From contig WGOB01000026.1 of NCBI GenBank assembly GCA_016124255.1, positions 1 through 59,208 on the forward strand: 59,208 nucleotides of DNA. The letters run 5' to 3'. The translations under genes were made by a program, and so were the position numbers. The DNA is from Alphaproteobacteria bacterium. Its GTDB lineage: Bacteria > Pseudomonadota > Alphaproteobacteria > Caulobacterales > Aquidulcibacteraceae. Below the pieces are notes generated by a model. The model was not told the origin of the DNA. It was given only the letters and a program-made list of their open reading frames with translations, and ran no database searches. Positions 1-59,208 of the stretch are shown one piece after another; the first letter of the stretch is position 1; every line of letters begins with the position of its first letter.

Positions 1-1145
1 CTTCCGATCTGCGCCCCGGCGACACCGATGTCCCCGGCGTCGCCGGCCTCGACGTGCCGAGCTTCGCGACCTATGCGCGCCTCTCCGGCCTCGCCCCCCG
101 CATCGGCATCGCCGCCGGGCGCTGCTTCGCCGGCAACGCCGCCTTCTTCGGCTGCTCCGACATCACCATCGCCACGAAAGACTCCAATATCGGCATGGCC
201 GGCCCCGCCATGATCGAAGGCGGCGGGCTCGGCGTGTTCAAGCCGGAAGACGTCGGCCCATCGTCGGTGCAATACGCCAACGGCGTGATCGATGTGCTGT
301 GTACGGACGAAGCCGGAGCCACGCATGCCGCCAAGCGCCTGCTCTCTATGTTCCAGGGAACGACCGCGCACTGGGAAGCGGCCGATCAGCGCCTCTTGCG
401 GCGGATGATTCCGGAAAACCGCGTCCGCGCCTACGCCGTGCGCCCCGTGATCGAGACGCTGTTCGACGCCGGTTCGTTCATCGAATTGCGCGGCGGCTAT
501 GGGGCGGGCGTCGTCACCGGGTTCGCCCGCCTCGAAGGTCGCGCCATCGGCGTCCTCGCCAACAATCCTTTCCATCTCGGCGGCGCCATCGACGCCGAGG
601 CCGCGGAGAAAGCCGCGCGTTTCCTGCAGCTCTGCGATGCATTCGACGTGCCCGTCGCGTCGCTTGTCGACACGCCCGGCTTCATGGTCGGCCCCGAACA
701 TGAGAAACTCGCCGGCGTGCGGCGCATGTCGAGCCTGTTCATCGTCGGCGCGACGCTCTCGGTCCCGCTCTTCGCGATCACGCTGCGCAAATCTTACGGC
801 CTCGGCGCGCAGGCGATGGCCGGCGGCTCAACCCATCGTCCGTTCTTCATGGCGTCGTGGCCGACGGGCGAATACGGCGGCATGGGCTTGGAAGGCGCCG
901 TGCGTCTCGGCTACCGAAAGGAGCTCGAAGCCGAAGCGGACCCCGCCGCCCGCGAGGCGCTCTACCAGAAGCTCGTCGCCAACATGTACGAACGCGGCAA
1001 GGCGATCTCGATGGCCCGCGCCCTCGAGATCGACGCGGTCATCGATCCCAAGGACACCCGCGCCTGGCTCCTGCGCGGGCTCAAATCGCACCCGCCGGCC
1101 CCGCCGCGCCGCGGCAAGAAGCGCCCGTTCATCGACACCTGGTGA
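1..1145 (+). CDS. Acyl-CoA carboxylase carboxyltransferase subunit (5' partial)
   Basis: The reading frame is open from base 3, so the gene begins upstream of the window. The roughly 380 residues seen match the C-terminal part of biotin-dependent acyl-CoA carboxylase beta subunits (propionyl-, methylcrotonyl- or geranyl-CoA type), which move carboxyl from carboxybiotin to an acyl-CoA. Supporting segments are GMAGPAMIEGGGLG, the acyl-CoA-binding VDTPGFMVG, YGLGAQAMAGG, and a C-terminal ending of the IDPKDTR type. It is not a zinc-finger AccD. The acyl substrate cannot be told from this part. No biotin-carboxylase gene lies downstream; the next gene is an unrelated lipoprotein. The proline- and lysine-rich tail (PPAPPRRGKKR) is longer than usual. 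Confidence 0.85.
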   Translation, partial: SDLRPGDTDVPGVAGLDVPSFATYARLSGLAPRIGIAAGRCFAGNAAFFGCSDITIATKDSNIGMAGPAMIEGGGLGVFKPEDVGPSSVQYANGVIDVLCTDEAGATHAAKRLLSMFQGTTAHWEAADQRLLRRMIPENRVRAYAVRPVIETLFDAGSFIELRGGYGAGVVTGFARLEGRAIGVLANNPFHLGGAIDAEAAEKAARFLQLCDAFDVPVASLVDTPGFMVGPEHEKLAGVRRMSSLFIVGATLSVPLFAITLRKSYGLGAQAMAGGSTHRPFFMASWPTGEYGGMGLEGAVRLGYRKELEAEADPAAREALYQKLVANMYERGKAISMARALEIDAVIDPKDTRAWLLRGLKSHPPAPPRRGKKRPFIDTW

Positions 1146-1234
1146 GCGCGCGCCGGTTTTGCGCAGCCGGAAGGGTGACACCGAAGCCCTTCGCGCGCAC
1201 AAGACCTTTCGGGTGTGGATCGGGGGACGCCAGA

Positions 1235-2104
1235 ATGACGGGATGGATGGGGAGAGCGATGTGCGCTCTTGCAGCCCTGTGCGCAGCAGCGTGCAGCGGC
1301 GGCGAAGATGCGTTCGACGCCGCTCCCCCGTCAGGCCCGCCGCGCCTGGTCGAAGCCTGGCGCCTGGACGGCCTCGCCAATCCTGAAAGCGTCGCGATCA
1401 ACGCAGACGGCGCCATGCTCTACGTCACCAACGTCGACGGCGAGGCCGATGCGCGCGACGGAAGCGGGTTCGTCTCTCTTGTGTCCGTGAGCGGCCAGAT
1501 GCTTCAGCGCGATTGGGTGACGGGGCTCGATGCGCCGAAAGGAATCGCGCGCTTCGGCGACGCCCTCTACGTCGCCGACATCGACCGCCTCGTCGTCATC
1601 GCGGCCGACACCGGGACAGTCCGCACGCGCGTGCCGATCGAAGGCGCGCAATTCCTCAACGATGTCGCCGTCACGCCGGACGGCATGGTCCTGGTGTCCG
1701 ATTCCGGTTCGGGGCGCATTTTCGCCGTGCGCGACGGCGAAGTCACCGTGTTCGCCGAAGGCCCGCTGCTGGAAAGCGTAAACGGCCTCTACGTGGAGGA
1801 TCAGCGCCTGGTGGCCGCGACGATGGAAGGCCGTCTCGTCGCAATCTATCCCGCCACGCGCGAGATCATCCTGATCGCGGAAGGCTTGGGGCAGGGCGAT
1901 GGCGTCGCGCCCTATCGCGGCGGCTATCTCGTCAGCGAATGGCCCGGCGCGCTCTATTATGTCGGCGCCGATTCAGAACGGCGGACCCTGCAGATGACCC
2001 GCGATCAGAACATCTACCAGAACGATTTCCTGGTGCATGAGGATCTCCTGTTCATGCCCAACTGGGAGCCCGGCGCCCTCACCGCCTACCGCCTGGCGTA
2101 CTGA
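1235..2104 (+). CDS. SMP-30/gluconolactonase-like beta-propeller lipoprotein
   Basis: About 289 residues. The N-terminus is a lipoprotein signal (hydrophobic run, then AAAC-SGG), so the protein probably sits in the periplasm on a membrane. The rest consists of propeller-type repeats such as ANPESVAINADGAMLYVTN and LNDVAVTPDGMVLVSD, typical of SMP-30/NHL-like proteins that hydrolyse lactones or bind ligands. Catalytic metal ligands cannot be placed with confidence, so the reaction is unknown. ATG 1235 is chosen because the signal peptide follows directly; ATG 1247 is an alternative. Confidence 0.7.
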   Translation: MTGWMGRAMCALAALCAAACSGGEDAFDAAPPSGPPRLVEAWRLDGLANPESVAINADGAMLYVTNVDGEADARDGSGFVSLVSVSGQMLQRDWVTGLDAPKGIARFGDALYVADIDRLVVIAADTGTVRTRVPIEGAQFLNDVAVTPDGMVLVSDSGSGRIFAVRDGEVTVFAEGPLLESVNGLYVEDQRLVAATMEGRLVAIYPATREIILIAEGLGQGDGVAPYRGGYLVSEWPGALYYVGADSERRTLQMTRDQNIYQNDFLVHEDLLFMPNWEPGALTAYRLAY

Positions 2105-2142
2105 TCTGCGCATGGGTCGCCCAAGGCGCCGGCGCGCAGAAA

Positions 2143-3750
2143 TCAGACTCTTCGCCAGTTGAAGTCGCGGATGATCACACGGGCTGCGTTGTGGCCCGGC
2201 GCGCCGGTGACGCCCCCGCCTGGATGCGTGCCCGCGCCGCACTGATAGAGCCCGCGGATCGGCGTGCGGTGATCGGCCCACCCCAGCACCGGACGCGCAG
2301 AGAACAGCTGATCGAGCGACAACGCGCCGTGCATGATGTCGCCGCCCATGAGCCCGAACGTGCGCTCAAGATCGAGCGGCGTCAGCGCCTGGCGCGCGAT
2401 CACCGATTGCTTGAACCCCGGCGCGTACGCATCGACCGCATCGATCATCAGGTCCGCAACCTCGTCTCTGCACTCATCCCACGAGCGCCCGTCGGAGAGG
2501 GTCGGCGCAACATGCTGGCAGAAAAGGCTCGCCACGTGCTGTCCCGCCGGCGCCAGGGTGTCGTCGAGCGTCGACGGGATCAGCATCTCCACGATCGGCG
2601 CACGCGACCATCCGCGGGCGCGCGCATCGTGATACGCGCGGTCCATGTAGGCGAGAGACGGCGCGATGATCACGCCCGCCGTGAGATGATCGCCCGGCTC
2701 GGGTTTCGCCGAAAAGCGCGGGAGCGCCGAGAGCGCCACGTTCATGCGGAACGTGCCGGAGCCGACCTTGTAGCGGCGGATGCGGTCCTTGAAATCGGCG
2801 GGAAGCCGCTCCGGCTCCACCAGATGCTCGAACAACAGCTTCGGGTTCAGGTTCGAGACGATCGCGCGCCCGCGCACCACCTTGCCGTCGAGCGTGGCGA
2901 CCGCCGCGGCGCGGCCTTGGTCGAGGATCACTTCGCCGACGCCCACTTCAGTGTAGATCGTCACGCCGCGCGCGCGGCATTCCGCGGCCATCGCCTGCGT
3001 GATCGCGCCCATGCCCCCGATCGCGTGGCCCCAGAGCCCGCGCTTGCCGTTCACCTCGCCGAACACGTGATGCAGCAGCACATAGGCCGAGCCCGCCGAG
3101 TAGGGGCTCGCATAATTCCCGACGATGGAATCGAACCCGAACACCGCCTTGATCGGGTCGCTCTCGAACCAGTCGTCCAGCCAGTCGCCTGCAGATTTGG
3201 TGAAGAGATCGAGCAGGTCGCGCCGCGCGACGGTGTCCAGGCCGCTCACCTTGAACAGCGCGCCAAGCCCCGCGAACGCCTCCTCCAGCGTGTGCACTGC
3301 GCCCCGCTCGACGACGTTCGGCGGCGCCTTCAGCACCATCGCGCGCAGCACGTCCACGATCGCCGTCAGCCGCGCGTCATACGCCTCAAGCCGCGCCGCG
3401 TCGCGCGGCGAAAACCGCGCGACATCGCGCGCCGTAACGCCGGGCGCGACGCTCAAACTGTCGCCGTCCGGCAGCGGCAGAAAGTTCGACATCCGCCGCT
3501 CGACGATGCGCAGCCCGTGCGCATGGAGATGGAGGTCTGCGATGATCTTCGGGTTGAGCAGCGACACCGTGTAGGACGCAACGGAATTGCGGAAGCCCGG
3601 ATGGAATTCCTCGGTCACCGCCGCGCCGCCGACCACGCGCCGCTTCTCCAGCACGCACACTTTCAGCCCCGCGCGCGCCAGATAGGCGGCGCACACAAGG
3701 CCGTTGTGGCCGGCGCCGATGATGATGACGTCGTATTGTGCGGCGGACAT
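2143..3750 (-). CDS. Phytoene-desaturase-family FAD oxidoreductase (PYROXD2-like)
   Basis: A 535-residue flavoprotein. It opens with a Rossmann FAD-binding motif (DVIIIGAGHNGLVCAAYLA, about residues 7-25) followed by a basic strand end, VLEKRRVVGG. The C-terminus has the second FAD motif (GLYQCGAGTHPGGGVTGAPGHNAARV), typical of the phytoene dehydrogenase/PYROXD2 group. No other carotenoid gene is nearby, so carotenoid desaturation is not implied. Bacterial PYROXD2-like proteins are mostly of unknown substrate. It converges on the upstream + strand lipoprotein gene with a 38-base gap. Confidence 0.8.
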   Translation of the reverse strand: MSAAQYDVIIIGAGHNGLVCAAYLARAGLKVCVLEKRRVVGGAAVTEEFHPGFRNSVASYTVSLLNPKIIADLHLHAHGLRIVERRMSNFLPLPDGDSLSVAPGVTARDVARFSPRDAARLEAYDARLTAIVDVLRAMVLKAPPNVVERGAVHTLEEAFAGLGALFKVSGLDTVARRDLLDLFTKSAGDWLDDWFESDPIKAVFGFDSIVGNYASPYSAGSAYVLLHHVFGEVNGKRGLWGHAIGGMGAITQAMAAECRARGVTIYTEVGVGEVILDQGRAAAVATLDGKVVRGRAIVSNLNPKLLFEHLVEPERLPADFKDRIRRYKVGSGTFRMNVALSALPRFSAKPEPGDHLTAGVIIAPSLAYMDRAYHDARARGWSRAPIVEMLIPSTLDDTLAPAGQHVASLFCQHVAPTLSDGRSWDECRDEVADLMIDAVDAYAPGFKQSVIARQALTPLDLERTFGLMGGDIMHGALSLDQLFSARPVLGWADHRTPIRGLYQCGAGTHPGGGVTGAPGHNAARVIIRDFNWRRV

Positions 3751-3824
3751 GATGAAGCGCGCGATGCTTGCCGGATCGGCGCGCGCGCTTCAAGCCGGAT
3801 CGCGCGCCTGATGTGGGCCCGCGC

Positions 3825-5165
3825 CTACATATATTTCGCGGGCCGGTTCAGCGGGTTGATCTGATCCGGCCGAAGCGCCGGCAGGGCCGCGATGTCGGCG
3901 TAGACAGCCTCTTCCAGCGGCCGCCAGATCCGCATGTTCTCGTTCATCACCTGGGTCATGAACACGACATACGCAGTGTTGGCCGGGTCGACCCAGAAGA
4001 TCGTGCCCGCGGCCCCGCCCCACGAATAAGATCCTGCCGGGCGCTCGCCGGGGCCCGCCGTCTCCGGCGTCGCGATCGCAAGGCCCGCGCCGAACGCGGC
4101 GTTCTCGATTCCCCGCGCATCGGCGCCGGCCGGCATCAGGTTGGAGACGGCGGCGGCGATGGTCTCGCGCGCTGCGATGCGGACGCCGTCGAGCGCGCCG
4201 CCATTGAGCATCATCGATGCGTAGCGGGAGAAATCCCGCGCGCTGGTCACCAGTCCCGATCCGCCATAGGGCACCCCGTCGGGGTTGGCGAATGCGCTGT
4301 TGCTGCGCTCGTCGACGACACGAAGGCCTTCCGGCGTGCGCCAATAGGTCGTGGTGAACCGCGCCAGCTTCTCCGGCGGCGCGTAGAACGCGGTGTCGAG
4401 CATCCGCAGCGGCGCGAAGATGCGCCGGTTGAGGAACGCGTCGAACGGCTCGCCCGCGACGCGCTCGATCACCGCGCCCGCGAGATCGAGGCCGACGCTG
4501 TAGCTCCAGCGCGCGCCCGGATCGAACGCCAGCGGCATCTCCGCGAGCCGTTGCGCGAAAGCCTGCAGCGTCGCAGGCTCCTCGCCGTCGCCCGCCATCG
4601 CCTCCGCGCGCGTCCGGCCCGCAGCGAAAAGACCGTTGCGGCGATAGAGCTGCGGCAGCGGCGCGTCGCCCAGGATGAAATAGGAGAGACCCGCGGTGTG
4701 CGTGATCAGGTGGCGGATGAGGATCGGGCCGGCCGCCGCGCGCGTATCCGCCGGATCCTCGCCGATCATGACCCGCATGTCGGCGTATTCCGGGAAGATG
4801 TCGGCCACCGGCTGATCGAGCGAGAGCGCGCCGTCCTCCACCAGGAGCATCGTCGCCAGTCCGGTCACCGGCTTGGTCATGGAATAGGCGCGGAAGAGCG
4901 TCTGCGCGTCGGCGGCTTCGGGCGCATCGAACGCTGTCGCGCCGGCTTCCAGCGTGGTCTCCGCGAACGCGCCGACCTTCAGCACCGCAACCGCGTTGGG
5001 CAGGCGCCGCTCCGCGACGAACCCCTCGATCAACGCCTTGGTCCGCGGAAAGCTTGGCGTGTAGCCGGCGCCCGCGCTCGGCGCGCGCGACGAGCACGCC
5101 GCGAACCCCGCCATCGCCCCGAACCCCAAAAGCGCCCGGCGGCGACTGATCAGCAACGCGGTCAT
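3825..5165 (-). CDS. TAT-exported serine beta-lactamase-like hydrolase (class C/esterase family)
   Basis: 446 residues. The start at 5165 is preceded by a good ribosome site (GAGGGGA) and begins MTALLISRRRALLGFGAMAG, a twin-arginine signal with a cysteine after it (AACSS) that could be lipidated. The body is a class C beta-lactamase/DD-peptidase/EstB fold: the SxxK motif is SMTK, the Tyr motif is YSVG, and HTAG and YSWGGAAGT near the C-terminus fit the family. The frame stays open upstream to 5555, but that part looks non-coding. The physiological substrate may be an ester, a peptide or a beta-lactam and cannot be told from sequence. Confidence 0.8.
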   Translation of the reverse strand: MTALLISRRRALLGFGAMAGFAACSSRAPSAGAGYTPSFPRTKALIEGFVAERRLPNAVAVLKVGAFAETTLEAGATAFDAPEAADAQTLFRAYSMTKPVTGLATMLLVEDGALSLDQPVADIFPEYADMRVMIGEDPADTRAAAGPILIRHLITHTAGLSYFILGDAPLPQLYRRNGLFAAGRTRAEAMAGDGEEPATLQAFAQRLAEMPLAFDPGARWSYSVGLDLAGAVIERVAGEPFDAFLNRRIFAPLRMLDTAFYAPPEKLARFTTTYWRTPEGLRVVDERSNSAFANPDGVPYGGSGLVTSARDFSRYASMMLNGGALDGVRIAARETIAAAVSNLMPAGADARGIENAAFGAGLAIATPETAGPGERPAGSYSWGGAAGTIFWVDPANTAYVVFMTQVMNENMRIWRPLEEAVYADIAALPALRPDQINPLNRPAKYM

Positions 5166-5259
5166 GGTCAGTCCCCTCGGCGGCGCGTCTGGTCCCGCCC
5201 CGCTGCTACCGCGCAGCGCCGGCCGCGTCAAAGCCGGCGCGATGCGCCGCTTCGCACCG

Positions 5260-6729
5260 CTAGAGGCCAGCCCGCATCCTGGCCGCCCCGGCCGTGTAGG
5301 GCTGCATGGCGAACTGAGGCGCGATGTAGGTGCCGTGATAGTAGATGGCGCCGAGCGCGGCGAAGATGATGTCGCGTAGGCCGACGTCGGCCCCGGACGC
5401 TCCGTCTCTGTAGGCGACGTAGATCGGGATCGCCGAGAAATTGTGACGGAAAGAATACCCCTTGCCGACGAGCTGATCCTCAAGAGCCGTGGAGGCCCAG
5501 TGCAGGGATGAGTCCAGGCCGGCGGCGCTCTGCAGCGCGGAGGCATGCATCGCAACCAGCGCGAACTGCACGGCGTTCAGCAAACCGTCGAGGTATGAGA
5601 CGCTCGCCTCATCTTTCATCTTTGGCTTGGCGTTCGCGAGGTGCGCGTAGAACGAGGCCGCCTGGTCCAGTCGCCGATAGATGCGGACATAAACCTGATA
5701 GGGATCGCTGACCCGATGGTGATCGTAGGGCGGCGTTTTCCAGGTCATGAGCACCGCCTCCGAGCAATGCAGGAATGTCTGCAGCCGCACCGATTCAGCC
5801 CATGCCCACTCTTCGCCGTCCTCGAACCGCCAGGTCTCGAGTTTCTGGTTCGCCTGGCTGATCGTCTCCGCCAAATTCAGGATGCAATCAGGATTGCTCT
5901 TCAGATCCTCGATATGCGCGTAGAGAAGGCTGATGATGTCGTCCATGACGAACATCGCATCTCGGCTCTTGTCGGGATGGCCGGAGATTCGCGCGCCGTG
6001 CACGCTCTTGTCGCCAATCAACGAGCCGACGAAACGCAAGGCGCTTTGCGTATCCGTCGCCCAGCTGTCGGCGGAGATGCATCCTCGATGCTTGTAGACC
6101 CTGTGCGTCGTTGAAAAGAATAGGTCCACGCAGGATGCGACGGACTTGTCCTTCGCGGCGGGATCGGGCGTGGCGAGGTCCCCGATCGCGGCGGCCACAT
6201 GGCGCGCGCGCTCGCCCGCGCTATGGAAGCCTCCGTCGCGCCAGTCGCAGAGGCCGCCGCCAAACGCCGCGATCGCCGGATCCTCGTTCAATGCATCGTT
6301 GTCGGCGTTGATGATGATCGGGACGCATACCGCCTTGTTGCGCGAGGTAAGATAGGCGGCGATTTGAAACTCCTCAAAAACCGCGCCCCAATTGTCTCCC
6401 GCGACACGGCTGAGATAGCCCCGGGTCACGATCGGCATGAAGATGGAGGTCAGCGCAACGCACGATGCGGAGATTTCCTGCAACACCGGAACGTAGGGAA
6501 GCGTGATCTCGGGGCGGCGGCGCACGCAGGCGCTGACGGCCTCGCTCCAGACGACCTGATGGCCATGCGCGCTCAACGCGTCGACGACAGCCGTGACGAG
6601 GGCCATGTTCGTCCCGTCGTCCGGCGCGTAATCCGCCGCGCGGTCAGCGCTCTCCGGTTCGCGATAGCGATACGATACGAAGATCCGCTTGCTCGGACCC
6701 GACGCGGTCGATTTGCGAAAGAAGGGCAT
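5260..6729 (-). CDS. TIR-domain protein with large uncharacterised C-terminal region
   Basis: 489 residues. The first ~130 form a TIR-like domain: strand A KRIFVSYRY (15-22), DALSAHGHQVVWSE in the BB-loop region (50-63), SASCVALTS (87-95), and NWGAVFEEF (113-121), whose glutamates at 119/120 sit where TIR NADases carry the catalytic Glu. The remaining ~360 residues are soluble, mostly alpha-helical in appearance, and not recognised. Bacterial TIR proteins often cleave NAD or make cyclic ADP-ribose signals in phage defence. The gene has visibly lower GC than its neighbours and lies next to tRNA-Phe, both compatible with acquisition. No Thoeris ThsA or prokaryotic Argonaute partner is adjacent. 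Confidence 0.65.
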   Translation of the reverse strand: MPFFRKSTASGPSKRIFVSYRYREPESADRAADYAPDDGTNMALVTAVVDALSAHGHQVVWSEAVSACVRRRPEITLPYVPVLQEISASCVALTSIFMPIVTRGYLSRVAGDNWGAVFEEFQIAAYLTSRNKAVCVPIIINADNDALNEDPAIAAFGGGLCDWRDGGFHSAGERARHVAAAIGDLATPDPAAKDKSVASCVDLFFSTTHRVYKHRGCISADSWATDTQSALRFVGSLIGDKSVHGARISGHPDKSRDAMFVMDDIISLLYAHIEDLKSNPDCILNLAETISQANQKLETWRFEDGEEWAWAESVRLQTFLHCSEAVLMTWKTPPYDHHRVSDPYQVYVRIYRRLDQAASFYAHLANAKPKMKDEASVSYLDGLLNAVQFALVAMHASALQSAAGLDSSLHWASTALEDQLVGKGYSFRHNFSAIPIYVAYRDGASGADVGLRDIIFAALGAIYYHGTYIAPQFAMQPYTAGAARMRAGL

Positions 6730-6831
6730 GGCGAATCCGTGACCGACGGCGCGGCCATGAGGCGGCTTCGGCGCAACGGTGCGGAGTGCGCCCCTGATCT
6801 CGCGCGCCGGGCGAGAGCGCGGGCGCCGAAA

Positions 6832-6907
6832 TGGTGCCTAGGGGCGGAATCGAACCACCGACACGCGGATTTTCAATCCGCTGCTCTACCGACTGAGCTA
6901 CCTAGGC
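6832..6907 (-). tRNA. tRNA-Phe (GAA), CCA encoded
   Basis: 76 nt on the minus strand. Acceptor stem GCCTAGG/CCTAGGC is perfectly paired, the anticodon loop TTGAAAA gives anticodon GAA, and the T arm is GGTTCGATTCC. The CCA end is encoded (tgg at 6832-6834 on the + strand). The 3' end faces the TIR gene. Confidence 0.97.
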
Positions 6908-7046
6908 CCGCGTTTCGCGGCTTATGTTTCAAACCGGGGCCTGCTCATACAGGAAAGCCGGCGCCCGTCAAATGGCTCTCGCGCATGGCTGGACATCGCG
7001 CCCGCGTGGGCCGACAGGGGGGGCCGGCAGCCGAGGGAGGATGATC

Positions 7047-7379
7047 ATGGCCATGCGGAACGCGGTCCTGGCGACGGCGCTGGCGGCGCTCGCGGCCTGC
7101 GCCAGCGCCGACGGCGGCCTCAACATCGCCGCGATGCAGCAGCGTCTGGACGACGCCGGGATCGGCTTCGGGATCACCCGCGCGCCCGGTTCGAACGCCG
7201 CGCTCTTCCAGATCCGCTTCCGCACCTCGGAGGCCGACGACGCCCCCGCCCCGGATTTCCGCGCCGCCGCTGAGGCCGCCGCGCCCGACGGCTGCACCCT
7301 CGCCAGCCTCGAGCCCGCCGGCGAGGGCGCAATGAAGGCGACATATGATTGCGACCAGCGACTAGAGATCACGAGCTAG
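7047..7379 (+). CDS. Small lipoprotein, hypothetical
   Basis: About 110 residues. It starts MAMRNAVLATALAALAACAS, a clear lipoprotein signal with lipobox LAAC. The remainder is short, has two later cysteines (GCTLAS and YDCDQ) that might form a disulfide, and is not recognised. A strong ribosome site GAGGGAGG ends at 7040; ATG 7041 would abut it, so ATG 7047 (spacing 6) is preferred, with 7053 also possible. Confidence 0.6.
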   Translation: MAMRNAVLATALAALAACASADGGLNIAAMQQRLDDAGIGFGITRAPGSNAALFQIRFRTSEADDAPAPDFRAAAEAAAPDGCTLASLEPAGEGAMKATYDCDQRLEITS

Positions 7380-7466
7380 GGAATGGGGCTTAGTTCTTCC
7401 GTCATGGGCGGGAGAAGGTGGCGCGGAGCGCCGGCCAGCAAAGCCTCCGGCCCCCCAATCGCATAC

Positions 7467-8309
7467 TCACCGCAGGCAGAGCACGTCCCCGAGCCGCGCC
7501 GGCGCGCGCCGCCGATCGATCGCGAAATACCCGCTCTCCCGGTAGCCCTGGCGGCGGCAGAACTCGTCCGCCGTACGCTGGAAGCAATCCTGGTTCGCGC
7601 TTCCGGCCGCGCACGCCGGCTGTTGCGTCTCCGCGAAGAACATCGCCGTGCGCCCACGCAGCGACGCGCTCTCGCCTGCCGGCCCGCCCGCCAGCGGACG
7701 CGCCGACGAAATCGCCCCGGCGAGCCCGATCGCGCGCAGGTCCGAGACCTCGCCCTGCACCGTGCGGCAGCGCCCGCCAAACCCGGCGTTGGCGCACACC
7801 TCCCATGGCTCGTCGGTGCGCAGCGACCGCGCCATATCGTTGAAGCCGAGCGGCCGCAGATCCGGCGTCTCGCTGGTGAGTTCGAGCGGCGGACCGGCCA
7901 TGCCCGTGGTCGGGTAGAGCGCCAGCCGCGGCGCCGGGGGCGCCGGCCGCATCACCGGGCGCGCCGAACTCACCCGGCCCGCGAGCCCGATCGCGGCCAG
8001 GTTGGGCGCGTCGCGATCGATGATCACGCACCGCCCTTCGAAGTCCGCATGCTCGCACAGCTCCCACGCGCGCTCATCGATCGCCACCGAGCGCGCGCGG
8101 TCGTTGAAACGGAAGCGCGCGAGATCGGTCACGATGTCGGGGAAGTCGCGCTGCTGGCCGGAATAATTCACGCCCTCGAAGAAGATGATCCCGGGGGATT
8201 CCCCGGAATAGGTTTGCGCCTGCAGCGGCGCCGCCGCCGCGCAGGCGGCCGCCGCGATCAGCGCCAGGGCGGCGGGCAGGCGGGCGCGGCGATCCGATGT
8301 CGGTTCCAT
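7467..8309 (-). CDS. Secreted beta/gamma-crystallin-repeat protein
   Basis: 280 residues with an N-terminal signal peptide ending near LQAQ. Two crystallin-type Greek-key repeats are visible: IIFFEGVNYSGQQRDFPDI ... WELCEHADFEGRCVIID ... GLAGRVSSARPV, and the second with LALYPTTGMAGPPLELT ... WEVCANAGFGGRCRTVQ ... GLAGAISSARPL. The paired RSV/RSL and SSARP segments mark the repeat ends. Microbial versions often bind calcium, but no clean N/D-N/D-x-x-S/T-S calcium motif stands out. The C-terminal ~60 residues contain four cysteines and end in DVLCLR. Likely periplasmic or exported structural or binding protein; ligand unknown. Confidence 0.7.
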   Translation of the reverse strand: MEPTSDRRARLPAALALIAAAACAAAAPLQAQTYSGESPGIIFFEGVNYSGQQRDFPDIVTDLARFRFNDRARSVAIDERAWELCEHADFEGRCVIIDRDAPNLAAIGLAGRVSSARPVMRPAPPAPRLALYPTTGMAGPPLELTSETPDLRPLGFNDMARSLRTDEPWEVCANAGFGGRCRTVQGEVSDLRAIGLAGAISSARPLAGGPAGESASLRGRTAMFFAETQQPACAAGSANQDCFQRTADEFCRRQGYRESGYFAIDRRRAPARLGDVLCLR

Positions 8310-8444
8310 GGCGTCTTTCTAGCAATGAATGCGCCGCAACGGGGACGCTTTTCCGCCGCGTCTGCGACGGCCGGCGCCGCGCGCTTGGATTCCGCGGAAA
8401 TGGCGTGGTAGCTCAGAGCCTAAGCAAACGGAGGACGCAAGCTC

Positions 8445-9218
8445 ATGTGCCAGGCGTGCTGGGGAACCGGACTGACGCGCCGCCGGGCGCTCTTTGCGGT
8501 GGGCGCCGCTGCAGCCGTCGCCGCGTGCGAAACCAATCCCGTCACCGGGCGCAATCAGCTCATCCTCGTGAATGAGGGCGAGCTGTCGCAGATGGCGCTG
8601 CAGGCGTGGGCGCAACAGCGCCAGCAGACGCCCGCCTGGCGCAACGCCGCCCAGCAGGCGCGCCTTGAGCGCGTCGGCATGAACATCGCCCGCGCCGCCA
8701 ACGCCGCCAATCTCGCCTGGGAATTCGTGATCTTCGATCGCCCGGACCTCAACGCCTGGGTCCTGCCCGGCGGCAAGGTCGGCTTCTATCGCGGCATGAT
8801 GGAGCTCACCGCGACCGACGATCAGCTCGCCACCGTGCTCGGCCACGAAGTCGCGCATGTGATCGGCCGCCACGCTGCGGAGCGCTACTCGCGCGAAGTC
8901 GCCCAGCAGAGCGCGCTGCGCCTCGCCGGCGCCGTCACCGACAGCCAGATCGCGCTCGCCGCGCTCGGCCTCGGCTCGCAGATCGGCCTCAGCCTCCCGT
9001 TCTCACGCGAGCAGGAGACGGAAGCCGACGTGTTCGGCGTGAACTTCATGCACGCGTCCGGCTACGACGTGCGCCAGGCGATCACGTTCTGGCAGCGGAT
9101 GCAGGCCGCCAACACCGGCTCGCGCCCGCCGGAAATGCTCTCCACCCACCCCGAACCGTCCAACCGCATCGCAACGCTGCGCAACTATATCAACGAGCGC
9201 GGGTGGGGGCCGGTCTAG
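8445..9218 (+). CDS. M48-family zinc metalloprotease lipoprotein
   Basis: 257 residues. The N-terminus combines a twin-arginine-like TRRRALF with a hydrophobic segment and lipobox AAC, so the enzyme is probably anchored in the periplasm. The zinc motif HEVAH is at residues 134-138 and the third ligand is in the EADVFG motif about 55 residues later. ETNPVTGRNQLILV and STHPEPSNRI are typical of the Oma1/LoiP/BepA-like M48 group, which degrades or remodels outer-membrane and envelope proteins. A GGAGG ribosome site lies about 10 bases before the ATG. Confidence 0.88.
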   Translation: MCQACWGTGLTRRRALFAVGAAAAVAACETNPVTGRNQLILVNEGELSQMALQAWAQQRQQTPAWRNAAQQARLERVGMNIARAANAANLAWEFVIFDRPDLNAWVLPGGKVGFYRGMMELTATDDQLATVLGHEVAHVIGRHAAERYSREVAQQSALRLAGAVTDSQIALAALGLGSQIGLSLPFSREQETEADVFGVNFMHASGYDVRQAITFWQRMQAANTGSRPPEMLSTHPEPSNRIATLRNYINERGWGPV

Positions 9219-9241
9219 CCATGGCCGGAGGGGACGCATCG

Positions 9242-9448
9242 ATGAACTATTCCAGCCTGGAGGCGGTGCGACAGCGCGCCGGCGAACTCGCCCGCAGCGG
9301 CCATTTCGAGACCTGCGAAGAGATCGTCGAGGCGCTCCGCTGGGAGCGATACCAGAAGCCCGAACGCGCCGTCCGCGGCGGCGTCCAGCGCGATTGGCTG
9401 CGCACGCTCATCCTCAGTTCACGCGGCCGCAAGCGCTTCGACTCCTGA
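9242..9448 (+). CDS. Small hypothetical protein
   Basis: 68 residues, mostly helical and charged: it begins MNYSSLEAVRQRAGELARSG, then EEIVEALRWERY, and ends RGRKRFDS. Not recognised. It follows the M48 protease by 23 bases and is probably in the same transcript. ATG 9242 has a GGAGGGGA site seven bases upstream, which decides it over ATG 9221. Confidence 0.55.
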   Translation: MNYSSLEAVRQRAGELARSGHFETCEEIVEALRWERYQKPERAVRGGVQRDWLRTLILSSRGRKRFDS

Positions 9449-9518
9449 CCATTATGCGGGCGCCTTGCATCGCGCCGGCCCCGCGATTAGGTTCCGCCCC
9501 CGCCCGGTTTCCGGACGC

Positions 9519-9595
9519 GCCGCCTTAGCTCAGTTGGTTAGAGCGCTGGATTGTGGATCCAGAGGTCCCTGGTTCGAGCCCTGGAGGCGGTACCA
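9519..9595 (+). tRNA. tRNA-His (GTG), CCA encoded
   Basis: 77 nt. Anticodon loop TTGTGGA gives GTG. The acceptor stem starts G1 opposite T72 (a G.U pair) and the discriminator is A73, with encoded CCA. The usual bacterial extra G-1 paired to C73 is absent; this exception is known from a subset of Alphaproteobacteria. Confidence 0.97.
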
Positions 9596-9624
9596 TCTGC
9601 TCTCATCGGATAAGCGCCGTGCAT

Positions 9625-9715
9625 CCCCCATTCTCCCGCTGCAAGGGGGCGTGAGAGGGGGGCGTCGGCCTCGGTCCGCGCCGCTGGAGGCCGACTCTCC
9701 CCCGTGCAGGGGAGG
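9625..9715. repeat. GC-rich palindromic extragenic element
   Basis: Between tRNA-His and the convergent matB-like gene lie stacked inverted repeats. The cleanest is GTCGGCCTC (9664-9672) with GAGGCCGAC (9687-9695), flanked by G-runs on the left and CTCTCCCCC on the right. The setting between convergent units fits a repeated extragenic palindrome that may also stop transcription both ways; there is no U-tract. Confidence 0.5.
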
Positions 9716-9717
9716 AT

Positions 9718-11202
9718 TCACCGCAGCAGGTCGCGATAGCGTTCGCGCAGCGCCGCCTTCTGCACCTTGCCCATCGCGTTGCGCGGCAGGCCGTCGACGA
9801 TGAGGATCCGGCGCGGATGCTTGAACCGCGCGAGCTTTTCCGCGGCGGCGGCCGCGAGCGCCTCCACGCTCGTGGTCGCCCCCGGGCGCAGCGTGACGAG
9901 CGCGACCGGCGCCTCGCCGAAATCCGCGTGCGGCGCCCCGATCACTGCGCTTTCCGCAACGCCCTCCACCGCGTCGAGCACGTCCTCGATCTCTTTCGGA
10001 TAGATGTTGTACCCGCCGGAGATGATGAGGTCCTTGGCCCGCCCCACGATCGAGACGCGTCCGTCAGCCGCCGCGACCCCGATGTCGCCGGTGATGAAAT
10101 ACCCGTCGTCGCGGAATTCCTGCGCGGTCTTTTCCGGCATGCGCCAGTATCCCTTGAACACGTTGGGCCCCTTGATCTCGATGACGCCCGGTTCGCCCGG
10201 CGGAACCGTCGCGCCGTCGTCGCCGACGATCCGCAGCGAGACGCCGGGCAGCGGATAGCCCACCGTTCCCGGCGTCCGTGCCCCGTCGAGCGGGTTTGAC
10301 GTGATCATGCCGGCTTCGCTCATGCCGTAGCGCTCCAGGATGCGATGGCCGGTGCGCGCTTCAAAGGCGCGGTGCGTCTCCGCCAGCAGCGGCGCCGAGC
10401 CCGAGATGAAAAGCCGCATCGTGGCGCAATCCTCCGCGTTGAACGCGGGAACCGCCAAGAGCCGCGTGTAGAACGTCGGCACGCCCATCAGCACCGTGAC
10501 GTCCCATCGCCTCAAATCCAAACGCACCGCCTCCGCCACAAACACCGGCATGAAGATCGTCGTGCACGCCGAGAGAAACGCGCAATGCAGCGCCACGAAA
10601 AGCCCATGCACATGAAAGATCGGCAGCGCGTGCAGCAGCACGTCCTTCGAGGTGAAGCCCCAGAGCGAAACCAGCGTCTCGGCGTTCGAGATCAGGTTGC
10701 CGATCGTGAGCATCGCGCCTTTTGATCGCCCCGTCGTGCCCGATGTGTAGACGATCGCGGCCACATCGTCGCGCACGCGCGGCGCAAGCGCGTGGTCCGG
10801 CGCAGCCTTCAGACCCTCCATCCAGAAGGTGGTCTGCAGGATCTCCACCGGAAGCGGCGCCGCGCTCGTCCTTTCCGCGATGAACAGCGCCGGCTCTGCG
10901 TCCGCGAGAAAATAGGCGGTCTCGGCTTCGGTGTAGGCGGTGTTGAGCGGCGCATAGATCGCGCCGACGCGCAGACACGCCAGATAGAGCGCGACCGCGA
11001 GCGTCGACTTGCCGATCTGCACGATCACGCGGTCGCCCGCGCCGACGCCGCGCGCGCGCAGCGCCGCCGCGAACTGCGCCGAAAGCGCGTCGATGCGGGA
11101 ATAGGTCGTCTCCGCGCCGTCCGGCGCGATGAAGCAGGGCGCATCGAACCGGTCCTGGAACTTGGCGCGAAGGAGGGCGTAGAGGTTGGCGTCTGCGTTC
11201 AT
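9718..11202 (-). CDS. matB: Malonyl-CoA synthetase-like AMP-forming acyl-CoA ligase
   Basis: 494 residues of the ANL superfamily. The P-loop-like motif YTSGTTGRSKG, the A5 motif ERYGMSEAGM, the hinge GRAKDLIISGGYNIYPKEIE and the catalytic lysine motif PRNAMGKVQKAAL near the C-terminus are all present. HALPIFHVHGLFVALHC and the short overall length resemble MatB, which makes malonyl-CoA from malonate, ATP and CoA; methylmalonate or another short acid is possible. The start at 11202 (MNADANLYALL) fits MatB N-termini, although the ribosome site is weak. No malonate decarboxylase or matA/matC is adjacent, so the symbol is tentative. Confidence 0.75.
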   Translation of the reverse strand: MNADANLYALLRAKFQDRFDAPCFIAPDGAETTYSRIDALSAQFAAALRARGVGAGDRVIVQIGKSTLAVALYLACLRVGAIYAPLNTAYTEAETAYFLADAEPALFIAERTSAAPLPVEILQTTFWMEGLKAAPDHALAPRVRDDVAAIVYTSGTTGRSKGAMLTIGNLISNAETLVSLWGFTSKDVLLHALPIFHVHGLFVALHCAFLSACTTIFMPVFVAEAVRLDLRRWDVTVLMGVPTFYTRLLAVPAFNAEDCATMRLFISGSAPLLAETHRAFEARTGHRILERYGMSEAGMITSNPLDGARTPGTVGYPLPGVSLRIVGDDGATVPPGEPGVIEIKGPNVFKGYWRMPEKTAQEFRDDGYFITGDIGVAAADGRVSIVGRAKDLIISGGYNIYPKEIEDVLDAVEGVAESAVIGAPHADFGEAPVALVTLRPGATTSVEALAAAAAEKLARFKHPRRILIVDGLPRNAMGKVQKAALRERYRDLLR

Positions 11203-11278
11203 GGGTTCCGCGTAGCGCCGCGCGCGGCCTGCGCCAAGAGCGGTTGCGTCGCGGGCGCGCGTTCGCGATGCTGTCGCC

Positions 11279-12292
11279 ATGCAGAGCAGTTTCGAGAACA
11301 TATCGCAATTCGTGCTGATGGAGATCGGCGGCGCGCGCGTGACGGTGGCGAGCGTCGCGGCCGCGATCCTGGTGCTGATCGTCGCGTTCGCGCTGGCGGC
11401 GCTGGCTGGAGGCGCGCTGCGGCGTCTGCGCGGGCGAACACGGCACGGCCAGGGCACGCTCTTCCTGATGGAGAAATTCGTCTCCTACGGCGTCGTCGCC
11501 ATCGGTTTCGTCGTGGCGTTGTCGACGGTCGGGCTCGATCTCTCTGCGCTTGCGGTGTTCGCCGGCGCGCTCGGCATCGGCATCGGCCTGGGCCTTCAGG
11601 GCATCGTGAAGGAATTCTTCTCCGGGCTCGTTCTCGTGCTCGATCGTCTCGTCGGGGTGGGCGATTATGTGGAGCTGAGCGATGGGCGCCGCGGCGTTGT
11701 CGAGGAGATCGGCCCGCGCGCCGCGCGCATCCGCAACAACGACAACATCGACATCCTCATCCCCAATTCCGCGCTGATCGAGAACACCGTGGTGAACTGG
11801 ACGTTCCGCAACGCCGTGCGCCGCATCCACATCCCGTTCTCCGTCGCCTACGGCGCCGACAAATCCAGGGTCCGCGAAGCCGTGCTTGAGGCCGCCCACA
11901 GCGTTCCCTTCACCTTGCCGGACGAAGGCGATCGCCGCGCGCAGGTGTGGATGGTCGGCTTCGGCGATTCCGCGCTCGAGTTCGAGCTTCTCGTGTGGCC
12001 GAGCCTGGAAGCCTGCAAGCGCCCCGCCGCCATGCAGGCGGCCTACACCTGGGCCATCGACGACGCGCTGCGCGCCGCCGGCATCGAGGTGCCGTTCCCG
12101 CAGCGCGATGTCCGCGTACGGAGCTTCTTCGGCCGCGAGGACGCCGCAGCCCTCGCCGCCCTCGGCCTCGACGAGCGCCGCAGCGAGGCGACGCAGCATC
12201 GCCCGCCCCTTCGCGCCGCCAGCGTCAACGACGCCGCCGACGAACTCGAACGCGAAGATCGCGCCGAGCCGGCGCCGGAAGAAGGCCCTTAG
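11279..12292 (+). CDS. MscS-family small mechanosensitive channel
   Basis: 337 residues. Two predicted membrane segments in the first ~60-85 residues are followed by the pore helix region LAVFAGALGIGIGLGLQGIVKEFFSGL, with the Gly/Ala packing typical of MscS TM3, and then the cytosolic beta domain (VGVGDYVELSDGRRGVVEEIG, NNDNIDILIPNS). The last ~50 residues are a charged, disordered tail. It should release osmolytes on hypo-osmotic shock from the inner membrane. It is divergent from the acyl-CoA ligase with 76 bases between starts, and lies 79 bases before the ATP-grasp gene. Confidence 0.88.
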   Translation: MQSSFENISQFVLMEIGGARVTVASVAAAILVLIVAFALAALAGGALRRLRGRTRHGQGTLFLMEKFVSYGVVAIGFVVALSTVGLDLSALAVFAGALGIGIGLGLQGIVKEFFSGLVLVLDRLVGVGDYVELSDGRRGVVEEIGPRAARIRNNDNIDILIPNSALIENTVVNWTFRNAVRRIHIPFSVAYGADKSRVREAVLEAAHSVPFTLPDEGDRRAQVWMVGFGDSALEFELLVWPSLEACKRPAAMQAAYTWAIDDALRAAGIEVPFPQRDVRVRSFFGREDAAALAALGLDERRSEATQHRPPLRAASVNDAADELEREDRAEPAPEEGP

Positions 12293-12371
12293 AGAAAAAT
12301 CTTAGCGCGTCCGCGTGTTGCTTTTGCAGCCCGGAGCCGCCATGCGGGCTTTCCCGTGAACCGGAGGCCCC

Positions 12372-13205
12372 ATGGCGCCGCCGCATCCGCACTACCGCTC
12401 CGCGCACGCGCGCAACGCCGCCCTCGCCGCGCGCGCGCTCGGCTTTGGTTTTCACTCGTTGGACGGCGACGACGGTTTCCTCTTCGAAGTGCGTGACGGC
12501 GCCCGCAGCGCGGTCTTCGCCGCCGGCCACGCCACGCCCTACGCCCTCAACAGCGCCCGCGCCTACGGCGTCGCCCGCGACAAAGCCTTCGCCAACGCCG
12601 TCTGGGCGCGGGCGGGTTTGCCGACCATTCCCTCCCAGCTCTTCTTCACGACCCCGCGCCGCGCCGAGCATCGCGCGCCCGGCCGCGAGGTGGCCGACGC
12701 GCTCGCCTTCGCGCACGCCGCGCGCTGGCCGTTGTTCGTGAAGCCGAATGACGCAAGCCGCGGCGCCTACGCCGAGATCGTCGATAGCGAAGCCGCCTTC
12801 ATCGACTACCTCGCCCGCGTGCGCGAGAGCCACGAGGCGATCCTGGTCCAGCCCGTCGTCGCCGGGCGCGAACATCGCGTCTTCGTGCTGCAGGGCCGCG
12901 CGCTCTTTTCCTACCGCAAGATCGCCGCCGGCCCGGCCGCCAACCGCGCCCAAGGCGGCGCCGCGGCCGACTTCCAGGACGGCGCGCCGCCCGCGCTTGA
13001 AGCGATCGCGCTCAAGGCCGCCGCCGCGATCGGGCTGGAACTCGCCGGCATGGACGTGTTCGACGTCTCGCCCGAAGGCGATCACACCGCCTGCCTCCTG
13101 ATCGAAGCCAACGCCAATCCCGGCATCGAGACGCTCTACGATGTCGCGCGCGAGGATCTCGTCGTCGCCATCTGGGCCGCAAATTTCGCCGCTGCGCTGC
13201 GATGA
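12372..13205 (+). CDS. ATP-grasp ligase (RimK/cyanophycin-synthetase-like)
   Basis: 277 residues. The fold is ATP-grasp: an N-terminal cap, ARDKAFANAVWARAGLPTIP (linker before the ATP lid), LFVKPNDASRGAY (ATP-binding lysine region), ILVQPVVAGREHRVFVL, and the Mg-binding ending CLLIEANANPGIETL. These enzymes form an acyl-phosphate and join it to an amine; the nearest recognisable groups are RimK, D-Ala-D-Ala ligase and the ATP-grasp half of cyanophycin synthetase. A GGAGG site precedes ATG 12372. Its TGA overlaps the ATG of the following Mur-ligase-like gene by four bases, so the two are probably made together. Substrate unknown. Confidence 0.7.
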   Translation: MAPPHPHYRSAHARNAALAARALGFGFHSLDGDDGFLFEVRDGARSAVFAAGHATPYALNSARAYGVARDKAFANAVWARAGLPTIPSQLFFTTPRRAEHRAPGREVADALAFAHAARWPLFVKPNDASRGAYAEIVDSEAAFIDYLARVRESHEAILVQPVVAGREHRVFVLQGRALFSYRKIAAGPAANRAQGGAAADFQDGAPPALEAIALKAAAAIGLELAGMDVFDVSPEGDHTACLLIEANANPGIETLYDVAREDLVVAIWAANFAAALR

Positions 13206-14410
13206 TCCGTACACCGCTCTATCCGAAATTCGGCGCGCCGGGGCAGGCGCCCCGCATCGCCGCCGCCGCCGCGCGGCTCGGCGTTTCACTGGACGCGCTC
13301 GCCCCGCGCTCGATCGCCGTCACCGGCTCGAACGGCAAAGGCTCCACCGCCGCGATGACGGCGCAGATCCTCAAGGCGTGCGGAAAGAAGACGGGCCTCT
13401 TCACCTCGCCGCACATGCTCGAGATCAACGAGCGCTTCGCCATCGACGCCGCCGCGGTCGATGATGCGACGCTTTCCGCGGCGTGGGCGGAAACCGCCTC
13501 CGCCTGCGGCCCCGCAGACGGCGGCATGGGCGGCTTCGAATTCCTGTTCCTCCTCGCCGCCAAGCTTTTCGCCGACGCCGGCTGCGACGCGATCGTGTGG
13601 GAAGCCGGCATCGGCGGGCGCCATGACGTGACGCGCCTCGCCCGCGCGCGTCTCGCAGCGCTCGTCTCGCTCGATCTGGAGCACACCGCGCTCCTCGGCG
13701 ACACGCTTGAAGCCATCGCGCTCGACAAGGCAGACATCACGCCCGACGGCGGCGCGCTGTTTCTCGGCGATGCCGCGATCGCCCATCAGCGCGCGATCGA
13801 AGCGCACGTCGCGCCGCGCCGCGTGCGTGTGGCGGCCGTGCCCAGCGATGCGTTGGCGTTTGCCCCGCCGCTCGCCGGCGCGCACCAGCGGACCAACACG
13901 GCCCTCGCGATCGCGCTCGCCCGCGCCCACGCCAGCGCCAGCGACGCAGCGATTTCCGCCGGGCTCGCCGCTGTCCGCTGGCCCGGCCGGCTCGAACGTC
14001 TGCAAGGCGCATCGCCGCCGATCATCATCGACGTCGGCCACACCCCGGGGGCGATCCGCGCAGCGCTCGACGGCTTCAAGACGCTCGTTGGCGGCGCGGT
14101 GAGCACGCTCGTCTGCGGCGCATCGCGGGACAAGGACGCAGCCGCCATCATCGCGTCCCTGGCCCCGGCCTTTCCCGTCATCATCGCGGCGGAGGCGCCG
14201 CACAAGGGCGCGCCCGCGGCGGCGATCGCCGCCCTCGCGCGCGCCGCCAACCCCGCCGCGACCGTAACGATTGCGCCGGGCGTCGCGGACGCCCACGCCG
14301 CCGCCCTCCGCGCCGGCCGCCCGGTTTACGTCGCCGGCGGCCTCTTCCTCGCCAGCGCCTTCAAGGCGGTGCATCTCGGCCGCGATCCCGCAGCCCTCCA
14401 ATTCTTCTGA
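13202..14410 (+). CDS. FolC-like Mur-ligase-family protein (folylpolyglutamate synthase-like)
   Basis: 402 residues. It has the Mur/FolC nucleotide loop GSNGKGSTA (about 43-51), TGLFTSPHMLEINERF, the carbamate/metal region WEAGIGGRHDVTR, DLEHTALLGDTLEAIALDKADI and the C-terminal IDVGHTPGA. This family activates a carboxylate as acyl-phosphate and adds an amino acid. A housekeeping role as FolC/dihydrofolate synthase is possible, but it is somewhat short and is translationally coupled (ATGA) to an ATP-grasp ligase instead of sitting beside accD. The layout equals the two catalytic halves of cyanophycin synthetase as separate proteins. Confidence 0.75.
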   Translation: MIRTPLYPKFGAPGQAPRIAAAAARLGVSLDALAPRSIAVTGSNGKGSTAAMTAQILKACGKKTGLFTSPHMLEINERFAIDAAAVDDATLSAAWAETASACGPADGGMGGFEFLFLLAAKLFADAGCDAIVWEAGIGGRHDVTRLARARLAALVSLDLEHTALLGDTLEAIALDKADITPDGGALFLGDAAIAHQRAIEAHVAPRRVRVAAVPSDALAFAPPLAGAHQRTNTALAIALARAHASASDAAISAGLAAVRWPGRLERLQGASPPIIIDVGHTPGAIRAALDGFKTLVGGAVSTLVCGASRDKDAAAIIASLAPAFPVIIAAEAPHKGAPAAAIAALARAANPAATVTIAPGVADAHAAALRAGRPVYVAGGLFLASAFKAVHLGRDPAALQFF

Positions 14411-14476
14411 GGCGCCCGGACGCCTTTCGCCGGCCCGCCGTTCCGCGCTAGGACAACGGGCGAGGGAGAAGAGGCG

Positions 14477-15718
14477 ATGGCGAGAACGCTGGAACAGCAT
14501 TTGGCGGCCGATGGCCAGCCCAAGCGCATCCTGTCGCTCGACGGGGGCGGGGTGAAAGGCATCCTGACGCTGGGGATGCTGAAGGCCCTGGAAGACGAAT
14601 TGCGCCGGCGCTCCGGCGACGGCGCGCTCGTGCTCTCAGACTATTACGATCTGATCGGCGGCACCTCGACGGGCGCGATCATCGCCGCCGGCCTCGCGCT
14701 CGGTCTGTCGGTTGAGGACCTGACGACGCTCTATTCCGATCTGGGGCCGCAGGTGTTCGGCAAGCAGGCCGGCGACGGGATCTTCATCCAGTCGAAGTTC
14801 GACGACAAGAAATTGCGCAAGGCGCTCCGCGGCACGCTGTCAACGCGCACGCTCGGCTCGCCCGACATCAAGACAGGCCTGGCCCTTCACGCCAAGCGGA
14901 TCGACACCGGCTCGGCCTGGGTGCTGACCAACCATCCGCAATCGAAATATTTCGACACGCCGCCCGACAGCGGCACCTTCCCGAACAAGCGCTATCGGCT
15001 CATCGATCTCGTGCTCGCAAGCGCCGCAGCGCCGACCTTCTTCGACGAGGTCGTCATCGACATCGCTCATGACGAGCGCAACAAGGTGATCCAGCGCGGC
15101 TACTTCCTCGACGGCGCCGTGAGCGGCAACAACAATCCCAGCATCAGCCTGCTGCTGCTCGCGCTCGAACCGAACTACAAATTCGCCTGGCAGCCCGGCG
15201 CCGGCAAACTGATGATGACGTCGTGCGGCACCGGCCTGCGCCGCCCGCGCCTCGACGGGCGCCGGTTCCAGGGGCTCCCGCCCGGCGTGCGCGGCGTGCA
15301 CGCCTTGCGTTCGATGATCTACGACACCCAGATCCAGGGCGTGAAATTCATGCAGGCGATCTCGGAGCCGCGGAAACCCTGGGTGATCGATTCCGAAATC
15401 GGCGCGATGCAGGGCACCTGCATCTCCGGCGCCCCGATCCTCGATTATCAGCGTCTGGATGTACTGCTTGAACAGAAGCCCAAGCCCGGGCGCGGCAAGC
15501 AGACCTCCGATGAAGCCGACCTGATCGAGGTCGAGCGGCTCTTGGAGCGCACGCTCGCCTGGGAGGAGTGCGAAGGGCTCGATGAACTCGCCAATGGCAA
15601 GCCGGCGAACATGAAGCTGCTGCTTGAGATCGGCCGCTGCGTCGGCCGCACGTTCGTGGATTCAGCCTATCCCAATCCCGCGTTCGACCTGCCCGAATGG
15701 CGCGGGGCGTCCGCGTGA
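14477..15718 (+). CDS. Patatin-like phospholipase (CapV-like candidate effector)
   Basis: 413 residues. It carries a complete patatin dyad: oxyanion loop DGGGVKG (22-28), nucleophile motif GTSTG with Ser64, and the catalytic Asp in DGAVSGNN (Asp212). FPNKRYRLIDLVLASAAAPTFF is the usual patatin core. The ~200 C-terminal residues are not recognised. Patatins hydrolyse phospholipid acyl esters; close relatives act as membrane-degrading effectors in CBASS-type defence. A strong purine-rich ribosome site (GGGAGAAGAGG) precedes the ATG. Its stop overlaps the GTG start of a SLOG-like gene, so the two are co-translated. No signal peptide is seen, so it should be cytoplasmic. Confidence 0.8.
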   Translation: MARTLEQHLAADGQPKRILSLDGGGVKGILTLGMLKALEDELRRRSGDGALVLSDYYDLIGGTSTGAIIAAGLALGLSVEDLTTLYSDLGPQVFGKQAGDGIFIQSKFDDKKLRKALRGTLSTRTLGSPDIKTGLALHAKRIDTGSAWVLTNHPQSKYFDTPPDSGTFPNKRYRLIDLVLASAAAPTFFDEVVIDIAHDERNKVIQRGYFLDGAVSGNNNPSISLLLLALEPNYKFAWQPGAGKLMMTSCGTGLRRPRLDGRRFQGLPPGVRGVHALRSMIYDTQIQGVKFMQAISEPRKPWVIDSEIGAMQGTCISGAPILDYQRLDVLLEQKPKPGRGKQTSDEADLIEVERLLERTLAWEECEGLDELANGKPANMKLLLEIGRCVGRTFVDSAYPNPAFDLPEWRGASA

Positions 15719-16395
15719 GGCCAGCGCCCGCGCCGCGCGTCGTCACCGTCGCCGTGACCGGCCATCGGCTCAATCAATTGCCGGAAGGCGAGCGCCCGCG
15801 CATCCGCGATCAGATCGCCGCCAGCCTCGATCGCATCGAGGCCGCCGCGCTCGCCGTGTGCCAGGGCCGCGCGCGCTTCACGCTCGTGTCTGCGATCGCG
15901 GAGGGCGCCGATCGCTACGCCGCCGATCTCGCGCTCAGCCGGGGCTGGCGCCTCGTCACGCCCTTGCCGTTCGACGCCGCGCGCTACGAACAGGATTTCG
16001 AGGACGCGGAGTCCAAGGCGCACTATCAGCGTTTGCTGTGGGCCTCGCACCGCGTGGCCCCTGTGCGCGCCGACGCCGTCGCCGCCATCGGCGGGCGCGC
16101 CGCGGAATACGCCGCCGTCGGCCGCGCCGTGATCGAGAGGGCGGACCTGTTGCTCTGCGTCTGGAACGGCCTCCCGCCGAAAGGCCCCGGCGGCACCTCC
16201 GAGGTCGCGGCGTTGATGCTCGAACGCGGCGGGCTCGTGCTCTGGATCGCGGTCGGCGCAGGGGTCGCCGCGCCGGTGCGGCTCGTGGGTCCGGCGCCCT
16301 TGCCGCGCGCAGGCTCGTTCCGGCGCAACCTGCACGAGGCGCTGGCGCAGCACTATGATCGCGCCGCGCGGCCGCCGGAAATGCGCGTGGCCTAA
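15715..16395 (+). CDS. SLOG-like Rossmann nucleotide-binding protein (predicted sensor)
   Basis: About 226 residues. Conserved features are VTVAVTGHRLNQLP at the N-terminus, LVSAIAEGADRYAADLALSRGW, LPFDAARYEQDFED, then ERADLLLCVWNG. This VTGHR / AEGADR / LP..Y..DF pattern belongs to the SLOG/YspA-like Rossmannoid group, predicted to bind nucleotides or NAD-derived messengers. GTG 15715 forms a GTGA overlap with the patatin stop; ATG 15697 is an upstream alternative with no better ribosome site. No membrane segment or catalytic domain is fused, so its job is probably sensing or regulating the patatin. The function is inferred from family and coupling only. Confidence 0.6.
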   Translation: MRPAPAPRVVTVAVTGHRLNQLPEGERPRIRDQIAASLDRIEAAALAVCQGRARFTLVSAIAEGADRYAADLALSRGWRLVTPLPFDAARYEQDFEDAESKAHYQRLLWASHRVAPVRADAVAAIGGRAAEYAAVGRAVIERADLLLCVWNGLPPKGPGGTSEVAALMLERGGLVLWIAVGAGVAAPVRLVGPAPLPRAGSFRRNLHEALAQHYDRAARPPEMRVA

Positions 16396-16422
16396 GTGCG
16401 GATGGCCTGAGGTGCGGATCGC

Positions 16423-17529
16423 ATGAGCAAGCACGTCATCGTCGTCGGCGCCGGCATCGTCGGCAGCTGGTGCGCGCTGCGCCTCGCCCAGACCGGCGCG
16501 CGCGTCACATTGATCGACGGCGAGCGCGAGGATTTCGCCGCCGGCGGCCCATCCGCCTCGCTCGCGGCGGCGGGCCTCCTCACCGTCGTCGGCCACGCCC
16601 CGCTCGACAGCAGCGGCCACCCCTCGATGCCGGCCCTCGCGCACGAAGCGTTCGATCTCTGGCGCGCCCGCACGCCCGGCCGGCCATGGGAGGACGCCGT
16701 CGCGTTCAAAGGCGGCGTCGTGATCGCCGCCGACGATGCGGCCGCGGACGCCTTCCTCGCGCAGGCGCGCCGCGAGGGGCGCGCAGCCCAGCGTCTCTCG
16801 GCCGCCGAATTCCGCAAGCGCGCCGGCCTTGATGCGCAGATCGCCTGCGCCGTGTTTGTCGAAGAGGAGGGCGTCGCCGATCCCGCGCGCACGCTTTCAG
16901 GCATGGCGATGGAGCTGCATGCGCTCGGCGTCGCCGTCCGCCGCGGCGTCGAAATCGAACGCGTGGAGTCCGAGCCCGTCCGTGTACGGACCTTCGATGA
17001 TGCATCCATCGAAGGAGACCTCGTCGTGCTGGCGACCGGGATCATGAACCAGGCGCTGATGGCGCGCGCCGCGCCCGCGCTGGCGCGCATGCGTCCGGCC
17101 AAGGGCCACATCGTCCCGGTCGATCTCGCCGCGCCCTTGCCGCTCCCGGTGCGCGCCCCCGGCTTCTACCTTGCCCCGCACGGCGATGGCCGCACGCTGC
17201 TCGGCGCCACCATGGAGTGGGACCGCTACGATCGCGGCGTCCGCCAGGAGGCGGTCCGCACGCTCCTCGACGCGGTGGAAGCGACGCTGCCGCGGGTCGT
17301 AAAGCAAAGCGAGACGGAGCTGCCCTGGGCCGGCGTGCGCCCGATGTCGCCGGACGGCGCCCCGATGATCGGCCCGTCGGGCGCGGCCCTGATCGCGGCC
17401 GGCCATTCCCGCAACGGGTGGCTTTTTGCACCGCTGACGGCCGAGATCATTTGCGCGTATGTGTGGGGCGAAGAGATTCCGGCGCGCTGGGCCGCGCTCT
17501 CCCCCGACCGCTTCAAGGACGCCCCATGA
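16423..17529 (+). CDS. FAD-dependent amino-acid oxidase-family (DAO/ThiO-like) oxidoreductase
   Basis: 368 residues. The N-terminal dinucleotide motif is HVIVVGAGIVGSWCALRLAQ, followed by VTLIDGE. Later segments LVVLATGIMNQAL, PAKGHIVPVDL and WAGVRPMSPDGAPMIGP are hallmarks of the DAO superfamily, which oxidises amines or amino acids to imines with release of peroxide. The substrate is unknown; no thiamine genes are nearby, so ThiO is unproven. The gene overlaps the following acyl-CoA dehydrogenase by four bases (ATGA), indicating one operon. Confidence 0.8.
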   Translation: MSKHVIVVGAGIVGSWCALRLAQTGARVTLIDGEREDFAAGGPSASLAAAGLLTVVGHAPLDSSGHPSMPALAHEAFDLWRARTPGRPWEDAVAFKGGVVIAADDAAADAFLAQARREGRAAQRLSAAEFRKRAGLDAQIACAVFVEEEGVADPARTLSGMAMELHALGVAVRRGVEIERVESEPVRVRTFDDASIEGDLVVLATGIMNQALMARAAPALARMRPAKGHIVPVDLAAPLPLPVRAPGFYLAPHGDGRTLLGATMEWDRYDRGVRQEAVRTLLDAVEATLPRVVKQSETELPWAGVRPMSPDGAPMIGPSGAALIAAGHSRNGWLFAPLTAEIICAYVWGEEIPARWAALSPDRFKDAP

Positions 17530-18698
17530 CGCTCGCCATCGAACGCACCGAACAGCAGACGGCCATCGTCGATGCGATCACCCGCATCTGCGCCAGGTAC
17601 GATGATCATTATTGGCTCAAGACCGACGAGACCGGCGACTTTCCGGAAGCCTTTGTGAAGGACATCGCCGACGGCGGCTGGCTGGGCGTTGCGATGCCCG
17701 AGGAGGTCGGCGGCGCGGGCCTCGGCCTCACCGAAGCCTCGCTGATGATGCAGACCGTCGCGCAGTCGGGCGCCGGCTTCTCCGGCGCCAGCGCCATTCA
17801 CCTCAACATTTTCGGTCTGATGCCGATCGTGAAGTTCGGCACGCCCGAGCAGAAGGAGCGCTTCCTGCCGCCCGTGATTTCAGGCGCCGACAAAGCCTGC
17901 TTTGCCGTCACCGAGCCCAATTCCGGCCTCGACACCGCAAGCCTCGAGACGCGCGCGGAGCGCACCAACAGCGGCTACGTCATCACCGGGCGGAAAATCT
18001 GGACCACGAACGCGCAGCGCGCTTCGAAGATTCTGATCATCGCGCGCACCACGCCGAAGGATCAGGCCAAGAAGCCGACTGACGGGCTCTCGCTCTTCTA
18101 CACCGACTTCAACCGCGCCAAGATCGAGGCCAAGCCGATCCCGAAAATGGGCCGCAAGGCGGTGGAGTGCAACACGCTCTTCATCGACGGCCTGGAGGTC
18201 CCGCGCGAGGATCTCGTCGGCGAAGAGGGCAGGGGCTTCCAGATCCTTCTCACCGGCCTCAATCCCGAACGCACGCTGATCGGCGCCGAAGCCGTCGGCC
18301 TAGGCCGCGCCGCCCTCGCGCGCGCCGCGCAATATGCGCAGGAGCGCGTCGTGTTCGGCCGCCCGATCGGCCAGAACCAGGGTGTCGCGCATCCCCTCGC
18401 CAAGGCCTGGGCCGAACTCGAAGCGGCCGAGCTCCTCTGTTACAAGGCCGCCGCCCTGTTCGACGCCGGCAAGGAATGCGGCGCCCACGCGAATGCGGCG
18501 AAATATCTCGGCGGCGAGGCCGGCTTCAACGCCTGCGAGGCCGCAATCATGGCGCATGGCGGGATGGGCTATGCGAAGGAATATTTCGTCGAGCGCTATT
18601 TCCGCGAGGCGATGATTGCGCGGATCGTGCCGGTCAGCCGCGAGATGATCCTCAACTACATCGCCGAGCGCGTCCTCGGCCTGCCCAAGAGCTACTGA
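17526..18698 (+). CDS. Acyl-CoA dehydrogenase
   Basis: 390 residues. Family motifs are clear: ACFAVTEPNSGLDT (FAD/substrate-binding signature), GRKIWTTNAQ, YAQERVVFGRPIGQNQGVAHPLA, and a C-terminal GGMGYAKEYFVERYFREAMIARI. The catalytic base is likely within the EAAIMAHGGMGYA region or the equivalent Glu of the C-terminal helix bundle; I did not assign it. It oxidises an acyl-CoA at C2-C3, passing electrons to ETF. The chain-length class is not clear. Start overlaps the stop of the DAO gene. Confidence 0.88.
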   Translation: MTLAIERTEQQTAIVDAITRICARYDDHYWLKTDETGDFPEAFVKDIADGGWLGVAMPEEVGGAGLGLTEASLMMQTVAQSGAGFSGASAIHLNIFGLMPIVKFGTPEQKERFLPPVISGADKACFAVTEPNSGLDTASLETRAERTNSGYVITGRKIWTTNAQRASKILIIARTTPKDQAKKPTDGLSLFYTDFNRAKIEAKPIPKMGRKAVECNTLFIDGLEVPREDLVGEEGRGFQILLTGLNPERTLIGAEAVGLGRAALARAAQYAQERVVFGRPIGQNQGVAHPLAKAWAELEAAELLCYKAAALFDAGKECGAHANAAKYLGGEAGFNACEAAIMAHGGMGYAKEYFVERYFREAMIARIVPVSREMILNYIAERVLGLPKSY

Positions 18699-18860
18699 TC
18701 CGGCGCTGCCTCGATCGTCAGCCTGCGGCTGCTTTTCGCAGCACCGCGGCCCGCAAAAGCGTCCCTTCGCCAGATTTTCGCCGCGCTTCGCCGTTTTGAG
18801 GAAACACTCTCGTTAAGCGAATCCGGCGGGTCAGCGCGCCGGCTCCCAGAAAGGCGCGGA

Positions 18861-19835
18861 ATGGCGGGTCGGGCGGACGATTCCTCTCTGCATGCGGCGG
18901 CGCGCGCGTCGCTGAAGAAGCTCAAAAAAGCCAAAGCGATCAAGGTCCGCATCCGCGCGGCTGCGCAGGCGTCGAAGGCCGCCGCTGCGCGCCATCCCGC
19001 CGCCCCGCGCGATCCGGAGCGGCTGCGCAAGCGCGCCCTTGCACTCACCCACGCCGCGAGTGCGGGGCTGACCGCGCTCCTCTGCGGCCTTTTCGCCGCA
19101 TCCGTCGCCATGCCCGCGGACGTCTCCGCCGCCACCGACGCGCAGGCGGCCATCGCCGACGTCCAGCTCGTCGCCCGCCCGATCGACACCAACGGCGACG
19201 GCCGCGCCGATTTTGCAAACCCGACCAATGGCTTCGTCCGCGGTGAAGACGCCTACGGCTTCGGCCATTTCGGCGCCTCGCGCGACCGCGGCCGCCGCGC
19301 CCACAAGGGCGTCGATTACATGGCCGCGCCCGGCCACACCGTGCTCGCCCCGGTCTCGGGCACGATTACCCGCATCGGCGACGCCTATCGCTCGCGTTCG
19401 GGCTTCCATTTCGTGGAGGTCCGCGATGAGACCCACGGCATGCTTGTGCGCGTCTATTACGTCGCGCCCACGGTGAACGTCGGCGACGCGATCACCGCCG
19501 GCGACGAGATCGGCACAGCCCAGGATCTCTCCCGCCGCTATCGCGGCATCACCAATCACGTGCACGTGGAGCTCTATTCGCCGGAGGGCCGCCGTATCGA
19601 CGCGTCCGCCGTGCTGCCCAACCCGCGCTTCGAGTACTCCACGCTCGCATCCATGCCGCGCCTCGCCGAAGAGCCGACGCTGGCCGAGCCCGATGCGCCC
19701 GCGCCGACGCCGCGCGCAACCGCGGCGGCGCGCGCCGCGCGCGTCGCGCCCGTGTCCAATCCCGCGCCCGCCGCGCCGGCGGACGCCGCCCTCGATGCAG
19801 CCGAGACGCCTGCTGCTCAGCCGGCCGCGTCGTAG
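18861..19835 (+). CDS. M23-family peptidoglycan endopeptidase
   Basis: 324 residues. A basic, alanine-rich cytoplasmic head of ~55 residues precedes one membrane segment (LTALLCGLFAASVAMPA). The periplasmic domain has the LytM/M23 zinc motifs: AHKGVDYMAAPG (H and D ligands) and ITNHVHVEL (HxH). VLAPVSGTITRIG is the usual core. The last ~80 residues are a disordered Ala/Pro tail. It should cut peptide cross-links in the cell wall. Its 3' end overlaps by 19 bases the convergent DUF4287 gene. Confidence 0.82.
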   Translation: MAGRADDSSLHAAARASLKKLKKAKAIKVRIRAAAQASKAAAARHPAAPRDPERLRKRALALTHAASAGLTALLCGLFAASVAMPADVSAATDAQAAIADVQLVARPIDTNGDGRADFANPTNGFVRGEDAYGFGHFGASRDRGRRAHKGVDYMAAPGHTVLAPVSGTITRIGDAYRSRSGFHFVEVRDETHGMLVRVYYVAPTVNVGDAITAGDEIGTAQDLSRRYRGITNHVHVELYSPEGRRIDASAVLPNPRFEYSTLASMPRLAEEPTLAEPDAPAPTPRATAAARAARVAPVSNPAPAAPADAALDAAETPAAQPAAS

Positions 19836-20392
19836 GCCTTCTTCAGCGTCGCGATCACGGCGCCGTCCACATCGTCCGGCGACGTCATCGGCGCGATGTA
19901 CTGGCACATCCCGCCAGGCGGAACCGGCTTGAACCGCGTGCTCTTCACGTCGTCCTTCAGATTGACGCCCAGCTCGAACCGCTCGTTCGTTTTCGGACCC
20001 AGCATCGCGAACTGCTTCTTTCGCCGCAGCGAAACGTAGCCCTTCTTCGGCGCGATTTCGAAGTCGCCGAACGCGCTGATCGCGGCCATCAGCGCCTCGT
20101 GGATCGGCCGCAGGTGCGCTTTCTTGCCGGCGTAGATTTCGTCCAGCACATCCTCGGCGCTCGCGCTCTTCGCCTTGGCCGCGCTGTCGCCGTCCGACTG
20201 CAGCGCGACATGGGTGAGGGTGTTCGCGTCCCCATGGCCCAGCCCATAAGTCTCCTTCAGCCAGTCGCGGATGTCGCCGTGTTTCTGTTTGCCGCTCTTG
20301 GCGATCGCGGCGCGCAGCTGCGCCAGGCTCTTCCCCGTCTTTTTCTGGATGTTGGCGATCTGGGTCTCCAGCGCCTTTTGCGTCGCGCTCAT
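19817..20392 (-). CDS. DUF4287/DUF5655-domain protein
   Basis: 191 residues. The N-terminal ~65 residues (QIANIQKKTGKSLAQL ... DWLKETYGLGHGDANTL) match the DUF4287 pattern of small helical domains. The C-terminal half (LRPIHEALMAAISAFGDFEI, VSLRRKKQFAML, RFELGVNL) matches the DUF5655 transport-like domain. Such proteins are common in Alphaproteobacteria and have no known activity. No signal peptide; cytoplasmic. Confidence 0.75.
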   Translation of the reverse strand: MSATQKALETQIANIQKKTGKSLAQLRAAIAKSGKQKHGDIRDWLKETYGLGHGDANTLTHVALQSDGDSAAKAKSASAEDVLDEIYAGKKAHLRPIHEALMAAISAFGDFEIAPKKGYVSLRRKKQFAMLGPKTNERFELGVNLKDDVKSTRFKPVPPGGMCQYIAPMTSPDDVDGAVIATLKKAYDAAG

Positions 20393-20513
20393 CGTGAGCC
20401 TCCCTCAACGACCAGCTTTGCGCGACTTGATTGAGTGTTCAAGCAAGAAATTGCAATTGACCTTCCCCCGCGCTGCGCCCTCCAACCGCGCGAGGGGCGA
20501 GGAGGACCAGCGA

Positions 20514-21221
20514 ATGCACAGGAAAATTTGGTTCAGCCTTGTTGCAGGCGCGGTCGCGCTCGCCGCCTGCGCGACCTCGCCGCTGCCGGCAGAACCCGCG
20601 CCGCCCGCGGCGGTCGCCCCCGTCGCCACCGAGGCCACGGCCGGAACCTACCGGCTCGATAAAGCCCACACCACGATCCTCTTCCGCGTCGATCACCTCG
20701 GCATCTCGCGGTACACGGCCCGCTTTCTCGTGATGGACGCGACGCTTGAACTCGATCCCGCCAATCCGGCGGACGCGGCGCTTGTCGCCACCGTCGATGC
20801 GCGCTCGATCGAGACCGACTATCCCGATCCCGAGACGCTCGATTTCAACGCCGCGCTGCGCGGCGCCATCTGGCTCGATGCGGACGCGCATCCCGAGATG
20901 CGCTTCGTCTCCACCCACATCGAGATGACCGGCCCCGCCACGGCGCGCATCCACGGCGATTTCACCATGCGCGGCGTCACCCGGCCGCTCATGCTGGAAG
21001 CGACATTCAACGGCGGCTATGCCGGCCAAGCCTATGACCGCAACGCCCGGATCGGATTCTCCGCCCACGGAACGCTGATGCGCTCCGCCTACGGCATGGA
21101 TGTCGGCATCCCCCCGCCGGGCTCCACGATGGGCGTGGGCGACGCCGTCGAGATCATCATCGAAACCGAATTCACCGGCCCCGCCTGGGCCGGGGAGGCT
21201 ACGCCTTCACCGCCGTCTTGA
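20514..21221 (+). CDS. YceI-family lipoprotein
   Basis: About 235 residues. The lipoprotein signal ends in LAACAT. The mature domain is YceI: GTYRLDKAHTTILFRVDHLG, ISRYTARFLVMDATL, PEMRFVSTHIEM, GDFTMRGVTRPLMLEA and IGFSAHGTLMRSAYG. The lipocalin-like barrel binds long isoprenoids or quinones in the periplasm. A GAGGAGGA site precedes ATG 20514; the frame is open further upstream but the signal fixes the start. The last codons run through one copy of a 30-bp repeat (21169-21198) and end inside the RusA/AHJR cassette, so the present C-terminus may have been created by that insertion. Confidence 0.85.
   Translation: MHRKIWFSLVAGAVALAACATSPLPAEPAPPAAVAPVATEATAGTYRLDKAHTTILFRVDHLGISRYTARFLVMDATLELDPANPADAALVATVDARSIETDYPDPETLDFNAALRGAIWLDADAHPEMRFVSTHIEMTGPATARIHGDFTMRGVTRPLMLEATFNGGYAGQAYDRNARIGFSAHGTLMRSAYGMDVGIPPPGSTMGVGDAVEIIIETEFTGPAWAGEATPSPPS
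21169..21198. repeat. 30-bp direct repeat, left copy
   Basis: Identical over 30 bases to 22308-22337. It contains a 7-bp hairpin (CCGGCCC, loop CGCCT, GGGCCGG). This copy lies in the 3' end of the yceI gene and abuts the stop codon of the AHJR-nuclease gene. Confidence 0.85.
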
Positions 21222-21861
21222 AGAGGCCAGTCGCTAGGCAATAGACGAAACTCGCGGCGCCGGGTTCTCGCGCGTGCGCGATGTCGCCGTGGGCGAGCGA
21301 ATTGCGTTGAGATGAAATCTCGCGCAATCGCTTTCCCTCATCCTGGTCAATGCGTCCATCGGCAACCAGCGATTCTATCAGCTGAGTTGGCGTCATTGGT
21401 CGCTTCGATCCGTTCGCGGGCCCGGATGCTCTCGCGACGGCCTCAAGAGCCGCCCACGCCATAAGCAGCGCGGCGTCCTCGTGGCCTGAGTCGATAAGGG
21501 CGCCGGTGCTCTGAAGGAATGCGTGCAAACGTTCGGGGTCGACATCGGCGGCGTCCAAGGAATCAGCCGCAAACTCGTCTGTGAACACCGGGCGGAAAAT
21601 CCAGGGGCCCTGTCCTGTAAATCGCGAAGCGATGTCTTGGAGCGATTCCCCGGTCCGAGCTGATCTACGCGACTTGACTTCGATAACCACCTTTTCCGTC
21701 TCCCCCAACGCCAGAGCGTCGGGAAGATAATCGCCTAGAAACGCTGGAACGAGCTGCCTCGGGGGGTGTTCGATAAACTGGAACCCCCGGGCCTCGTAGT
21801 GGTCTCGCAGGAGGCTGAGAACGTCCCTCTCGAGTGTTGCTGAACCGTCCATGATCCTCAT
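21199..21861 (-). CDS. PD-(D/E)XK nuclease-like protein (REase_AHJR-like)
   Basis: 220 residues. The first ~75 hold a restriction-endonuclease-fold core: YLPDALALGETEKVVIEVKSR supplies the Asp and the E-x-K of the PD-(D/E)XK motif and resembles archaeal Holliday-junction-resolvase-like REases. The C-terminal half is helical (EDAALLMAWAALEAVARAS, RDIxxQRN-like EISSQRNSLAHGD), resembling the HEPN/MAE-28990-like helical extensions seen with such domains. Start at 21861 overlaps the RusA stop by four bases (ATGA), so the two are coupled. Likely DNA-acting; target unknown. Recently acquired by composition and flanking repeats. Confidence 0.6.
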   Translation of the reverse strand: MRIMDGSATLERDVLSLLRDHYEARGFQFIEHPPRQLVPAFLGDYLPDALALGETEKVVIEVKSRRSARTGESLQDIASRFTGQGPWIFRPVFTDEFAADSLDAADVDPERLHAFLQSTGALIDSGHEDAALLMAWAALEAVARASGPANGSKRPMTPTQLIESLVADGRIDQDEGKRLREISSQRNSLAHGDIAHAREPGAASFVYCLATGLFKTAVKA

Positions 21862-22271
21862 GACCCTAAAGCGTTCAAATCGTCATGCACCCGAATGAAT
21901 ACAACGGGAGGCTCAGTTTCGATAGCAGCAATGAGCGTCATCGAGGGATTGTCGAATTGCACGGCGCGTCCGCGCGGGAAACGGTGGATGAGAAGGCGGT
22001 CAATCTGTCGGTCGTCGACGTATAAAACGCCCTTTAGGGCGTCCAGGATGGGTTTAGCGATGTTGTCGAGGTCGCCGACGGGATTTGGGTTTGAAAAGTA
22101 GAACACCGATACGGCGAGGCTGGCGGTCGTGCAGAAGTAGGCCTCGGGCTGAGTGGCTCGGGCCGCGCGCGCTACAAGTTCCTTCCATGAGTCCCGCGAT
22201 GGAGTCGATGCGGCGTGTGATACTGGCACCCCAGCAACAAAGAACTCGACTGGGAGCGCGATCTCTTCCAT
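21858..22271 (-). CDS. RusA-family Holliday junction resolvase-like endonuclease
   Basis: 137 residues, the usual RusA size. The RusA signature is plain: NPVGDLDNIAKPILDALKGV followed by YVDDRQIDRL, which carries the acidic metal-binding residues (D, D, D) of the active site. FFVAGVPVSH at the N-terminus matches the first strand. Classical RusA is a prophage enzyme that cuts four-way DNA junctions. Here it is not in a prophage but in a two-gene unit with an AHJR-like nuclease. Confidence 0.75.
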   Translation of the reverse strand: MEEIALPVEFFVAGVPVSHAASTPSRDSWKELVARAARATQPEAYFCTTASLAVSVFYFSNPNPVGDLDNIAKPILDALKGVLYVDDRQIDRLLIHRFPRGRAVQFDNPSMTLIAAIETEPPVVFIRVHDDLNALGS

Positions 22272-22307
22272 TCGATCGTAACCTAGCCTACAGCGCGATC
22301 AGGTAGC

Positions 22308-22337
22308 AATTCACCGGCCCCGCCTGGGCCGGGGAGG
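22308..22337. repeat. 30-bp direct repeat, right copy
   Basis: Second copy of the repeat at 21169-21198, with the same internal hairpin. It lies upstream of the RusA start on the far side of the cassette, 36 bases beyond the RusA ATG. Confidence 0.85.
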
Positions 22338-22401
22338 GGGCTGCGGGCGCGGATTGGCGTCAGCGAATTCGCCCTGCTGCGCGCTGGCCTAGACTGGCGC
22401 G

Positions 22402-22932
22402 ATGCATGTCGTCGCCCATCCCTATTCGCCCGCGCAGATTGCGCGAGCGCTGTCGCGCGCTAAGCGTGCGACTTTGGATTGGGCGGCCGTGCTTTCGATC
22501 CTCGCGACGATGGTTGTCGGCGGCGCTGATGCGCGGCCGACGATCGTCGCCGAGCTCCGCCGCCTTGGGCGCACCGTGCGCGCGCTGCTCCTGCTCGCCG
22601 CGCTCCGCCGGCTGCGTCCCCGCCCGCGCCGCGCCTGCCGCGCCTCCGCCGCGCCGCCCGGCGCGCGGGTGCGCCTTCACCCGCGTGGTTCGCTGCTGCG
22701 TCTCGCCATGCGAACCGCGTTCACCCGCGCCGGCTTCGCATCGCGCGATCCGTCCACGCTTGTCGCGGCGATCCTGTCCGCGCTGGCCGCGCGCAAACGC
22801 GCGATCGCGCTGCTTGTCAAACGCCTCTCGCGCGGCCTGGCCCTTGGCCGCCTGGTGCTGACGCGCCCGCCCGCTCTCGTCCATCACACGGCCGCGCCGC
22901 CCGCGCCCGTCTGCAGCGCCGACACCTCGTAA
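22402..22932 (+). CDS. Hypothetical protein, arginine-rich with hydrophobic segments
   Basis: 176 residues. Codon third positions are strongly G/C in this frame, as in the neighbouring genes, which supports coding. The product is basic, with two hydrophobic stretches (LDWAAVLSILATMVVGG and RALLLLAALRRL) and an Arg/Pro-rich centre. I recognise no family. Overlapping frames on both strands are less convincing. The start has no clear ribosome site. Confidence 0.5.
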   Translation: MHVVAHPYSPAQIARALSRAKRATLDWAAVLSILATMVVGGADARPTIVAELRRLGRTVRALLLLAALRRLRPRPRRACRASAAPPGARVRLHPRGSLLRLAMRTAFTRAGFASRDPSTLVAAILSALAARKRAIALLVKRLSRGLALGRLVLTRPPALVHHTAAPPAPVCSADTS

Positions 22933-23000
22933 CGCCCCCGTTTCCGCATCTGATCTTGCGCCGCGCGAAGCCGGGCTTCGCCGCGGGCGCCCGCGCGCGC

Positions 23001-23759
23001 CTACGCCGCCGCCAGGATCGCGCCGCGCTCTTTCTCCGTCAGCGGTCGCCAGCGTCCTTCCGGCAGATCGCCCAGCCGCACCGGTCCAATCCGTACACGG
23101 AGCAAGTCGACGACGCGCAGATCGACCGCCTTGCACATGCGCCGGATCTGGCGATTGCGTCCCTCGCGCAGCACGAACCGGAGCCGCTGCGGACCGATCT
23201 CGTCCACCTCGGCGCGCTTGAGCGTCCGCCCGTCGAGCGTGAGGCCTTCGCGCAGCAGGCCGAGCGCCCGGCGCGTGATCGCGCCCTCCACGCGCACGAG
23301 ATATTCTTTGTCGATCTTCGCCTGCGGCCCGATGATCGCCTTGGCGAGCACGCCGTCGTCGGAGAGCAGCAGCAGCCCGCGCGAATCCTGATCGAGCCGC
23401 CCCACCGGCGCGAGCGCCTGCGCGTTGAGCGCGGTCGCGTCGCCCAGCGCGTTCGCTTTCGTCAGCAGGCGGACGGCCGGGGTTTGTCCGCGCTCCGGCT
23501 GCGCCGAAACGATCCCTGCCGGCTTGTTGAGCACCGCCGTCGTACGCGCCGCGAGCGTGTCCTGCGCGGCGGCCTCCAGCGTCAGCGTCTGCCCCGGCGC
23601 GATCTTGCGGCCGGGATCCTCGACCCGGTCGCCGTCGATGAAGACGAGCCCGTCGGCGATGAACGCTTCAGCTTCGCGCCGCGAGCAGACGCCCGCTTGC
23701 GCGAGCCATTTGTTGACGCGCTCGGGCGCATCGCCGGCGAAGGTTTTGGTCCAGGCCAT
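23001..23759 (-). CDS. rluF: 23S rRNA pseudouridine synthase, RluF/RsuA family
   Basis: 252 residues. An S4 RNA-binding domain comes first (RVNKWLAQAGVCSRREAEAFI, residues 14-34), then the catalytic domain with VGRLDQDSRGLLLLSDDG, which contains the catalytic Asp, and the C-terminal LREGRNRQIRRMC. KEYLVRVEGAIT and RVRIGPVRLG favour the RluB/RluF-type large-subunit enzymes over RsuA; the choice of RluF is an estimate. It isomerises a uridine in rRNA. Confidence 0.75.
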   Translation of the reverse strand: MAWTKTFAGDAPERVNKWLAQAGVCSRREAEAFIADGLVFIDGDRVEDPGRKIAPGQTLTLEAAAQDTLAARTTAVLNKPAGIVSAQPERGQTPAVRLLTKANALGDATALNAQALAPVGRLDQDSRGLLLLSDDGVLAKAIIGPQAKIDKEYLVRVEGAITRRALGLLREGLTLDGRTLKRAEVDEIGPQRLRFVLREGRNRQIRRMCKAVDLRVVDLLRVRIGPVRLGDLPEGRWRPLTEKERGAILAAA

Positions 23760-23844
23760 GGGCGGCGCATCAAGCCCGCCGCGGCGCCCGCACGCAAGCC
23801 GCGTTTAGAAACGGTGAACGGAATCGCCGTCACCGCTAGAGACG

Positions 23845-24585
23845 ATGAGCGATCTGACGCGTTCCGTGATGCCAACGATCCCGCGCGACCCCGCGATCGA
23901 TGCGGTCGCGCGCGGGGCCGCGGCGAGCGGCGCGGACTTCTCCGCATTGCTGGCGACGGCGCGGCGCGAAAGCGCGCTCAATCCGTCGGCGCGCGCGGGA
24001 ACCTCGTCTGCGGCAGGGCTCTTTCAATTCATCGAGTCGACCTGGCTCGACATGGTTCGTCGCCACGGCGCCGATCACGGCCTCGGCCGTCAGGCGGCGG
24101 CGCTGCAGGCCGGCAATGTCGATCCCGCGACGCGCCGCGCGATCCTCGATCTCCGCTTCGATCCGGAGCTCTCCGCGCGCATGGCCGGCGAACTCTGGCG
24201 CGAAAACGCAGCGACCCTGTCGTCGCGTCTCGGCCGCGCGCCGAGCGAAAGCGAACTCTACGCCGCCCACGTCATGGGCCCAACCGGCGCCGCGCGCCTG
24301 ATCGACGCCGCAGCGACCGGCGTGCCGAACGCATCGGCGCTTTTCCCGCGCGAAGCCGCCGCCAATCGCGGGCTCTTCTATACCCGCGACGGCGCCGCGC
24401 GCAGCGCCCAGGGCTTGCTGGAGCGCCTATCCTTGGATGTCGGCGCCAGCGCGAAGCCCGCCGCGATAACAAGCGCGCCAAGCAAGCCCATGCTGGCGTC
24501 GTCGTCGCCGCTCTCGCCCGCGTTGCTCGACGCGCTGTTCGCGCTCACGCTCCCGACCGGTCTCGCCGAGTCCGAACGCGACTAG
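23845..24585 (+). CDS. Lytic transglycosylase-like SLT-domain protein
   Basis: 246 residues. The lysozyme-like SLT core is ARRESALNPSARAGTSSAAGLFQFIESTWL (about 39-69): the catalytic Glu lies in RRES, followed by the conserved AGLFQF. YAAHVMGPTGAARLI continues the fold. There is no obvious signal peptide, unusual for a wall enzyme; alternative export (for example with flagellar components) is possible. The C-terminal ~70 residues are low-complexity. It is divergent from the pseudouridine synthase and overlaps by four bases the stop of the convergent CaiB gene. Confidence 0.75.
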   Translation: MSDLTRSVMPTIPRDPAIDAVARGAAASGADFSALLATARRESALNPSARAGTSSAAGLFQFIESTWLDMVRRHGADHGLGRQAAALQAGNVDPATRRAILDLRFDPELSARMAGELWRENAATLSSRLGRAPSESELYAAHVMGPTGAARLIDAAATGVPNASALFPREAAANRGLFYTRDGAARSAQGLLERLSLDVGASAKPAAITSAPSKPMLASSSPLSPALLDALFALTLPTGLAESERD

Positions 24586-25781
24586 CGCGCAGCCCCGCTT
24601 TCATAGAGCGCATCGATATCGGCGTCGCTGTAGCCGAGTTCCGCCAGCACCGACCGCGTGTGTTCGCCGAAGCTTGGCGCAGCGCCCTTCGGGCCGTCGT
24701 CGGCGCCAGGAAAGCGCACCGGCGCGCCGGACGACCGGATCGTCCCGCCGCCCTTCACCGGCACCTCCACCACGCCGCCGGCGGCGTGAAGCTGTGGATC
24801 GTTCGCGGCTTCGGCGGCGGTTTGCACCGGCGCCCAGGCGATGTCTTCCGCGTCGAGCCGCGCGGCGAGATCGTCGAACGCGAACGCGCCGATCGCGTCG
24901 TCGAACAGCGTGACGAGATCGGCCGCGTTCTTGCGCCGCGCGCCGCCGGAGGCGAAACGCGGATCGTCGATCAGGTCCGCGCGGCCGACCGCGCGGCAGA
25001 AGTTTGCGAAATCATTGCCGCCCTGCCGCGGCACCAGGCAGATCCAGCGCCCGTCCTGCGTCTTGAAGAAATTCGCCAGCGGGCTCACCGCGCCATGACG
25101 CGGCCGTGTGGAGGCGAGCTTTCCGAAATGATGCTGGATCGCGAAGTCCGATCCCATCACGAAATTCGCCGCGCGCATGAGCGAGGCTTCCACCAGCCGG
25201 CCTTTGCCGGTCCGGCTGCGTTCGAGCAAGGCGGCGAGCACGCCGGCCGCGAACGCCATCGACGTCACGTGATCGCCGAACGCGGTGCGCAGCGGGAAGG
25301 GTTCTGCGCCCTTCGGCGCGAACATCGCCGCAAGCCCCGGACGCGCCCAGAACGATGCGATGTCGAAACCGGGCCGGTCCTTGTCGGCGCCGGTCAATCC
25401 GTAGCCGGTGAGGCTGCCGTAAACGAGGCGCGGATTGCGCGCCGCGAGGCTGTCGTAATCGAGCCCCGCGCGCGCGAGCGAACTCGGACGCACATTGGTG
25501 AGAAAAACATCCGCGCCGTCGACGAGCTTCAGGAGCGCAGCGCGGCCGCCTTCCTTGGCGGTGTCGAGCGCCACGCCCCGCTTGCCGCGATTGTCGAACG
25601 CGAACACCGGATTGATGTCGGCGTCCGCGCCGATGGTGGAGAAGAACATCCGCGTGGGATCCCCCTGCGGCGGCTCCACCTTGATCACGTCGGCCCCCCA
25701 ATCGGCCAGCATCATGCCGGCGCCGGGGGCGGCCATATAGGTGGCGTACTCAATGACCCTTAATCCTTCGAGCATTCCCAT
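24582..25781 (-). CDS. CaiB/BaiF family CoA-transferase or alpha-methylacyl-CoA racemase
   Basis: 399 residues. It begins MGMLEGLRVIEYATYMAAPGAGMMLADWGADVIKVE, the characteristic N-terminus of family III CoA-transferases. Other landmarks are NRGKRGVALD, LTGYGLTGADKDRPGFDI and GRLVEASLMRAANFVMG. The enzyme moves CoA between carboxylic acids or racemises 2-methylacyl-CoAs; the substrate is unknown. A second member of the family is at 48190-49338 and is clearly a paralogue of different regulation. Confidence 0.85.
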   Translation of the reverse strand: MGMLEGLRVIEYATYMAAPGAGMMLADWGADVIKVEPPQGDPTRMFFSTIGADADINPVFAFDNRGKRGVALDTAKEGGRAALLKLVDGADVFLTNVRPSSLARAGLDYDSLAARNPRLVYGSLTGYGLTGADKDRPGFDIASFWARPGLAAMFAPKGAEPFPLRTAFGDHVTSMAFAAGVLAALLERSRTGKGRLVEASLMRAANFVMGSDFAIQHHFGKLASTRPRHGAVSPLANFFKTQDGRWICLVPRQGGNDFANFCRAVGRADLIDDPRFASGGARRKNAADLVTLFDDAIGAFAFDDLAARLDAEDIAWAPVQTAAEAANDPQLHAAGGVVEVPVKGGGTIRSSGAPVRFPGADDGPKGAAPSFGEHTRSVLAELGYSDADIDALYESGAAR

Positions 25782-25867
25782 CCCCGCTGACCTTCAATCC
25801 GTCCGGCCCAGGCTCAATCCCTTGAGCGGGCAAGGCTTCCTTAAACTTCGTCGCCAAAAGTCAACGC

Positions 25868-27055
25868 ATGAGCGGCGCTGAGTCCAGCGCCGCGCGTGGA
25901 GCCATGAGCGCGGTTATGACGATCCACACGATGCGCGCCCATCTCACCGAGGCGGATATTCGAACCCTGGTCAAGGGTCCCACCGAGGAGGCCAGGGCCC
26001 AGGCCGCGCACAAGATCTGCCGCTGCATTGACGACATGGAGCTGTCCTCGGGCGATCGCGACTACGCCGAGGAGATTCTCGGCATCATGGCCCAGGACGC
26101 GGCCGCGCTCGTGCGCCGCGCGCTCTCCGTCGCGCTGAAGAATTCACCGAAGCTCCCGCGTGAAATCGCCAACCGCCTGGCCGCCGACATCGATCAGATT
26201 GCGCTGCCGGTGATCATGAACTCGCCGTCGCTGACGGATGAGGATCTGATCGAAATCATCCGCGTCAATCCGCCGTCGAAACAGATCGCGGTCGCCAGCC
26301 GCGAGACCCTGTCGGCGAGCGTCACCGCCGCCATCGCCGAGCACGGCGCGCCGGCCGCGGTGGAGCGGGCGCTCTCCAACGACAATGCGATCTTCGAGGA
26401 ATCGAGCCTCGACATCACGATAGAGCGCTTCCCGGCCGCGGAGAAAATCACCCGCGCGATGGCGCACCGCGCTGTCCTGCCGGTCACGATCACGGAGAAG
26501 CTCGTCGCCATCGTTTCCGGCGAGGTGTTCGACCATCTCGTCAATCACCACGAGCTTTCCCCGCAAACCGCGATCGATATCGCGATGGGCGCCCGCGAGC
26601 GCGCCACGATCGACCTCATCGAGCAGGCCGTGCGCCAGGCCGATGTCGCGCCTTTCATCAAGCGCATTCATGTGCACGGCCGGCTGACGCCGTCTCTGAT
26701 CATGCGCGCCTTGTGCATGGGCCACATCGAGTTCGTCGAGCATGCGCTGGCCGAGCTCGCCGGCCTCACGCATCAGCGCATGTGGCTCATGATCCACGAC
26801 AACGGGCCTCTGGGCCTCAAAGCCGCGTTTGATCGCGCGGGCCTCCCGCCGCGGCTCTTCCCGCCGTTCCGCGCCGCGGTCGATCTTTATCATCAGGTCG
26901 AGCGCGACGGCGACATCGAGGATCGCGGCCGCTTCCGCCAGAAGATGATCGAGCGCGTGCTGACGCTCTTCCAATCGATCCCGAAAGAGGATCTCGACTA
27001 CCTGCTGGAAAAGCTGGATGCGATCGAGGACCGCAAGATCGCCGTCGCTGTGTAG
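25868..27055 (+). CDS. DUF2336-domain protein
   Basis: 395 residues, all alpha-helical and soluble, with repeating degenerate ~35-residue helical pairs (for example AAALVRRALSVALKNSPKLP, PVIMNSPSLTDEDLIEIIR, ALCMGHIEFVEHALAELAG). This pattern is DUF2336, a family largely limited to Alphaproteobacteria and often linked to c-di-GMP or stress-response gene sets. Several Met codons near the N-terminus make the start uncertain; 25868 is the longest plausible one and 25904 or 25919 are alternatives. Confidence 0.75.
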   Translation: MSGAESSAARGAMSAVMTIHTMRAHLTEADIRTLVKGPTEEARAQAAHKICRCIDDMELSSGDRDYAEEILGIMAQDAAALVRRALSVALKNSPKLPREIANRLAADIDQIALPVIMNSPSLTDEDLIEIIRVNPPSKQIAVASRETLSASVTAAIAEHGAPAAVERALSNDNAIFEESSLDITIERFPAAEKITRAMAHRAVLPVTITEKLVAIVSGEVFDHLVNHHELSPQTAIDIAMGARERATIDLIEQAVRQADVAPFIKRIHVHGRLTPSLIMRALCMGHIEFVEHALAELAGLTHQRMWLMIHDNGPLGLKAAFDRAGLPPRLFPPFRAAVDLYHQVERDGDIEDRGRFRQKMIERVLTLFQSIPKEDLDYLLEKLDAIEDRKIAVAV

Positions 27056-27058
27056 CGA

Positions 27059-27715
27059 TCACATCTGCGCAGCGATAGGTCCGCCGGCGCGATCGAAACC
27101 GGCGAGCGCCAGGAGCGCAGCGTGCGCTTCGCTTTTCACGGTGCGCGCGGTGATGATGAGCCCGGCTTCCTTGGCCGCGTAAAGCCGGCGCCCCAGCGGA
27201 GAAAGCTCGCGCGGATCGGTTGCGAGATAAGGATCGATCGGGTTCGGCACCGCGAGCACAAGTTCTGTGTACAATGCCCGCGCCCGCGCGCCGAACGGCG
27301 TGGGGCAATCCTCATCGGCGACGAGCGCCACGCCCCAGCCCCGCGCCCGCAACGCCTCCGCCGCCATCGGGCCGCAGCGAACGAGCGCGCGCTCGTCGAG
27401 TTCGAAGGTGAGCGTGCGCGGATTGCAGCCGGCTTCGCGTGCGGCGTCGCAGATCCAGTCGGCGTCCGTCGTCAGGAGTTCGTCCGGCAGCGCGAACGAG
27501 AGCGGCGCGGTGAAGCCGGCCGCGCGCCACGCGCAGCGCGCGTCGCGCAGCGTGCGCACGAGCTTGGAGAGCGTCGCCGGCGCTTCAAGCGCCCCGGCCG
27601 CCACCAGCCCGGTCCGCAGGTCGATCCGCGGCCGCACGGGATGCGGGCAGGGGACGACAAGCGTCTCCAGCTGGGTCTCCAGCGTCTGGCGTGCGGTCGG
27701 GTTGGGGCGCATCAT
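27059..27715 (-). CDS. Degenerate EAL-domain protein
   Basis: 218 residues. The order of segments follows an EAL phosphodiesterase: IDLRTGLVAAGALEAPATL where EAL proteins have P-x-v-d-l-x-T-G-x-x-x-G-x-E-A-L, LTFELDERAL where the E-x-T-E motif lies, and LRARGWGVALVADED where the D-D-F-G motif lies. The catalytic EAL, the metal Asp pair and the Lys are missing or altered, and the domain is shortened, so it is probably an inactive c-di-GMP or protein-binding relative. It converges with the DUF2336 gene with three bases between stops. Confidence 0.5.
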   Translation of the reverse strand: MMRPNPTARQTLETQLETLVVPCPHPVRPRIDLRTGLVAAGALEAPATLSKLVRTLRDARCAWRAAGFTAPLSFALPDELLTTDADWICDAAREAGCNPRTLTFELDERALVRCGPMAAEALRARGWGVALVADEDCPTPFGARARALYTELVLAVPNPIDPYLATDPRELSPLGRRLYAAKEAGLIITARTVKSEAHAALLALAGFDRAGGPIAAQM

Positions 27716-27787
27716 CGCGCTTTAGCGCAGACAGGGTTAAGACTCAGGCCGATCGGCAGGGTGAAGAAAGTCTTCCGCGCCCTGTCT

Positions 27788-27864
27788 TAAAGCATCGTGC
27801 GTTAGATGCGACCTGCGATTGGGGTTGAGCGGGGTGTCGCATTTTACGCACCAAAGATGCTTTA
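27788..27864. repeat. Inverted-repeat element 1 (AT-richer)
   Basis: TAAAGCATC (27788-27796) pairs with GATGCTTTA (27856-27864), and inside it ATGCGAC (27806-27812) with GTCGCAT (27836-27842). The element is far less GC-rich than its surroundings. It could be a structured RNA leader or a small palindromic mobile repeat. Confidence 0.55.
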
Positions 27865-27878
27865 GAAGCCTAAAGTGG

Positions 27879-27954
27879 TAGAGCAGCTTTTTGGACTTTA
27901 AATGCGCTCTCCGCCTGCCGCAAAAGTGCGTCGCATTTAAAGTCCGCTGCTCTA
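27879..27954. repeat. Inverted-repeat element 2 (MITE-like)
   Basis: Terminal arms TAGAGCAGC and GCTGCTCTA, continued by GGACTTTAAATGCG and CGCATTTAAAGTCC, give 23 paired bases with only a 5-T bulge on the left. The element ends 11 bases before the NUDIX start codon; the ribosome site AGGGGAAAG follows directly. Confidence 0.65.
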
Positions 27955-27965
27955 GGGGAAAGTTC

Positions 27966-28766
27966 ATGGACGCTTTGATCCCGGCTTCGACGATCCTGCT
28001 CGTGCGCGATCATCCCGCACTTGAGGTGCTGATGGTGGAGCGTCACCACCAGATCGATTTCGCCTCCGGCGCCTTGGTCTTTCCCGGCGGCAAGGTCAGC
28101 GCCGACGATCATCGCGACGAGTGGGCCGCCCACGCCGATGGCGGCTTCGACGGCATGGAGCGCGCGTTTCGGGTGTGCGCGGTGCGCGAGGCGTTCGAGG
28201 AATCCGGCTTGCTCATGGCGCGCGAGGCGGCCGCGCGGGGCGCCGGCGCCGCGTTCGTCGGCGCAGAGAGGATCGCGCCGCTGGAGGGCCTGCGCAGGTC
28301 GATCGACAAGGGCGAGACGAGCTTTCTGGAAACCATCCGCGACGCTGGTCTCGCGCTCGCGCTCGATGCGCTGACGCCCTACGCCCATTGGATCACGCCG
28401 GCGATGATGAAGAGGCGGTTCGACACGCGCTTCTATATCGCCGCCGCGCCCGGGGCCCAGGAGGCGCTCTGCGACGGGTCCGAGACCGTGGACGCGACCT
28501 GGATCTCGCCCGCCGCCGCGATGGCGGCGCAAAAGGCGGGTACACGGACGATCATCTTCCCGACGCTGATGAATGTCGAAATGCTGGGCCGCACCGCATC
28601 GTCGCAGGCTGCGATCGCCGCCGCGCAATCACGCACGATCGTCACCGTCGTCCCCGAACTTGCCGAAGAGGATGGCCAGCGCGTCCTGCGCATCCCCGCC
28701 GAAGCCGGCTACATGCAGACCGTGGAGAAGCTCGACGGCGTGATGAACCCGCAGGTGAAGTCTTGA
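27966..28766 (+). CDS. NUDIX hydrolase (NUDT19-like)
   Basis: 266 residues. The Nudix box is split by an insertion: FPGGKVSADDH, then ~30 residues later CAVREAFEESGLL, the RE-x-x-E-E motif that binds metal. This split arrangement resembles NUDT7/NUDT19-type CoA or nucleotide pyrophosphatases. YAHWITPAMMKRRFDTRFYIAAAP is typical of the same group. Substrate likely a CoA derivative or nucleoside diphosphate compound, by family only. Two palindromic elements occupy its leader. Confidence 0.8.
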   Translation: MDALIPASTILLVRDHPALEVLMVERHHQIDFASGALVFPGGKVSADDHRDEWAAHADGGFDGMERAFRVCAVREAFEESGLLMAREAAARGAGAAFVGAERIAPLEGLRRSIDKGETSFLETIRDAGLALALDALTPYAHWITPAMMKRRFDTRFYIAAAPGAQEALCDGSETVDATWISPAAAMAAQKAGTRTIIFPTLMNVEMLGRTASSQAAIAAAQSRTIVTVVPELAEEDGQRVLRIPAEAGYMQTVEKLDGVMNPQVKS

Positions 28767-28845
28767 GCGAGCGCGGGCGTCCTGCCCGCTCTTTGGCCTC
28801 CGTGACGCCGACAAGAAAGGCGCGCTGGAAGCCCGCGGTCCAGAT

Positions 28846-30561
28846 TCAAAGCGCCGGCCGCTCGGCGGCGACGCCCAGGCGCGTTTCGATCGCGTGTCCG
28901 AGACGAATGAGGGTGCGCTCCTCGAACAGCGGCGCCCAGAGCGACGAGGCCCGCGGCACCCGGCGCACGGGCGTTCCCTCGATCGGCCGGTTCTGCAGCG
29001 ACCGCGCGGGGCTGTCGATGAAGCCCGACCGCATCGCCAGCTGGGGATGGCCGGTGAAATTCGTGATCGTCAGCATTCCGCCGGCGAAGTTGGGGCCGAT
29101 CATGGCGTCAAGCCCGTCGAACGCCTCGTGCATCTGGATCATGGCGCGGCGTCGCAGACGGTCGGCCTGCACATAATCGATCGCGGTCACGAACCGCGCC
29201 TGCCGGAACGTGTTGGGCCACGCAGAATCGTCCTGCCAGTCGAGCTGATCGTCCCAATTGTTGAGCGTCAGTTCCTCGAATGCGGCGGCGGCTTCGACAA
29301 AAAGCCCGATCGCGAGCTGCGCCACGGGAATGTCGGGGATCGCCCGTTCGATCAGCGTCGCCCCGACGGCGCGCGCGGCCTCCAGGAACGCGCGATCGTG
29401 ATCCGCGGCGTCTTCAAACCAGCGCGGATCATAGCCTACGCGCATGCCGGCAGGCGTGCGCATCGGGTGAAACTCGAACCCGGCGTCGAGACTGGATGCA
29501 TCGGCCGGGTCGGCGCCGTTGAGCGCGGCCAGCACGTGCGCCGTATCGAGCACGCGGCGGCAGATCGGCCCGACCTTGTCGAGCGACCAGCAAAGCGCCA
29601 TCGCGCCGGCGCGCGAGATGCGGCCGAACGTCGGGCGAAGCCCCGTCGTGCCGCAGCGGTGCGAGGGCGAGACAATGGAGCCGAGCGTCTCGGTGCCGAT
29701 GGCGAACGCGCAGAGCCCGGCCGCCGTGGCGCTCGCCGAGCCCGCGCTCGATCCGCTCGATCCCTCCATGGGGTTCCACGGATTCTTGCACACGCCGTCA
29801 TGCCAGATGTCGCCGTACGCCAGCGCGCCGAGCGCGGTCTTGCCGAGCAGCACCGCGCCGGCCTCGCGCAGCTTGCGCGCCACGGCGCTGTCCTGCGTCG
29901 CGGGCGGGCGGTTCGCGTAGGGCTCCGCGCCCCATGTGGACGGCGCGCCCTCGGCGTCGAACAGGTCCTTCAGCCCGTAGGGAACGCCGTGCAGCCAGCC
30001 GCGGACGCGGCCTTGTCTGAAGCCGCGATCGGCGCCGTCGGCCTCCGCGCGCGCGCGCTCGGGCGTCACCGTGATAAAGCATTGCAGGCCCGCGCCGTAC
30101 CGCGCGATGCGCTCAAGATAGATCTCCGTCAGGGCGCGCGACGTGATCTCGCCACGATGCAGCCAACGCGACAATTGCGGGATGGACGCGAAGGCGACGT
30201 CGTCAGGATTGTCGGGAAAGCGCGCGGTCTCCGGCGGCATCGGATGGTCCCCGCCCTGCGCGAGGTCGTACGCGACGCCCGGCAGGCGCGGATCGAATGT
30301 AAGCGCAGGCGCGAGGCTGTTCGGCTTCTCCATCGCCCGCAGCGCGCGGATCACGTCGAGCCGTTCGGCGAGGCCCGCCAGCATCTGCGAGCGCTCGGCC
30401 TCCGTGTAGGAAACGCCGGCGAGGGCCTCCGCGCCCGGAAGCGCCTCCGCCGGCACGGGCGGCGGCGGCGTTTGCGCGTCCGCGCGCAGCGCGGCGGCGA
30501 AACCTGCGAGGCCTGCGGCGCCGGCGCCCATCATGGCGCGGCGCGAAACGTCGATGGTCAT
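28846..30561 (-). CDS. TAT-exported amidase-signature enzyme
   Basis: 571 residues from ATG 30561. The N-terminus has a twin-arginine signal (SRRAMMGAGAAGLAG ... ADA), so the enzyme is periplasmic. The catalytic triad of the amidase signature family is visible: Lys in YGLKDLFDAEG, the cis-Ser in GSSGSSAGSA, and the nucleophile Ser in GTETLGSIVSP. Glu-tRNA amidotransferase is excluded by export and by lack of gatB/C. It hydrolyses an amide of unknown identity. It follows the HPt gene by 34 bases on the same strand. Confidence 0.82.
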   Translation of the reverse strand: MTIDVSRRAMMGAGAAGLAGFAAALRADAQTPPPPVPAEALPGAEALAGVSYTEAERSQMLAGLAERLDVIRALRAMEKPNSLAPALTFDPRLPGVAYDLAQGGDHPMPPETARFPDNPDDVAFASIPQLSRWLHRGEITSRALTEIYLERIARYGAGLQCFITVTPERARAEADGADRGFRQGRVRGWLHGVPYGLKDLFDAEGAPSTWGAEPYANRPPATQDSAVARKLREAGAVLLGKTALGALAYGDIWHDGVCKNPWNPMEGSSGSSAGSASATAAGLCAFAIGTETLGSIVSPSHRCGTTGLRPTFGRISRAGAMALCWSLDKVGPICRRVLDTAHVLAALNGADPADASSLDAGFEFHPMRTPAGMRVGYDPRWFEDAADHDRAFLEAARAVGATLIERAIPDIPVAQLAIGLFVEAAAAFEELTLNNWDDQLDWQDDSAWPNTFRQARFVTAIDYVQADRLRRRAMIQMHEAFDGLDAMIGPNFAGGMLTITNFTGHPQLAMRSGFIDSPARSLQNRPIEGTPVRRVPRASSLWAPLFEERTLIRLGHAIETRLGVAAERPAL

Positions 30562-30595
30562 GCGCTCTCCCTCGGCGCGCAGCTTAGCGGGTTCT

Positions 30596-31042
30596 TCAGC
30601 GCGGCGCGACGCAGAGTGCGTCGATGCGCGCCTCAAGCGTCTCGATGAGGACGCGGGCGGAGGCGCTGTCGTCGGTCTTGATCTCGTCGCGCACGGCCGC
30701 GCGCATAGCGTCGGTATGGGCGATGACGAAGGCGGGCGTCGCGCGCGCCGCGGTCTTGCCCTCCGGCGTTTCGATCAGCCGACAGAGCGACGCGGCGAGG
30801 CGGGTCACGTACGGATAGCCGTAGGTGGCGGCGAGCCCCTTGGCGTCGTGCGCGGCTTCGAACAGCATCGCCAGAGCCTCGTCGCGCCAGCCGGCGTTTT
30901 CGGCGGCGGTGCGCGCGGCCTGCACTTTAGCGATTTCGTCCGAGATCCAGTCGCGGAAGCTCGGCCCCAGCGCGTCGAGCGCCGCTTCCGCACGCGCCAC
31001 GTCGTCCTCGCTGAAGGCGTGGTGATGGGCGCGCTGCGACAT
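30596..31042 (-). CDS. HPt (histidine phosphotransfer) domain protein
   Basis: 148 residues, helical. The motif AAHDAKGLAATYGYP places a phosphorylatable histidine at residue 65, followed by LAASLCRLIE, as in free-standing HPt proteins of phosphorelays. No kinase or response regulator is adjacent, so its partners are elsewhere. The ribosome site is weak. Confidence 0.7.
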   Translation of the reverse strand: MSQRAHHHAFSEDDVARAEAALDALGPSFRDWISDEIAKVQAARTAAENAGWRDEALAMLFEAAHDAKGLAATYGYPYVTRLAASLCRLIETPEGKTAARATPAFVIAHTDAMRAAVRDEIKTDDSASARVLIETLEARIDALCVAPR

Positions 31043-31093
31043 GGCCCGACCATCGCGCCGGCGCGGTGAAGGAAGGATGAAAGCGTCTAGAGG

Positions 31094-31852
31094 CTAGACG
31101 CTGAACTGCTCGCGCAGGATGCGCTCGTCGAGCGCGTGGCCGGGATCGAACAGCATCGTCAGCGTGGTGTCGGCGTCCTCGCGCACCTCGACGGATCGGA
31201 CGTCGCGCATCTCGACATTGTCGGCCGCCGCAGACACCGGGCGGCGATCGGGCTCCAGCACCTCGAACCGCACGAGCGCGGTGTGCGGCAAGAGCGCGCC
31301 GCGCCAGCGCCGCGGGCGGAAGGCGCTGACCGGCGTGAGCGCGAGCAGCCGCGCCCCGATCGGCAGGATCGGTCCGTGCGCGGAGAGATTGTAGGCGGTG
31401 GAGCCGGCGGGCGTGGAAACGAGAACGCCGTCGCAGGCGAGGCTCTCCAGGCGAACCGCCCCATCCACCAGGATGCGGATCTGCGCCGTCTGCGCCGTCT
31501 CGCGGATCAGCGACACCTCGTTGATCGCGTGCTCGTGCACCGTGACGCCCGCCAGCGTCTCCGCCCGCGCGATCAGCGGATGGATTTGCGCCTCTGTCGC
31601 CGCCGCGATCCGCGCCTCCAGATCGGACTCATCGTAGGCGTTCATCAGGAAGCCGATGGTGCCGCGATGCATGCCGTAGACCGGCTTCTTGTCGGTCAGC
31701 CGCCGCCGCAGCGCATCGAGCATGTGCCCGTCGCCGCCGAGCGCGACGACCACGTCAGCGGCGTCTTCGCCCGCTTCGCCGTAGGTGTGGCGCAGCGTGC
31801 GGAGCGCTTGCTGCGCCTCGGGGCGGGCGCTGGCGGTGAAGGCGATTTTCAT
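31094..31852 (-). CDS. nadK: NAD kinase
   Basis: 252 residues. The catalytic GGDGHML motif is at 39-45 and the NE-x-S motif is INEVSLI; the substrate loop is [19 protein letters not shown]. It phosphorylates NAD to NADP with ATP, in the cytoplasm, and is normally essential. The start MKIAFTASA at 31852 is the conserved one; the frame extends to 31918 but would run into the leader of the divergent aldolase gene. Confidence 0.93.
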
Positions 31853-31916
31853 GCGTTGAGGTCTGGTCGGGCGCGGCTTAACATGGCGAGCATGCACAAA
31901 TCGAAGGGAGAGCGCC

Positions 31917-32690
31917 ATGGCTGACGATATCGGCGGTCGAAGCTTGCGCGGCCGGGTGAGCGCGGAGGAATGGCAGGCGCGGGTGGATCTCGCCGCCGTT
32001 TACCGTCTCGTCGCCCTCCACGGCTGGGACGACATGATCTTCACCCACATCTCCCATCGCGTTCCTGGCCCGGATCATCACTTCCTGATCAACCCGTACG
32101 GGATGATGTTTGAAGAGATCACCGCCTCGTCGCTGGTGAAGGTGGACCTTGAAGGCCAGATCGTCTCGCCGAGCGACTACTTCGTGAACGCGGCCGGCTT
32201 CACCATCCATTCGGCGATTCACGCCGCCCGCGAGGACGCCATCTGCGTCATCCACTTGCATACGGACGCCGGCACCGCGGTCGCCGCCCAGAAGGAGGGC
32301 CTCCTGCCGCTCACCCAGCACGGCATGATCGCGCTGCCGCAGGTGGCGTATCACGACTATGAAGGGGTCGCGCTCAATCATGACGAGCGCCCCCGCCTGG
32401 TGGCGGATTTGGGCGATAAGCGCCTCATGATCCTCCGCAATCACGGCACGCTGGCCGTCGGCGCCTCAGGCGCGGAAGCCTTCATGAACATCTTCTATCT
32501 GGAGCGCGCCTGCACCCAGCAGGTGATGGCGCTCTCGGTGGGCCGCGAGAACGTGCTCCTCGGCACGGACGCGGTTCAGGGCGTGGTGAAGGATCAGACC
32601 CAGCCGCAGACGATGGGCGGCGCCGCGCGCCTCGCTTGGCCAGGCCTCCTGCGCAAACTCGATCGCGAGAACCCTGGCTACGACGCCTGA
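31917..32690 (+). CDS. Class II aldolase/adducin-family protein
   Basis: 257 residues. Zinc ligands are in [11 protein letters not shown] (two His) and [10 protein letters not shown] (third His), with the N-terminal THISHRVPG of the aldolase/adducin fold. Bacterial members cleave sugar phosphates; many alphaproteobacterial ones of this length are of unknown substrate. Divergent from nadK with a 64-base shared leader. Confidence 0.85.
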
Positions 32691-32776
32691 AAATCGCGCA
32701 GCGCTTGAATAAGCCCGTTCCGTTCGCGCGAGAGGTGTGTATATCGTTCCGATAGCGCATCAATCGGGGGCGAGCG

Positions 32777-33499
32777 ATGGAGCGCATCGGAACGGTGCGG
32801 CCCAGGGCCGGACGGATCGGCGTACAGGTTGGCGTGAGCGCAGCCGCACTGTGCGCAGCCGCGGCAGAGGCCGAGGCCGGCGCATGGATGGCGCTGGAAG
32901 GCGGCGAGCAGATCGTTGCGATCACGCTCGGCGAACGCGATGCGTTCGCCGTTTCCGAAGCCGACGTCTATCTTGAGCTGCCGATGAACCGGCGCTTTGC
33001 GTTCATCGCCCAGCCGCGCTTTTCCTATTCCGAAGAGACCTCTCAGGAACCGTTCCAGGCTGACGTCGCCGCCGGCGTGAAGGCGCAGCTCTATCGCGGC
33101 CCCTGGGCCGCGGCGGCCGTGCAGGCAAGCGGAGTCTGGCGCAACGAACCCGAAGAGCTCAGCTGCGGCCAGGGCGGCGGCGAAGTCCGGGCGCTGGCCG
33201 GCGTCTCCGCCCCGCGCAGCTTCTACAATATCGAAGCGGCCTTCCGGCTGCAGTCCGGCGGATGCGCGCGCCAGCGCCTGGAGGCGACCGCGGGTTTCCG
33301 CCCGAACGACCGTTGGATGGCGATCGGGAACACGTTCCTCGAATCGACGGCGACCGGCCAGAACTCGGTGAAGGCGCAGGCCTCGGTGGTGCGCTTTGGT
33401 CCCGCCGGCGGGCTCCAGATCGGGCTCAGGTTTCGTCTGGACGGGGACCGGCGCGAGCCCGCGCTGGTTCTGGGCTGGTGGAGTCCGCAACGCGCCTGA
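32777..33499 (+). CDS. Secreted beta-rich protein, hypothetical
   Basis: 240 residues. A signal peptide (VSAAALCAAAAEAEA) is followed by alternating short strands (VYLELPMNRRFAFIAQPRFSY, KAQLYRGPWAAAAVQAS, LQIGLRFRL, ALVLGWW), suggesting a small outer-membrane barrel. No family recognised. GGGGGCGAG precedes the ATG. Confidence 0.55.
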   Translation: MERIGTVRPRAGRIGVQVGVSAAALCAAAAEAEAGAWMALEGGEQIVAITLGERDAFAVSEADVYLELPMNRRFAFIAQPRFSYSEETSQEPFQADVAAGVKAQLYRGPWAAAAVQASGVWRNEPEELSCGQGGGEVRALAGVSAPRSFYNIEAAFRLQSGGCARQRLEATAGFRPNDRWMAIGNTFLESTATGQNSVKAQASVVRFGPAGGLQIGLRFRLDGDRREPALVLGWWSPQRA

Positions 33500-33627
33500 G
33501 CGTTTTGAGCGGAATATTCGCAAATTCAGCGTAACGTAGAACCTCGTCGCGCCGTTCGCCGTAACAGCATGGACAGGCGACCACGCGCGCCACATATCCG
33601 TCTCGGGATTAGTGTAAGGACGATTTC

Positions 33628-34794
33628 ATGGCGTGGCCGCTGAAGCGCTACGGCTTCGCGGCCGCGATTGTCGCCGGGCTCGGGCTCATGGCGGCGGTCG
33701 TGGCCGGCAAGAGCCTGCTCGACGGCGGCGACCGGGCCGCCGCCGCCAGCGGCCCCGCGGGCGCGGCGAAGGGCGGCCCCGGCGGCGAGGCCCCTGGCGT
33801 TCGCGCCGCCGCTGCGGAGCGCCACACGTTCACCGATGCGGTCCAGGCGATCGGCACCGCCCAGGCCCGCGAGAGCATCGTGATCACCCCCAAAGTCGCC
33901 GACACCATTCGCGCGATCCGGTTCGAGAGCGGCCAGCGCGTGCGCCGCGGCGCCGTGCTTGTCGAACTCGCGAGCGTAGAACAGGCCGCCGACGTCGCCG
34001 AGGCGCGCGCCGCGCGCGAGGCGGCCGAGCGCGAACTCGTGCGCTACCAGGACCTGTTCGACCAGGGCTTCCTCCCGCGTGCGCGCCTCGATTCCGCACA
34101 GGCGGCGTTCGATGCGGCCGACGCGCGTCTTCAGGCCGGCCTCTCGCGCATCGCCGACCGCACCATCCGCGCCCCATTCGCCGGCGTGACCGGTTTGCGG
34201 ACCGCAAGCCCCGGCCAATACGCGCGGCCCGGCGATTCCATCGGCACTCTGGACGACATCTCCCTCATCAAGCTCGACTTCGACGTCGCCGAGACGCATC
34301 TCTCGCGCCTGCAGCCTGGCGTGGCGATCGTGGCGCGCACCGCCGCGTTCCCGGATGTCGCGTTTGAGGGCGAGATCGAGAACGTCGACAGCCGCGTCGA
34401 TGCGCAAACCCGCACGGTGCGGGTGCGCGCGATCCTGCCCAACCGCGAGGAGCGCCTGCGTCCCGGCATGCTGATGACGGTGGAGGTGCGCTCCAATCCG
34501 CGGGACGCGCTGGCGGTGCCGGAAAACGCGATCATCGATGAAGCCGACGGCGCCTATGTCTTCGTTGCCGCGCCGCGCGACGGCGGCCACGCCGCGGTGC
34601 GGACGCGCGTGCAGACGGGATTGCGCGTCGGCGGCATGGTCGAGATCACGGGCGGCCTCGCCGAGGGACGCCTCGTGGTCGTCGAAGGCGTCCAGCGCGT
34701 GCGGCCCAATCAGCCTGTGCGGCTGATCAGCGAGAACCAGACGCCCACCGACGCCGGCCCGGCGCCCGCCGCCCCCCTCCGCGGCCGGAGCTGA
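33628..34794 (+). CDS. RND efflux periplasmic adaptor (membrane fusion protein)
   Basis: 388 residues. One N-terminal membrane segment (FAAAIVAGLGLMAAVVAG) anchors it; then the biotinyl-lipoyl half (VADTIRAIRFESGQRVRRGAVLVEL), a short coiled-coil hairpin (AREAAERELVRYQDLFDQ), DRTIRAPFAGVTG, and the beta-barrel/MP domain (RVDAQTRTVRVRAILPN). It bridges the inner-membrane pump encoded next to an outer-membrane channel. The TolC partner is not in the window. AAGGA site seven bases upstream. Confidence 0.88.
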   Translation: MAWPLKRYGFAAAIVAGLGLMAAVVAGKSLLDGGDRAAAASGPAGAAKGGPGGEAPGVRAAAAERHTFTDAVQAIGTAQARESIVITPKVADTIRAIRFESGQRVRRGAVLVELASVEQAADVAEARAAREAAERELVRYQDLFDQGFLPRARLDSAQAAFDAADARLQAGLSRIADRTIRAPFAGVTGLRTASPGQYARPGDSIGTLDDISLIKLDFDVAETHLSRLQPGVAIVARTAAFPDVAFEGEIENVDSRVDAQTRTVRVRAILPNREERLRPGMLMTVEVRSNPRDALAVPENAIIDEADGAYVFVAAPRDGGHAAVRTRVQTGLRVGGMVEITGGLAEGRLVVVEGVQRVRPNQPVRLISENQTPTDAGPAPAAPLRGRS

Positions 34795-34798
34795 CGCG

Positions 34799-37700
34799 TT
34801 GACCCTTTCCGATCTCTCCGTGCGCCGCCCCGTGCTGGCGGCGGTGTTTTCGCTGTTGATCATCGTCTTCGGCCTGATCGCGTTCGGGACATTGCCGCTG
34901 CGCGAATTGCCCGACGTCGACCGCCCGGTGGTCTCCGTGGACGCAGCCTATCGCGGCGCTTCGGCCCAGGTGATCGAAACCCAGGTCGTGCGCCCGATCG
35001 AGGACGAACTCTCCGGCATCGAAGGCATCGACCTCATCAGCTCGACCAGCCGCGACGGACGCGGCTCGGTGACGATCGAGTTCGACCTCTCGCGCGACAT
35101 CGAGGACGCCGCCAATGACGTGCGCAACGCCGTCGGCCGCGCGCGCTCACGCTTGCCCGCGGACGTGGAGGAGCCCGTCGTCGCCAAAGCCGACGCCGAC
35201 GCCGATCCGATCATCTGGTTTGCGCTGCGCTCCACGTCGCGCGACCGGCTGGCGCTCTCCGACTATGCCGAGCGCAACATCATCGATCGGCTCTCCATCA
35301 TCAACGGCGTCGCCAACATCCGCAGCGGCGGGTTCCGCCCCGCGCTGCGGATCTGGCTCGACACCGACGCGCTGGCCGCGCGCCGGCTGACGGTGGACGA
35401 TGTCGAGAATGCGCTGCGCGCCCAGAACATCGAACTGCCCGCGGGCTACGTCCAGAGCGCCGAGCGCGATTACCAGGTGCGCATCGAGCGCGCGTTCCAG
35501 ACGCCGGAGGAATTCGCGCGTCTCCCGATCAGCCGCGACGGCGCCGGCGCGGTGGTGCGCTTGGGCGATGTCGCGCGCATCGAGATGGCGCCGGAGGAGA
35601 CGCGCGTGCTCTTCCGCGGCGAACTGCAGGACCAGATCGGTCTCGGCATCGTGCGCCAGTCGCGCTCCAACGCGCTCGCCGTCGGCAACGCCGTGAAGGC
35701 GGAGGTGGCGCGCATCCAGGCGGAGCTGCCGCCGGACATGACGATGGCGATCGCCTATGATTCCACCGTCTTCATCGACCGAGCTATCAAGCGCGTGTGG
35801 CAGACCCTGGCCGAGGCGCTGGGCCTCGTTCTGATGGTGATTTATTTGTTCCTGGGATCGTGGCGCGCCGCGGCGGTGCCGGCGGCGGTTGTGCCGGTCT
35901 GCCTGATCGGCGCGTTCGCGCTGCTCGCAGTCTTTGGCTTCTCGATCAATCTCCTCACGCTGATGGCGCTCGTGCTCGCGATCGGCCTGGTCGTCGACGA
36001 TTCCATCGTCGTGCTGGAGAACATCCAGCGGCGCGTCGACACGTTGGGCGAGCCGCGCGTGATCGCGGCGGAGCGCGGCGCAAAGCAGGTGTTCTTCGCG
36101 GTGGTGGCGACCTCCGCGGTGCTGGTGGCGGTGTTTGCGCCGCTTCTATTCGTCGGCGGCTATGTCGGGCGCTTGTTCATCGAGCTGGCGGTCACGGTGG
36201 CGGGCGTGATCGCGATCTCGGCCTTCGCGGCGCTCTCGCTCTCGCCGATGATGTGTTCCAAGATGCTGCGACCGGCGCGCGGCGATTCAAAGCTGCGCCA
36301 ATTCGTCGAGCGCACAATGGCGAGCCTGCGCAGCTCATACCGCGCCTCGCTCGAAGCTGCGCTGCAGGCCAAGGCGGTGGTGTTCATCGTGTTCGCCGTG
36401 GTCCTGGTGATCGGCGGCTTCATGTTCACGCGCCTGCCGTCGGAACTCACCCCGCCGGAGGACCGCGGTAATTTGATCATCGCGGTGCAGGGGCCTGAAG
36501 GCGTCGGCTTCGAATACACCAGCCGCATCATGGCGCGCGTGGAGCAGACGCTTGAGGAATACAAGGCCTCCGGCGAGGTGCGCACCTATCTCGTCGTCGC
36601 GCCGGGCTTCGGGGATCAGGGCACCAACCGCTTCTCCAGCGGCTTCGCGCGCGTGTTCCTGACCGATTGGGAGCAGCGCGACCGCAGCGCCGCAGAGATC
36701 GCCGGCGAACTCAATGCGCGCCTCGGCCAGATTCCCGGGGCCGTCATCCGTGTGGCCGCGCTCAACCCGTTCCAGGGCCGCGGCGGCGATCAGGCTTCGA
36801 TCACGCTTCTCGGCGCCGAGTACGAAGAGATCGCGCCGATTGCGGAGCGGGTGATGGAGCGGCTGGGCGCGGATCCGCGTTTCCTGCGCCCGCGCGGCAA
36901 TTACGAACCGAACTCGCCGCGCGCGATCGTCGACATCGATCGCGAGCGCGCTGCAGCCCTCGGCGTATCCGTGGCCTCCATCGGCCGCACGCTGGAAGCG
37001 ACCATGGGCGCGCGCCGCGTCAACACCATCAGCGACCGCGGCGAGGAATATTATGTCTTCCTGCAGGCCGAACTCGACGAGCGCACCGACATCACCGATC
37101 TGTCCAACCGCTACGTGCGCTCCGAGCGCACGGGCGAGCTGATCCCGCTTTCGACCGTGGTGACCTACGAGACGGTGGGCGACGCCGCCGAGCGCCGCCG
37201 CCTCAACCGCCAGGCGCAGATCACGGTCGGCGCCTCGCTTGCGCCCGGCGTGGCGCTGGGCGACGCCGTGATCGCGATGGAGCAGATCGCCCGCGAAGAG
37301 ATCGGCGCCCTGCCGCTGAGCGTGGACTTCACCGGCGAGGCGCGCCAGTTCCGCGAAGCATCCGGCGCCATCGGCTTTGCGTTCGCGTTCGCGCTGGTGA
37401 TCGTGTTCCTGGTGCTCGCTGCGCAATTCGAGAGCTTCGTGCATCCCCTGGTGATCATGCTCACCGTGCCTTTAGCGCTGGTCGGCGGGCTGTTCGGGTT
37501 GTTCCTGTTCGATCAGACGCTCAACATCTATAGCCAGATCGGCCTCATCATTCTGATCGCGCTCGCTTCCAAGAACGGCATCTTGATCGTGGAGTTCGCC
37601 AATCAGATGCGCGACGAGGGCAAGTCTATCCGCGAGGCGATCCTGGAGGCGTCCGATCTGCGGCTGCGTCCCATCCTGATGACGTCGATCGCGACGATCG

Positions 37701-37930
37701 TCGGCTCGGTCCCGTTGATCATTGGTCACGGCGCGGGGTCCGAAAGCCGGCTGACCATCGGCGTGGTGATCTTCTTCGGCTTGGCCGTGGCCACGATGCT
37801 GACGCTCTTCGTCGTGCCTGTGTTCTACGATCTCCTCGCGCGGTTCACCCGCTCGCCGGAAGCCACGGCGCGCGAAATCGAAGCCTTCGGAGAGAGCGAA
37901 GAGAAGGCCCGCGCCACGCCCGCGGAATAG
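34799..37930 (+). CDS. RND efflux permease (HAE1 family), TTG start
   Basis: 1043 residues, a full-length proton-driven multidrug pump: RPVLAAVFSLLIIVFG (TM1), two large periplasmic loops, LVVDDSIVVLENI with the paired Asp of the proton relay in TM4, and the second half ending LTLFVVPVFYDLL. The first conserved residues (MTLSDLSVRRPV) can only be read from TTG at 34799; no ATG or GTG lies in the right place. It follows the adaptor stop by four bases, so one operon. Substrates may be drugs, bile-like detergents or metabolites. Confidence 0.9.
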   Translation: MTLSDLSVRRPVLAAVFSLLIIVFGLIAFGTLPLRELPDVDRPVVSVDAAYRGASAQVIETQVVRPIEDELSGIEGIDLISSTSRDGRGSVTIEFDLSRDIEDAANDVRNAVGRARSRLPADVEEPVVAKADADADPIIWFALRSTSRDRLALSDYAERNIIDRLSIINGVANIRSGGFRPALRIWLDTDALAARRLTVDDVENALRAQNIELPAGYVQSAERDYQVRIERAFQTPEEFARLPISRDGAGAVVRLGDVARIEMAPEETRVLFRGELQDQIGLGIVRQSRSNALAVGNAVKAEVARIQAELPPDMTMAIAYDSTVFIDRAIKRVWQTLAEALGLVLMVIYLFLGSWRAAAVPAAVVPVCLIGAFALLAVFGFSINLLTLMALVLAIGLVVDDSIVVLENIQRRVDTLGEPRVIAAERGAKQVFFAVVATSAVLVAVFAPLLFVGGYVGRLFIELAVTVAGVIAISAFAALSLSPMMCSKMLRPARGDSKLRQFVERTMASLRSSYRASLEAALQAKAVVFIVFAVVLVIGGFMFTRLPSELTPPEDRGNLIIAVQGPEGVGFEYTSRIMARVEQTLEEYKASGEVRTYLVVAPGFGDQGTNRFSSGFARVFLTDWEQRDRSAAEIAGELNARLGQIPGAVIRVAALNPFQGRGGDQASITLLGAEYEEIAPIAERVMERLGADPRFLRPRGNYEPNSPRAIVDIDRERAAALGVSVASIGRTLEATMGARRVNTISDRGEEYYVFLQAELDERTDITDLSNRYVRSERTGELIPLSTVVTYETVGDAAERRRLNRQAQITVGASLAPGVALGDAVIAMEQIAREEIGALPLSVDFTGEARQFREASGAIGFAFAFALVIVFLVLAAQFESFVHPLVIMLTVPLALVGGLFGLFLFDQTLNIYSQIGLIILIALASKNGILIVEFANQMRDEGKSIREAILEASDLRLRPILMTSIATIVGSVPLIIGHGAGSESRLTIGVVIFFGLAVATMLTLFVVPVFYDLLARFTRSPEATAREIEAFGESEEKARATPAE

Positions 37931-38010
37931 AAGCGGCTCGGAGCGCCGGCATGGAAACGCAGACGTCAGTCGGTTCTGCACCGGCGGGACGGTGACTGCC
38001 CGGAACGCGG

Positions 38011-38493
38011 TCAGCGCTGCGATTCGACCGCGATGTAGGCGATCACGTCGCGCCGGTCGTCTGGATTCCGGACCCCGATGAACGACATGCGCGTGCCGGG
38101 GATGAGCGCCATCGGCCGCTCCAGGTAGCGGTCGAGCGTGGCTGCGTCCCAGGTGAGGCCCGCATCGCGCATCGCCGGCGAGTACGCAAAGCCCTCGGCA
38201 TGGGCGCCGGTCTCCGCGCCGATCACGCCGTGCAGGTTGGGGCCCACCCCGTGGCGGGCGCCGGCGGCGATCACGTGGCATGAGCGGCACTGCGCGAACA
38301 CGCGCCGTCCGTTCTCGTAATCGGCGGCGTTGAGCGGCGCCGCCAGCGCGGCGACCGCTGCGGCGTTGTCTTCAGCCGAATAGTCTTGCGGCGCGGCGGC
38401 TTTCGCGGCCGCTGGTGCATCGCCTTTGTCGGACTGGCCTTGTCCGCAGGCGGACAATGCCAGCGTCAAGACGGCGGCGAACAGGATGCGCAT
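38011..38493 (-). CDS. Class I c-type cytochrome lipoprotein
   Basis: 160 residues. Lipobox LSACGQ gives a membrane-anchored lipoprotein. The single haem site is CRSCH, with the distal Met ligand in GTRMSFIGV, like cytochrome c2/c552 carriers (VGPNLHGVIGAETGAHAEGFAYS). It should shuttle electrons in the periplasm. Upstream on the same strand is the DUF2785 gene 55 bases away. Confidence 0.88.
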   Translation of the reverse strand: MRILFAAVLTLALSACGQGQSDKGDAPAAAKAAAPQDYSAEDNAAAVAALAAPLNAADYENGRRVFAQCRSCHVIAAGARHGVGPNLHGVIGAETGAHAEGFAYSPAMRDAGLTWDAATLDRYLERPMALIPGTRMSFIGVRNPDDRRDVIAYIAVESQR

Positions 38494-38548
38494 GGCGTGA
38501 TCCTCCGCGGTCTCTGTGCGGGGCCGGGCGGCGACGCGCAATGCGGCG

Positions 38549-39436
38549 TCATGGCATGGCGCGCAGCGCGGCCTCGACGCCCGGCAGGAGCGCGGCGAAT
38601 GCATCGCCGCCGAGGCTGGCGTTGGCGTAGAGCGCGGTGAGGAAAGCCATCAGGTTGTGCCGCCGCGCAAGCGCCGCCTGCGAGGCGAACGCGCCGTCCC
38701 ATGTGCCGAGCGGCCCGGGGCCGGCGTAGCGCTCGAACCAAGCGCTCCAATCCGCTTCGCTCAGCACGCCGCGCTGCGCGGCGAACAAAACCACGCGCGC
38801 GAGCCGTTCGCCTTCCCCGTAGATGTAGAAGTGCCCGTCATGTGCGCCGATCTGGCTTCCCACCGCGTCGAGGATCGCATCGAGATCGCCGCGTGGAACC
38901 GCGGGATTGACCGCGAACTGCACCAAGAGATCGGCGCCGTGCGCGACGCCGTGGCGCCACCCCTCGCGCGCGTCGAAGCCGCGATAGTCGCGCACGCCGG
39001 CGACGTAGGCGACGGCGTCTGCGGCAAGTGCGCCGCGCGCGGACGCATCGAGGAAGGGCGCCAGGCGATCGGCGCGCGCCAGCTCGGAGAGCGCGAGCGC
39101 GGCGAACGGCTGCGCGACGCCTTCCCGATCAGGCGCTTTCAGCTGCGCCTGGAACCGCGCGACGAGCGCGATGCGCGTCGCCGCCGAAAGCTGATCGGCG
39201 CGGAGCATATGCGCCAACGCGCTGAAACCGATGTCGTCGCGCAGGAACGGATCGGGGCTGGCGAGGCAATCCGCCAGCGCGAGCGCAAAGGCGTCGCGGT
39301 CTTGCTCAGGCAAAGCAAATTCGCGCGCCTTGAGCGCCTCAAGCATGGCGCGGTCGTACCCATCGGGCGGACACGCCGCGCGCGCCGCCGCTGAGGCGGA
39401 GAGAGCGAGGGCGGAGATCATCAGAGTACGGATCAT
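38549..39436 (-). CDS. DUF2785-domain secreted protein
   Basis: 295 residues with a signal peptide (LMISALALSASAAARA) and an all-helical body. The REGWRHGVAHGADLLVQFA segment with paired histidines is the DUF2785 signature. Function unknown. ATG 39436 overlaps the stop of the SSS symporter by four bases, so the two are co-translated. Confidence 0.75.
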   Translation of the reverse strand: MIRTLMISALALSASAAARAACPPDGYDRAMLEALKAREFALPEQDRDAFALALADCLASPDPFLRDDIGFSALAHMLRADQLSAATRIALVARFQAQLKAPDREGVAQPFAALALSELARADRLAPFLDASARGALAADAVAYVAGVRDYRGFDAREGWRHGVAHGADLLVQFAVNPAVPRGDLDAILDAVGSQIGAHDGHFYIYGEGERLARVVLFAAQRGVLSEADWSAWFERYAGPGPLGTWDGAFASQAALARRHNLMAFLTALYANASLGGDAFAALLPGVEAALRAMP

Positions 39437-40890
39437 GGCGGGGAATCCAGAGGCGCGACAGGCGCGCGGGGACGCGCCTCCCAATAGCCGACGGCGAAAT
39501 AGCCCAGAATGGCGGCGAGGACGGAATAGAGGAAATATCCGTCAGGCGCGGACGCTTCGCCCGAGAGAATGAGCGCGGCCGACTCGCCGAGCTGCAGCGG
39601 GTAGATCACCAGCGTGTAGAGATTGGCGAGAATGCACGCGACGACGGCGCCCAGCGCCGCCCGCTCGCCGCCGAACTTTGAGCGCAGGCCGATCAGCACC
39701 GCGACCAGGAGCCCGGCCTGGCCCAGCACCGAGGTCATGGTGATGAGATCGCGGATCGAGGCGCCGCCCGCGGCGATCGCGTAGGCGACGAGGCTCGCGC
39801 CGACCGTGCAGGCGCGCGCGAACCAGAGCTTGGCGGCTTCGCTCGCGCGTTTGTGAAAGCCCGCCGCAAGGTTCACCGACACCAGCGACGAGACCGAGAG
39901 GATGTTGGAATCCGCGGTTGAGAGGATTGCGGAGAGCAGCGCCCCCGAGAAGACGATAAACAGCGCCGGATGCGCCACCTCGCGCAGGAAGGCGGGGAAG
40001 AAATCATCGCCCTCCGCGGCGACGCCGACATGGGCGCCGGCGAGCCCGATCAGAACCGGGATGAGGCCGACAGCGAGATAAAGCCCCGCCGCGGCGTAGC
40101 AGCTCCGCTGCGCCGTCTTGGGGTCCTTCGCGCTGAGGAAACGCGCGATCGCCTCCTGCGTCACCAGCGAACCGAGGATCGGGATCGCCCAGGCGTCGAG
40201 CCGCCCGAGCCAGCTTTCGCCCTCGCCGATGAGGTTGAGCTGCGCCGGCTCGATCGCGCCGAGCATCGGCCCGAGCCCCCCGAACCAGCCCATCGCCGCG
40301 ATGAACGCCGCAATGAGCCCGATGATCAGCACGATCGATTGCACGACGTCGGTGGCGATGTCGCCGAGCAGGCCGCCGAACGCGGTGTAAACCATGATCA
40401 GCAGCGTCGCCGCGATCAGCGTGACGCCTTGGGGCACGCCGAGTGCTGCGTTCATCAGCACCGAGAGCGCGATCAGCTGCGCCGCCGCCCAGATGACGGA
40501 GATCGGGATCGTCAGCCAGACGCAGGCGAGCTCGGCGAAGCGCCCGAAACGATCGCGGAAGAAATCGGCGAGGGTGACGTAGCCGCGCGCGCGGAAGGCC
40601 GCCGCGATGAAGATCGCCATGCCGACGAGGCACAGCGCATAGCCGAACGGCTCGGCGCGTCCCCCGGCAAGGCCCTCATCGGCGATGACGCCGGAGGAGG
40701 CGAGAATGGTCTCCGCGCCGAACCATGTCGCGAACACCGAGAGCGCCACGGGGATCGCGCCGAGGCTGCGCCCGGCGACAAAATAATCGGCGTCCGTCTT
40801 CACCCGGCGGCTGACCCACAGCCCGATGCCGAGCTGCACCGCCACGTAGAGCACGATCAGCAGCGCCGTGATGAAGCGGTTCTCGAGCAT
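39433..40890 (-). CDS. Sodium:solute symporter family transporter
   Basis: 485 residues with about 13 hydrophobic segments. SSS landmarks are SRRVKTDADYFVAGRSLG after TM1, ATWFGAETILASSGV in TM2, and STADSNILSVSSLVSVNL in TM8, where the sodium-site Ser pair lies. The solute is unknown (related members carry proline, pantothenate, sugars or monocarboxylates). It is translationally coupled to the secreted DUF2785 protein. Confidence 0.85.
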   Translation of the reverse strand: MLENRFITALLIVLYVAVQLGIGLWVSRRVKTDADYFVAGRSLGAIPVALSVFATWFGAETILASSGVIADEGLAGGRAEPFGYALCLVGMAIFIAAAFRARGYVTLADFFRDRFGRFAELACVWLTIPISVIWAAAQLIALSVLMNAALGVPQGVTLIAATLLIMVYTAFGGLLGDIATDVVQSIVLIIGLIAAFIAAMGWFGGLGPMLGAIEPAQLNLIGEGESWLGRLDAWAIPILGSLVTQEAIARFLSAKDPKTAQRSCYAAAGLYLAVGLIPVLIGLAGAHVGVAAEGDDFFPAFLREVAHPALFIVFSGALLSAILSTADSNILSVSSLVSVNLAAGFHKRASEAAKLWFARACTVGASLVAYAIAAGGASIRDLITMTSVLGQAGLLVAVLIGLRSKFGGERAALGAVVACILANLYTLVIYPLQLGESAALILSGEASAPDGYFLYSVLAAILGYFAVGYWEARPRAPVAPLDSPP

Positions 40891-40974
40891 GGCCCCTCGC
40901 GCCCGTCGCTCGGCGAAGGCGCAGCGCGGCTAGGGGGCTCTAACGGGACGGGGCCGCGCGGGCAAGCGGGCGCC

Positions 40975-41400
40975 TCAGCCGCCGTTCAGCGTCTCGTGGC
41001 GGTCCGGATCGCACTTGATGCAGCGGCAGCCGTGCGGCTTGATGTGGTTGTTGAAATAGTCTTCGCCGTAATCGTAGGAGAGCTCTTCGCCCGGCTTGAT
41101 GTTGCGTCTCGCCATGATGTAGACGCGCCCGCGATAGATTTCCGGCTCGCAGTTCGGGCGGCAGGAATGGTTGATGTAGCGGGCGATGTTGGCGCGCGTC
41201 GCGCCGTCGATGGTCTTCTTCTCGGTGATCGCGAAGAGGTATTTGGAGTTGGACGTGTTCTCCTCGTCGCCGGTCAGCTCGCGGCCCCAATATTCGATGA
41301 CGCAGGCGCCCTTCGGGATCGCGGACTTGGTCCGAAGGCCGAGGCCGGCATAGGAACGGCGCACTTCGAATTCGAAATCGCCCGGCGTGAACTTGCCCAA
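40975..41400 (-). CDS. SET-domain protein-lysine methyltransferase-like, TTG start
   Basis: 141 residues from TTG 41400, which has AAGGGAG seven bases upstream; no ATG fits. The SET core is complete: GLGLRTKSAIPKGACVIEYWGRE, the pseudoknot RYINHSCRPNCEP, and GEELSYDYG with the catalytic Tyr. A post-SET zinc cluster follows (GCRCIKC). This is a minimal eukaryote-like SET enzyme that should use S-adenosylmethionine to methylate a lysine; the bacterial target is unknown. The frame runs upstream to 41493 without a better start. Confidence 0.75.
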   Translation of the reverse strand: MGKFTPGDFEFEVRRSYAGLGLRTKSAIPKGACVIEYWGRELTGDEENTSNSKYLFAITEKKTIDGATRANIARYINHSCRPNCEPEIYRGRVYIMARRNIKPGEELSYDYGEDYFNNHIKPHGCRCIKCDPDRHETLNGG

Positions 41401-41563
41401 CCCGCGTCTCCCTTGTTTGGTGCGCTCCGCGCGGAGCAGAGGGGATAGGGGGCGCGGCTTAGCCTGATTGCAGGGCCGATGGGAAGGGCGCATTCAGCGC
41501 ATGCGCGTCGTTTGCCTCGCAGCGCCGCCCGCGCCAAGAAGATGAAGGCAGGAGCGGAGAGTC

Positions 41564-42706
41564 ATGGCAGGCGCGCAACGATTTCTGACGACGCATGTGG
41601 GTTCGCTGCCGCGGCCCCAGGATCTCATCGAGATCATGTTCGCGCGCGAGGACGGGCTGCCGCTCGACCCCGCGGCCGTAGACGCGCGCATTGACGCCGC
41701 CGTGGCCGAGATCGTGGCGCGCCAGCGCGCGGCCGGCCTCGACATCGTCAATGACGGCGAGATGTCGAAGCCCAGCTACGCCACCTACATCAAGGATCGC
41801 CTGAGCGGCTTCGGCGGCGCCGGCAACAGCTACACCTTCCAGGACATCGAGGACTTCCCCGAGATCAAGACGCGGATCTTCGCCGATCCCGGCCGCAAGC
41901 ATCGCAAGACCCCCGCCTGCAACGGCCCCATCGCGGTGAAGGACATGGAGGCGCCGCGCAAGGACGCCGCACGCCTCACCGCAGCGCTGGCGGCGCATCC
42001 CGGGGCCCGGCCGTTCATGAGCGCCGCCTCCCCGGGCGTGACGACGCTCTTCTTCGCCAACGAATATTACGACAGCCACGAAGATTATCTCTTCGCGGTG
42101 GCCGAGGGGCTGCGGCACGAATACGAAGCCGTCGCCGCGGCCGGGATCACGCTGCAGATCGATTGCCCCGACCTCGCCATGGGGCGCCACACCCAATACG
42201 CGCATCTCGATCTCAAGGGCTTTCGCGAGCGGATGGCGCTGCACATCGAGGCGCTCAACCGCGCCACGGCGAACATCCCGGCCGAACACTTGCGGATGCA
42301 CATGTGCTGGGGAAACTATCCCGGCCCGCACCATTGCGACGTGCCGTTCAAGGACATCATCGACATGGTCTGGCGCGCGAAACCGCAAACAATCCTGTTC
42401 GAGGCGGCCAATCCGCGCCACGCGCACGAATATGCAATGTTCGAAACCGTGAAGCTGCCTGAAGGCAAGGTGCTGGCGCCGGGCGTGATCGAGTGCCAGT
42501 CGAACTATATCGAGCATCCTGAACTGGTGGCCCAGCGCATCGCCCGCTACGCCCATCTCGTGGGCCGCGACAACGTGATCGCCGGCGTCGATTGCGGCTT
42601 CTCGATCCACGTCGGCTCCGGCGGCGTCGATCCCGCCGTCGCCTTCGCCAAGCTCAAGGCGCTGGCGGACGGCGCAGCGCTCGCCAGCAGGCAATTCTGG
42701 ACGTAG
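41564..42706 (+). CDS. MetE-C-terminal-like methyltransferase (cobalamin-independent methionine synthase II family)
   Basis: 380 residues. TTHVGSLPRP at the N-terminus, GLDIVNDGEMSKPSYATY, LQIDCPDL, HMCWGNYPGPHHCD (His/Cys zinc-type ligands) and IAGVDCGFSIHVG fit the UROD/MetE-C barrel family that also includes epoxyalkane:coenzyme M transferase. It is too short for MetE and lacks the N-terminal half, so it likely transfers a thiol- or methyl-linked group in a catabolic route. A paralogue is at 50448-51467. Confidence 0.8.
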   Translation: MAGAQRFLTTHVGSLPRPQDLIEIMFAREDGLPLDPAAVDARIDAAVAEIVARQRAAGLDIVNDGEMSKPSYATYIKDRLSGFGGAGNSYTFQDIEDFPEIKTRIFADPGRKHRKTPACNGPIAVKDMEAPRKDAARLTAALAAHPGARPFMSAASPGVTTLFFANEYYDSHEDYLFAVAEGLRHEYEAVAAAGITLQIDCPDLAMGRHTQYAHLDLKGFRERMALHIEALNRATANIPAEHLRMHMCWGNYPGPHHCDVPFKDIIDMVWRAKPQTILFEAANPRHAHEYAMFETVKLPEGKVLAPGVIECQSNYIEHPELVAQRIARYAHLVGRDNVIAGVDCGFSIHVGSGGVDPAVAFAKLKALADGAALASRQFWT

Positions 42707-42716
42707 CCCTTCTGTC

Positions 42717-43526
42717 CTACGCGCTGATCCGCGCAAGGAAGGCGCCGAGCGCGGCGTTGAAGGCCGGTGCGCGATCGAGATTGCAGAGATGGCCTCCGCC
42801 CGCGATGGCGACGCGCTGCGCGTGCGGCAGCGACGCGGCGAGCGCATCGGCGGCGCGCCGGCGCCACGGCGTGTCGTGCTCGCCCGCAATCACCAGCGCC
42901 GGCGCGGTGATCGCGGCAAGATGCTGCGGATCGGAATCGCGCAGCGAGGGCGCCGCGCCAAGATCGCGGCCCGCGTAGTCGGCGAGGATCTGGCCGGCGG
43001 TCGCGGCAGCCTCCGGCGTCGTCGCGTGCATCAAGGGGTGTGCGCCCCAGAGACGCTTCATCTCGTCCAGCCTGCCGGCGCGCGCGAGCTGGGCATATTC
43101 GACGATGGGGATCATCTCGACCGCGTCTGGCCCCGGCGTCACGCGGCTGGCGGGCGCCCCCTGCAGCACGAGCGCGCTGACGCGATCGGGGAACCGCAAC
43201 GCAAAATCCAGCGCCACGCGCCCGGCTTGCGACATGCCAAGGATGACAGCACGCGCGCGTTCGAACGCATCGAGCAGCGCCGCGACATCGTCGGCTTCGC
43301 GGGCGAGATCGGGCGGCGCGCTGGAGCGCCCGAAGCCGCGCCGATCCGGCGCGAGAACCAGGCGCTCGCGCGCGAACGCGGCGACCTGCGGCCCCCACAT
43401 GCGGTGGTCGAGCGTCCACCCGTGCAGCAGGATCAACGCCGGCGCCGCCGCGTGCGGATCGCCAGCGTGCGCGCAATAGAGCGCGCCGCCGTCGACGTCG
43501 ATATGTACGCCGCTCACGCCGCTCAT
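42717..43526 (-). CDS. Alpha/beta hydrolase
   Basis: 269 residues. HGWTLDHRMWGPQ (oxyanion HG), nucleophile elbow GMSQAG, acid in IAGEHDTPW and final His in GGGHLCNLD form the triad. Close in layout to haloperoxidase/enol-lactonase-like hydrolases; substrate unknown. Converges on the MetE-like gene with 10 bases between. Confidence 0.83.
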   Translation of the reverse strand: MSGVSGVHIDVDGGALYCAHAGDPHAAAPALILLHGWTLDHRMWGPQVAAFARERLVLAPDRRGFGRSSAPPDLAREADDVAALLDAFERARAVILGMSQAGRVALDFALRFPDRVSALVLQGAPASRVTPGPDAVEMIPIVEYAQLARAGRLDEMKRLWGAHPLMHATTPEAAATAGQILADYAGRDLGAAPSLRDSDPQHLAAITAPALVIAGEHDTPWRRRAADALAASLPHAQRVAIAGGGHLCNLDRAPAFNAALGAFLARISA

Positions 43527-43545
43527 CGGCGCGGCGCTTCCCGGG

Positions 43546-44130
43546 TCAGGCGTCCTGATGCTCGCCGCGATAGGTGTTGTTGCTGGTGTGATCGCCTGCG
43601 AGCCAGCGCTTCATCTCGGCGTGCGCCTTGCTGCGCCACTTGTCCTGATCCTTGATCGCCAGGAGGTCGTCGCAGCAGAACTCGACGATCATGCCGTTGG
43701 GGTCGGTGGCGTAGACCGAGCGGCAATAGCCATGCTCCAGCACGAAATGCTCCGGCTCCTTGAAGCCCGCGGCCTTCAGCCGGCCCTCGATCTCGTCCTG
43801 CGTCTTCTTGTCGACATAGAGTGCGATGTGATGGAAGGGCGAGAACGGCATCTTCGGGCCGAACAGATCCTGATCGCCCGGATCGGCGAACTGGAAGAAG
43901 GCGAGGGCGCTGCCGTCGGCGAGGCCGAAGAACGTGTGCATGTAGGTGCGTTCCGCGCCGAAGAGCTCGTCCTTCTCGCAGAACGTCGACATCAGCGGGA
44001 GACCCACCACGTCCTCGTAGAATTGGCGCGTCGCCTCCATGTCGCGCGTGACATAGGCGGTGTGGTGAAGCCGCGCGGGCAGACCCGCGGCTTGCTGCTG
44101 CTTCTTGGCGGCGCTTCCGAAGATTCCCAT
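43546..44130 (-). CDS. VOC-superfamily (glyoxalase/extradiol-dioxygenase fold) protein
   Basis: 194 residues. A paired beta-alpha-beta-beta-beta unit: RLHHTAYVTRDMEATRQFYEDVVGLPL, then SPFHHIALYVDKKTQDEIEGRL and DPNGMIVEFCCD. Possible metal ligands are His in LHHTA, His in FHHIA and Glu in IVEF, the two-His-one-Glu pattern of dioxygenases. Start 44130 has AAGGAGAGG seven bases upstream. Neighbouring hydrolase and quinone reductase suggest a role with aromatic or quinone intermediates (inference). Confidence 0.75.
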   Translation of the reverse strand: MGIFGSAAKKQQQAAGLPARLHHTAYVTRDMEATRQFYEDVVGLPLMSTFCEKDELFGAERTYMHTFFGLADGSALAFFQFADPGDQDLFGPKMPFSPFHHIALYVDKKTQDEIEGRLKAAGFKEPEHFVLEHGYCRSVYATDPNGMIVEFCCDDLLAIKDQDKWRSKAHAEMKRWLAGDHTSNNTYRGEHQDA

Positions 44131-44193
44131 GACGATCCTCTCCTTGGTTCGATCCATCACCCGTTTGATCACGACGCGTTGTTGTTCGGCGTT

Positions 44194-44796
44194 CTACCGA
44201 AAGAGCCGCGCGGCGATATCGGCCACGTGCCGGCCTTGCCAGCGCGCGCCCTCCAGCTCGTTGGCGCTCGGCGTCCGCGAGCCGTCGCCGCCGGCGAGGG
44301 TCGAGATGCCGTAGGGCGTGCCGCCGCTGATTTCGCTCATGTGCGTATTGCCGGTCCAGGCGTAGGGCAGGCCGACGATGATCATGCCGTGATGCTGCAG
44401 TGTGATCTGCGTCGCGATGATGGTGGTTTCTTGGCCGCCGTGTTGGCTGGCGGTGGATGTGAACGCGCTGCCGACCTTCCCGACGAGCGCGCCTTTGGCC
44501 CAGAGCGGGCCGGTCTGGTCCCAGAAATTGCGCATCTGCGCAGCCATGTTGCCGAAGCGGGTCGGGGTCCCGACGATGATGGCGTCATAATCGCCGAGTT
44601 CGCCCGGATCGGCGAGCGGCGCCTCCTGATTGACCTTCATCCCCGCGCCGGCGGCGACCTCCGGCGGCACCAGTTCCGGCACGCGCTTCACGACTGCAGT
44701 TGCGCCGGCGACCTGGCCAACGCCCTCCGCGATCGCGCGGGCGAGCGTCTCCACATGCCCGTAGCTGGAATAATAGAGCACCAGAACCTTCGTCAC
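44194..44796 (-). CDS. wrbA: NAD(P)H:quinone oxidoreductase, WrbA type (GTG start)
   Basis: 200 residues from GTG 44796 (GGAGG five bases upstream), which yields the standard WrbA N-terminus [19 protein letters not shown]-binding segments are [23 protein letters not shown] and [18 protein letters not shown] and [12 protein letters not shown] complete the family pattern. It reduces quinones by two electrons. An in-frame ATG at 44886 would add 30 charged residues ([11 protein letters not shown]) and is less likely. Confidence 0.88.
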
Positions 44797-44894
44797 ACGG
44801 ACCTCCGCCGATGGCGAAGGCGTCGGGCCCGGCTCGCCCGACGCCTCCTCGTTCTTCTTCCTGCGCCCCAACAACCACCGGAACATGGGAGCGC

Positions 44895-47165
44895 TCAGAA
44901 TCTCCGCGTCAGCTCAAGGCCCCACCGCATCGGTTGGGCCGTGAACAGGAAGCCGCCGGGAGAATACTCGGTGTTGTATTCCTGATCGAACAGGTTCTTC
45001 GACCAAGCCGTGATCGACCAGTCCGCATTCCGCGCGGTCAGGCGCAGATCGACGAGATCGACGGGATCGCGCTCGATCGGGAACGCGTCAAGCACGAGGC
45101 CCGGCGCGCTGAACGGGATCGTGAACACGGTGTCGCCGATGCGGTTGTAATCCACGCGGACGATGCCGTCCCAATCCGCGCCGAGCGGCACGGTGTATTG
45201 CGCGCCGAGGTTCAGCGTGTAGTCCGACACCAGCGGCGCCTTGGCGCCGATCACGACCGGATCGGGGAATTCCGTGATCTCGCTGTCGGTGTAGCCGAAG
45301 CCGGCGTTGACCATCAGATTGTCGGTCAGCCGCGCGTTGAGCTCCAGATCGAAGCCCTGGAATTCCACCTCGTCGATATTGCCCAGGTTCTGCGTCGAGT
45401 TCGCCGCGAGGAAGACGAAATAATACGTACCCTGCGCGCGGGTGTGATAGGCGCTCGCGCTGAAATTGGCGCGCCCGCCGAGGAACGTGCTCTTCAGCCC
45501 GATCTCGAAGGTGTCCGCGGTTTCCTGGTCGAACAGATCGCCGACGCCGAAGAAGCCGTTGGCCGCGGCCGTCGCGCCGACGCCGGTCTGGTTGAAGCCG
45601 CCGCTGCGGAAGCCGCGGCTGTAGCTGCCATAGACGTTGAGATCGTCGCTCACTTCGTAGCGCAAAATGACCTGCGGCTGCCAATCGTCCCAGGTCTCTT
45701 CACGCACCTGGCCGGTGGTCGCTGCGATGGCTTGGCGGCCGGTGACGGGATTGGCGTCGAGGAATTCCTGCGGCGTCTCGGTGGTGTTCTCCCGCTTGTC
45801 GCGGTCGTAGCGGACGTTGAGCGAGAGTTCGAGTTGCTCGGTGAGGCTCGTCGAGGTTGCCAGATAGGCCGCCCAGGCGAATTGCTCCTGCGAGTCCGCG
45901 AGGAAGCTGATCTGCGCACGCGGATCGAACGACACCGTGCCGAATTGCGGGTTCGGCGTGCGGAAGATCGGCAGCACGCCCTCGTCGGCGGCGTCGAACA
46001 TGTTCCCGGTGGAGATGAAGCGGTCGGTTGAGAAGAATTGCGCACCCGCGATCCAGCGGAAACGTCGTTCCGACGGCGAGGTGAAGCGGAATTCCTGGGT
46101 CACGGTGTCGACGTCGAGGAATTGGCTCTGGTTGAAGTCGAACCCAACGCGGCTCGCGCCGAACGGATCGAACGGATAGCCGTCCCCGGTCAGGATCTCC
46201 TCGACGCTGTTGTATCCTGTGATCGAGGTGAACGTCCCGTAGTCGGTTTCGTAGGTGAGCTTCAAAGCGGCGTCGTAGATGTCGCGCTCATTCGTGCCGG
46301 AATTGTTGAGGTTGATTTCGCGATCCGTGTAGTTCGGATTGTTGAAGTTCGGGTCGCCGAAATCCGGCACGACATAATAGAGCGCGCGCGTATCGAGGAT
46401 GTCGGCCGCGAAGCGCAGGTCGACTGCGAAATTCGCAGTGGGCTCGTAGAGGAAGGAGAGCCGTGCGTTCAGGTTCTCCACCGGATCGACGTCGCGGGCG
46501 GCCGAGGCGTCGGTCGTATTGACGTTCTCCAGGTGCCCTTCGGTGTCGAAATAGGAGAGCGCGCCGCGCATCCAGAAATTCTCGGCGAGCGGCGCAGTGA
46601 ACGCGCCCTGCAGCTCGTAGCCGGGGCCGGACTCGTACCCGGCGCTGAACCGGCCCTCGAATTCGTTGGTCGGGCGCTGCGTGGTGATCAGGATCGCGCC
46701 GCCGATGGCGTTGCGCCCGTAGAGCGCCCCTTGCGGACCCTTCACGACTTCGATCTGCGCGATGTCGATCAGTTCCTGGTTGAACTGCGCCGGCTGCGTC
46801 ATCGGCACGCCGTCGACCACGATCGCCGCGGACGGCTCGGAATTGCGCGCCTGCGAGATGCCGCGGATGACGAGGAAGCTTGTGCCGGCGTTCTGCGTCT
46901 CCACGAAGGTGACGTTAGGCACCTGGGCGATGAAGTCGGCAGGGCGCTCAATGCCGCGCGCTTCGATCGCGGCGGCGTTGAACGCGGTGACCTGCGCCGG
47001 GACGTCCTGCAGCTCTTCCGAGCGCTGACGCGCGGTGACCACGATGGTGTCGGACTCGGTTGCGGCGTCCTCCATGGACTGCGCCTGCGCGATGGTCGGC
47101 GCCGCCAACGCCGCCAGCGCCGAGACGCCGACGAGCCCGAGAATTCCTCTGAACGATGCGGCCAT
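44895..47165 (-). CDS. TonB-dependent receptor
   Basis: 756 residues from ATG 47165, chosen because GGGGAGG lies just upstream. A signal peptide ([14 protein letters not shown]) is followed by a TonB-box-like [10 protein letters not shown], the plug ([56 protein letters not shown]) and a ~20-strand barrel ending with aromatic residues ...LTRRF. It imports a large or scarce ligand across the outer membrane using TonB energy. The operator-like element ~120-155 bases upstream links it to the IclR regulon, so the ligand may be the carbon source handled by the CoA-transferase and lyase. Confidence 0.92.
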
Positions 47166-47285
47166 GAGTTCCTCCCCTCGCACGCGCCCTCCGCGCGCGC
47201 CGCGACCCGGTCAGGGACGCGCGCGCTCGGCCGATAGCCGGAGCGCACGACGCCTCTCTGCCAGGTTATGGTTTCCAGCCTATTT

Positions 47286-47320
47286 ATTCGAAATACGAAG
47301 TCAAGTTCGATATTCGAAAA
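47286..47320. promoter_or_regulatory. Putative IclR-family operator, copy 1
   Basis: Two TTCG-N5-CGAA palindromes (TTCGAAATACGAA and TTCGATATTCGAA) whose starts are 19 bases apart. It is 29/35 identical to 49493-49527. It overlaps the last codons of the IclR gene and lies upstream of the TonB receptor. The minus strand shows TTGACT as a possible -35; the -10 is unclear. Confidence 0.65.
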
Positions 47321-48134
47321 AAAGTGAACCCGTCAGCGCGTGCGCCAGATAGGGGCTCTTGAGCAACGCGGCCTGGATGTCGCGCGCCGCCTGGCGCAAG
47401 AGCGGCGCCCGGGCGGCGGCGAGGTCGGACCGCGAAATCCGCGCCGTCGTGGTCGAGCAATTGATCGCGCAGGTGACGCGGCGATCCTTGTCGAACACCG
47501 GCGCGGCGACCGAGACGATGCCGAAATCCAGCTCGTCCTGCGCCGAGGCGAAGCCGTTGGCGCGGGTCTCCGCGAGGCAGGCGCGCAGCGCGGCTGGATC
47601 GACGATCGTGTGCGGCGTGAACCGCGTCAGCGCGGCGCTGCGCAGATAGGTTTCTATCGCGTCCTCCGGCTGGAACGCGAGCAGCACCTTGCCGAGGGAG
47701 GTGGCGTGGATCGGAAACCGCGTGCCGACATTGGCGCTCAGCCGGATCGGCCGGGTGGTGGAGACGTGCGCGACATAGAGGATGTCGTGCCCCGACAGCA
47801 CCGCCATCGAGGAGGAATCGCCGGTCTCGTCGCGCAGATATTGCAGCGCCGGCAGCGCAACCGTCTCCAGATTCATCGACGACATGAACGCCGAGCCGAA
47901 CACCAGCACTTCGGGCCGCAGCAGGAAGCGGCGTCCATGCTTGGCCACATACCCGAGCTGCACGAGCGTGTTCAGGCATCGCCGCGCAACGGCCGGGCTG
48001 AGGTCGGTGACCGCCGCCACTTCGCTCAGCGACATCTCCGGCCGATTTTGATCGAACGCGCGCAGCACGGCGAGGCCGCGCTCCAGCGTGGAGAGGAATT
48101 CGGGGTCCTTGTCCGCTTTTGCCGACGCATCCAT
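47301..48134 (-). CDS. IclR-family transcriptional regulator (PcaR/PcaU-like)
   Basis: 277 residues from ATG 48134 (MDASAKADKDPEF). The helix-turn-helix is MSLSEVAAVTDLSPAVARRCLNTLVQLGYV, followed by the IclR effector domain (ILYVAHVSTTRPIRLSANVGTRFPIHATSLGKVLLA). FLSTLERGLAVLRAFDQ is typical of PcaR/PcaU/PobR members that respond to aromatic or beta-ketoadipate-type acids, so the effector may be an aromatic or dicarboxylic acid (inference). The frame stays open up to 48248 but that part overlaps the CaiB stop and looks unlike the family. Lies 55 bases after the CaiB gene on the same strand. Confidence 0.85.
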   Translation of the reverse strand: MDASAKADKDPEFLSTLERGLAVLRAFDQNRPEMSLSEVAAVTDLSPAVARRCLNTLVQLGYVAKHGRRFLLRPEVLVFGSAFMSSMNLETVALPALQYLRDETGDSSSMAVLSGHDILYVAHVSTTRPIRLSANVGTRFPIHATSLGKVLLAFQPEDAIETYLRSAALTRFTPHTIVDPAALRACLAETRANGFASAQDELDFGIVSVAAPVFDKDRRVTCAINCSTTTARISRSDLAAARAPLLRQAARDIQAALLKSPYLAHALTGSLFFEYRT

Positions 48135-48189
48135 GAGCCGTCCGCCGCCGGCCTGAGGGCGCGCCGCGGGTGCGGCCGCATCAGCCGGC

Positions 48190-49338
48190 TTACTCAGCGG
48201 CGCTGATTTGGCGTGGCGCGTCAAGAATGTCGTCATTGTGTTCGCCAAGGACGGGCGGAGGACGCACGCTTGTCGCGCGCGCGCCGTCGAAGCTGAGCGG
48301 GGAGCGGATGGTGCGGAAGGCCCCCATTTGCGGATGCTCAGCCTCCACCGCGATCTTCAAGTGTTTGGCCTGTGCGCTGTCGAGCACGTCAGCGGGTGTG
48401 TTGACGGGCGAATGCGGCACTTCCAGGCGCCGCAATGTCTCGCACCAGTCGGCCAGCGGCCTCTGTTTGAAGATCGGCGCGAGATGCGCGCGCACGTCTT
48501 CGTAGTGCGCGATGCGGGCCGCGCGATCGGCGAATTCCGGCCGGTTGAGCATGTCCGGCTGACCGACCGCTTGCGCGAGATTCTCCCAGAATTTCGGCGG
48601 CGAGGACATGTGCAGCGCGATCCAGGCGCCGTCGGCGCATTCAAACACGTAGGATTGCGAGACGTGGGGCCGGCTGAACGGCCCCATCTCTTCGCCCGCG
48701 GAGAGGAAGTGCGTGAAATCGTCGAGGTTGAAATGGCACATCGCCTCGAACATCGACGTCTCGACGAGACGCCCGCGGCCGGTGCTGGCGCGCTCATGCA
48801 GGGCGCCGAGCACGCCGAGCGCGCCATAGAAGCCCGTGATCGCGTCCGCGATGGCGGGGCCCACCACGCGCGGGTTCTTCGGATTGAGCAGAAGGCGTAG
48901 AAACCCGCCCGCCGCCTGTGCGACCGTATCGAAAGCGGGACGATCGCGGTCCGGCCCGTCGCCGCCGAAGCCCGAGATCGAACAATAGACGAGCGCCGGA
49001 TTGACCGCCTGCAGCCGCTTGGCGCCGACACTGAGTTTTTCAGCCACGCCGGGGCGGAAGTTCTGGATGAAGACGTCCGCGCGCGCGACGAGCGCGTCGA
49101 GTTGGGCCAGATCCGCAGGTTTGCGCGTGTCGAGCGTGACCGAGCGCTTGTTGCGGTTGTAGGTCTGGAAATGCGGGCTGTAGAGGCCGCCTTTAAACGC
49201 GCGGAAGGGGTCCCCTGAGCCGGGCTGCTCGATCTTGATCACGTCTGCGCCCATGTCGGCCAGCAGCATGCCGGCGGCCGGCCCGGTGATGAACGTGCCC
49301 ATCTCCAGGACCGTGATGTCTTTGAGCACGTTGGCCAT
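48190..49338 (-). CDS. CaiB/BaiF family III CoA-transferase
   Basis: 382 residues from ATG 49338 (GGAAGG upstream). The N-terminus is LKDITVLEMGTFITGPAAGMLLADMGADVIKIEQPG; NRNKRSVTLD, SGFGGDGPDRDRPAFDTVAQAAGG and GRGRLVETSMFEA follow. Activates a carboxylic acid by CoA exchange. Being divergent from a citryl-CoA-lyase-like gene through one shared operator-promoter region, its acid is probably a hydroxy-dicarboxylate or -tricarboxylate to be cleaved by that lyase (inference). Confidence 0.87.
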   Translation of the reverse strand: MANVLKDITVLEMGTFITGPAAGMLLADMGADVIKIEQPGSGDPFRAFKGGLYSPHFQTYNRNKRSVTLDTRKPADLAQLDALVARADVFIQNFRPGVAEKLSVGAKRLQAVNPALVYCSISGFGGDGPDRDRPAFDTVAQAAGGFLRLLLNPKNPRVVGPAIADAITGFYGALGVLGALHERASTGRGRLVETSMFEAMCHFNLDDFTHFLSAGEEMGPFSRPHVSQSYVFECADGAWIALHMSSPPKFWENLAQAVGQPDMLNRPEFADRAARIAHYEDVRAHLAPIFKQRPLADWCETLRRLEVPHSPVNTPADVLDSAQAKHLKIAVEAEHPQMGAFRTIRSPLSFDGARATSVRPPPVLGEHNDDILDAPRQISAAE

Positions 49339-49474
49339 GGAGCCTTCCAGGGTTCGGGCGGGCGACGCTTTGGGATCCGCCCGCGGGTGCTGTACTTTAA
49401 CCCGACGCCGTCGCGGACGGCGCTCCGCCGATCCGGCGGCGCGGATGTGCGGCGCGGAGCAGATCGGCTTCGCC

Positions 49475-49503
49475 TTGACCATCTTATAGAAAATTCGCAT
49501 AAC
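49475..49503 (+). promoter_or_regulatory. Putative sigma-70-type promoter toward citryl-CoA lyase-like gene
   Basis: TTGACC (49475-49480), a 17-base spacer and CATAAC (49498-49503). The -10 overlaps the putative IclR operator. Assigned by hexamer match only. Confidence 0.4.
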
Positions 49504-49511
49504 GAAGACAA
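49483..49511 (-). promoter_or_regulatory. Putative sigma-70-type promoter toward CaiB gene
   Basis: On the minus strand TTGTCT (49511-49506), a 17-base spacer and TATAAG (49488-49483). It overlaps both the opposite-strand promoter and the operator, so a bound regulator would control both directions. Confidence 0.45.
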
Positions 49512-49527
49512 CTTCGAAATTCGAAAA
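49493..49527. promoter_or_regulatory. Putative IclR-family operator, copy 2
   Basis: Same architecture as 47286-47320: two TTCG-N5-CGAA palindromes (TTCGCATAACGAA and TTCGAAATTCGAA) 19 bases apart, with 29 of 35 bases identical. It sits in the 298-base divergent region between the CoA-transferase and lyase genes. Confidence 0.7.
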
Positions 49528-49636
49528 TCTGCGCTGTCGGTCATGAAGGCGTGGAGCGGTCGGGGTCCCGGCGACGAGGGTCGGCGTCGCACATGTCACG
49601 ATCATGGCCGAGAATCCGGTCCCAGGGAGGGCGCCC

Positions 49637-50425
49637 ATGCGCATCGGCAAGCAGGATCAGCCCTTCAGCGCCATTTCGACGTCGGACGCCGCGCGCATCG
49701 TCGTGCGCGGCAAGGATCTCTGCGCCGACGTGATCGGAAAAACCGACTTCACCTCGTACTTCTGGTTTCTCGTCACCGGCCGGGAGCCGAGCGCGACGCA
49801 GAAATTCTTCGCCGACGCCGTGCTCACCGCGATCGCCGAACACGGGCTTGTGCCCAGCGTCGTGGCCGCGCGCATGACCATCGCCGCCGCGCCGGAAGCG
49901 TTTCAAGGCGCGGTGGCGGCCGGGCTGTCGGGCTGCGGCTCGGTGGTCCTGGGCAGCGCCGAGGCGGCCGGCCAATTCCTCGCCCAATGCCTCGCCGACG
50001 CCAAATCCCGCGCGGTCCCCGACGCCGAGGCGGCGAATGCGGCGGCGGCGGCGCTGCGCGCGGAGAAGAAGGCGATCCCTGGCTTTGGCCACCCGCTTCA
50101 CGACCAGGGCGATCCGCGGGCGAACCTCTTGCTCAAGCTGGCCGAGGAGAAGGGCGTCGTCGGCCCGCATATTGGCATGCTTTACGCCGTGCGCGATGCA
50201 TTGCCGGCCGCGCTCGGACGCGCCCTGCCGATCAATGTGAACGGCGCAATCCCCGCGGTGATGCTCGACGTCGGCTTCCCGCTGGCCGCGCTCAAGGGCG
50301 TCTCGCTGCTGGCGCGCACTGCAAGTCTGATCGGGCACCTGCAGGAGGAAAGCGAACGGCCGATCGGATTCATCCTGTCCGGCGCCGCGGCGGCTGCTAT
50401 CTCGTATGACGGACCTGAATCCTGA
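49637..50425 (+). CDS. Citryl-CoA lyase-like protein (citrate synthase superfamily)
   Basis: 262 residues from ATG 49637, which has GGGAGGG six bases upstream (ATG 49604 does not). It has the citrate-synthase-fold half seen in citryl-CoA lyases and the ATP-citrate-lyase C-terminus: GKTDFTSYFWFLVTGREPS, SVVLGSAEAAGQF, and IPGFGHPLHDQGDPR with the active-site His. NVNGAIPAVMLDVGFP carries another family signature. Such enzymes split a citryl-type CoA ester into acetyl-CoA and a keto acid. Followed by the MetE-like gene with 22 bases between. Confidence 0.78.
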   Translation: MRIGKQDQPFSAISTSDAARIVVRGKDLCADVIGKTDFTSYFWFLVTGREPSATQKFFADAVLTAIAEHGLVPSVVAARMTIAAAPEAFQGAVAAGLSGCGSVVLGSAEAAGQFLAQCLADAKSRAVPDAEAANAAAAALRAEKKAIPGFGHPLHDQGDPRANLLLKLAEEKGVVGPHIGMLYAVRDALPAALGRALPINVNGAIPAVMLDVGFPLAALKGVSLLARTASLIGHLQEESERPIGFILSGAAAAAISYDGPES

Positions 50426-50447
50426 ACGCCCGAACGGGAGGACGAAC

Positions 50448-51467
50448 ATGCTGCTGCCGACGTCGCTGGTCGGATCCTATCCGCAACCGGACTGGCTGAT
50501 CGACCGCGAAAGCCTCGCCAAGCGCTTCCCGCCGCGCGTGCGGGCGCGCGAGCTGTGGCGCGTGGCGCCGGACTGGCTCGAACAGGCGCAGGACGATGCG
50601 ACGCTGCTGGCGATCCGCGATCAGGAGCGCGCCGGGCTCGACATCATCACCGACGGCGAGATGCGCCGCGAAAGCTATTCCAACCGCTTCGCCAATGCGC
50701 TCGACGGCATCGATCTCGATAATCCCGGCACCGCGCTCGATCGCTCGGGTCATCCCAATCCAGTGCCGCGCGTCGTCGGCAAGATCCGGCGCCGGCACGC
50801 GGTGGAGACGCGCGATGTCGCGTTCCTGCGCGCCAACACCGACCGCAAGATCAAGATCACTGCGCCCGGCCCATTCACGATGGCGCAGCAGGCGCAGAAC
50901 GATTTCTACGCCAGCGAACGCGAGATGGCGCTCGACTACGCCGCGGCTGTCAACGCAGAGATCAAGGATCTCTTCGCCGCCGGCGCCGATTATGTGCAGA
51001 TCGACGAACCGTATATGCAGGCGCGCCCGGACAAGGCGCGCGAGTACGGCCTGGAGGCGCTGAACGCCGCGCTCGACGGCGTGAAGGGCGAAACCGCCGT
51101 GCACATCTGCTTCGGCTACGCCGCGATCATCCACGAGCGCCCGGCGGGCTATTCGTTCCTGCCGGAACTTGCGGGCGCCAATGTCGCGCAGATTTCGATC
51201 GAGACGGCGCAATCCAATCTTGACACGTCCGTGCTTGAAAGCCTGCGCGGCAAGAAGATCATCCTTGGCGTGATCGATCTCTCCACGAACGAGGTGGAGA
51301 CGGCCGAGACGGTCGCTGCGCGCATCACCCGCGCGCTCGATCATGTCGACGCTGAGAACGTCATCGTCGCGCCCGATTGCGGGATGAAATACCTGCCGCG
51401 CGCGGTCGCGTTCGGGAAGATGAAGGCGATGGCGGATGGCGCGGCGATGGTCCGCGCGCGCCTGTAA
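50448..51467 (+). CDS. MetE-C-terminal-like methyltransferase-family protein
   Basis: 339 residues from ATG 50448 (GGGAGGA six bases upstream). LLPTSLVGSYPQPDWL, GLDIITDGEMRRESY, VQIDEPYMQ, VHICFGYA and VIVAPDCGMKYLP follow the MetE-C barrel, with the C-terminal zinc Cys in PDCGM. It is a paralogue of 41564-42706. Same transcript as the lyase. Probably handles a thiol adduct or methyl group in the same pathway, not methionine synthesis (inference). Confidence 0.8.
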   Translation: MLLPTSLVGSYPQPDWLIDRESLAKRFPPRVRARELWRVAPDWLEQAQDDATLLAIRDQERAGLDIITDGEMRRESYSNRFANALDGIDLDNPGTALDRSGHPNPVPRVVGKIRRRHAVETRDVAFLRANTDRKIKITAPGPFTMAQQAQNDFYASEREMALDYAAAVNAEIKDLFAAGADYVQIDEPYMQARPDKAREYGLEALNAALDGVKGETAVHICFGYAAIIHERPAGYSFLPELAGANVAQISIETAQSNLDTSVLESLRGKKIILGVIDLSTNEVETAETVAARITRALDHVDAENVIVAPDCGMKYLPRAVAFGKMKAMADGAAMVRARL

Positions 51468-51521
51468 CCGCGGCGGTCGACTTGCCCGGCCGCGGGCCGG
51501 CTCGTACATCGAAGCGCACGC

Positions 51522-51594
51522 GCCGCCATAGCTCAGCTGGTAGAGCACCTGATTTGTAATCAGGGGGTCGGGGGTTCGAGTCCCTCTGGCGGCA
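51522..51594 (+). tRNA. tRNA-Thr (TGT)
   Basis: 73 nt. Acceptor GCCGCCA/TGGCGGC, anticodon loop TTTGTAA gives TGT, T arm GGGTTCGAGTCCC, discriminator A. CCA is not encoded (the next bases are CCG). The following 267 bases to 51861 show no gene that I can support. Confidence 0.97.
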
Positions 51595-51861
51595 CCGCGT
51601 TGTTGCTCTTCGACACGCGGCGTGACTCGCGGCGACGGCGTCTGGCGCGTGAGCCTCTTGAAGGCATGACGGCTGTCACGTCCGGAAGGTGCTGCGCCGG
51701 GCAGGTTGGGCGGCAGCGGACGGGTCGCGTTCGCGGGCCGGTTCGTCTAAGACGGCTTAACGGTAAGAGAAATCAACGGCGACCGCGGCCGAACGCGGCG
51801 GTTGCACGATCGGCTGTCACGGCTGCGCGCCCGGCAGCGCGTCTAGAAATGGGGCGTCGCC

Positions 51862-53346
51862 ATGAGCTTCTGGGATGGGCTGTTCAGCGTGCTGTTCGGG
51901 CGGCGCGCACAGACGGGACCGAAGCCGGACAAGCCCAGCGCCCCGCCGCCGGCGCCGCCGCCTGCGCCGCCCCCGGCGAGCCCTCCGCCTGCTCCCCCGC
52001 CGGTGCCGCCGCCGCCAGTGTCGCCGCCGCCCGTAAGCCCGCCGCCGGCCAGTCCGCCTGCGCCGCCGCCGGTGAACCCACCGCCTCCGCCGCCGGCGAG
52101 CCCGCCGCCGCCCTTGTCGTCCGCGCCGCCGGCCGAATTCTCGCTGGACGGCCTGCGCGCCGCCGACGCTGCGAAATTGTCGCCGTCGCAGCTGGAAGCG
52201 CTCGCCGCCAGCTTGGGCGTGGAGCCTGCAGCGGTGCGCGCCGTGGTCCAGGTCGAGAGCGCGGGAGCGGGCTTCGCCAGCGACGGCAAGCCGCTCATTC
52301 TGTTTGAACCGGCGTGGTTCTCGGAGCTGACCGGGGGGCGCTTCGACGCCACCAATCCGAATGTTTCGAAGACCGTGGTTCGCTCAAGCGATCTCGGCCG
52401 CACCCAGGCCGAGCGTTGGGCCAAGGTTGCTGAAGCGTACGGGCTTGCGCCAGCCGAGGCCCTGGGCGCGACAAGCTTCGGCGCGTTCCAGACGCCGGGA
52501 CGCTATTTCGCGCAATGCGGATACATGTCGGTGTTCGATTTCGCCGCCGACATCGCGCACTCGGAAGCGCGTCAGCTCGCGGCGTTCGAACGCTACTTGC
52601 GCGCGGAAGGTTTGACGGACGAATTGGAGCGCAAGGATTGGCCCGCGTTCGCCCGCGCCTATGAGGGCGAAGCGGGATCGGGCGTCTACGCGACCGCGCT
52701 CGCCAACGCTTACGCCGCGATCGTGCAGCGCGAACAGAGCGCGACCCTGATTGATCGCTTGGTCGCCGAGACGACGGCGCCGCTGAACGCCAGCGATTTC
52801 GCCGCCGCCGCGCAGCGCCTTGGCTGCGAACCGGCGGTGGTGCAGGCGGTCGTGCAGGTGGAAAGCGGACCGGCCGGCGCCTTCGGACCCGATGGACGCC
52901 CGATCATTCTTTATGAGCCGCACATCTTTTCGCGGCGCACCAGCCGGCGCTTCGACGCGTCGCATCCGAGCATTTCCTATCCGACGTGGGACAGGACGAA
53001 ATATCCGCGCACGCAGGGCGAACGCTGGGATCAACTCAAGCAGGCGTTCGCGCTCGATCCTGAAAACGCGCTGGCGTCTGCGAGCTACGGGCTCTTCCAG
53101 ATCATGGGCTTCAACCACCAGCTCTGCGGCTTCCCGAACGCGACGGCGTTCGTGACCGACATGGCGAAATCGCAGGTGCGCCAGCTGGCGGCGTTCGAAG
53201 CGTTCGTACGCTCGAACAATCTGGTCGACGAGATGCAGCGCAAGGATTGGGAAGGCTTCGCCCGCGGCTACAACGGCTCCGGCCAGGTGGAGCGCTATGG
53301 GCGCCTGCTGCGCGAAGCGTACGAGCGGCTGACGGCGACGAGCTGA
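51862..53346 (+). CDS. Tandem-domain muramidase (two DUF3380/N-acetylmuramidase domains) with proline-rich linker
   Basis: 494 residues. A short amphipathic start (MSFWDGLFSVLFGRR) leads into ~65 residues of Pro/Ala/Ser repeats, then two N-acetylmuramidase domains. Domain 1: VVQVESAGAGFASDGKPLILFEP to AFARAYEG; domain 2: [28 protein letters not shown] to GFARGYNGSG. Each has the VES glutamate and the ILxEP motif. Domain 2 is closer to the family consensus (ALASASYGLFQIMGFNH); in domain 1 YNG is EGE-like, so it may be weaker. Phage endolysins use this domain, but no phage genes are adjacent. No classical signal peptide. Confidence 0.8.
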   Translation: MSFWDGLFSVLFGRRAQTGPKPDKPSAPPPAPPPAPPPASPPPAPPPVPPPPVSPPPVSPPPASPPAPPPVNPPPPPPASPPPPLSSAPPAEFSLDGLRAADAAKLSPSQLEALAASLGVEPAAVRAVVQVESAGAGFASDGKPLILFEPAWFSELTGGRFDATNPNVSKTVVRSSDLGRTQAERWAKVAEAYGLAPAEALGATSFGAFQTPGRYFAQCGYMSVFDFAADIAHSEARQLAAFERYLRAEGLTDELERKDWPAFARAYEGEAGSGVYATALANAYAAIVQREQSATLIDRLVAETTAPLNASDFAAAAQRLGCEPAVVQAVVQVESGPAGAFGPDGRPIILYEPHIFSRRTSRRFDASHPSISYPTWDRTKYPRTQGERWDQLKQAFALDPENALASASYGLFQIMGFNHQLCGFPNATAFVTDMAKSQVRQLAAFEAFVRSNNLVDEMQRKDWEGFARGYNGSGQVERYGRLLREAYERLTATS

Positions 53347-53360
53347 AGCGGGGGCGGGCG

Positions 53361-54146
53361 ATGGGGTTCTTCGATTGGCTGATGCGCGTGCTGTTCGGGT
53401 CCAAGCGCGGCGAAAAAGAGACGCGCAACGAAGCGCCGCCGTCGCCGCCGCCGCCCCCGCCAAGCGCGCCCCCGCCGCCCCCGCCGCCGGTCAGTCCGCC
53501 GCCGGCCAGTCCGCCGCCGCCCCCGCCGCCGGCGGGAAACTTCATCGACACTCTGGTGGCGCAATCGCGCGCAGGGCTCGTGCGCGCCGATTTCGAAGCC
53601 GCAGCCCAGCGGCTCAATTGCGAATGGCAGGCGGTGGCGGCCGTGGCGGAAGTGGAGTCCGGATCGCTCGGCGCCTTCGGGCCGGACGGACGCCCGATCA
53701 TCCTCTACGAACCGCACATCTTTTCCCGCAACACGAGCAGGCGGTTCGACGGTTCGCACCCGCATCTGTCCTATCCGAACTTCGGCGCGCGGCCTTATCC
53801 GCGCACCCAAGCCGAACGCTGGGCGCAAGTGCGCGAAGCGTTCGCGCTGGACGAGGACGCCGCGCTCAAATCCGCGAGCTACGGCAAATTCCAGATCCTC
53901 GGGCAGAACTTCGCCGTGTGCGGCTTCGCCAGCCCGCGCGCGTTCGCGTCGGCGATGGCGGAATCGGAAGCCGGCCAGCTGCGCGCGTTCGAAGGCTTCG
54001 TACGCGGCAACCGACTGGACAACGCGCTGCGCGCGCTTGACTGGCGCGCCTTCGCGCGCGGCTATAACGGTCCCGCCTACGAACAGACGCGCTACCACAT
54101 CAAGATGGAGGAGGCGTACAACCGGCTGAAGGCGGCGGGGGCGTAG
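53361..54146 (+). CDS. Single-domain muramidase (DUF3380) with proline-rich linker
   Basis: 261 residues, starting [17 protein letters not shown], the same kind of N-terminal helix as the preceding gene, then ~35 residues of prolines and one muramidase domain ([31 protein letters not shown] ... [14 protein letters not shown] ... [10 protein letters not shown]). It is a paralogue of domain 2 upstream and lies 14 bases downstream in the same transcript. It should cut the glycan backbone of peptidoglycan. Confidence 0.82.
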
Positions 54147-54192
54147 CGCCTGCTTGCGCGGGGGCGTGGTTCGCCCCTACATGCGCCGCTTC

Positions 54193-55902
54193 ATGGCCCG
54201 CTACCTGATCACCTCCGCGCTGCCCTACATCAACGGCGTCAAGCATCTCGGCAATCTGGCCGGCTCGATGCTGCCCGCGGATGTGCACGCGCGGTTCCGG
54301 CGCATGCAGGGCCATGAGGTGCTGTTCATCTGCGCGACGGACGAGCACGGCACGCCGGCCGAACTCGCCGCCGCGGAAGCGGGCCAGGATGTGCGCGCCT
54401 ATTGCGACGAGCAACACGAGATCCAGAGGCGCGCCGGCGAAGGCTTCCGGTTGTCGTTCGACTGGTTCGGGCGCTCGTCCAATCCGCCCAACCACCGCCT
54501 CACGCAGCATTTCGGCGAGGTGCTGGAGAAGAACGGACTGATCGAAGAACGCGTGTCGCAACAGATCTATTCGATCGACGACAAGCGTTTCCTGCCGGAT
54601 CGCTACGTGGAAGGGACCTGCCCGGTGTGCGGCTTCGAGCGCGCCCGCGGCGATCAATGCGACAATTGCGGATCGCTGCTCGATCCGATCGATCTGATCA
54701 ACCCGCGCTCGAAGATTTCAGGCTCGACCAATGTCGAGGCGCGCGACACCGCCCATCTCTTCCTGTTGCAGCCGAAAATGCAGGCGCGCGTGCGCGCGTG
54801 GGTGGATCAATCCACGGACTGGCCGCACCTGGCGCGCTCGATCGCTTATAAATGGCTGGACGAAGGCCTGATCGATCGCTCGATCACGCGCGATCTTGCG
54901 TGGGGCGTGAAGGTCGCCAGGGACGGCAAGCCGCGGCCTGGCTTCGAGAACAAGGTGTTCTACGTCTGGTTCGATGCGCCGATCGAATACATCGGCGCAA
55001 CGGTGGAATGGTCTGAAGCGACGGGCGCGAATTGGGAGCGCTGGTGGCGCACCGACAAGGGCGCAGACGACGTCACCTATGTCGAGTTCATGGGCAAGGA
55101 TAATGTCGCCTTCCACACGGTGAGCTTTCCGGTGACGATCATGGGCTCGGGCGAGCCGTGGAAGCTCGTGGATCGCCTGAAGGCGTTCAACTGGGTGACG
55201 TGGTACGGCGGCAAGTTCTCCACGTCGGAGAAGCGCGGCATCTTCATGGATCAGGCGCTCGCGCTTCTGCCGAGCGATCTCTGGCGCTGGTACTTGATGG
55301 CGAATGCGCCGGAGACGGCGGACGCGCCGTTTACGCTGGAGCATTTCCAGCAGACGGTGAACGCCGATCTCGCCAACGTGTTCGGCAATTTCGTGAACCG
55401 CATCACGCGGTTCGCCGCGGCCCGGTTTGACTCCAAGGTCCCGGCCGAGGGAGAGCCGGGCGAGCTGGAAGCGAAGCTTGCTGTTGAGCTCAGCGAACGC
55501 ATCGCCGCGCTCACCGCGCACCACGAGGCGATGGAGTTCCGCAAAGCCGCGGCCGAGACGCGCGCGCTCTGGGCGATGGGCAACGAATATCTGCAGGTCG
55601 CAGCGCCATGGACCGCGATCAAGACCGATGCTGCTGCGGCGGCGGTTGGGGTACGCACGGGGCTCAATCTCTGTGCGGTGTTCGCCATCCTCGCCATGCC
55701 GTTCATCCCGGATGCGGCGAGCGCGGTGCTCGATGCGCTTGGAATCCCGAAGGAGAACCGCGCTTGGCCGAACGCGGACGATGGCGGGCTCCTCGACGCC
55801 ATCCCGCGCGGCTGCGCGTTCACGCCGCCGGACGTGCTGTTCAAGAAGGTCGAAGACGAGCAGATTGCGGAGTGGAGCGCGCGCTTCGGCGGCGGGGCCT
55901 AG
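54193..55902 (+). CDS. metG: Methionyl-tRNA synthetase
   Basis: 569 residues from ATG 54193 ([21 protein letters not shown]). The HIGH-type motif is HLGN, the zinc knuckle is [17 protein letters not shown], and the KMSKS-type motif is KFSTSEKRG. It charges tRNA-Met in the cytoplasm. ATGs at 54181 and farther upstream are in frame, but the conserved N-terminus favours 54193. No strong ribosome site is seen. The C-terminal dimerisation domain found in some MetG proteins is absent. Confidence 0.93.
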
Positions 55903-55921
55903 CCATTGATCAGCTTGCATT

Positions 55922-56037
55922 CCCTCATTCCGGGCGAGCGAAGCGAGACCCGGAACCCAGCGGACTTCAGCGCGTCGCGTTCGCCTCTGGGTTCGGGCTC
56001 TTCGCGTTGCTGCGCAACGCTGCGGCCGGAATGAGGG
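55922..56037. repeat. Long extragenic palindrome
   Basis: CCCTCATTCCGG (55922-55933) pairs perfectly with CCGGAATGAGGG (56026-56037). Inside, CGGAACCCAG pairs with CTGGGTTCGGG, and GCGTTGCTGCGCAACGC forms a smaller hairpin. The form resembles repeated extragenic palindromes of Alphaproteobacteria. The right arm ends in GAGGGAGG, the ribosome site of the next gene. Confidence 0.7.
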
Positions 56038-56045
56038 AGGACGGA

Positions 56046-56537
56046 ATGCAGGCCCACATCCTTACTCATCGCGACGCGCCGGCGATGCGCGCGTTTCGCC
56101 TGCGCGGCTTGCGCGAGCATCCGCTCGATTTCGGCGCGGACCACGACGAGGAGGCGGCGTGGACGCTGGAGGAGTGGACCGCGCGGATGATGACGTCCTT
56201 GGCGTTCGGCGTGGAGAACGACCAAGGCGTGCTCATCGCGATCGCGACGCTGCGGATTCCCGATCGCGTGAAGTTGAAGCACAATGGCTGGATCAACGCG
56301 ATGTATGTGGCGGCGGAGGCGCGCGGGTCCGGCGCAGGCGATCTGATCCTGGACGCGATCGAGGCCGAGGCGCGCGCGCGGGGCGTGACGATCCTCAAGC
56401 TCAACGCCCGTGAGAGCAATGTCCGCGCGACGTCGTTCTACCGGCGTCACGGGTTCGAGACCTTCGGCGTGGAGCCCGACGCGCTGATCATCGACGGCGT
56501 GCCCCACGCCGCGCTGGAGATGGCCAAGCGCCTCTAA
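56046..56537 (+). CDS. GNAT-family N-acetyltransferase
   Basis: 163 residues. The acetyl-CoA loop region is INAMYVAAEARGSGAGDLILDAIEAEARARGV and the C-terminal NVRATSFYRRHGFETFG is the standard GNAT ending. Substrate unknown. Its ribosome site (GAGGGAGG) is supplied by the flank of the palindromic repeat just upstream. Confidence 0.8.
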   Translation: MQAHILTHRDAPAMRAFRLRGLREHPLDFGADHDEEAAWTLEEWTARMMTSLAFGVENDQGVLIAIATLRIPDRVKLKHNGWINAMYVAAEARGSGAGDLILDAIEAEARARGVTILKLNARESNVRATSFYRRHGFETFGVEPDALIIDGVPHAALEMAKRL

Positions 56538-56608
56538 GTCTCCGTTTTGATTATCCCGGGGCCGATGGTAGCGTCCGCGCCGACCGCAACGCAGCGAGGG
56601 GCAGCGGC

Positions 56609-56977
56609 ATGGACGCGTTGAATACACTCGGGGATTTCTTCAACCCCATCCTGAATTATTTCCAGAACGGCTTCGACGCGGTGAACGCCTGGCAGGGCAT
56701 CGTGGTCGCGATTTTGGCCGTCATCGTCATGCGGCGGTGGGGGCAATTGCTGCTGGTGACGTTCGTGGCCGCGCTGGTCTACCTGCTGGTGGAGCATTTC
56801 TGGCCGATCGTTACGCAGGGCGCCGAGCTGCGGCTGCCCTACGTCACCGAGCCGCAATTCTGGCATCGGCTGGGCGCGGTCTATGCCGGGCTTCTGATCA
56901 TCATCGCGATGTTCTTCGCGGTGAAGCGTGTGATTCTCGGCTTCCGCGGCGCGCCTGCGGGAGAAGCGAAGAAATAG
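56609..56977 (+). CDS. Small membrane protein, hypothetical
   Basis: 122 residues with three hydrophobic segments (GIVVAILAVIVM, LLLVTFVAALVYLLV, AVYAGLLIIIAMFFAVK), likely an inner-membrane protein. Not recognised. The next gene starts one base after its stop, so they share a transcript. Confidence 0.6.
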   Translation: MDALNTLGDFFNPILNYFQNGFDAVNAWQGIVVAILAVIVMRRWGQLLLVTFVAALVYLLVEHFWPIVTQGAELRLPYVTEPQFWHRLGAVYAGLLIIIAMFFAVKRVILGFRGAPAGEAKK

Positions 56978-56978
56978 A

Positions 56979-57479
56979 ATGCAGGTTGCGCTTGAGCCGC
57001 TTGCCTGGGCCGCGCGCGCCACGCTCGACAATCTCTTCCAGCTCTACGTTCACGATTTCTCGGAATTGTGGATCGGCGAGCCGCGCGCCGAACTCGGCGA
57101 AGACGGCCTGTTCGAACGCGACAGCAGTCTTGCCGATTACTGGACCGAGCCGAACGAAGCGCTGCTGATCCGCGCGGACGGCTTCATCGCCGGCTTCGCG
57201 CTTGTGAACCGTCACGCGCATTCCGGCCTGCCGCTGGATTACAGCGTCGCCGAGTTTTTCGTGGTGCGGAAACATCGCCGCGCCGGCGTCGGGAGCGCAG
57301 CGGCGGCGCTGCTGTTCGCCGCGCGCCCCGGCTTCTGGGAGGCGGCCGTCACGGAGAAGAACGTGGCGGCCGGGCGCTTCTGGCGCGCCGCGATCGAGGG
57401 CGCCGGTGCGCGCGACATCGAGATCGTGCAGGGCGACGGCGAACGCTGGCGCGGCCCGATCTTCCGCTTTCGGATATAA
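56979..57479 (+). CDS. GNAT-family N-acetyltransferase
   Basis: 166 residues. Acetyl-CoA-binding segment YSVAEFFVVRKHRRAGVGSAAAALLFAARPG, then VTEKNVAAGRFWRAAIE. The YVHDFSELW N-terminal region resembles the aminoglycoside/RimI-like subset with unknown substrates. Transcribed with the small membrane protein one base upstream. Confidence 0.78.
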   Translation: MQVALEPLAWAARATLDNLFQLYVHDFSELWIGEPRAELGEDGLFERDSSLADYWTEPNEALLIRADGFIAGFALVNRHAHSGLPLDYSVAEFFVVRKHRRAGVGSAAAALLFAARPGFWEAAVTEKNVAAGRFWRAAIEGAGARDIEIVQGDGERWRGPIFRFRI

Positions 57480-57482
57480 GAG

Positions 57483-57508
57483 CGGGCTTCAGCGCGGCAG
57501 CCTTCGCT
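57483..57508. repeat. 26-bp direct repeat, left copy
   Basis: Identical to 57850-57875. It starts CGGGCTTCAGCGCGGCAG. It lies just beyond the shifted-frame stop of the GIY-YIG gene. Confidence 0.8.
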
Positions 57509-57520
57509 GCGCGGCGCTCC

Positions 57521-57762
57521 CTAAAGTCCTTTGAGCGCGAACGCGCGCCCGGAACCGGACTTGAGATAGCGTTCGAAGGCGATGGCTTTTTTTGGTCGCT
57601 CTGAAAGCCGATCACGGTCTTGATCTTCCACGGTCGGAATTTGGCTGTGTGCGAAACGGCGCCTGAATTGTGCTTTGCAAGGCGCGCTGCATAATCGTCG
57701 GCTATGCCAACGTAGTGATGTTTCTCTCCCGCCTCGCTTTCAAGGATGTAGACCCAACGCAT
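57521..57762 (-). CDS. GIY-YIG nuclease-domain protein, frameshifted or -1 recoded
   Basis: The 5' part (MRWVYILESEAGEKHHYVGI ... KHNSGAVSHTAKFRPWKIKTV) is a single-domain GIY-YIG nuclease of the UvrC/YhbQ (UPF0213) kind. After DQKK the frame goes astray and would run to 57349 across the opposite GNAT gene. At that spot is seven A's followed by G (57587-57593), reading CAA AAA AAG. A -1 shift there gives AIAFERYLKSGSGRAFALKGL and a TAG at 57521, the normal end of the family, for a total of 80 residues. So it is either a one-base-damaged pseudogene, a sequencing error, or a gene using -1 frameshifting at A AAA AAG. Confidence 0.55.
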
Positions 57763-57849
57763 AGCGCGACGTCTCCTGCGCTTACAGTCGGAAGCGGCTG
57801 GCTAGCCGAGCCGAAGCTGAGCGCGCCTCAGGCGCCCGCTTTCGCCCTT

Positions 57850-57875
57850 CGGGCTTCAGCGCGGCAGCCTTCGCT
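57850..57875. repeat. 26-bp direct repeat, right copy
   Basis: Second copy of the repeat at 57483-57508. Together they enclose the GIY-YIG gene in a 0.4-kb interval next to tRNA-Tyr. Confidence 0.8.
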
Positions 57876-57895
57876 TCGCTTCGCTCAGCGAAGGC

Positions 57896-57982
57896 TGGTG
57901 GACAGGGCTGGATTCGAACCAGCGTAGGCTCTCGCCGGCAGATTTACAGTCTGCTGCCATTAACCACTCGGCCACCTGTCCA
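57896..57982 (-). tRNA. tRNA-Tyr (GTA), CCA encoded
   Basis: 87 nt with the long variable arm of class II tRNAs. Acceptor GGACAGG/CCTGTCC, anticodon context CTGTAAA gives GTA, discriminator A, CCA encoded. Confidence 0.97.
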
Positions 57983-58132
57983 TTTTGGCGACCAGCCTTT
58001 CCGGCGCTGCAGAGGCTCTATAAGAACCCCGGCCGAAACGGAGCGCGTCATATAGCCAGACCCCACCCCCCGCTCAATAGAGACGACGACCACGGGCCGA
58101 CCTGGGTCTGGGGCGTCCACGCGGCGCTGGCC

Positions 58133-58792
58133 GTGCTGGCCAACCCGCGCCGCCGGATCGAACGCGTCGTCGCCACCCGCAACGCCGCCGCCCGGCTTCC
58201 CGAGGGAGTCGACGCGCAGATCCATGATCCCGACGCGATCGACCGGATGCTGCCGCCGGGCGCGGTGCACCAGGGGCTGGCGCTCCGGGCCTGGCCGCTG
58301 GAGCCGCTCGATCTCGACGCGGCCTGCGCGCCTGCGGATGCGCGCCCCGTCGTCGTGCTCGACGCGATCACCGATCCGCACAATGTCGGCGCAATCTTTC
58401 GCTCCGCGGCGGCGTTCGGCGCGCGCGCGATGATCCTTCAGGACCGCAAGGCGCCGCCGCTCACAGGAACCCTCGCCAAGAGCGCGGCCGGCGCCATCGA
58501 ATTGGTGCCCGAAGTGCGGGTGGTGAACGTGGCCCGCACGCTCGAACGGCTCGATGGGCTGGGGTATCTGACGGTGGGGCTGACGGGCGAGACGGAGACG
58601 ACTCTGGCCGAGGCGCTCGCCGATCCGCGGCCCGTGGCGCTGGCGCTGGGCGCGGAAGGCAAGGGCCTGCGCCCCGGCGTGCTCGACGCCTGCGCGCGGG
58701 CGGCGCGCATCCCGATCGAAGCGGCGATGGACAGCCTCAACGTCTCCAACGCCGCCGCCATCGCGCTCTATGCGGCCGCGCAGCGGCGGTGA
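58133..58792 (+). CDS. rlmB: 23S rRNA 2'-O-ribose methyltransferase, TrmH/RlmB family (start uncertain)
   Basis: The SPOUT knot is clear: VVVLDAITDPHNVGAIFRSAAAFGA, ALGAEGKGLRPGV and IPIEAAMDSLNVSNAAAIALY. The N-terminal substrate-binding domain typically begins with W-x-W-G-x-H-A-x-x-A-x-x-N-P; the bases before GTG 58133 encode WVWGVHAALA in frame, so translation almost certainly starts earlier, near 58052. The only candidate there is an ATA codon, and no ATG, GTG or TTG exists in that stretch. It would methylate a guanosine in 23S rRNA (G2251 type). Coordinates use the first standard start codon. Confidence 0.75.
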   Translation: MLANPRRRIERVVATRNAAARLPEGVDAQIHDPDAIDRMLPPGAVHQGLALRAWPLEPLDLDAACAPADARPVVVLDAITDPHNVGAIFRSAAAFGARAMILQDRKAPPLTGTLAKSAAGAIELVPEVRVVNVARTLERLDGLGYLTVGLTGETETTLAEALADPRPVALALGAEGKGLRPGVLDACARAARIPIEAAMDSLNVSNAAAIALYAAAQRR

Positions 58793-58872
58793 GTTGCGCG
58801 CGGGGCGCCCGAGGCTCTAAAGAAGCCGCCCCAGCGCGCTCCAAGGTGCTCGCTCCACGGGGCGCTGAAGGC

Positions 58873-58946
58873 GCGGGTATAGCTCAATGGTAGAGCTCTA
58901 GTCTTCCAAACTAGTGACACGGGTTCGATTCCCGTTACCCGCTCCA
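58873..58946 (+). tRNA. tRNA-Gly (TCC), CCA encoded
   Basis: 74 nt. Acceptor GCGGGTA/TACCCGC, anticodon loop CTTCCAA gives TCC, discriminator T, CCA encoded. Located directly before tuf, an old and conserved arrangement. Confidence 0.97.
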
Positions 58947-59073
58947 TTTGGCCCGGCCCGCTTGCGACATTTGCTTGACTGCCGCGGCGGCGAGGATAAA
59001 GAGCGCGCTTTCAACCTCTTCCCAGCGCCGCTGACCGCCGCTGGCGACGCGCGCCTCCAGTGAATGACCGACG

Positions 59074-59208
59074 ATGGCCAAGGAAAAGTTTGCTCGGACG
59101 AAGCCGCACTGCAACATCGGGACGATCGGGCACGTCGATCACGGCAAGACGACTCTGACGGCTGCGATCACGATGGTTTTGGCGAAGTCCGGGGGCGCGA
59201 CGGCGAAG
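59074..59208 (+). CDS. tuf: Elongation factor Tu (3' partial)
   Basis: 45 residues before the window ends: [20 protein letters not shown], then [13 protein letters not shown]. The P-loop GHVDHGKT identifies EF-Tu, which brings aminoacyl-tRNA to the ribosome. The tRNA-Gly gene 127 bases upstream is the usual neighbour. Confidence 0.97.

Follow-up and report, generated by a model that had tools for sequence, protein, structure and literature searches.

The window analyzed here, i.e., the whole 59,208-nucleotide stretch of alphaproteobacterial DNA, contains a short two-gene insert lodged at the 3′ end of a yceI gene and bounded by two identical copies of a 30-bp sequence, the features of this locus (in window coordinates) being as follows:

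20514 to 21221, plus strand: host gene yceI, the last 7 codons (ATPSPPS) and stop codon of which are supplied by the insert
21169 to 21198, plus strand: left 30-bp repeat, the last native-looking in-frame part of yceI (EFTGPAWAGE), its motif shared with the yceI ends of relatives L004 and L006
21199 to 21861, minus strand: gene 2, a 220-aa fusion of Hjc-like PD-(D/E)XK and HEPN domains (Pfam, alignment, structure model, fold matches)
21858 to 22271, minus strand: gene 1, a 137-aa RusA-family endonuclease with a 4-bp ATGA overlap with gene 2 (Pfam, structure model, fold, conserved residues)
22272 to 22307, minus strand: 36-bp leader of the RusA gene, adjoining the right repeat (sequence, promoter scan)
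22308 to 22337, plus strand: right 30-bp repeat (exact repeat search)

The repeats are exact and lie 1139 bp apart from start to start, as the preliminary description of this DNA had it (a perfect 30-bp pair around a unit of ~1.14 kb), and they form the longest exact direct repeat of the window, the next one being 26 bp long. The possibility that the 30-bp sequence is an abundant genomic repeat was rejected upon counting it throughout the genome (97 contigs), where only two matches were found at E <= 0.001, both being the flanking pair itself. The 26-bp repeat (57483–57508 and 57850–57875) surrounds a short stretch in which, judged by eye alone, a small ORF of GIY-YIG type may lie, possibly a further small nuclease gene. 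Enclosed by the 30-bp copies are 1109 bp (21199–22307) with a GC content of 59.2% vs. 68.1% for the window, a value as low being found in just one of 1162 equal-length stretches (step of 50), which may itself overlap the insert. The two minus-strand genes are the only ones between the repeats, and the lower GC content, the ATGA overlap and the lack of an integrase or transposase that had been described earlier all hold.

It had likewise been read correctly that the left repeat is in frame with yceI: the reading frame passes through it to a stop codon at 21219–21221, within the insert, and the stop codon of gene 2 abuts the same repeat from the other side. Since the repeat consists mostly of yceI coding sequence and corresponds to the yceI end as seen in relatives (in the two that were read, L004 and L006, the last codons of the gene encode EFTGPAW and a few further residues), yceI sequence appears to have been duplicated upon insertion. 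When continued from the right repeat copy, the yceI frame meets no stop for 184 codons, which means that the original yceI end is not restorable from the sequence of this genome, and a single staggered cut may be too simple a picture of the insertion. As to the comparison with yceI ends of relatives that the preliminary description had called for, the gene pair is absent from this locus in the relatives examined, and no tidy one-copy ancestral site was recovered from this genome. The gene order in the window is a DUF5655 gene, yceI, the insert, a further ORF and a pseudouridine synthase gene; in relative G001, a convergent gene, by eye a pseudouridine synthase, ends two bases past the yceI stop. 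The DUF5655 gene and yceI align between the window and G001 over 1.5 kb at 77% identity, and the pseudouridine synthase gene aligns over short stretches only. The further ORF (176 aa, 22402–22932, lying past the right repeat and ahead of the pseudouridine synthase gene) has no Pfam match and is absent from the yceI–pseudouridine synthase gap of G001; the genome has a paralogue of 38% identity at a distant site (G000:C67), and G001 has a relative of the ORF at a different place.

As for regulatory signals, scanning the 36-bp leader region returned no sigma-70 consensus promoter, and four terminator-like sites were found within 21000–22500 (1.1 expected), none of them inside the repeats. The hairpin noted earlier in each repeat does have a 7-bp stem, but the left copy is unexceptional, being matched by 33 of 200 shuffled sequences (z of −0.86; for the right copy, 4 of 200 fold equally well, z of −2.01), and the corresponding yceI ends of two relatives fold differently. 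The idea of the hairpin serving as an att site or a RusA target was set aside on these grounds, and the hairpin looks incidental.

The assignment of both genes to the families named earlier (RusA and AHJR-like) stands, but the second domain of the AHJR protein, a HEPN domain, had been missed. Gene 1 matches Pfam RusA at 1.1e-9, and its structure model (pLDDT of 91.6) yielded seven fold matches at E <= 0.001, all of which are E. coli RusA entries, with TM-scores of 0.58–0.75 over these seven; a profile search against PDB sequences returned no match, whereas the fold search did find RusA. The acidic/lysine pattern is shared as well, even though the identity to E. coli RusA in the structural alignment is just 13–16% and gene 1, unlike that protein, sits in an operon with a HEPN protein. 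Residues D67, D69, N70, K73, D77 and D87 are invariant in all 20 aligned RusA copies (the alignment leaves out L030, L031, L041, L046, L047, L049, L052 and L125, among which L030 and L052 are broken), and D67/D69/K73/D77/D87 are those we take to be the counterparts of the E. coli RusA catalytic residues, of which PDB titles name D70 only. The Pfam match, the RusA fold and the conserved Asp/Lys pattern place gene 1 in the RusA family, and, judging from its sequence, it looks like a structure-specific endonuclease whose active-site pattern is intact.

Gene 2 matches the Pfam AHJR-like family at 4.3e-24, and its model (pLDDT of 90.6, pTM of 0.62) consists of an alpha/beta domain and a helical one, corresponding to an Hjc-like PD-(D/E)XK domain (residues ~1–103) and a HEPN domain (~105–220) with the motif R186-N-S-L-A-H191. 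For the former, the best fold matches have middling Z values (VRR, 7.7; Hjc, 6.9), and a profile search against PDB sequences found Hjc (2eo0) at E of 6.9e-4. For the latter, the fold matches are Csm6 HEPN (Z of 11.6) and HEPN toxins (Z of 10.8), which should be read with the aligner's own caution that for helical bundles, HEPN being one, a Z under ~13 can reflect a common arrangement; as the fold score alone falls below that value, the HEPN assignment rests on the motif, the profile and the fold jointly. The profile match of the second part to HepT is level with that to an unrelated ribosomal protein (E of 0.13), and Pfam HepT is slightly over its cut-off in L044 and L048, and under it in the window copy. 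Foldseek returned no match for gene 2 at E <= 0.001, although Hjc and HEPN families were listed near the top; matches to R2 retrotransposon endonucleases in the same search were read as a shared REase fold only.

The two domains differ in how well their motifs are kept among the 21 aligned homologues (L031, L041, L046, L047, L049, L053 and L125 are left out of this alignment). HEPN residues R186, N187, H191 and G192 (R-N-x3-H-G) are invariant in 21/21, whereas the Hjc-like motif is incomplete in 11 of the 21 (D48 in 21, E61 in 17, K63 in only 10), so the HEPN motif is the better preserved one. The Pfam match and the Hjc-like fold make the first domain AHJR-like, and the window copy retains the full set of residues (P47-D48...E61-V-K63), while the D...E-x-K triad is not conserved across the family; in many of its members, to go by the residues retained, the domain may act as a DNA sensor. 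The R-x4-6-H motif within a helical bundle is that of HEPN proteins, and cutting of RNA is predicted for this domain.

A search of other genomes for RusA/AHJR pairs, as proposed at the outset, found that the two genes keep strict company: the RusA gene precedes the fusion at 28/28 full-length loci (the window, L016–L022, L029–L031, L041 and L051 counted once, L042, L044–L048, L049 and L040 counted once, L052–L058, L060 and L125). Loci L023–L025, L032–L037, L061 and L095–L099, being fragments or matches mainly to the C-terminal half, were not counted, L043 was set aside as truncated by a contig end, and L040, L041, L049 and L051 closely resemble L018, the site of which they share. In two of the 28, RusA is broken (frameshifted in L030, interrupted in L052; a sequencing error is possible) with gene 2 open in both. 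The reading frames overlap by 1 or 4 bp in 25 of 26 rows, those of L017 lying 1 bp apart, these counts being indicative only, as the script chose the start codon nearest an overlap. Pairwise distances of RusA and gene 2 correlate across 21 loci (Mantel r of 0.78, reached in 0 of 5000 permutations), host phylogeny being left in this figure.

The pair recurs sporadically across alphaproteobacteria. At E <= 0.001, a gene 2 match is carried by 3 of the 61 genomes searched among relatives (own genome included), with no match in the other three genomes of the genus and none in 58 of the 60 relatives in all. Searches at the same threshold, again with the own genome included, found it in 9/385 genomes across the class (three matches partial) and in 11/398 across the phylum (five partial), and the genus of genome G340, in which the flanking DNA is 90–94% identical to a Methylobacterium bullatum record, has it in 12 of 59 genomes, one being a fragment (E <= 0.001). 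Genome G828 carries two different RusA–HEPN modules (L053 and L125), one behind cobO and one elsewhere. One RusA–fusion pair lies in another class (L031, genome G487); 48 genomes of that class yielded five matches, all C-terminal fragments, in a search that was insensitive, given that G487 was matched by alignment A1 and missed by alignment A4. Gene 2 is present in 6 of 72,556 plasmid records. A phage origin of the module was considered and rejected, as two queries against 50,697 phage records returned no match, nor did three scans of IMG/VR, which reach only relatives sharing the short motifs chosen.

The sites occupied in the genus of G340 make it possible to compare “filled” and “empty” states. 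In 4 of its 59 genomes, the module lies directly behind cobO (a gene read by eye), and it is absent behind cobO in all five non-carriers compared, whose cobO is 92–96% identical; in four of these five, the downstream gene follows cobO. The left junction coincides with the stop codon of cobO; to the right, some 48 bp at the beginning of the downstream gene are unaligned, so the start of that gene has also been altered. At a second slot, two genomes have the module behind an EamA-type transporter gene (likewise read by eye), where five relatives have an unaligned stretch of 50–74 bp instead and a sixth (L110) has ~900 bp (about 2345–3240) with a TacA1 antitoxin gene and a GNAT gene; the last codons of the transporter differ between carriers and relatives, as is the case for yceI. 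No long direct repeat surrounds the module at either slot. The cobO slot is used by two module groups that are 50–54% identical in gene 2 (e.g., ~53% for L018 vs. L052), which could reflect either several insertions at the same place or an early insertion followed by losses, and the second slot is used by modules 67% identical. An apparent case of the unit relocating was also considered: L046 and L047, with 96% identity in gene 2, have DNA in common that begins 60 bp ahead of RusA and ends 68 bp beyond gene 2; L046 then has an IS5, past which the right neighbourhood shared with L047 resumes. As only the left flanks differ, this points to an exchange on the left side, and the pair was rejected as proof of the unit having moved.

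Inspecting the borders of the other pairs did not bear out the expectation that they, too, would carry repeats. For 19 loci, the left and right flanks (at most 2.5 kb per side, less where a contig ended) were compared and the strongest direct repeat between them was scored, with 342 cross-locus flank pairs as the null, the maximum of which was 18; the window scores 30, L038 scores 104 over 119 bp, and the remaining 17 loci do not exceed 15. A version with shorter flanks agrees, and seven further loci scored by a simpler version stay at or below 12. The L038 repeat lies within a ~250-bp duplication (79% identity) covering the upstream region and the first 40 codons of a neighbouring gene. Long flanking repeats are thus seen at 2 of 26 loci, and those two differ in both length and sequence; being so rare and unrelated, they are best regarded as occasional by-products of insertion, not as the mark of a dedicated recombinase, and illegitimate or short-homology insertion fits the two duplications better. 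The unit does look mobile, as was first suggested, in that it is inserted and absent at the same sites in relatives, but direct repeats are not what marks it: it has no transposase or integrase of its own, and neither a constant target duplication nor att-like repeats (2/26) accompany it.

As for the surroundings of the module, chromosomal copies mostly lie between housekeeping genes (by eye). At three of the six plasmid copies (L046–L048, on Rhizobium plasmids), neighbours match defence models (AbiE, PD-Lambda-2, retron III-A PRTase and GajA) or Mrr-type enzymes, as found by scanning ten hand-chosen proteins with PADLOC, without control loci. Within 10 kb of the L048 plasmid lie a retron III-A PRTase, PD-Lambda-2 B and C, the RusA–HEPN pair, an Mrr-type enzyme and a GajA-like TOPRIM protein. 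Beside L045 lies a HATPase protein that matches a type II REase weakly, with no clear defence system there and none recognized by annotation or eye beside L044 and L049. No model of PADLOC-DB 2.0.0 (2023) matches either protein of the pair (four proteins from two loci).

In the MntA-HepT operon (type VII toxin-antitoxin), the toxin is the second gene. Gene 2 is similar to such HEPN toxins in its HEPN fold, its R-x4-H motif and its position as the second gene of an overlapping two-gene operon, whereas the partner there is a minimal nucleotidyltransferase and here it is RusA, with HEPN fused to an Hjc-like domain, which places the pair outside type VII. Archaeal Hjc shares its fold with the N-terminal domain of gene 2, along with the P47-D48...E61-V-K63 residues in the window copy, but the motif is incomplete in 11/21 members of the gene 2 family, and the domain is fused to HEPN here; the “AHJR” of the family name stands for archaeal Holliday junction resolvases (PMC1189080). 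Fusions of HEPN-M proteins to an archaeal Holliday-junction-resolvase-like REase are described by Anantharaman et al. 2013 (PMC3710099) and are probably of the same kind as gene 2, so the fusion as such, in print since 2013, is not new. The word “RusA” does not occur in the main text of that paper, nor in those of DefensePredictor (PMC13092281) and a BREX survey (PMC12839542), and no mention of a RusA–HEPN pairing was found in the main texts of the open-access literature searched.

Taken together, the HEPN motif, the RusA core, the constant pairing, the sporadic spread, the empty slots and the defence neighbours suggest that the insert is a toxin/defence module of two genes that moves horizontally, a RusA–HEPN variant of the HEPN toxin/abortive-infection modules, a reading to which we would give an even chance. 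Of the two roles proposed in the preliminary description, it is the defence one that has gained support, from the HEPN domain and the defence genes beside three plasmid copies, although the function itself is a matter of prediction. In a quiet cell, the HEPN RNase would be held inactive, probably inside a complex of RusA and gene 2; an invader that makes branched or recombining DNA would have that DNA engaged by RusA and the Hjc-like domain; the HEPN dimer would then be released or activated, and the ensuing RNA cleavage would stop growth as an abortive-infection response, by which the module might act against phages. As the module lacks a mobility gene, it would spread as a passenger, by illegitimate or short-homology recombination at the ends of genes and in the gaps between them, an insertion sometimes duplicating target DNA (presumably the 30 bp in the window). 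Against inhibition by RusA, its being broken in 2 of 28 loci with gene 2 open fits poorly with a strictly required inhibitor, and a RusA that is active does not readily suggest itself as an antitoxin.

The same difficulty weighs upon the alternative of a plain toxin-antitoxin pair, in which gene 2 is the HEPN RNase toxin and RusA an enzyme recruited to be its antitoxin, the spread being due to maintenance and not to phage sensing. An antitoxin-first overlapping operon of two small genes, the resemblance of the gene 2 HEPN fold to HEPN toxins, and the sporadic occurrence of the module, with one of its slots holding a TacA1/GNAT pair in a relative, are all what one would expect of such a pair; the RusA catalytic pattern kept in 20/20 copies is unexpected for a mere antitoxin, though, and with RusA broken in L030 and L052 while gene 2 is open, and defence genes beside three plasmid copies, we consider this alternative rather unlikely.

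The selfish cassette proposed in the preliminary description, whereby RusA and the AHJR nuclease would cut the target, drive their own insertion and leave target duplications behind, could draw upon the extended duplications that flank the module in the window and at L038 and upon the reuse of the cobO slot by groups 50–54% identical and of the second slot by modules 67% identical. It has, however, been left with a slim chance by the 24 of 26 loci that lack long repeats, the two unrelated duplications differing in length and sequence, a repeat search that found no inverted repeats pairing one end of the insert with the other, and a DNase motif that is incomplete in 11/21 homologues next to a HEPN motif retained in 21/21, for which a cassette of this kind has no role. 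A DNA-repair accessory, with RusA resolving junctions, the fusion regulating or assisting recombination and HEPN acting as a tether, would account for both RusA and the N-terminal domain of gene 2 having Holliday-junction resolvase folds, but is equally improbable in view of the sporadic presence (2 of 60 relatives), the invariant HEPN motif and the defence genes adjoining three plasmid copies.

An even bolder variant, in which branched DNA triggers abortive infection, RusA and the Hjc-like domain sensing invaders and switching on the HEPN RNase, and in which the same junction nucleases now and then also catalyse integration of the module at the ends of genes, would account for target duplications that vary and is, in our estimation, very improbable. 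That the repeat arose in assembly or by chance and that the insert is a mis-join, as 97 contigs and a right flank that does not restore the yceI end might hint, is highly improbable given a repeat score far over the null, the preserved frame and motif of yceI, the presence of modules of this kind between host genes in numerous other genomes, and the DUF5655 gene and yceI on one side with the pseudouridine synthase gene on the other, as in G001.

Returning to the two-gene toxin/defence module, such a reading, if right, would add a defence/toxin family that ties a Holliday-junction resolvase to a HEPN RNase, and would suggest that recombination intermediates can be used by cells as a signal of infection. 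It would also be a module of two genes and no mobility genes, the insertions of which can be compared with the same sites, empty, in relatives.
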